Part shown: one piece after another, positions 1-27,584 of the stretch | Numbering within the stretch: the stretch's first letter is position 1 | Layout of the letters: each line of letters starts with the position of its first letter | Assembly (NCBI GenBank): GCA_022925895.1 | Contig: JAKSYS010000751.1 | Location: 1 to 27,584, forward strand | Length of the DNA: 27,584 nt | Direction: 5' to 3' | Source of the DNA: Fragilaria crotonensis | Taxonomy: Eukaryota; Bacillariophyta; Fragilariophyceae; Fragilariales; Fragilariaceae | Notes under the pieces: generated by a model | The model's database searches: none | Seen by the model: only the letters and a program-made list of their open reading frames with translations | What the model was told of the DNA's origin: nothing | Translations under genes and position numbers: made by a program

Positions 1-1
1 T

Positions 2-875
2 TTGGTCCGACGTTCGCTGATCGAGGAGCACTATCGTGTGGATGAGACCCGTACTGTGATTCTTCCTGGAGTGCCAAAACAAGATGAAGATTGGCCAAGA
101 GATGCGCATGATTTTTTCAATCTCGTGGTTTTGGTACGTGTCACAAGAGGGTCCTTGCCATGACGTTGAATTAGAATGGGCCAAACTTACAATAATTGAA
201 CTCACTCCAAAACGTCAATGACAGATCCCTGTTGTCGTCCTCAACATAATGAACTGGAATTGGGATATGCTGCTTGATATGCCTGCAGGCAAAAATCCAG
301 AAGCGGCTTGGACTGGAGAGTGGTTTAACGTTTTCTTCTACTACACCCAAGCCTATTTTATTTCGGACTTGTTGTGGTTGCTTCTTATCCCATGCTGCGT
401 GCGATCTCCCATGACCATCATTCAACATCACATTGCTACCATCTTATACATGATGATCCCCTTTTTCTATCCCGATTTGCGCTTCATGATGGGTGCCTTG
501 CTCACTGTTGAAGTCAACACCTGGTTCCTGATTGCACGACGTGTCTTCAACAAGCAAGGCTTCCCTCCATGGACCATTGACCTGCCTCCCATCATTTCCA
601 TCCGAATCAAGCTCATTTCCATCTGTTTCTACACCACCTGGATCATCATCCGATGCATCATCTATCCCAGCCTCTGGATTGAGCTTGTCTCTCGCCATAT
701 TCAACGCACTGCATTGGTAGGGACGCGATTCAATATATTCCTCATTTGTGTTGTCCTACAAACGTGCTTCGTCGGGCTCAATTTGAAGTGGACCTATGAT
801 TTGATCATGTCCAAATTGCGCTATTGGAGAAGAAAGGAAAAAAACAAAAGGGAGGATTTGGGCAAAGGTCTCTAA
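2..875 (+). CDS. TLC-domain multi-pass membrane protein, 5' partial
   Basis: The gene enters from the left edge. Exon 1 (2-133) is open in frame 2 and ends at a GTACGT donor. An intron of 91 nt (134-224) ends in ACAG, and exon 2 (225-875) continues in phase 0 to the stop, giving at least 260 residues. Several hydrophobic segments are visible. The stretch from FFYYTQAYFISDLLW through QHHIATILYM to GALLTVEVNTWFLIARRVF has the order and the His and Glu positions typical of TLC (TRAM-LAG1-CLN8) proteins. The tail is basic (RRKEKNKRED), which suits a cytosolic end. TLC proteins sit in ER or other membranes and act in ceramide synthesis or membrane-lipid handling. I do not see the Lag1 double-His signature clearly, so I do not call it a ceramide synthase. 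The first ATG in exon 2 (249) is not the true start, because the upstream exon is open and in frame. Confidence 0.72.
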
Positions 876-1315
876 AAAGTGGTGAATGCGTTTGATTTTG
901 CTCCTTGACTGGGTGTCCTCGTTCTTTGCGATGTGTCTCATTACGATCATGATGCGTGTTCAAGTGTTCCGACACCTGTCGGCTGGGCAGGGAGTATGGA
1001 GTGTTTGATTGTGTATGGAGAGTCCACACCACGTGCTACATAGGTCGAAATTGGACAAGCGGGACGAAGACGTACCCGTCCTAACTATATAGTTCCATGT
1101 CTACCATGCTCTCGTAGTAGTTGACACAGCTCTACCTTCAAGTACTGTGGTGGATCACGAAAAACGATTGTTTCATCTACGTTTTTCCACTATTGGCGTT
1201 TCGAGCTGCTTAAATGTTTCCGAAGAACGGCTCATTGGACGAGCATCGATCCATTCGTGGCGCAGATGTGCACAAGTTGTTCTGATTCGTCGGCATCATC
1301 ACTGCCCATTGTCCA
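876..1315. other. intergenic, between convergent 3' ends
   Basis: This is the gap between the convergent TLC-domain gene and the WDR18 homologue. It should hold both 3' untranslated regions. I see no conserved coding, no RNA gene and no repeat beyond AT-rich patches. The open frame running through its right part on the + strand is antisense to WDR18 and has no protein-like character. Confidence 0.6.
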
Positions 1316-2734
1316 TTAGATGCGTTCTTCATGACGAACAGCAAGTCGTGAATCGAGTGGCTCGTACGCCAACGAGTCCTTACTTCGTTTCGGTCGTAAA
1401 AATGGTGCAGGGGCCCATGCCAACTTGACATTGCCTTCATCAATTTGATCTGGAAAGCGATTTAGCGGTGTAACGAGATTGACGATACTATTTGCTTTGG
1501 ATTCCTTCGCAGAAGCGGAAGCACCAAAGGCTCCCATCTCGGCCTGTTCGGAGGAGTCATCGCCTCGCGGAACGACCAAGATTGAAGTGACCGGATGTGA
1601 CCCGCTACTCTTTGCAGCCTCACTGTCTGACGCGAATGTTGTTCGAGTCGAGAAGGACCATGGCATGATAACTCTCACGCACCCCCGCGATTCCAGGTCC
1701 CACACGCGTAGCGTTCCACCGCTGTCCCCACTGATGAGATAGACCCCGTCCTCGACAAGGATAGCAAGTGCGGTGACGCTCTTCTCATGTCCTCGTAATT
1801 CAGACTTGTAGCAGTCACTACTATCCAGCTCAAACACTTTGTCCTCAGTCGTTTCCGATACCTTGCGTCGTTTCACAGTGGCACCGAGCTGCGCAGTCTG
1901 ATGCGCAGCGTAAACGTCGAAATCAACAGTGAATATAGTACCCTGCACTGATCCAGCGTAAAGACGACCATCATGAAATGCCAGGCATTGAATTCCTGTG
2001 GATGTCTGGATCTTTGCGAGCGTTGTTTCTGAAAAAATCTCCATGAGAACCAGTTGACCATCCTCCGATGCCGACACGATGCGACTTGCTCCGATAACTT
2101 GCAATGCCGTCACGGGCAAATGGTGGGATGACCACGTTCGAACTGGAGATATGGTTCGACTTTCACCTCGTTCCACCAAATCCATTAGGGAGAACACGTG
2201 CACCATCCCGTCAGCACCGCCTGTCACAAGGTAGGATTCGCAATCGCTCCACACCATTGTCGTGACCGGTCGGTAGTGCGCCTTGACGGTCCGTAGAAAA
2301 CTTCCACTTAAAGCCGACCACACAAATAAGTTTCCTGAATGCGAGCCGCCGACGATGTAGTAACCACAGGGAGATACCAATAGTCCAGCCGACAGCTGGG
2401 CCTCGGGCAGTCGGCACTTCCAGTTTAGAATCGGAGGGGAGGACACGTTTCTAAGTGTCAATAGCATGCCGTACGTGTCGTCCTTTCTTGACACTGTTCC
2501 TCCATAAGCCATCACGAGAGAATTATTGCGGGATCCAAATTGTGGAGGAAATAGAGAGATGGACGACATGCCGAGGAGGGATTTACTTGAGTTGTCACCA
2601 GACGCTCGCAGTGATGAAAGGATCGAGCCAGTTTGAGGGCAAACTAACGTGACGGCGCCTCCACCACCTCCGGGCGTCAACGAAGCTGTTGGTTTCGAGG
2701 TTGTGATGCATAATGCCTGCCTTCTGGGTGCCAT
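1316..2734 (-). CDS. WDR18: WDR18/IPI3-type WD40 protein of the Rix1 ribosome-biogenesis complex
   Basis: Single exon, 472 residues from the ATG at 2734. The open frame continues 15 codons upstream but only to a TTG, so this ATG (MAPRRQALC) is chosen. WD40 blades are clear in the middle: GGSHSGNLFVWSALSG, the linker KAHYRPVTTMVW, then LVTGGADGMVHVFSLMDLV. They are followed by the characteristic WSSHHLPVTAL and a blade GRLYAGSVQGTIFTVDFD. A further blade near residue 330 reads LISGDSGGTLRVWDLESR. The AHY linker and the WSHH-like stretch are shared with human WDR18 and yeast Ipi3. Those proteins act with Rix1/PELP1 and Midasin in the nucleus on late 60S and ITS2 processing. The C-terminal 100 residues are low in predicted structure. 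It points away from the next gene, with a long intergenic space upstream. Confidence 0.85.
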   Translation of the reverse strand: MAPRRQALCITTSKPTASLTPGGGGGAVTLVCPQTGSILSSLRASGDNSSKSLLGMSSISLFPPQFGSRNNSLVMAYGGTVSRKDDTYGMLLTLRNVSSPPILNWKCRLPEAQLSAGLLVSPCGYYIVGGSHSGNLFVWSALSGSFLRTVKAHYRPVTTMVWSDCESYLVTGGADGMVHVFSLMDLVERGESRTISPVRTWSSHHLPVTALQVIGASRIVSASEDGQLVLMEIFSETTLAKIQTSTGIQCLAFHDGRLYAGSVQGTIFTVDFDVYAAHQTAQLGATVKRRKVSETTEDKVFELDSSDCYKSELRGHEKSVTALAILVEDGVYLISGDSGGTLRVWDLESRGCVRVIMPWSFSTRTTFASDSEAAKSSGSHPVTSILVVPRGDDSSEQAEMGAFGASASAKESKANSIVNLVTPLNRFPDQIDEGNVKLAWAPAPFLRPKRSKDSLAYEPLDSRLAVRHEERI

Positions 2735-2975
2735 CGTCGACAACGAATTCACTTTTCTTTGTATTTGCCGAAGTCGCAAACCAGATTACGGAATGTAAGT
2801 TGCATAGAGAAAGATGGATGGTGCCAAGCGATCGATTATGAGATGATTTACACATCATTCATACACGTATATATCTTAATGTCGAACGCTACTATAATTG
2901 ATGGACAGTACTCGAGTACAATGACATAAGGGTTTTCTGTTTTTTTCATTTCCGACTAGAATGGCACCCTGATGC

Positions 2976-3678
2976 CTAGAAAGGAATGGCACAACAGCGA
3001 ATTGCATGTAATGATACAGTCATTGGAACATTTCCCATAGTGTCAAAGGAAGCGAAAAGACGAGCTCCAAGAATTGTAGCCAGCAATGAATGGCTGAGAA
3101 ATAACCGTTTGTTCGGTTTGGTGAGGTTGGATGAATAATCATAACTTTCCGATGGCAAATGCGAAGGACATTCTTCAAAACCATGCAATTGTTGACAATA
3201 CTAACAATTATTCAACCAGTGGTCAGCATACAGCACATTATGCCCATCAGTTAGAACAATGCCAGTTCAAAAATCATATCAGCCAATATGCAACATCAAA
3301 ATTTGCATGTCGGATGATGCTTGCATAGCAGCAATGAGCACACCAATGCCAGCACCTCTTCAAGTTGCTTCCAACTTTTCAATGGTACTTTGACTAGCTT
3401 AATGGACAGTCCACAATGCATAGCCTTGCATGAGCACAAAGAATGTGGAGTGATCATTGAAGGCGGCAACAGTTGGTCCTTGATGTGTTTCAATACTTGT
3501 AGTAGCGCTGAGATATTAGAAGGTAGTAGAACATGCTATTGAAGTGCTCATTCAGTGCAGGTGCTTGAGATTTCAGGAAGGTCAGGCAAATCAAGTGTAA
3601 TGGTGCTTGAAGCAAAAATGCATGCTGCCAGACGGAGGAGGAAATGTTTCAGTCTAGAAAAGGACTGGCACAACACTG
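2976..3678 (+). repeat. pair of short diverged repeats (2976-3000 and 3652-3678)
   Basis: Both copies share CTAGAAA, an AG/GA-rich step, TGGCACAACA and GAAT, allowing one extra A in the second copy. Read on the + strand they give RKEWHNSEL and EKDWHNTEY, so similarity persists at the protein level, as in a decayed coding repeat. Each is flanked by unrelated sequence. No terminal repeats or intact frames are seen. Confidence 0.35.
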
Positions 3679-3939
3679 AATATGCTGGTGTGAGTGTCAT
3701 TTTGCTGACATCTGCAATGAATTTAATACCCTGATGTGTGCTTGCCGGGCCAGACTCTTCAGAGTTGCAATTTGAAATCATCCTACTCGACCAAAGCGTA
3801 CTCCGAGTAGGACGGTGCGGACACAGAGAAGGGACACATGCTTTGCGTCCACCTTTTCCAACAAACAGTACTAGTACTGTAGGCTGTAGGGTATGTACCT
3901 CGTACTCGTACTGTATGATATGCCATACTGGAGTACACT

Positions 3940-3949
3940 CTACCGGTAG
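3940..3949. repeat. CTACCGGTAG palindrome, copy 1 of 3
   Basis: A perfect 10-nt palindrome inside a cluster of GTACT/AGTAC words (about 3865-3995). The same decamer recurs at 14143-14152 and 22261-22270. Confidence 0.7.
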
Positions 3950-4349
3950 TAGCAAGGTACTCAGAGCTCAGAGTACTAGCTAGGTCATACTACATGAAAA
4001 TCCTGTAAAATATATCCGGTAAATGACGGTTCGTGATGTAGTAAACGTAGCTAAACAGCTCAACTTCATCAGATTGCATTCAATGAAAATTGAATCTTGT
4101 TCGAAATTTTTGAAATCCCTCAAACCCTCAATTTCAGTGACTCAACGGAGAAATGTTTCTTATGTATGTTTGAGTCTACGTATCAAGTACAGAACCCATG
4201 TCGCGATATAAATTATATGCACTCTTGTAGGAAGCAATAAAGCAAAAGAAATTGGGCAAAGCTTAAAAAATGCACTCCCATCGAAATTCACCCTCGACTC
4301 TCGTTCCAACAACGCGGAAGCATTCACAGCCGCCATTCCCGTGAATACT

Positions 4350-6032
4350 ATGGAGGCTATAGGGACCTCTGGTTCATCCGATGCTCTGACCATCGCGCTA
4401 CGAGAGGAACGGCAGAAAGGAAAGGCACAGAGGGGTCATCACGCTGTTGAACCCGGTGCTGCACGTCACCGACATTCCGGGAAGAAGAAGAGTCGTAGTA
4501 AAGTTATGAAGGACGGCGTTGAAAAGGCGCGCCGAAACAAATCAGCCATGCTTGATGCGAATCAAGATCGTCACGGCGCTTCGTTTGCGATGCAGTCGAC
4601 GCCAACGAAACGAACGAACACACGCAAGGAGGAGATTTCGCCGGGAGGGACCATGACCACTGGATCTGAAATGTCTGAAGAGGACAAGCCCGAAGATTCA
4701 AGTAAAGGGAAGGTTGCGCGCAATCGCTCGCCAAGAGCCACTCAAGGAGTTGGGTTCATGAAGACTTTTTTCCGAAAAACAAAGCCGTCTCGTGTTCCAA
4801 GCACTGTTGAGACTACCTCGCCAGCTGCACCGTCTGCAACCCTTCGAGACCCAGATGTCCAGTCGATTGATACTCCTACCGTCCGGCATCGCAACACGAA
4901 AAAGCCGAAGAGCCTTCCTGGAGATTCTGATGATCCTGCCATTCTTATTAAGCGGGCTAGACGGTACAAGAAAAAAGCCAAGCGGCTTCTTGAACAAGCC
5001 ACGGCTATGGGTGGCGAGAAAGGGCACGCCAAGAAGGACGCGCGTGTTGTTGAAGCGTTGGCTCGAAAGTCGTATCGCTATGCTGCAGAATCCCGACGTT
5101 TATCTGAATTGATCCGCCTGAAGTTAAATTCAGAGGCATCTGAAATAGAAAGTCACGACTCTGAGAGTGACGCGTCAATTGTGCTGAATCCAGAGCGTAG
5201 ACAACCTAGCTCCAAGAAGAAGACTTCCGAAAACGAGGCGTACAGCCCTCCCGTGTGGGATGAAGACGATACTATTCAAACCATACATACCTCGTTCAGC
5301 GAGAAGGTTGAGCGGGATGAGCATAGAAGAAAATGGAAGGAATTTGAGCTCTTTGGTGCCACGGATTTGTTTGGTCCAATGGCTTGCGGCAGAGGTGTTG
5401 AATTAGGCCAACAGTATGCTCACGAAGCCAAGATTATTGTTCATTCCCTACGAGATGTGAGAAGCATGTCCGGTGATAACATGTCAGTCATGTCGCCTGA
5501 TACAGTCAAGTCCGACGAAACGACTGCAAGTGAAGCTGCGTTGCGACGGGAACACAACCAAAAGATGAAAGAATTGGAGTTATTCTCAGCGTCAAACATG
5601 ATGGAAAGCTGGAATGTGTGGGTGCAATCCTTTTGGACCCGCAAGGCGACAACGCCGGCAACTCAATTTGATGATGATGATGATGCCAATAGATCGCTTG
5701 ACGGCGACTCGCGTCAAGGCGAGGCGCGTCGCATGGGTGGCCTTTGTGGTCCCACCATGTTGGAAGACGATGTCCTCAATGACGACGACATGATCATAGA
5801 AAGGCGTCGTTACACTCATTTCATGGAAGATGAAGATTCATTCTCTGATGCGGATGGACATACCTCATCTAGCGACGAGGATGATAGTGGTTCTGGTAGT
5901 GGCGAAAGCGAGGTTGACAGTGACGATGAGAGTAAGGATGGCAAACGTGGTAGTGAGAGTAGCGATGAAAGCGACGACGAAAGCAAGCGAAGTCGCCGCG
6001 GAGTCTTCGGCCTTATATTTGACAAGTATTGA
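4350..6032 (+). CDS. unknown charged, low-complexity protein with an internal repeat
   Basis: Single exon, 560 residues. The ATG at 4350 is used because the frame upstream has only a GTG. I do not recognise the family. The first third is strongly basic and rich in Ser, Lys and Arg (GKKKSRSK, RNTKKPKSL). Residues about 205-265 form a Lys/Arg/Ala-rich helical stretch (RARRYKKKAKRLLEQA, ALARKSYRYAAESRRLSEL) that could be coiled coil. A motif occurs twice: DEHRRKWKEFELFGATDLF near 321-345 and REHNQKMKELELFSASNMM near 398-420. A poly-Asp run follows (near 447), and the C-terminal 60 residues are Ser/Asp/Glu-rich and acidic before a short RRGVFGLIFDKY end. Such composition suggests a disordered nuclear or scaffold protein, but that is inference. 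Its stop is 102 bp from the end of convergent gamma-tubulin. Confidence 0.75.
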   Translation: MEAIGTSGSSDALTIALREERQKGKAQRGHHAVEPGAARHRHSGKKKSRSKVMKDGVEKARRNKSAMLDANQDRHGASFAMQSTPTKRTNTRKEEISPGGTMTTGSEMSEEDKPEDSSKGKVARNRSPRATQGVGFMKTFFRKTKPSRVPSTVETTSPAAPSATLRDPDVQSIDTPTVRHRNTKKPKSLPGDSDDPAILIKRARRYKKKAKRLLEQATAMGGEKGHAKKDARVVEALARKSYRYAAESRRLSELIRLKLNSEASEIESHDSESDASIVLNPERRQPSSKKKTSENEAYSPPVWDEDDTIQTIHTSFSEKVERDEHRRKWKEFELFGATDLFGPMACGRGVELGQQYAHEAKIIVHSLRDVRSMSGDNMSVMSPDTVKSDETTASEAALRREHNQKMKELELFSASNMMESWNVWVQSFWTRKATTPATQFDDDDDANRSLDGDSRQGEARRMGGLCGPTMLEDDVLNDDDMIIERRRYTHFMEDEDSFSDADGHTSSSDEDDSGSGSGESEVDSDDESKDGKRGSESSDESDDESKRSRRGVFGLIFDKY

Positions 6033-6134
6033 ACGAATGACCTGTTGCATGCGAGGCGTTTATTACATTTTATCGTTTGTCTGGATGGCAAACCTGTACC
6101 AGCAGCAGACTATAGCAACATGTCATGCTCCGTG

Positions 6135-7486
6135 CTACTTGATTCCAAAGTTTGCATAGTCTGCTCGTTCACATGCCTGGTATTCGTGCACAAGTTGCTG
6201 CACTGTCTCGCGCGAATCATCAAACTCGTCCAAACTGTCCGCAAACATTGGTTCGCGCTTATACACATCTACAAACGCGTTTCGTTTGCGAATTACATCG
6301 TATTGGTGGAGTAGCCGATCAAAGAGCTCTGCCATTGAAGTATGGTTTGCCAGCAGGAAGCCGCTCACTTTGTGTGAAGTCTCAAGATAGGGCGATTTAC
6401 GCGCCAAGGCAACTTGAATCGATGCTGGTCCCCAAGGAATGAACTTGATAAGCTGTCGCTCTCGTATTCTTTGCAAAGCTTTGTGTATTTGCGTCGGATC
6501 TACATCATTTCCCTGAATAATGTTGAGCATGGAAATGTAACAACCAGATCTAGTGTCTGCTGAAACCATAATGTTTTTGGGTTGCGAGAGACGTCTCATG
6601 ACATCTAAAACAGTGGTCTTGCGAATCGTTGGTGGAGCTGCATCCGCGACAGTGAGTGGTGTGTAGCCTGACATGAGGAAGTGACACCGAGGGGTAGGAA
6701 TCAAGGACGCCAAGAGACCTATCAAATCGTTGTTCATGTAACCAGGGTAGCGAAGCGTCGTTGTTGACGCTGCCATGATAGTGGCAACGAGGCTGTTGAT
6801 GTGATCTACTGAGGGGTTCTGGATTCTCAAGCGTTCCTCCGCAATGCGATTCAACGCCGTGTTGTCCAGAACAACTACTGCATCTGCATGAAGAGTCAAC
6901 CGTTTCAGCGTCAGAACCGAATTGTACGGTTGCACGACAACATCAGACTGGCTTTGGTCCCAGTTTGGAAAGACAGAATAGGTCGTCACCAATTTTTTAG
7001 GAAAATGATCTTGTAGTTTTTCCAAAAGATAGGAGCCCATCCCACTTCCTGTCCCCCCAGCAATCGAGTGAGTTAGCACGAAACCTTCCAACGAGTCACT
7101 GTTGTCAGCCTCCCGATCAATCATGTCCACAACTTGTTCCGAATGTTCTTCCCCCTGTCTAAATCCACTTGCCCAATTGTTACCAGCACCCCCTCCGTCC
7201 TTGGCAATGAACAAATTTTCTGGATTGAAAAGATTCCGGTAGGCCCCTTGGTGCGCGAGTTTGTTGACGACGCGCGGTTCCAGATCAATGAGTAGGGCAC
7301 GAGGCACGTAGCGATCGTCGTCACTTTGATAGAAAAAGACATCTTTTCGATCATCCGAAATTATAGATGGATCCAACAGCGTGCCATCGGGGGTAATCCC
7401 ATGCTCAAGACAAAGCTGTTTCCAAATTCACCGCCAATCTGGTTGCCGCATTGGCCAACTTGCAATGTGATGATTTCTCGTGGCAT
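6135..7486 (-). CDS. TUBG: gamma-tubulin, with a one-base frameshift near its 5' end
   Basis: The minus-strand ATG at 7486 opens [19 protein letters not shown], the gamma-tubulin N terminus. From about 7376 to the stop at 6135 a second frame carries the rest: [21 protein letters not shown], the GTP-binding loop [59 protein letters not shown] and [19 protein letters not shown]. The two frames join only if one base is added to the AAA run at 7424-7426 (TTT on the coding strand). The junction then reads [18 protein letters not shown], as in other gamma-tubulins, giving 450 residues, the usual length. No GT-AG intron fits here. Gamma-tubulin nucleates microtubules at spindle poles and is normally essential, so a sequencing or assembly indel is likelier than a null allele. 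Confidence 0.93.
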
Positions 7487-8011
7487 TACTCTACCCAGAA
7501 AACCAATCTGGAAGGAAAGATATTCAAGAACAGTTCCTGAAGTCAAATATGGTACAGTAACAGACACAGCGACAGGAGACCCTCGCACGAGAAAGGAGAT
7601 CAATAGTCTCGATTCTTGTTCAAAGCGTGACAATGCGGTGTCGGCATCCTTGGGTGCGCCAAATTCTTATTTCCCGCGCTCACAACTTTGTTACGAGTTA
7701 TGACGCTCTACTACTAATTGTACTCTCTACAGTAGAGCAGTGGTCAGTAATTCGCCCCTTGTACTGTAGCATGTACTCCAGTACAAGAGTACAAGTACCC
7801 TATCACCCAGTACCCAGTACTGATATTGTTCCAGATTAACGTACTGGTATTACTATTCCAGTACTCTGCGCAGTAATCTGGCGCCCAGAGTCCCAAGTCC
7901 CAACTCGAAGTGATTTCCTTATACCGGCATGGTTCTTCTCCTCTCTATCCATACGGCAGTACTCTACAGAGATCAAATTGGAAAGCACATCTATCGCCTT
8001 CGCTAATGAAG
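7487..8011. other. intergenic with GTAC-rich palindrome cluster
   Basis: This is upstream of gamma-tubulin and downstream of NTAQ1 on the same strand. No gene is seen. From about 7707 to 7875 it is dense in TACTGTA, GTACTC, CAGTAC and CCAGTAC words, with a small perfect hairpin CTCTAC-A-GTAGAG at 7725-7737. The gamma-tubulin promoter should lie here. Confidence 0.55.
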
Positions 8012-8728
8012 TCAGGAACAGTCAGCTGACGTCCCAAATCGTCGCTCGTTCCCGCCTTGCGTCGCATCCTTGCAGACACTCCGAACTAGATCCAGAAATT
8101 GGTCTCGATTCAACACGGTGCCATACGGAGTATCGAGCGAGTGCTCGTCGATCGGATCGGATTTTTTCCAAATCATGTTGCGATACTGATCAAGATTTGA
8201 AGATCCCGCGCGAAGAATGCACTCATAGGTGGGGGGCGGCGCAATCCAAGTTCCGTCCTCATTCCGCATGTGGCTGCGATCGCTGGAAAAGTGTTTAAGG
8301 TAAGCCTCGGCCCTAACCACTCGAAATAAGGGTGCATAGTTAGAAGGAACGTCTTTGGGGAATGTACAGTGCACATACATGTCAAGTGGACAGGGATATG
8401 GCAGTCGGCTGTCTATATCGAGGATTTGTGGTCCATCATCGGAACCATGCGACTGTACCACAATCACATGATAGTCCCATAAGCACGCCGATGTTGGCGT
8501 CTTCGACGCTAGCTGGTGAAACATAGGAACACATTTCGACTCGTTGGACACGAAGACAACAAAGTATGAGGGACCCGTGACGGCAGCGGCTTTGGATCCA
8601 AGCTGGGTCAGTTTGCGGGTCACCAGTCGATACGCATTTTCTTCGCAGTAACAGGGAACTCGAAGCCCTTGGTCAGAAGGTGCATCCAATGCACTTTGTG
8701 CGACTTCACTGAGAGAGAGGTGATCCAT
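8012..8728 (-). CDS. NTAQ1: NTAQ1-type protein N-terminal glutamine amidohydrolase
   Basis: 238 residues from the ATG at 8728. The frame extends 13 codons further only to a GTG with a TGA just before it. The diagnostic blocks are present in order: CYCEENAYRL with the catalytic Cys (near residue 27), LWDYHVIVVQ with the catalytic His (the WDYHV motif, near 83), LDIDSRLPYPCP with the catalytic Asp, then FRVVRAEAYLKHFSSDRSHM and DTPYGTVLNRDQFLDLV. These enzymes deamidate N-terminal Gln to Glu, feeding substrates to arginyl transfer in the Arg/N-degron pathway in the cytosol. Human NTAQ1 is about 205 residues, so this one is slightly longer, mostly at the ends. It appears intact and intronless. 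Confidence 0.93.
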   Translation of the reverse strand: MDHLSLSEVAQSALDAPSDQGLRVPCYCEENAYRLVTRKLTQLGSKAAAVTGPSYFVVFVSNESKCVPMFHQLASKTPTSACLWDYHVIVVQSHGSDDGPQILDIDSRLPYPCPLDMYVHCTFPKDVPSNYAPLFRVVRAEAYLKHFSSDRSHMRNEDGTWIAPPPTYECILRAGSSNLDQYRNMIWKKSDPIDEHSLDTPYGTVLNRDQFLDLVRSVCKDATQGGNERRFGTSADCS

Positions 8729-9300
8729 TGTTGAGGATAGATCACGCTTTTGCTGCCGATCAGTCACTCATTGCCACGAGTTGCACCATTTGACCATTTA
8801 GCTTGGAGTGAAATTTGGCGCAGTTGCGGCATGGGTGAAACTTGCAATGGAGTGGTAATGGGGTACTGTACTCCTACACGTGCGACTACTTGGAGTATCC
8901 CTCTATGCATACAGAGTCCATCAAATACTGTACCGTTTGAAGATTGAAGTTGAGTCAGGATGACACGTGTTGGAAATGCATAGACATAAGCCTACGAGCT
9001 CCGAGAATGCTCTATGAAACTATAGTACTAGTAGAGTACCGTAGGGTTACTGGAGTAAAATGGTGTGACTCGTTGATATATATATATTATACTCCGAATA
9101 CAAATTAAATTATAGAGCTGTCCTTTCGACCTACAAATCTCTTCCTATTCTCTCTATGAATAGAAACGCCGTACTCGAAGTATGAATACGCCGTACGTGT
9201 AATACGTAGAAACAGTACTCCAGTAAAGTACTTCAGTCATGGCCAGAGCTCGATTGTTGTGCGGCCCCCGTATACATATCCTACTATATTATAAATTAAT

Positions 9301-9333
9301 TGTGTGCGTGTGTGCGTGTGTGCGTGCGTGCGT
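9301..9333. repeat. (GTGTGC)/(GTGC) microsatellite
   Basis: An imperfect alternating purine-pyrimidine tract made of TGTGTGCG and TGCG units. Such tracts are length-variable and can adopt Z-DNA; no function is implied by the sequence. Confidence 0.8.
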
Positions 9334-9592
9334 CTGTTACGGAGTATGACCACTCTGGGGTACTGGATCAAATGTTGCACTGTTACGTGGATTACATGTA
9401 CTACAGGTCTACAGTACATAAACGGACGGTAATTTATGTTGAAACGACAGTGTGTTACGTTACTGAACTACAATACTGTACGAATTCAAAGTTACTGGAT
9501 GGAATACTCATTGAATTTGCTGTGAACAGGTTGCTTGACAAATGCTACTGTAAAATATACCGTGCGATGAACTGCAATACTGGGGCATGATA

Positions 9593-9624
9593 AGTACCAG
9601 GTACCTGGTACCTGGTACTGTACT
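9593..9624. repeat. nested GGTACC palindromes
   Basis: AGTACCAGGTACCTGG is followed by a second TACCTGGTACT, so one arm of a perfect 20-nt palindrome is duplicated by a 7-nt unit. It is the densest example of the GTAC words seen throughout the intergenic DNA of this window. Confidence 0.7.
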
Positions 9625-10134
9625 TCATGAAGTTTCCTACGTGGGTACCATGGTACTGCATACTGTAGGGGAAAAAGTAGTGATACGGAGTACGACCAGG
9701 TTGGGGGTACTGTACGTCCAGTTTCCTGTAGTAGACACTCCGATCAAATGTGAGGCACCCACTTAGTAGTATATTAAAATCCTTGCAATCACATTAAAAT
9801 ATTATGGAGCACTGTAGCTACTATAGATGTTATGTACGGGTGTACAGTGTACAGTACTGGAATACTCCGAACGTGCTTCTACACTGTAGTAGATTTACAG
9901 TACCTGGTACGCAACGAAGAATAGGATTGCGATCGATTTTGTCGCCGAAGGTTCTTTTCATCTCGAGCTCTCTGGAGTTGTTGTTCTTGATTCTGAGACA
10001 CTATACTCCGTACGACGTACTTGTACCGGTACAGAGAAAACAGTCAAGGGAAAACACATTAAATCGAACACAACGAACAAAAACGGGGGTCGAGTTGCTC
10101 CGAGGGCTGCCATTGTCGTTCCTTGGCAAGAACC

Positions 10135-12771
10135 ATGGCATCGAACAATCCTCAAACACGCAACATTCGTGTTTTATCAGCTAGCACGGGAGCTTGTTAC
10201 AATGTTGCGCTTCATCCTGCCGAATTAACGTGAGTTCAGGTTGTTCTTTCTCTCCGGGTTTCTTCGTTCGTGAAACATGTCCTTGTTAATGAGACAGTTC
10301 CTGTCCGTTTGAACTGTTGGTTGGAATTAAAGGAAACATTTTCGCTGCCCATGGTTAATGAACTATTCACCTACCGGTGTGAAGAATGTGTTGTGTGGAA
10401 CTGGTTGCTATCGCTCTTGTTCGACGGATTCTTCTGTTTCGAAAAGATACTTTCTAATCCTCGTTTGCTCTTTTTTCCATTACTCGTTTTTATTGTACAT
10501 GTGAAGTGTTGCAAACATTCGACGCCATTTAGCTGCAGCTATGCCACCATCAGATCAAATTCTATTGTTAGGTCCGCCATACAAGGTACCTAAAGACGCT
10601 ATTTTACAATCCGAAGAAATGTTGAATTCGTTGCGTCTCGGAGACATAGAGGATGACCCATCAGAGTCAAACAAGGAGTTATTATCCACGACCGAATCCA
10701 CTGGAGCGAAACGCCTCTTTCTCTTCTCCAAGCAAGCCCTTTCTCAACAAGCCCCGGACCCACCACCATGCGTATTGACCCCAATGGACATTACTCTACC
10801 CACGGAGGCGGGACCGAGCGTTCTGCAATTAGGTGCAAGTCAACAGCATTACTCTCCCCTCCACCAGGCGTTGGAGGTGTACGAGCGCCGATTTAGGTTA
10901 CATTTAGATCAGGGACGAGTTTTGGCGGATGGAGCGGATGTGCGACTTGCGGCTTGTCGAACTTGTGTTGCAGAACAAGCGGTCATTGCTAGGGCGTTGA
11001 GAGCGGCTGTTTCAAATCTTTCGGTGCACTTTAATGGGACTCAGCGCTTACGCTCGGAGTTTACAGCCGATTTTCAGAGAAAGACGTCTTCCCATGCCTC
11101 CCTATTGAGTCGCTTTGAGTCGCTGATGACTTCCTTGGGATCCATACAGCTCCACCCTTCGTTAGTGTCGGTTGCGAGAGCATCTGGTCGAGTCATGGAA
11201 ACGCTTATTGATACCGTACCAGTTGAAAGGGAGCGGGCGTGGGCTGCACAGTGTCAAATTTCACACCAACGATTAATGACCATGTTTTCGGAGCTGGAAA
11301 GTGGGTTTGCTCAATTGGGAACTACGGCCTCTCGAAAGGAAGAGGCAAAGCAGGATTTGGAGTCGGAGGAGGGAATTCAGGCTTTGTGGGGAGAAGTCGA
11401 AGGCCTTGGTCAACAAATACGAGACCGCCAAGCGCAGCGACTGGAAAAGTTGACCTCTGATCACGGTGAAGTTGTCAAGGTTATTAGGAACGCTATCGCT
11501 GGTGATAGTGCGCACAGTGCCTTTACTGTTTTGGAGGATATGTCGAAGGCATCCGTCGATGTCATTCCATCTATGCTGGAGGACGACTTGGCATTGAGGC
11601 AATTGATGGAAAAGCTGGCCGAGGCAAAGACTAAAACAATGAAGCGCATGAAAGTGCGACTGCGAGAAGTCAGTGTTGCGCAGTCCGGTATCCAGCGTGT
11701 CAATTCAAGTGTCGCGGTATTAAAAGATGCCATGACTCAACAATGTGAGAATATGGTACACTTGGAACACGTTGCGGAATTACCAACGGCGTATCGCGAT
11801 TTCATCAGTGAAATCCGCAGGCGACGAGCGTATGGAGGGGCAGTCACGTCCTCCGGCGCGGCAATGATGGAACGCCTGGCCTCAATGAGAGAAGATGAAG
11901 TAAAGGAGAGAGAGAAGTTCCTCCGTGGTTCTGGACGCCATCTAATGCCGGCGTTTTTTGAAATTTTCACCCCACTCTTGCGACTCCTCCTCCGCTGTTC
12001 ACACCTCAACTCCCAGCAATGGTTGAGATGGACACTTTGCCTGATATCGGTCCGGCAGATAATGTTGGTGGCTCTTCGTCCGCAGCGTCGCCAATGCAGG
12101 GTGGTGTCAGTAGCGCATCGTCGCTCACAGCGATAAGCCAACATAGGCCTGAGGAATCGGCTATCATGGCCACAGATACGCCCTCGAACGAAGATCTTAT
12201 TGTAAGTGCAGATGACCAGACTGACCATGAGCTGATTGTTGATTCGTCTGGAAACGCGACAGCAGACGCCGAGCGCAAGACGTTGGCCTACGAGAATGCT
12301 GTGCTGAGACAAGCGATCGAGCGCATGGGAACCAAATCTCCGCGCACATACATTGACGAGGCGAAGGATGCTGATCCGCAGCTTTTCGAATTGGAAAATT
12401 TGAGGAAAGAATTGGATGCTGCCAAGGCCGAGGCACGCAAAGTGAAGGCTGAACTTGCAAAGAAAATAGAGGAAGCCAAAGCGAGCGACAAGATCAGCCA
12501 CACCAGCTTTTCAGTTGGCGATTTTGCTCTTTTTATGCCCACAGGGCGCGGCTCTGGCGGCAAACGCACATACCTTGCTTTTCATACCGGATGTCCACAT
12601 TACTATTTGTCGACAGACAATATAAACGGTTCTCCCGACTTCGTGTTGGGCCGTATTGTCTTCCAGGAACCGTTGATTGCTGGGGATTTGGGCACGGACG
12701 CCAATCCTTACGGACTCCATGTTGGCACCAAGTTCTTTGTCAACACAGTCGAGGTTCTAAGCTCTCCATAA
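10135..12771 (+). CDS. ATG11: ATG11/FIP200 (RB1CC1)-type autophagy scaffold, one intron and one frameshift
   Basis: Exon 1 is 10135-10229 (MASNNPQTRNIRVLSASTG...). A GTGAGT donor at 10230 and a GTGAAG acceptor at 10506 bound a 277-nt intron. Exon 2 starts at 10507, so the N terminus reads ELT-VANIRRHLAAAMPPSDQ-ILLLGPPYK, a ubiquitin-like domain as in ATG11 and FIP200. A long helical, coiled-coil middle follows (ATG17-like), with EREKFLRGSGRHLMPAFFEIF near its end. The frame then breaks at the CCCC run 11970-11973. Adding one C gives IFTPTLATPPPLFTPQLPAM and enters the frame that ends at 12771. The C-terminal 90 residues (SFSVGDFALFMPTGRG, YLAFHTGCPHYYLS, FVLGRIVFQEP, GTKFFVNTVEVLS) are the ATG11/FIP200 Claw domain that binds cargo receptors. 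Corrected length is 786 residues. The protein would scaffold the ATG1/ULK kinase in selective autophagy. Confidence 0.85.
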
Positions 12772-13156
12772 TGTTCGGTGTTCAGAGAGTTACCAACGTC
12801 GTCTAGTCAATGCTCGTAACTAGACGTCAGATGAGAGTGCGAGCAATATCAAACTTATAATTATCATAGAAAAAACTTTTGCTCAGTAGCCCTCTATCCT
12901 GCCTTGTGTTTCAAGTCAAATCCCCTCTTTCAACGTTCCTCATACCCGTAATAATGACATGGAAGGTCGAGACATGACAATCATCCCCGACATCAACAAC
13001 CACGCAAACGAATGCATGAGCATTTCAACTAGATTTCTTGCCATCCCACAAACCAGTATTCTCCAAAACAGCCAGCACATGGGGTCACAATCTCAATGTG
13101 ACACGCACGACGCAAAACGTGTCAAAATGTGTTCGCGTGCATTGTACTGTACCTGC
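12772..13156. other. intergenic between convergent ATG11 and LSM2
   Basis: It holds the two 3' untranslated regions. A small inverted match, GTCTAGT near 12800 and ACTAGAC near 12819, could form a hairpin just after the ATG11 stop. No coding or RNA gene is seen. Confidence 0.5.
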
Positions 13157-13606
13157 CTACTTTTTCGCCACAACATTCTCCTTGCGGCACGCATCTTGCA
13201 ACAGTTCGGTATCAACGTGTTCCGGTGGGATTTGTATGTACCGTACCACCGAACCTCGGACGAAACAATTTTGTAAGGTGCACAATTGCGGATACCGTTC
13301 GGGGTTCACCACCTTGACATTGAGTAGTTTGACGTTCAAATACTGGTCGACCGAATGGAGTGTACCAGTCAGTACGACATCATTCTTTAATTCGACGGCA
13401 ACTTCCTTTCCGACAAGAGTCTTGAAGAATGAATAAAAAATCTGTGGCCAAGTGATGCAAATGTTGCAATTGTTGTTGTGAGTAAGGAGGAGGATAGCAA
13501 AATGGTAAACTCCTTCCTGTCATCCGTCGAAAACGTCCTTATGAGCCATTAACTGTTCACGTTCCGACGCGCTGATTCGAGGCGATTTTTATCAATAACA
13601 TACCAT
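13157..13606 (-). CDS. LSM2: U6 snRNA-associated Sm-like protein LSm2
   Basis: Exon 2 (13441 down to 13157) encodes IFYSFFKTLVGKEVAVELKN, the Sm1 block GTLHSVDQYLNVKL, the Sm2 block FVRGSVVRYIQIP and the LSm2 tail VDTELLQDACRKENVVAKK. It has no ATG of its own. On the same strand 162 nt upstream, ATG (13606-13604) is followed at once by a GTATGT donor, and the intron (13603-13442) ends in CACAG. Splicing gives a 95-residue protein, exactly the length of human LSm2, starting M-IFYSFF (human MLFYSFF). The first coding exon is therefore only the start codon. LSm2 is part of the LSm1-7 ring (mRNA decay, cytoplasm) and the LSm2-8 ring (U6 snRNA, nucleus). It is convergent with ATG11 and divergent from the permuted tRNA gene. 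Confidence 0.93.
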
Positions 13607-13789
13607 GAGAAGACCGGGCGAGGTATCGAAGAGGACAGCGGAAGTGGATGAATGAAAGGCAGATGAGGGCTTGCGGCTCAAGATGCGGGGTGGTGTGTAT
13701 GGTCCTTGTTGTATGATAACTCCAAATCATATATATATGCATACCAAAATCGGCCAGAGACCATCAATGTTTTCGAAGGATAGGTAGAC

Positions 13790-13797
13790 TTTAAATA
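13790..13797 (+). promoter_or_regulatory. possible TATA-like box upstream of the permuted tRNA
   Basis: TTTAAATA lies about 40 nt before the paired leader of the tRNA gene. Some plant and algal tRNA genes use an upstream TATA-like element. This one could equally be chance AT-rich sequence, or serve neither neighbour. Confidence 0.2.
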
Positions 13798-13862
13798 CCA
13801 TAAAAACAACACTTACGGATGACGTTTTGAACGTTGAAGCACAAAGTAAGCCCTTGGTCGCC

Positions 13863-13873
13863 GGTTCAAACCC
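13863..13873 (+). promoter_or_regulatory. B box of the permuted tRNA (placed upstream)
   Basis: GGTTCAAACCC matches the Pol III B-box consensus GGTTCRANNCC. In this gene it comes before the A box, the reverse of a normal tRNA gene. Confidence 0.7.
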
Positions 13874-13898
13874 GGCCTGGAGTATAGTCTTACTCCTG

Positions 13899-13909
13899 TA
13901 ACTCAGTGG
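13899..13909 (+). promoter_or_regulatory. A box of the permuted tRNA (placed downstream)
   Basis: TAACTCAGTGG fits the A-box pattern (T8, A9, D stem, A14-G15, G18-G19). It lies 26 nt after the B box, so the two internal promoter elements are in inverted order and close together. Confidence 0.6.
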
Positions 13910-13936
13910 TCAGAGTGGGGGTCTTATGAGAGCTTC

Positions 13937-13941
13937 TTTTT
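13937..13941 (+). terminator. T5 Pol III terminator after the permuted tRNA
   Basis: Five T residues follow the trailer helix GCTTC directly. This is where a Pol III transcript that starts with the 3' half and ends with the 5' half would stop, and there is no comparable T run between the halves. Confidence 0.65.
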
Positions 13942-14946
13942 GCACACTCTGAGATGAATGCGGAAGCCAACTTGCATGGATCAGAGGACCGAAGGTAGTC
14001 CACATTTCTTTTTTTCATCATGGTTGTTACTTTAGAGTGTTATTAGATATGTTATTGCAGAGATGCGATGTCAAGGCCAATTTGTATGAACTCACGTAAT
14101 TCTGTGTCTACGCCAGTGCTGTAGGGTAGTTGCACTATGTTACTACCGGTAGTACTAGTAGACCGTACTTATACGGGTACTGAGTACTGGTAGTCTGGTA
14201 CTGTAGTAGTTGCTATCGGTGATGATTATAGCGTTGTATGTCATAATTGGCGTATGATACCTGGTACAAATCGTACTCAGCACTGTACTCAGTATCAGTA
14301 CTTAATATTTAATATTACTTGAAATACGTACACGTCATTCTCGGTATGGTCACGACACTATGACGTTTTCGTGACAAGTTGTAGAATTCTCGTTCTCACA
14401 TAACGTGTCGTGCGTGTGGTGGAGCACGACGACACACGGAAACTTGTTGAAGGGTGGCTCTTTCGTCAGATTGGAACTGTGGTACTCGTAGTACAGTACG
14501 TGTACTGGTGTCGGTCTGTCGAGAGTCGAGAGATCGATCATAGCGACAGATGAGTTGGTTGTTTTCTGATTCATTACCATTTCCTTTTGATTAATCACGC
14601 GTCAACACTCACATACCGAACATCGTGTCGTTGATTTCAATCACCAGAACTCACACGCAGTCACAGTGTTCCTTTTATATTGTAGTGTTGCATCGCCAGT
14701 ATCTCTCGTGATTACAGATTCTTTGAATTTCGCCGGGAACCAACTTGAAATCCTGCATGACATCATCGACAATTACTACAACAGCGACGAGGCCGTGTTG
14801 TTTCGGTTCGGATATTCTGTTTTGCAATTGAACACATCAAGACGCTGGACAAATCAAGAACACCTAGGTATTCACAGGCACTCAAAAAGAGAGAAACAAA
14901 TAGACAGAGACGGACGATCGCTTCGACTAAGATTCACATTGTCCTT
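13942..14946. other. intergenic before the CCA-enzyme gene
   Basis: No gene is supported. From about 14110 to 14330 it carries GTAC-type palindromes, including TACTACCGGTAGTA at 14141-14154. Two open frames (near 14350-14598 minus and 14666-15022 plus) lack conserved motifs, and the plus-strand one has no convincing start. The promoter and 5' leader of the CCA-adding enzyme should be in the last few hundred bases. Confidence 0.55.
14141..14154. repeat. TACTACCGGTAGTA palindrome, copy 2 of 3
   Basis: A perfect 14-nt palindrome, identical to that at 22259-22272. Its core decamer is shared with 3940-3949. Confidence 0.75.
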
Positions 14947-17211
14947 ATGGCTGGTATTGATCGACATCGTCGAAGGCAACAATTTGCTTCCCTACCCTTC
15001 ATTGTTTTGCTGGTTATCATGATTTCTCGTCTGATTCCATCGTTCTCAATGGTCATATCCAATTGTCATCGGAGGTCTGCGCCGATGATGATGGCCCTGG
15101 ACTCGAGAACATTGAGATTCTACAGCGGAGAGGATGGGACTGTTGCGACGTTGCTGGGGGAACGCAGACTGGAAATGGCGCATGGAACCACCAGCTCCTC
15201 CATTCAAGGCTCGCGCAACAACAATAACATCAACAACGAAAAATCAGGTACAAACTACAATATAGAATTAACTGAAGACGAGGCTAAGCTCTTTGAGCTA
15301 CTTCGCCAAGTCACGGCCGAAACGAAATTGGGATCCACCTTGCGAGTTGCCGGAGGATGGGTCCGTGATAAGCTCCTTGCGACTCCGGAATTTCAGCGTC
15401 ACCATCACTCGCCACCCGAGAAGCACAAGGCTGGCCGACTAGCGTCTAAATTCCATAAATCATCCCAAGGTTCCATGGGACGCCAGGGGACCAAACTTGT
15501 GATTGAAGACGACACTCATCAACCGGTGGATATCGACATTGCTCTTGATGACATGCTCGGGCGCGAATTTGCAGATCATTTGAACGAATATCTTCAGAAC
15601 CATGGAGAAAAGACAGTTGCGGTCGGTGTGGTCCTCAAGAATCCAGAAAAGTCAAAGCATTTGGAGACCGCGACGATGAAGGTCGGGTCTTTCTGGATTG
15701 ATTTCGTTAACCTTCGTGCAGAAGAATATACTCAAAACAGCCGAATACCCGACATGATGCGTATCGGGACACCCTCTGAAGATGCTTTTCGAAGAGACTT
15801 GACCATCAATTCTCTCTTTTACAACATTAATTCGCAACAAGTAGAGGATTTTACAGGTCGGGGTTTCGATGATTTGAAGCGAGGTGTTGTCGCGACGCCG
15901 ATGGCTCCATTGACGACTCTCCTGGATGACCCTCTTCGAGTTTTGCGGGCGGTGCGATTTGCAGCCAGACTCAGATTTGCCATGGATACTGCCTTGATTC
16001 AAGCTTCCAGGGATGCCAAAGTTCGCGATGCCCTCGCTCAAAAGGTATCTAGAGAACGCGTGGGCGGAGAGGTCGACCTTATGCTTCGATCGCCCGACCC
16101 CGTTGGAGCCATGCGACTTCTAATCAACCTCAACCTTGTCGAAACTGTCTTCCCCATTCGTGAGGTGCTTCCTGAAGAATTCCCAGGGGGTATTTTTATC
16201 TTTACAAATGGTCTGAATGTCCTTTCCACAACCTTTGACTATCTCTGTGACAACAAAAGGAAGCCACCGCTGTGGTGTGAAATAAAGCAACAGTCGACGA
16301 CTCATGGATTTTGCGAATCTACACTGTTGCAGGATGAAGAGGCTAGAAGATTACTCTGGTACGCTGCTTTCTTGAAACCCCTGCACGACTATTCTATATT
16401 GCTTCCCGAAAGAAAGCCTAGTCCGCAAAACGGCAAGAAAGCTAATCGTTCGATAATTTCAAAACTGCTTGTGGATCATCTCAAGCGACCCAGCCGTGAT
16501 GCGGATAACATTGAAAAGATTACGAGAGCAGCTGATGACTTCACCAAACTCATGGGGGCTGGCTTTGACCTCTCTGCGGAGTCAGTTTTGTTGAGTGGTA
16601 TTCGGGTGCATCACGATGTGGGCAGCGTCGGCGATGACTCTGACACTCTGTGCTGTCGAATGGGGAACAAGCTTATTGACAGTGAGACGGAAGACGATCC
16701 TCTCTGGCTGCATGCCATGGAATTCAGACTTCTCACTTCAAAAGTGCTTGGTCGTGTTGGTCATTTATGGAGGGCGGCGTTTGTACTGTCTCTGGTCGAG
16801 GAGCTCGTTTCTGCGACGGACGATGACTTGGAATACAGAATCGAAGGAGATGTGGTAAGTGAATGTCCTTTGGACCTCAACGGCGACGCTAGTTTCTTTA
16901 CGTGTTTCCTCATCGCATATTTTTACCATGTGTTTCAGTTTGAAGAAAGTCAGGAAGAAAGACGGCAAGGCATCATTGATCAGTACGACGCCTTTGCCGC
17001 TGCGCTACAGAAACTCGGTCTGATAGGCGTATGGACCCGAAAGCCGCTTATTGATGGCGACTCCATGAAGGCTGTGCTTCCCAATATCCCTGTTGGGCCT
17101 GGCTTCCGAGAGGTTATGGATGAACAGCAGAGTTGGATGACCACCCACCCTGGAGGAGGAATAGACGCCTTGTCGGCGCACTTGAGGGAAGTTTTTGCAG
17201 ACTTTGCATGA
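14947..17211 (+). CDS. CCA1: CCA-adding tRNA nucleotidyltransferase, with a likely in-frame intron
   Basis: The ATG at 14947 opens a basic then hydrophobic leader (RRQQFASLPFIVLLVIMISRL) that could be a signal or organelle-targeting peptide. Class II nucleotidyltransferase motifs follow. LRVAGGWVRDKLL starts near residue 134, and VDIDIALDDM near 196 holds the metal-binding DxD pair. DAFRRDLTINSLFYN starts near 279, then DFTGRGFDDLKRGVVATP and DDPLRVLRAVRFAARLRF. The C terminus ends LGLIGVWTRKPLIDGDSM and HPGGG, as in CCA enzymes. Positions 16855-16938 start GTAAGT and end TTTCAG, are 84 nt long (28 codons), contain no stop, and encode a hydrophobic stretch that interrupts the charged region DV-FEESQEE. 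I take this as an intron, giving 726 residues instead of 754. The enzyme adds CCA to tRNA 3' ends, needed because nuclear tRNA genes lack it. Confidence 0.92.
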   Translation: MAGIDRHRRRQQFASLPFIVLLVIMISRLIPSFSMVISNCHRRSAPMMMALDSRTLRFYSGEDGTVATLLGERRLEMAHGTTSSSIQGSRNNNNINNEKSGTNYNIELTEDEAKLFELLRQVTAETKLGSTLRVAGGWVRDKLLATPEFQRHHHSPPEKHKAGRLASKFHKSSQGSMGRQGTKLVIEDDTHQPVDIDIALDDMLGREFADHLNEYLQNHGEKTVAVGVVLKNPEKSKHLETATMKVGSFWIDFVNLRAEEYTQNSRIPDMMRIGTPSEDAFRRDLTINSLFYNINSQQVEDFTGRGFDDLKRGVVATPMAPLTTLLDDPLRVLRAVRFAARLRFAMDTALIQASRDAKVRDALAQKVSRERVGGEVDLMLRSPDPVGAMRLLINLNLVETVFPIREVLPEEFPGGIFIFTNGLNVLSTTFDYLCDNKRKPPLWCEIKQQSTTHGFCESTLLQDEEARRLLWYAAFLKPLHDYSILLPERKPSPQNGKKANRSIISKLLVDHLKRPSRDADNIEKITRAADDFTKLMGAGFDLSAESVLLSGIRVHHDVGSVGDDSDTLCCRMGNKLIDSETEDDPLWLHAMEFRLLTSKVLGRVGHLWRAAFVLSLVEELVSATDDDLEYRIEGDVVSECPLDLNGDASFFTCFLIAYFYHVFQFEESQEERRQGIIDQYDAFAAALQKLGLIGVWTRKPLIDGDSMKAVLPNIPVGPGFREVMDEQQSWMTTHPGGGIDALSAHLREVFADFA
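16855..16938 (+). other. probable in-frame 84-nt intron in the CCA-enzyme gene
   Basis: The donor is GTAAGT and the acceptor TTTCAG, with phase 0 on both sides and length divisible by three. The encoded segment is rich in Phe, Tyr and Ile, unlike the hydrophilic flanks. If retained it would add 28 residues without a frameshift. Confidence 0.7.
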
Positions 17212-17226
17212 TATCCTTTGTTGCCA

Positions 17227-18090
17227 TCAATAATCATAGTCACACGTTTCATTGTAGAAGACGCTCGCCAGTGCACCTGGGGCTTCAATGGCCATTTCTG
17301 CGGCCAGTTCATTTTCATGCTTGTGCTCTTGCCTGTCCTTTGCCCGCGACTGGAATGTTGGCAATCGTCCTCGTTGAACATTTGCCACTTGAAATTTGTG
17401 TCCATGAAAGACTCTCTCATGATATCCCGCCCACTGTGTCAAGTGATGCAAAGTGATGCTTAAACAGGATGGCACATCCAGGGGCAGATCTACTGGTTGA
17501 CCGCCAACAGGCGGGATTGCCACATGCGGTACATGAACAAAAAAATCGCAATGTGCGGCCAGCTCCATTGGAAGTCCCTTGTTACTTTTGCTCAAAACGA
17601 CACAGTAGTTACCACTACTACTTTGTGAAAGAAATGGCTTTGTATGGACCGGATACGACAGTGGCAAAGCTGCGCTGCGGCTCGATGGCGTGTTGTTCTC
17701 CTCCAAAGGACCTACAACTCGTATCGAATCATGTTGAATGTTGTGCGCTGATGGGTATCCTGCTGGACTGTAGGCCCCTGCCGCACCGACACACAGGAGG
17801 CCCATGAGTGTCTCGCAATTGCAGCCGCCATTTTCGTCGTTGATGGATCGTCGGAGATACGCCACGGCTTGATTCCATACTGGGAATGCCACAATATCGA
17901 CATGTTTCGATGCCCCATGTGATCCCTCCGTATTACACTTGTCGTACCCAACAAGAATAACTTGAGTGACAGCAAAGGCAGCGGCGCATCGAAGGATGGG
18001 ACCCAAATTGTTGGATTTCTTGGGATTCTCAATCAAAAGGAAAATTCTGGGAGGTAAAAGTGGTGTGGCTGATGCTTCATTGTCGCTCAT
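17227..18090 (-). CDS. SpoU/TrmH-like (SPOUT) RNA methyltransferase-fold protein
   Basis: 287 residues from the ATG at 18090 (MSDNEASAT); the frame upstream reaches only a TTG. The start of the SpoU domain is clear: RIFLLIENPKKSNNLGPILRCAAAF holds motif 1 (N, G and R spaced as usual), then VTQVILVGYDKC and HGASKHVDIVAF. Motif 2 is weak: VVLSKSNKGLPMELAAHCDFF stands where SpoU proteins usually have a G-E pair. Motif 3 reads LDVPSCLSITLHHL instead of the usual L-N-V-S. The family 2'-O-methylates ribose in tRNA or rRNA using SAM bound in a trefoil knot. With two motifs altered, activity here is uncertain. The C-terminal tail is rich in Lys, His and Glu. Its stop lies 15 bp from the stop of the convergent CCA enzyme, so the 3' UTRs must overlap. 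Confidence 0.8.
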   Translation of the reverse strand: MSDNEASATPLLPPRIFLLIENPKKSNNLGPILRCAAAFAVTQVILVGYDKCNTEGSHGASKHVDIVAFPVWNQAVAYLRRSINDENGGCNCETLMGLLCVGAAGAYSPAGYPSAHNIQHDSIRVVGPLEENNTPSSRSAALPLSYPVHTKPFLSQSSSGNYCVVLSKSNKGLPMELAAHCDFFVHVPHVAIPPVGGQPVDLPLDVPSCLSITLHHLTQWAGYHERVFHGHKFQVANVQRGRLPTFQSRAKDRQEHKHENELAAEMAIEAPGALASVFYNETCDYDY

Positions 18091-18570
18091 ATCGTGGTTG
18101 TTATGGGTGTATTTATCTGGGGAGGATGCGTGATATACGTATGATCGGTTGGAGATATCTTGCAATGCCTCGATTACTGTGGGAACTATGCTTTCTCTCG
18201 ACTGGCGTCAAAACTTGGAGGGGTCCGTCGCCAAGTGTGCTGATCCGCCTTACGTTGGGAACACTGGTGATGGATGCAGTATTTCAAATTTCAACCGATT
18301 TGTGCTTTCTCGAAGTGAGTGATCGGTGATCGGTGATCGGTGATCGGTGATCGAACATGGAAGTGGCGCCATGATGGATTCAGAACGTACGACCAACTTA
18401 CGTTATTCGACTACTGTATTTGTACTGTTACCTGGTACTGTAGTACTAGGTACGAGTAGCGGTCCACTAAAGTACATGCATATTTTTATTTTTATAGAAT
18501 ACAAATATGTATGTGTATCATATCGTCACCCTAAGTTGTACATAGGATTGTGCTTGTACATACTTGTGTC
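18091..18570. other. intergenic between divergent SpoU-like and P4H genes
   Basis: It contains the GTGATCG tandem repeat (18319-18353) and a small GTAC-type cluster near 18415-18460 (TACTGTA, GGTACTGTAGTACTAGGTAC). No gene is seen. It probably serves as a two-way promoter region. Confidence 0.5.
18319..18353. repeat. GTGATCG x5 tandem repeat
   Basis: Five perfect head-to-tail copies of a 7-nt unit, with no spacers. Confidence 0.9.
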
Positions 18571-20163
18571 ATGACGAAAAACATAAATCGACCTTTGTTG
18601 AAACCAACGATGACATTTGTGTTCACTGTACTTCACCTATTCTCGTTCGCTGTCCTCCTTCTGGCAGGATATGGCGTTGGTCAGGAGGAACAGACCTGTT
18701 CCTGGAATGATCTCAGTTGCTACCAGGATCCACATTTGAAGGAAATTCAGGTTGACCTTGGCAAAGGCGTCAATGAGACATTTTTGGCATACTTTCCACC
18801 CGATGTATCCACTTTTTATCGGGAGGAACCCTTCTCCCGCAAGCCCATTACGCCAACCTTCAATGGTCAATTTGGAAAGTTTATCAATTTGAGCCCGAAA
18901 CCAATCACCATTCTTTGGTAAGTTCCAGTAGCTGACTGAACTGACGATCATTTCTGAAAGAGTTCGCATTTTGACCCATCAACTTTGTGTTTTCAACACA
19001 GGTCGTCCGGTGACAGAAGATCGGATGTGTACATTTCTGACACGGCACCCTTTCAAGCGTCCGCAACTGCCACTTTTCCAGGCCATGTGTTTTTGGTGAA
19101 GTTGAAGGATAAACCGGACAAGGTAATTCATCAATGGAAAGTCACTAGAGGCAAAGTTCTGTATGTCTACGATCCGATTGAGTTGGGTACACTCAAGCTT
19201 ACGGACCTCAGCGCCCAAGAACGCGAACGTTACAACTTGCAAAAAGACAATCTTAAGTTTGCAGAACAGTACAAGGCTGCGACAGGAATCGACTACTTGA
19301 GCCTATACCCGTTGCGTCCCAGGCCCACAAATCCGATGTGGCCAGCAGATTACTTTGGTCAGGAACACAGTGTGTTATCCCGAGAGACTCATTTTGAAGC
19401 CCTGCCTCCGCAAGAGTTCTTGAAGAGTATCACGCCTGCTGTGCAGAATCAGCCTGTTTTGAAAGAATACCGCAACGTTGATAGTGAGGTGCTCAACATG
19501 ACACTCAAGGTCCTCTCATGTGCCCCTCGCGTGTTTGAGATCAAAAATTTCATGTCCAAGGTAGAAATCGACCACGTAATGAAACTTGCCACCGGCATGA
19601 CCCTGCATCAAAGCTCAACCAAGGCTGGCGACAGTGGTGACAAACGCCTTGACGACGAGACTCGTAACTCCCGGAACTCCTGGGTCCCTCGCGGGCAGTC
19701 CGCCATTCTTGACGCCATTTATCGTCGGGCAGCAGACTTGATGCAGCTCGATGAGGCCTACATGCGAACCCGCCAAAGAAACGAAATGCCACTCTTGAGC
19801 GCCAAATCTTCCAATGCGGAATTGTTGCAGCTGGTGCACTACGATGTCGGACAACAATACACGCCGCATCACGACTTTAGCGTCCCAGCCGCTGTTCCTG
19901 GTCAACCGATGCGCTTTGCTACCATTTTGTTTTATTTGAATGAGGGCATGGAGGGAGGGGAGACTACCTTCCCTCGTTGGCTCAACTCAGAGGACCCAGG
20001 ACCACTGAAAGTTGTACCGGAGGTTGGCAAGGCCGTGCTTTTCTACTCTCTCCTTCCAGACGGGAACATGGATGACCTTTCACAACATGCTGCAGCCCCA
20101 GTTACAAGTGGAGAAAAGTGGCTCATAAATCTATGGACATGGGACCCGATGATGAAATTTTAA
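18571..20163 (+). CDS. prolyl 4-hydroxylase-like 2-oxoglutarate/Fe(II) dioxygenase
   Basis: Two exons: 18571-18917 and 19002-20163. The 84-nt intron has a GTAAGT donor and an ACACAG acceptor, and a Trp codon is split across it. The product is 502 residues. A signal peptide or anchor follows the start (TFVFTVLHLFSFAVLLLAG), so the protein probably enters the secretory path; the ATG at 18610 is an alternative start. The C-terminal catalytic domain shows VFEIKNFMSKVEIDHVMKLA, the iron-binding HxD in YTPHHDF, FLNEGMEGGETTFP written here as LYLNEG-type (read LNEGMEGGETTFPRW), LFYSLLPDGNMDDLSQHAA with the distal His, and SGEKWLINLW with the 2-oxoglutarate Lys. The N-terminal part (GKFINLSPKPITILW and following) is beta-rich, and its role is not known to me. 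Likely substrates are proline residues of secreted or wall proteins; this is inferred from the family. Confidence 0.9.
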
Positions 20164-20232
20164 CAAGATCGATAAAATCTTAGAGAATTGTATTCGAATG
20201 AATTCGGCCCCCGTTATCACGATGGCCCCTTC

Positions 20233-21806
20233 TTAAAGAATATACTTTGATAGGTCGGTTTTGGTCACGTCGTCCGATAGTCTCTTCTGCACCAACTCCT
20301 TGTCAACAACTACAACTGTTCCCGGCTCTTTCTCCGCAGCCTCAAAGCTAATGTCCTCCATGATGCGTTCAATAACGGTATGGAGTCGTCTCGCCCCGAT
20401 GTTCTCAACAGTTTTGTTGAGCATAGCAGCCATGCGAGCCATTTCGCGGATAGCGTCGTCTCTGACCTCCAGCGTCACTCCCTCTGTTCCGATAAGTTCA
20501 ATTTGCTGTCGAACAAGCTGAATGGACATAGCACAAAGAGTTAGTCGCAACATTCGAGCATGGCGACGGCTACGAAGCCAGAACTTACATTTGTCACTGG
20601 CTCAGTCAGAATCCTGTATAAATCGTCTTCGTTAAGCCCTTTCAACTCAACACGTATTGGGAGACGTCCTTGCAGCTCGGGAAGCAGGTCGCTTGGCTTG
20701 ACCGAATGGAAAGCACCGCAGGCAACGAAGAGAATGTAATCCGTATTAACATTTCCATGTTTGGTGCTGACCGTGGTTCCTTCAATAACCGCTAGCAGAT
20801 CGCGCTGGACGCCCTCAGAGCTGGCGTCTCCACCACTTCGATAACCATAATCCGAGGAGGTACAAATCTTATCAATCTCGTCGATGACAACAATGCCACT
20901 TTCTTCCACGGCCGCAATCGCCTCTTTCTTAACGTCAACGTTCTCCATAAGTTTTTCAATTTCGATCTCAAGAAGCACCTCACGAGCTTGAGAAATCGGC
21001 ATTTTCTTTCTGTCAGTCGGGGCCTTCTTCGCAAGTTGCGCATTCAAGCCTCTCAGGACTTCGTCGATATCAATAACTGTGTCGTTCCTGCCAAAAAAGG
21101 TTCCAGCCGAGGGATTCGACGCACCTGCTGGGATATCAACGTCAACCTCTATGTCGTCCAAATTTCCTTGACGGTACAATTCCCGAAAAGCCTCCTTTCC
21201 TTGATTTCCTTCATGATTACCAGTCAATAGAATCAATATACGATCCTCCACCAACTGTTTTGCTGCTTCGCGTAACTTCTCCCTCTGGGTTCTTTTGATC
21301 ATTGTGATGGAAACCTCTACGAGATCACGAATGATTTGGTCGACATCCCGTCCATGAAATCCGACTTCAGTAAATTTGGTCGCTTCGACCTTCAAAAAGG
21401 GAGCATCTCCCAAGGCCGCCGTCCGCCGTGCTATTTCTGTCTTACCACAACCGGTGGGACCAATCATGAGCACATTACGTGGCGTGACGTCCTTCATCAT
21501 GTCGGGTGGCAGCTGCTGCCGTCTCCAGCGATTCCGCATCGCAATGGCAATGGCACGCTTGGCGTCCTGCTGACCCACAATGTGGAGATCGAGGGCTTTA
21601 ACAATATCACTTGGACGACCTTCGCTTCGATCTAGCGCGCCCTTGTCCACGGGGACGATGCTGACCTCCTCTGCATCGTCGACGACAACCGGAACGGGGA
21701 CTTCGGATTCGGGTGACTCGGTGGCACTCAACCAACGAGTGTTCACTCGTCTGGCATTCTGAGAAGCTAACCGAATCTGTGAGCGAAGGGAAGCGGAAAG
21801 AAGCAT
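20233..21806 (-). CDS. HSLU: HslU, ATPase of the mitochondrial HslUV protease
   Basis: Exon 1 runs from the ATG at 21806 to 20589. The intron (20588-20518, 71 nt) has a GTAAGT donor and a TTCAG acceptor in phase 0. Exon 2 runs from 20517 to the stop at 20233. The product is 500 residues. The N terminus is rich in Arg, Ser and Ala without acids (LLSASLRSQIRLASQNARR), as in mitochondrial presequences. PSDIVKALDLHIVGQQDAKR opens the ATPase. Walker A is GPTGCGKTEIARR, Walker B is IVVIDEIDKI, the pore loop region reads KFTEVGFHGRDVDQI, and QGRLPIRVELKGL precedes LTEPVTN. Exon 2 gives the small domain (GARRLHTVIERIMEDISF) and the C-terminal tail DLSKYIL that docks into HslV. The family is a hexameric AAA+ unfoldase, inherited with mitochondria and retained in several protists. 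It is convergent with the P4H gene, 69 bp between stops. Confidence 0.95.
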
Positions 21807-22260
21807 GGTGGTGGATGCCGATGGGTTTGTGATGGCAATCAACAAAGCAAGGCGTACTGAGGACTGTCAACTGTCAATCAAAGGAACGCAGTTGTGTTGC
21901 GAGTTGCGAGTCCTTCCACAAATGTCAGGAAAGAAACACACCGAAGGTTCCATGAGCCCTGATGTTGAACTCCACATTCCTGCCGGCCACTTGAGACTTG
22001 AGACTATCACCGGAGATGATACTCTAATAGTAGAATGTAGTACGTAGTACCGTAGAAAATTACTGTAGGAAGGTTTCACACAAAGCGTACAGTACGTTCT
22101 GAGAAATTATTAGCTTCTGTACCAGGTACTGTACTAGTACCACACAGTAATCCGGTGCCTCGATCGTACGAAAGACAAACTCGTCGAACGTGTCAAACGA
22201 AAATGTTAATGTTACATACCGCGTATCGTCGACATCATTTCTTTCATGTCCGTCGACATA
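21807..22260. other. intergenic between HslU and the transposase relic
   Basis: From about 22040 to 22145 it has GTAC-type words (TAGTACGTAGTACC, ACCAGGTACTGTACTAGTACC). Around 22200-22258 the minus strand still reads YVDGHERNDV, a continuation of the relic beyond its stop. Nothing else is recognised. Confidence 0.5.
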
Positions 22261-23564
22261 CTACCGGTAGTAACCTTTTCGTTGCGTGTTATAGGTGAAC
22301 CCAAGACGGTGCAACCAGTGCCAGCATGTTGGGATACTTAACGTGCTGATTTGATGTTCAGACAGAAACACTTCCTTTGTCCGCAAAGTAATATCCCTGT
22401 TGTAACTGTTACTATGCTCAATATTGGACCACCATTGCTTGAAAAGCTTTGGTATTAGGAGCACATCATGGCAAAAGCCATGCACCGATTCAACTGTTAA
22501 TGTGGCAAGGTTCTTCACTCCGAGCTGAATTATTTCATCCATTGCAATCGGGTACTTTGAAAAAGTAATGGTAATGGTCGCTTCCCACATCGAAGCAACT
22601 GCATGATTTGGATGTGGAAAAGATCCGTGATGCCGAAATTTGCTATTCCAATCGCGTACAGCACGATCATGAGTCGCCTCGCCTGTTCCATACCTAGAGG
22701 GTTGAGTTGTGAGCAGGCAACGGAGCAACACTTTTTCCATGATCACTGATTCATATGGAGTATCGCTAGTTGATAGGCAAGACATACTAGAATCATGGAT
22801 CGACCGCGAACCGCAAAGATGTCAGACAGTGACCATAGGTTGTCAGGATCACAACCCTCAATAACATTTTGCCACCCATTTTCACTTTTGTTAACTGATT
22901 GCAAGAGCTCTATGCGAACCTTTAGTAGATCTCGCGCATCATCTAATGGTGTGAGGAGTTTTACACCAAACAAATTACTACAGCAGGCATCTTGACTGTT
23001 CCATTTGGAGGAAAGAGAATTCAACAGCACTCCTCTAGTAGTATTAGTAGGCAAAGGTGTACTGGTAGTCTTGCCAACCATACTCTCCACACTCTTGTCC
23101 TCGGAGGGGTTTGGTTCTTGTACGAGATTACTCAGCAGAAGCGGGGGCAAAGCACCGATGGATGCTGCATCATGATTCATCTGCAGCAGGGGCATGGGAA
23201 TAGAAACAGCATCATGATTTCCTGTCTTTTGACGCTTGCTTGGTACTGCTTGTGGCTGTAGATCATTCGAGGGTGAAGACCGTGTTGCTGGTGGATTGAA
23301 GACATTTTTTGCGACAGCCAACACCCTATCCTTCCAACTGCCATCAAGAGGGACGGGATAAGGAACTTGAGTGTTCTTGTCGGTCACAATGTAAAACTTT
23401 TTTTGCTGAAACGTGAGCCGAAATATTCCTGTTGTATTCGTTCCATCAAAGCGCGACATCATTTGGCCATCAAAATCACAGCGAGGACTCCGCCCCATTG
23501 CAGCATTAAAAGTTCCTGCCTTAATTGAAGGTATGATTGTCCGGTCAACAAGGTTTGACTTCAT
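22190..23564 (-). pseudogene. broken transposase-like gene (DNA-binding N-terminal part of a DDE element)
   Basis: Two overlapping minus frames make up the relic: 23564-22743 (MKSNLVDRTIIPSIKAG...) and 22785-22261. The second ends in SIPTCWHWLHRLGFTYNTQRKGYY, and after an in-frame TAG the same frame continues VDGHERNDV. The helix-turn-helix W-x-x-x-LGF, then KG-Y and DGHER, is a signature I know from the region just before the DDE catalytic part of a group of eukaryotic transposases. No catalytic DDE part follows. The stop lies in a 9-nt insertion that creates the palindrome TACTACCGGTAGTA. The frame change between the two parts needs one missing base, perhaps in the TTT near 22818. The first part (Lys/Ser/Thr-rich, with RFDGTNTTGIFRLTF near the start) is unrecognised. 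The upstream frame continues past 23564 to a TAG at an AG-like acceptor, so a first exon may be missing. Confidence 0.55.
22259..22272. repeat. TACTACCGGTAGTA palindrome, copy 3 of 3, inside the relic
   Basis: It supplies the in-frame stop of the transposase-like relic, sitting between GY and YVDGHER on the minus strand. Removing nine bases of it would restore a contiguous KGYYVDGHER-like motif. Confidence 0.7.
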
Positions 23565-24406
23565 GAGTGCATCTACCCAAGTCTCCACTGGTAACCACTA
23601 ATTCCACAGTCGTCATTGCCGTGTCAGTGCATATCTTGATAAAGGCACTTCGTATTCTTGACGAAGTTTGAGTGCGAAGACTTTTGAGATTGCCTGACTC
23701 ACTCATACCACTCAAATCCTAAGATAATGATGAACACAATGGTTTGGGTGAGTCAGGCTAATGCTATGTGTGTGATAACTCCGACCGTGATTAATACCAT
23801 CGTAGATTCTCGTGCTTACCTCGTCAAAAATATTGCGCATCAGGACGTCTGAAGCCAAGTTTTACATAGGAGAATAATCGTGTGTGTAGAAAACGTATGG
23901 AGGCCTACCTCGGGTTTCTCGAACGTGAAACCAGCCATACAAGTACTCGACAACAATGTCATTCACGTGATGTACCAGTCGTATACTGTCTATGCACATG
24001 GATTGGTACAATATTTGGAGTGTATTTGGTGTATCATAAGTGTAGTGCATGGTTCCAGTACAAGTACGGTACTGTAGCTGCTCGTCAATCGAAGCAGCCA
24101 CGGATCTCTCATTCACGAACCATAGATCGCTCGAGAGGGTGTCGTGGAGTAATCTACCAGTATGCAACTTACACGAGGAAAGGTGAAGGAGACAAGACTA
24201 CGACATTTCGACAAATCGTGGCGCCACTCAAGTTCGGAACACTGCTCCTATGACACTTGGAAAAAACCTCATGGATATATGTATATGGCATAGAAATCAA
24301 ATCGTGTTGGTCTCTATTTTCGCGTCAACAGGTTCAAGACTATAATCCAAGACCAAAGCTAATTAGTACTGAAGTACTTGTCATCCTTGGTTCACAAATC
24401 GCCAAT
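23565..24406. other. intergenic between divergent relic and DUF6824 gene
   Basis: No gene is seen. It contains a strong inverted repeat (23692-23758) and scattered GTAC words. Open frames near 23880-24250 show no conserved motif. Confidence 0.5.
23692..23758. repeat. inverted repeat with AP-1-like cores
   Basis: GCCTGACTCAC (23692-23702) and GTGAGTCAGGC (23748-23758) are perfect inverted copies. Similarity extends inward for about ten more bases with a few mismatches, and the loop is about 25 nt. Each arm holds TGACTCA/TGAGTCA, a bZIP (AP-1/GCN4) core. It could be a transcription factor site pair, a short MITE end pair or an RNA hairpin. Confidence 0.75.
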
Positions 24407-25469
24407 ATGACAGGAGTGATGAAAACACAAGTTTTGTACAACCGTCGAGCCGTCGATTATAATGAGGGCAAGGCAATGGACGATGGCTATCAGCCTGGCC
24501 CTTGCGATGTGATTTGTGGGCGCGGCAAGCGAGCTATCCATCATCCAGGGAATGCAAGGTTCAGGTTGGCAATTTTGCTCCATCTGGACGTGTACCAGGA
24601 AGCCCGCACTAAGATTGATAAGTCCCTGGTTGTTATCAACATCGCGGATAGTTTCAAATCCGTCAACGGTGCGTTTATCAAGGAAAACGCGAAGAAAAAG
24701 GGTCAATGGGTGCAGCTTTGCGACCGGCTGACGGTAAGTCAATGAATTATTTGGGAAGACCCTGTCCTGATATCTATGAGCTAACCTACATTCTTGTCAG
24801 CGCGAAAAGATTGGTCATGCTCTTCGTGATACTATCATGTCCAGAGTTGCCGAAGGAAGGAACTCCGAAGACATCAAACAGTTTGCTGAAGTGACGACGC
24901 TTGATGATCTGATGAATATGAGTCCGTCAGATTTGGAAAATGTGGAAAGGCAACTGAGGCTGGGCGGACCTATCACACGCCCTTTTCACGTCAAATCTTC
25001 GGGAAGTGGTTCCATAACGATGACTGCGCTAATGAAATTGAGTTGTTCGGATTTGGAAAAGACTGAAACAAAACTCAGGTCTGGTGGCCCCACCATTCCT
25101 TCTTGTCTCGTCGATTCGAAGGAGGATACCTCGATGTCAACGAGAAATAACGACATCACAACCGTGCATCACGAAGCGGTAAAGCGAATGCGTCCCTTGA
25201 GCCGTTCAGATCGCCAGCTATCGGACCAGTTTGCTCCCATCCGATTGGATGATATGGACTCGATTGACATGTCCGTTCTTCATGCATTCTCTTCAAATTA
25301 CTGGCTCGGAGAGCCTGCCGGTAAAGACCAAATGCGTCGAGATTCCGACTTCAATGGAGAAGTCTCAGCCTTTGTAATGGACCTGTTGGAAGGGTATGAA
25401 GAAGGGTTTGAGTGTGAATCAAGAAGGGCAGCTCACTTCAAGGCCTTGTTGAGTGGCTGTGTGGAATAG
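24407..25469 (+). CDS. DUF6824-domain protein with a duplicated motif
   Basis: Two exons: 24407-24733 and 24801-25469. The 67-nt intron has a GTAAGT donor and a TGTCAG acceptor in phase 0, giving 331 residues. The ATG at 24407 is the first in frame; upstream there is only a TTG. Residues about 32-119 match the DUF6824 pattern: CDVICGRGKRAIHHPGNARF, then KSLVVINIADSFK, GAFIKENAKKKGQWVQL and, across the intron, LTREKIGHALRD. This domain is common in diatom proteins, often in large families, and its function is not established; nuclear or DNA-linked roles have been suggested but I cannot support one here. A 35-residue unit occurs twice (about 141-175 and 181-215): LMNMSPSDLENVERQLRLGG and LMKLSCSDLEKTETKLRSGG. 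The C-terminal 80 residues contain acidic and hydrophobic patches (LDDMDSIDMSVLHAF, FVMDLLEGYEEGF) that resemble activation regions, an inference only. Confidence 0.85.
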
Positions 25470-26841
25470 GAGAACAAGTCACGCAATGTAACATCATTAG
25501 TTTTGGTAAGCCTAACAGTGAAAAACAGCTAGTCTATTTCATACAATTACTCTTGTACATCGCTCTACCGACGGTAGGATTCCTCTTCACTCCTTTCAAT
25601 TCTCGATCCGATGCCGAAAACAAGAGAGAGGGAAAGGCTGGTGAGTGCATTCGAACCTTGGCATCAAGCGAAAACAGCATGTGGAACACAAACGAACAAT
25701 CACAAGCGGAGATTTGCCGTCCGGCACTATTGTTTAATACCACTTGCAGCAAATGTCGACGCGCTCGAGCAAAAGTCAAAAACGTTAACATCGCGCGGCA
25801 GATATTTCTGTACAGAGAAAACGTGAGGTTTTGAATGCAGGCTATGCAGCCATTCGTACGGATTTAGGGTGAGGCATTTCTTTTGTCGTCGTTGCGTCCA
25901 TTAAAAGTCTCTTGCGTTTCAGTAGCTTTTGAGTACCGGTACGTAAAAAGGATATAATGCGACACAATCACAACGCGCAACACTATTAGAGTCTGTAGTA
26001 CTATACTCGAGTGCATTTTACATGCGAATGTCACAGTCATTCTATCTTCCTTGCAACGACATGCGGTCATTTATTCGCCCTTTATATGTGTAGCATATGT
26101 GTATTTATTTTGTCTTTTGTCGTCTTCGTCGTGAAAAAGTGCAGATCCTTGCTTCTTGGTTCTTGATATCGCTTCGACTCCACACCACATGTTCTTGGAG
26201 CTTGGAGTGCTTGTACCCGAAAATCTAAAATCAACTATACCGGTACCACTACGCAGAGGTTTGTTTGATGAGCACTATTCGGAGTACAATTAAACGACAT
26301 TGTGAAGTATGCTCAAGAATAAGCACAAAAACGAACCCAGGATGTCGGCGGAATGACCAGGAGACAAGCCTACAGAGATAATCGGAACGTAGAGTACTCC
26401 GTACGAGTGATAATTGTATCGTTCAGTACGCATGAAAAGCCCAATGACAAGTTCGCAAGAGGAGTGGAACGCGTGGTTTCCTTGTGATGCTCGAGTGCAC
26501 GTGATACACTCACCCCCCCCCCCCCCCCCCGACTGTCTCAAACGAGGGTTCTTATAGGAAGTGGTGGGCATCATCTGTCGTCCATCCTTGTATCACGATA
26601 TGACTTCGGTAGCTGAAGGACAAGTATCGCCGCAAAAACAAACTGACCCGAGGCAGTCCGAAAGCAACTTGTACCAGGGTTGGAAGAGGATCGTATCATA
26701 GTAAGTCGTCATTCGACTCTTCCTGGTAGGACTGACAGAAGGACCCGCAAAATGGTGATAGCGAGTCTCGAGCTTTGAAAAATCTCCTCAGAAGGAAGTA
26801 TATGTATGCTCGCCTCACAGCACGTTCCCATTTCCCGTTTC
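25470..26841. other. 1.4 kb intergenic region
   Basis: No gene is supported. An ATG frame at 26605-26700 ends at a perfect GTAAGT, but no acceptor restores a believable protein. A poly-C run of 18 lies at 26513-26530. GTACCGGTAC-type palindromes occur near 25934 and 26240, and ACTCCGTAC near 26397. The 3' ends of the DUF6824 gene (left) and of the membrane-protein gene (right) fall here, so the genes converge. Confidence 0.5.
26513..26530. repeat. 18-nt poly-C tract
   Basis: An uninterrupted run of 18 C. It is prone to length error in sequencing and could form an i-motif or, on the other strand, G-quadruplexes. Confidence 0.85.
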
Positions 26842-27584
26842 TCAACGCGTCTTCTTGAGTTTCTGTTGTCGGAATTTTTCCAAAGATGTGGACTCACTTT
26901 CCTCTGGACCAGTCATGATGTAAGGCAGCCAAAACAACATCGCGACAAAGACCAAATCGCAACCCCAAAAGGTTGTGGTAGCTGCCATGAAGGCATCACC
27001 CCATTGTTGACCAAGCACACGACATGCCGTGGCATCCAACAGAATACCTAGCATGACAACAAGAACGCCGCCACCACATGCAACGGAACAGCCTACGATC
27101 CGTATGGTGCTCCAGCCACGTGCTGCATCGTCGGCGGCGTTCTGTCGTAGTACCCCGCCCAGCGATTGTAGTAAGAGTGGACCCAGTGCCGAAGCCCCCA
27201 CTGCGATAGGGATCAAGTAGAACAGTTCTAGAGCGTAAGTCTCATGAAACCATAATAATTGAAGGATTGCGAGCGTAGCAAGCATGGCAAGGGCAATCCA
27301 TCCAACGTATGGCACAAATTTCGTAGCAGCATCAGCTTGTTGTATTGTGTAATGTCGTCTGAGATGGATATCGAAACAGCCAAAGGCGAGCACCGATGCG
27401 GACCATCCGGTGAAGAGACAATCCAGTGCCCACCAAAGAGGATACGCCTCTGGCATTGCAAGCTGAGTCGCGGGTAGGAAGCTGTGCAGAGGCAATGCCG
27501 TCACGTTCATCAGTCCAAAGAAGGCGAATCCAATGAGAAAAGATCGATGCTGTTGTCGTGTGGTTTTAAAGATCAACTTCGTGC
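26842..27584 (-). CDS. multi-pass membrane protein of unknown family, 5' partial
   Basis: The frame is open to the right edge with no ATG before the first hydrophobic segment, so the start lies outside the window; ATG at 27510 would cut the first helix in half. At least 247 codons are present. About six membrane segments can be seen: FLIGFAFFGLMNVTALPL, LWWALDCLFTGWSASVLAFG, VGWIALAMLATLAILQLLWF, LFYLIPIAVGASALGPLLL, VGCSVACGGGVLVVMLGILL and TTTFWGCDLVFVAMLFWL. The C terminus is short, charged and presumably cytosolic (GPEESESTSLEKFRQQKLKK). Conserved-looking spots are PLWWALDCLFTGW and HETYALE. I do not recognise the family. Confidence 0.75.
   Translation of the reverse strand, partial: TKLIFKTTRQQHRSFLIGFAFFGLMNVTALPLHSFLPATQLAMPEAYPLWWALDCLFTGWSASVLAFGCFDIHLRRHYTIQQADAATKFVPYVGWIALAMLATLAILQLLWFHETYALELFYLIPIAVGASALGPLLLQSLGGVLRQNAADDAARGWSTIRIVGCSVACGGGVLVVMLGILLDATACRVLGQQWGDAFMAATTTFWGCDLVFVAMLFWLPYIMTGPEESESTSLEKFRQQKLKKTR

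Follow-up and report, generated by a model that had tools for sequence, protein, structure and literature searches.

Layout of the locus

The window (the whole stretch of DNA analysed, 27,584 nucleotides, which is all of contig C726 in an assembly of 62.1 Mb and 881 contigs) contains at 13849-13928 a complete tRNA whose 3′ half lies ahead of its 5′ half. Including the leader, the spacer, the trailer and a T5 run, the whole permuted unit spans about 110 nt. Its features are given below; those without a stated basis were read from the letters.

13790..13797, +: candidate upstream promoter, TATA-like box TTTAAATA (sequence match only)
13836..13848, +: leader, GAAGCACAAAGTA, whose GAAGC pairs with GCTTC of the trailer and whose final GTA abuts the 3′ half (fold, in-register pairing)
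13849..13884, +: tRNA 3′ half, A38 to A73 (letters, ARAGORN on the rotated sequence, permuted-order model)
13849, +: A38
13850-13854, +: anticodon-stem 3′ strand
13855-13859, +: variable loop
13860-13876, +: T arm
13877-13883, +: acceptor 3′ strand
13884, +: A73
13885..13891, +: intervening sequence TAGTCTT between the acceptor strands, 7 nt (ARAGORN on the rotated sequence)
13892..13928, +: tRNA 5′ half, positions 1 to 37 (letters, rotated ARAGORN, permuted-order model)
13892-13898, +: acceptor 5′ strand, 6/7 pairs with one T-T mismatch
13899, +: U8
13900, +: A9
13901-13916, +: D arm, 4/4 pairs
13917, +: G26
13918-13922, +: anticodon-stem 5′ strand, 5/5 pairs, two of them G-U
13923-13928, +: part of the anticodon loop
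13925..13927, +: anticodon TAT (Ile, reads AUA; ARAGORN on the rotated sequence)
13929..13936, +: trailer AGAGCTTC, whose GCTTC pairs with the leader (fold, in-register pairing)
13937..13941, +: T5 run, candidate RNA polymerase III terminator

The 3′ half thus carries the 3′ strand of the anticodon stem, the variable loop, the T arm with its B box GGTTCAAACCC, the 3′ strand of the acceptor stem and the discriminator A. The 5′ half carries the 5′ strand of the acceptor stem, the D arm, the 5′ strand of the anticodon stem and CTTATG. The preliminary description had proposed this exchanged order of the halves, which is borne out letter by letter; the covariance-model search that it suggested yields a match in permuted order (67.9 bits). 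Its stem counts proved correct on a letter-by-letter recount, the conserved tRNA bases that it listed are in place, and ARAGORN calls the rotated RNA a tRNA-Ile(tat) of 73 bases. As it had anticipated, standard finders pass over the locus: ARAGORN, with or without introns allowed, and Rfam at its gathering threshold report no tRNA in the unrotated window. Two intact tandem tRNAs and an intron-containing tRNA were considered and rejected, as ARAGORN finds neither with intron settings of 0–3000 and 0–200.

The permuted-order model, R1, was trained on 27 class I tRNAs from this assembly, each cut at 37/38; the candidate was not among them. Class II tRNAs and duplicates were excluded, and the training set comprises 14 nuclear tRNAs and 13 from two contigs taken for plastid and mitochondrion. 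The tRNA catalogue comes from a genome search with RF00005 in which 63 of 2258 candidates were scored, and is therefore incomplete. The 28 matches lying outside the two organelle-like contigs were all fetched; of the 35 matches on these two contigs, C880 and C881, those read lie in L001–L003, L005–L008, L062 and L063.

With filters off, R1 scores the candidate at 67.9 bits (E 3e-23, R1 E-values being rough owing to a short calibration) and the runner-up in the 27.6-kb window at 8.4 bits. Since R1 also gives 45.4 bits to an ordinary tandem of plastid type and 41–69 bits to the YrlA-like loci described below (taking the top hit at each locus; 30 of 30 loci in one set and 4 of 4 in another), this score proves the order of the arms and not function, and R1 is unable to separate a tRNA gene from a YrlA RNA. 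When 110-nt tiles were doubled and submitted to ARAGORN, one locus emerged in the window, in seven overlapping tiles (five read as Ile-TAT, one as Gln and one as Ser); the control, ten dinucleotide-shuffled windows, also gave one locus. The free energy is unremarkable (z-scores of −1.46 for the precursor and −1.34 for the rotated RNA) and is uninformative here.

Isoacceptor identity and genomic setting

The tRNA, left unnamed in the preliminary description, is tRNA-Ile(UAU), an isoacceptor carried by most eukaryotes. Among 29 tRNAs of the same assembly, the nearest to the rotated sequence is the nuclear Ile-AAU (69%), followed by a mitochondrial-type Asn (68%) and by the nuclear Met and plastid-type Ile-CAU (67%). 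Within the Pfam-matched parts of ten window ORFs (2145 codons), Ile is encoded 132 times, 16 of them by ATA. Thr(AGU) was also considered as the product, the 3′ half reading AGUAA if joined at 33/34, and was rejected because an intact Thr-AGU gene is present in two contigs.

A second tRNA-Ile(UAU) gene was sought in the whole genome with four patterns. The D-arm pattern CTCA..GAG with TTAT matches once, at the permuted locus, and the D-arm pattern CGCA..GCG has no match; for these two, the sole control is the permuted locus itself. No match was obtained with a pattern for an intact intronless Ile-UAU gene from anticodon loop to T loop, which with AGT as a control finds two places, both tRNA-Thr(AGU). 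A general D-arm pattern matches at 12 places including the permuted locus, the 11 others not being tRNAs by ARAGORN at its default threshold or by Rfam gathering; the same pattern with AAT, as a control, matches at nine places, one of them a tRNA, Ile-AAU. A run of ARAGORN with a lowered threshold returned 1081 calls in 47 loci and was discarded. Thus no other intact gene covering this tRNA, a prospect that the preliminary description had raised, was found with the four patterns. This points to the permuted locus as probably the only source of tRNA-Ile(UAU), within the limits of patterns that cover part of the possible D arms and introns and of an assembly that may be incomplete.

The permuted locus is present in a single copy, on contig C726 alone, and BLAST detects no other copy of either tRNA half in the genome. 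One pattern for further permuted genes, limited to exact GGTTCNANNCC and CTCA types, gave 25 places (13 forward, 12 reverse), and its reversed control gave 37. Run on these 25 places and 11 more, R1 matches only the permuted locus and two copies of the plastid-type Ile-GAU/Ala-UGC tandem.

Assignment of the contig to the nuclear DNA of a diatom, given as probable in the preliminary description, is supported by sequence comparisons. The neighbours of the locus are eukaryotic genes of nuclear type, such as tubulin, together with a DUF6824 protein (Pfam matches), and the rbcL gene of the plastid-like contig C881 matches red-type Rubisco entries with up to 1060.6 bits. The best-matching of these PDB entries, such as 5n9z, 5mz2 and 6ftl, are diatom Rubiscos.

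Several other elements were observed in the assembly. The next long ORFs downstream of the locus (window 14761-18207) encode a protein of the poly(A) polymerase/CCA-enzyme family and a SpoU-type RNA methylase; that both belong to RNA-processing families is probably a coincidence. An inverted repeat with 16-nt arms, 88% complementary and 97 nt apart, lies at 14172-14300 of the window. On contig C880, which looks mitochondrial, six tRNA-model matches of identical score follow one another at 69508-75687, 1.03 to 1.36 kb apart. This array is a tandem repeat, and those matches that were read (L007, L008) are tRNA-Lys.

Flanking signals, junction and putative processing

By sequence, the signals are laid out as for one transcription unit, with a TATA-like box upstream, a T run downstream and no T run between the halves. 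The octamer TTTAAATA at 13790-13797 is unique in the window on both strands; it was picked after the fact and is a candidate by sequence. Among 31 rows of ordinary nuclear tRNA genes, in which one gene is listed twice, it occurs at most 80 nt upstream in two (L011, L020), and a run of at least four T within 30 nt downstream is found in all 31. A sigma-70 promoter scan of 13600-14100 found none. Two loci in the genome match the tRNA splicing endonuclease family PF01974, and an RtcB ligase was not found in the genome. Homologs of the Trl1-type ligase have been reported from diatoms, according to the accessible part of the source (PMC4090602).

The leader and trailer allow a near-strict, not strict, bulge-helix-bulge at a 37/38 junction. 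It comprises an outer helix with 6/7 pairs, a bulge UG^A, a central helix with 3/4 pairs and a bulge UA^A38. Nine of the 11 in-register pairs form, with two A-A mismatches (P 0.003 against random window flanks), and the C32-G(-3) pair can form, in agreement with the anticodon-intron pair rule. If register is disregarded, a helix of 5 bp between leader and trailer is not unusual (P 0.084), so the evidence for the junction rests on the register. In the minimum free energy (MFE) structure of the precursor, GAAGC and GCUUC are paired as well; inside them GUAAG pairs with CUUAU, a different central helix.

Joining at 37/38 gives the loop CUUAUGA, with G at position 37, whereas the other nuclear tRNA species that were read and that decode A-initial codons, ten in number, all carry A37. 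The 3′ half has UAA before G39, and the regular loop CUUAUAA would arise from a junction at 35/36 or 36/37; by hand comparison, these two junctions fit the bulge-helix-bulge register and the C32 pair less well. It is conceivable, though we hold it only tentatively and think it doubtful, that the sole AUA decoder found exists only as a permuted gene and that the join in its precursor falls one or two nucleotides before 37/38, restoring A37 from the UAA of the 3′ half. If true, this permuted tRNA gene would be the first in a stramenopile, and it would show a eukaryotic anticodon loop being joined elsewhere than at 37/38.

Taking the locus as a whole, we infer function for the permuted gene from its sequence, and consider it likely, with good confidence, that it is a functional type II circularly permuted nuclear gene for a diatom tRNA-Ile(UAU) with its junction in the anticodon loop. 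Against this reading we count G37, the acceptor mismatch, the two G-U pairs of the anticodon stem, the match to the YrlA model and the failure to find RtcB, as well as the P of 0.084 for the helix, the other central helix of the MFE structure and the occurrence of the TATA-like octamer in only two of the 31 rows.

By analogy with Cyanidioschyzon, a processing pathway can be proposed for such a gene. RNA polymerase III would start downstream of the TATA-like box and stop at T5. In the folded linear precursor, pairing of leader with trailer would extend the anticodon stem into a bulge-helix-bulge, both bulges of which the tRNA splicing endonuclease would cut. A ligase would then join position 37 to 38, yielding a circle, from which RNase P and tRNase Z would excise the 7-nt spacer at the acceptor ends. 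Finally, the CCA enzyme would add CCA.

YrlA-like RNAs, rival readings and known permuted genes

Bacterial YrlA Y RNAs possess a basal stem, formed from the two ends of the RNA, that bears a tRNA-like domain resembling the D, T and acceptor arms, as described in the part of the source available to us (PMC8394870). A pattern for relatives of the diatom locus matched nine stretches in viral contigs and three in bacterial or archaeal genome contigs. No diatom-like locus was found, which carries little weight in contigs that are viral, bacterial and archaeal. As candidate permuted relatives, L101, L103, L104 and L105 were rejected as ordinary tandem tRNA clusters and L106 for having no R1 match. 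A new class of permuted tRNAs was also considered for the remaining loci and dismissed: matches to the Rfam YrlA model and neighbouring Ro/TROVE genes point to YrlA-like Y RNAs.

At least 120 IMG/VR stretches match a pattern of the leader GGTTACTT followed by permuted tRNA arms. The YrlA-like locus set comprises L100, L107 and L108-L186 (for example L123:5694-5788 and L118:1629-1718), with 84 distinct cores in 81 loci among the matches listed, all from IMG/VR except one bacterial MAG. Among these listed matches, doubling gives a junction-spanning tRNA for 82 of the 84 cores, and six overlap an ordinary ARAGORN gene (17 if introns are allowed). An anticodon arm can be assigned in 67 of the 84; 40 of these 67 have U33 and at least 4/5 stem pairs, with varied anticodons and a split near 28/29, and 25 have three stem pairs or fewer. 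Both cross-junction pairs form in 44 of the same 67 listed cores, compared with 25% when partners are swapped. In an alignment of 22 YrlA-like sequences, 17 of 23 predicted pairs, including those of the outer helix and the acceptor, have both partners changed. Seven phage or viral-contig loci were compared with the Rfam YrlA model, and each matches below its cut-off. These sequences suggest that in the YrlA-like RNAs of viral contigs a complete permuted tRNA, with its anticodon arm, is often present. Literature searches brought up no report of their processing to real tRNAs.

Permuted-order YrlA-like RNAs also occur in Caulobacter phage CcrColossus (JX100810; L227:531-607, 709-801, 1034-1111) and Microbacterium phage FuzzBuster (MN062720; L228:1019-1094), in both cases upstream of a gene for a TROVE-like or Ro-like protein; they are unannotated except for one CcrColossus match that overlaps an annotated tRNA-Gln. 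An Acidobacteriaceae MAG (PMGP01000315.1) contains two adjacent YrlA-like copies (L107:5719-5793, 5901-5972), the second of which, by hand, reads as Lys(CUU) split near 30/31. In IMGVR_UViG_3300031998_003694, two permuted-order tRNA-like units (L102:3829-3903, 4035-4111; R1 61.5 and 55.4 bits) lie between ordinary tRNA genes. Their leader is another one, TCAGCAA; they also have an outer helix, and by hand their split falls near 29/30 with the anticodon loop complete.

That the diatom locus is a YrlA-type, tRNA-mimicking Y RNA that binds a Ro60 protein, and not a tRNA precursor, is a reading to which we give little credence. The order of the arms is the same, with a basal stem from the two RNA ends, and the Rfam model spans 13834-13941 end to end (26.3 bits, E 0.0012 for 351 bases), about as well as it matches the weakest of the seven phage or viral-contig loci (26.4 bits). 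R1, which gives YrlA-like loci 41–69 bits, does not discriminate. However, 26.3 bits lies far from the Rfam cut-off of 69, although the seven loci fall below it too. YrlA-like loci with an assignable anticodon arm have the anticodon wholly in the 3′ part, a junction near 28/29 and GGTTACTT ahead, the last of these having belonged to the search pattern for the viral-contig loci; in the diatom, the anticodon lies in the 5′ half, the junction is at 37/38 and the GGTTACTT leader is absent. Moreover, the anticodon of the locus is the one for which the genome yielded no further gene, the most similar of the tRNAs compared is Ile-AAU, and no Ro/TROVE gene is present among the 10 scanned of the window's 19 long ORFs. 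A Y RNA reading of the diatom locus is thus unlikely.

We regard as improbable that the locus is a non-functional relic, in which a tandem tRNA-Ile duplication lost its outer halves and processing ceased. Such a duplication, followed by loss of the outer halves, is one origin proposed for permuted genes in the accessible part of a review (PMC3978253), and the unexpected G37 and the acceptor mismatch would suit decay. Yet the four arms are complete and the conserved bases in place (67.9 bits), the flanking signals and the junction pairing are kept, and the four patterns reveal no replacement Ile-UAU gene. Nor does 13400-14400 contain a direct repeat resembling an outer half, or the genome a BLAST-detectable copy of a half. 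An assembly or chimera artefact that placed the halves in the wrong order is more easily imagined for one copy on one contig, but the complete unit lies within about 110 nt, a false join would not be expected to create a complementary leader and trailer, and BLAST of the genome finds no conventional copy that could have been rearranged; we consider this extremely unlikely.

Read as a functional permuted gene, the locus would extend permuted tRNA genes to stramenopiles, in keeping with repeated independent origin. It would be a case of a probably essential tRNA, encoded in single copy, that depends on circularisation, would explain why standard annotation would find this genome to be without tRNA-Ile(UAU), and suggests that other diatoms with missing isoacceptors be rechecked. 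In the accessible parts of the 2014 review, the permuted tRNA genes listed belong to a red alga, to green algae, to a nucleomorph and to one archaeon, with 1–74 bp between the acceptor strands; its Table 1 gives 34 permuted genes, none from a diatom and none for tRNA-Ile(UAU), and the terms diatom, Thalassiosira, Phaeodactylum, stramenopile and heterokont do not occur in these parts (PMC3978253). No permuted tRNA gene of a diatom was found in the open-access literature, covered mostly by titles and the beginnings of abstracts, with subscription papers mostly outside it. The diatom example is a gene of a known kind in an apparently new lineage.

The closest comparison, within what the accessible parts of the review give, is with the type II genes of Cyanidioschyzon merolae, Ostreococcus, Micromonas and the Bigelowiella nucleomorph (PMC3978253, Table 1). 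These share with the diatom locus the leading 3′ half, the 37/38 junction and a short spacer, which in both C. merolae Gly(CCC) genes is likewise 7 bp, as well as an upstream TATA-like box, a downstream T run and bulge-helix-bulge-like pairing of leader and trailer. The diatom locus differs from them in its host, in encoding Ile(UAU), which is outside the 34, and in the G that a 37/38 junction would place at position 37. The same isoacceptor is disrupted in a red alga: tRNA-Ile(UAU) of C. merolae is described, in the part of the source available, with three introns, unlike the diatom locus (PMC9602550). The permuted tRNA genes of Auxenochlorella came to light through an incomplete tRNAscan-SE set, according to the accessible part of the report, in a green alga and not a diatom (PMC12636532). 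YrlA (RF02553) shares with the diatom locus a T arm, an acceptor hairpin and a D arm inside a basal stem, and a weak model match, but has no anticodon loop spanning 37/38, a different leader and a bacterial or phage host; in two of the four phages examined, YrlA-like RNAs adjoin genes annotated as Ro/TROVE.
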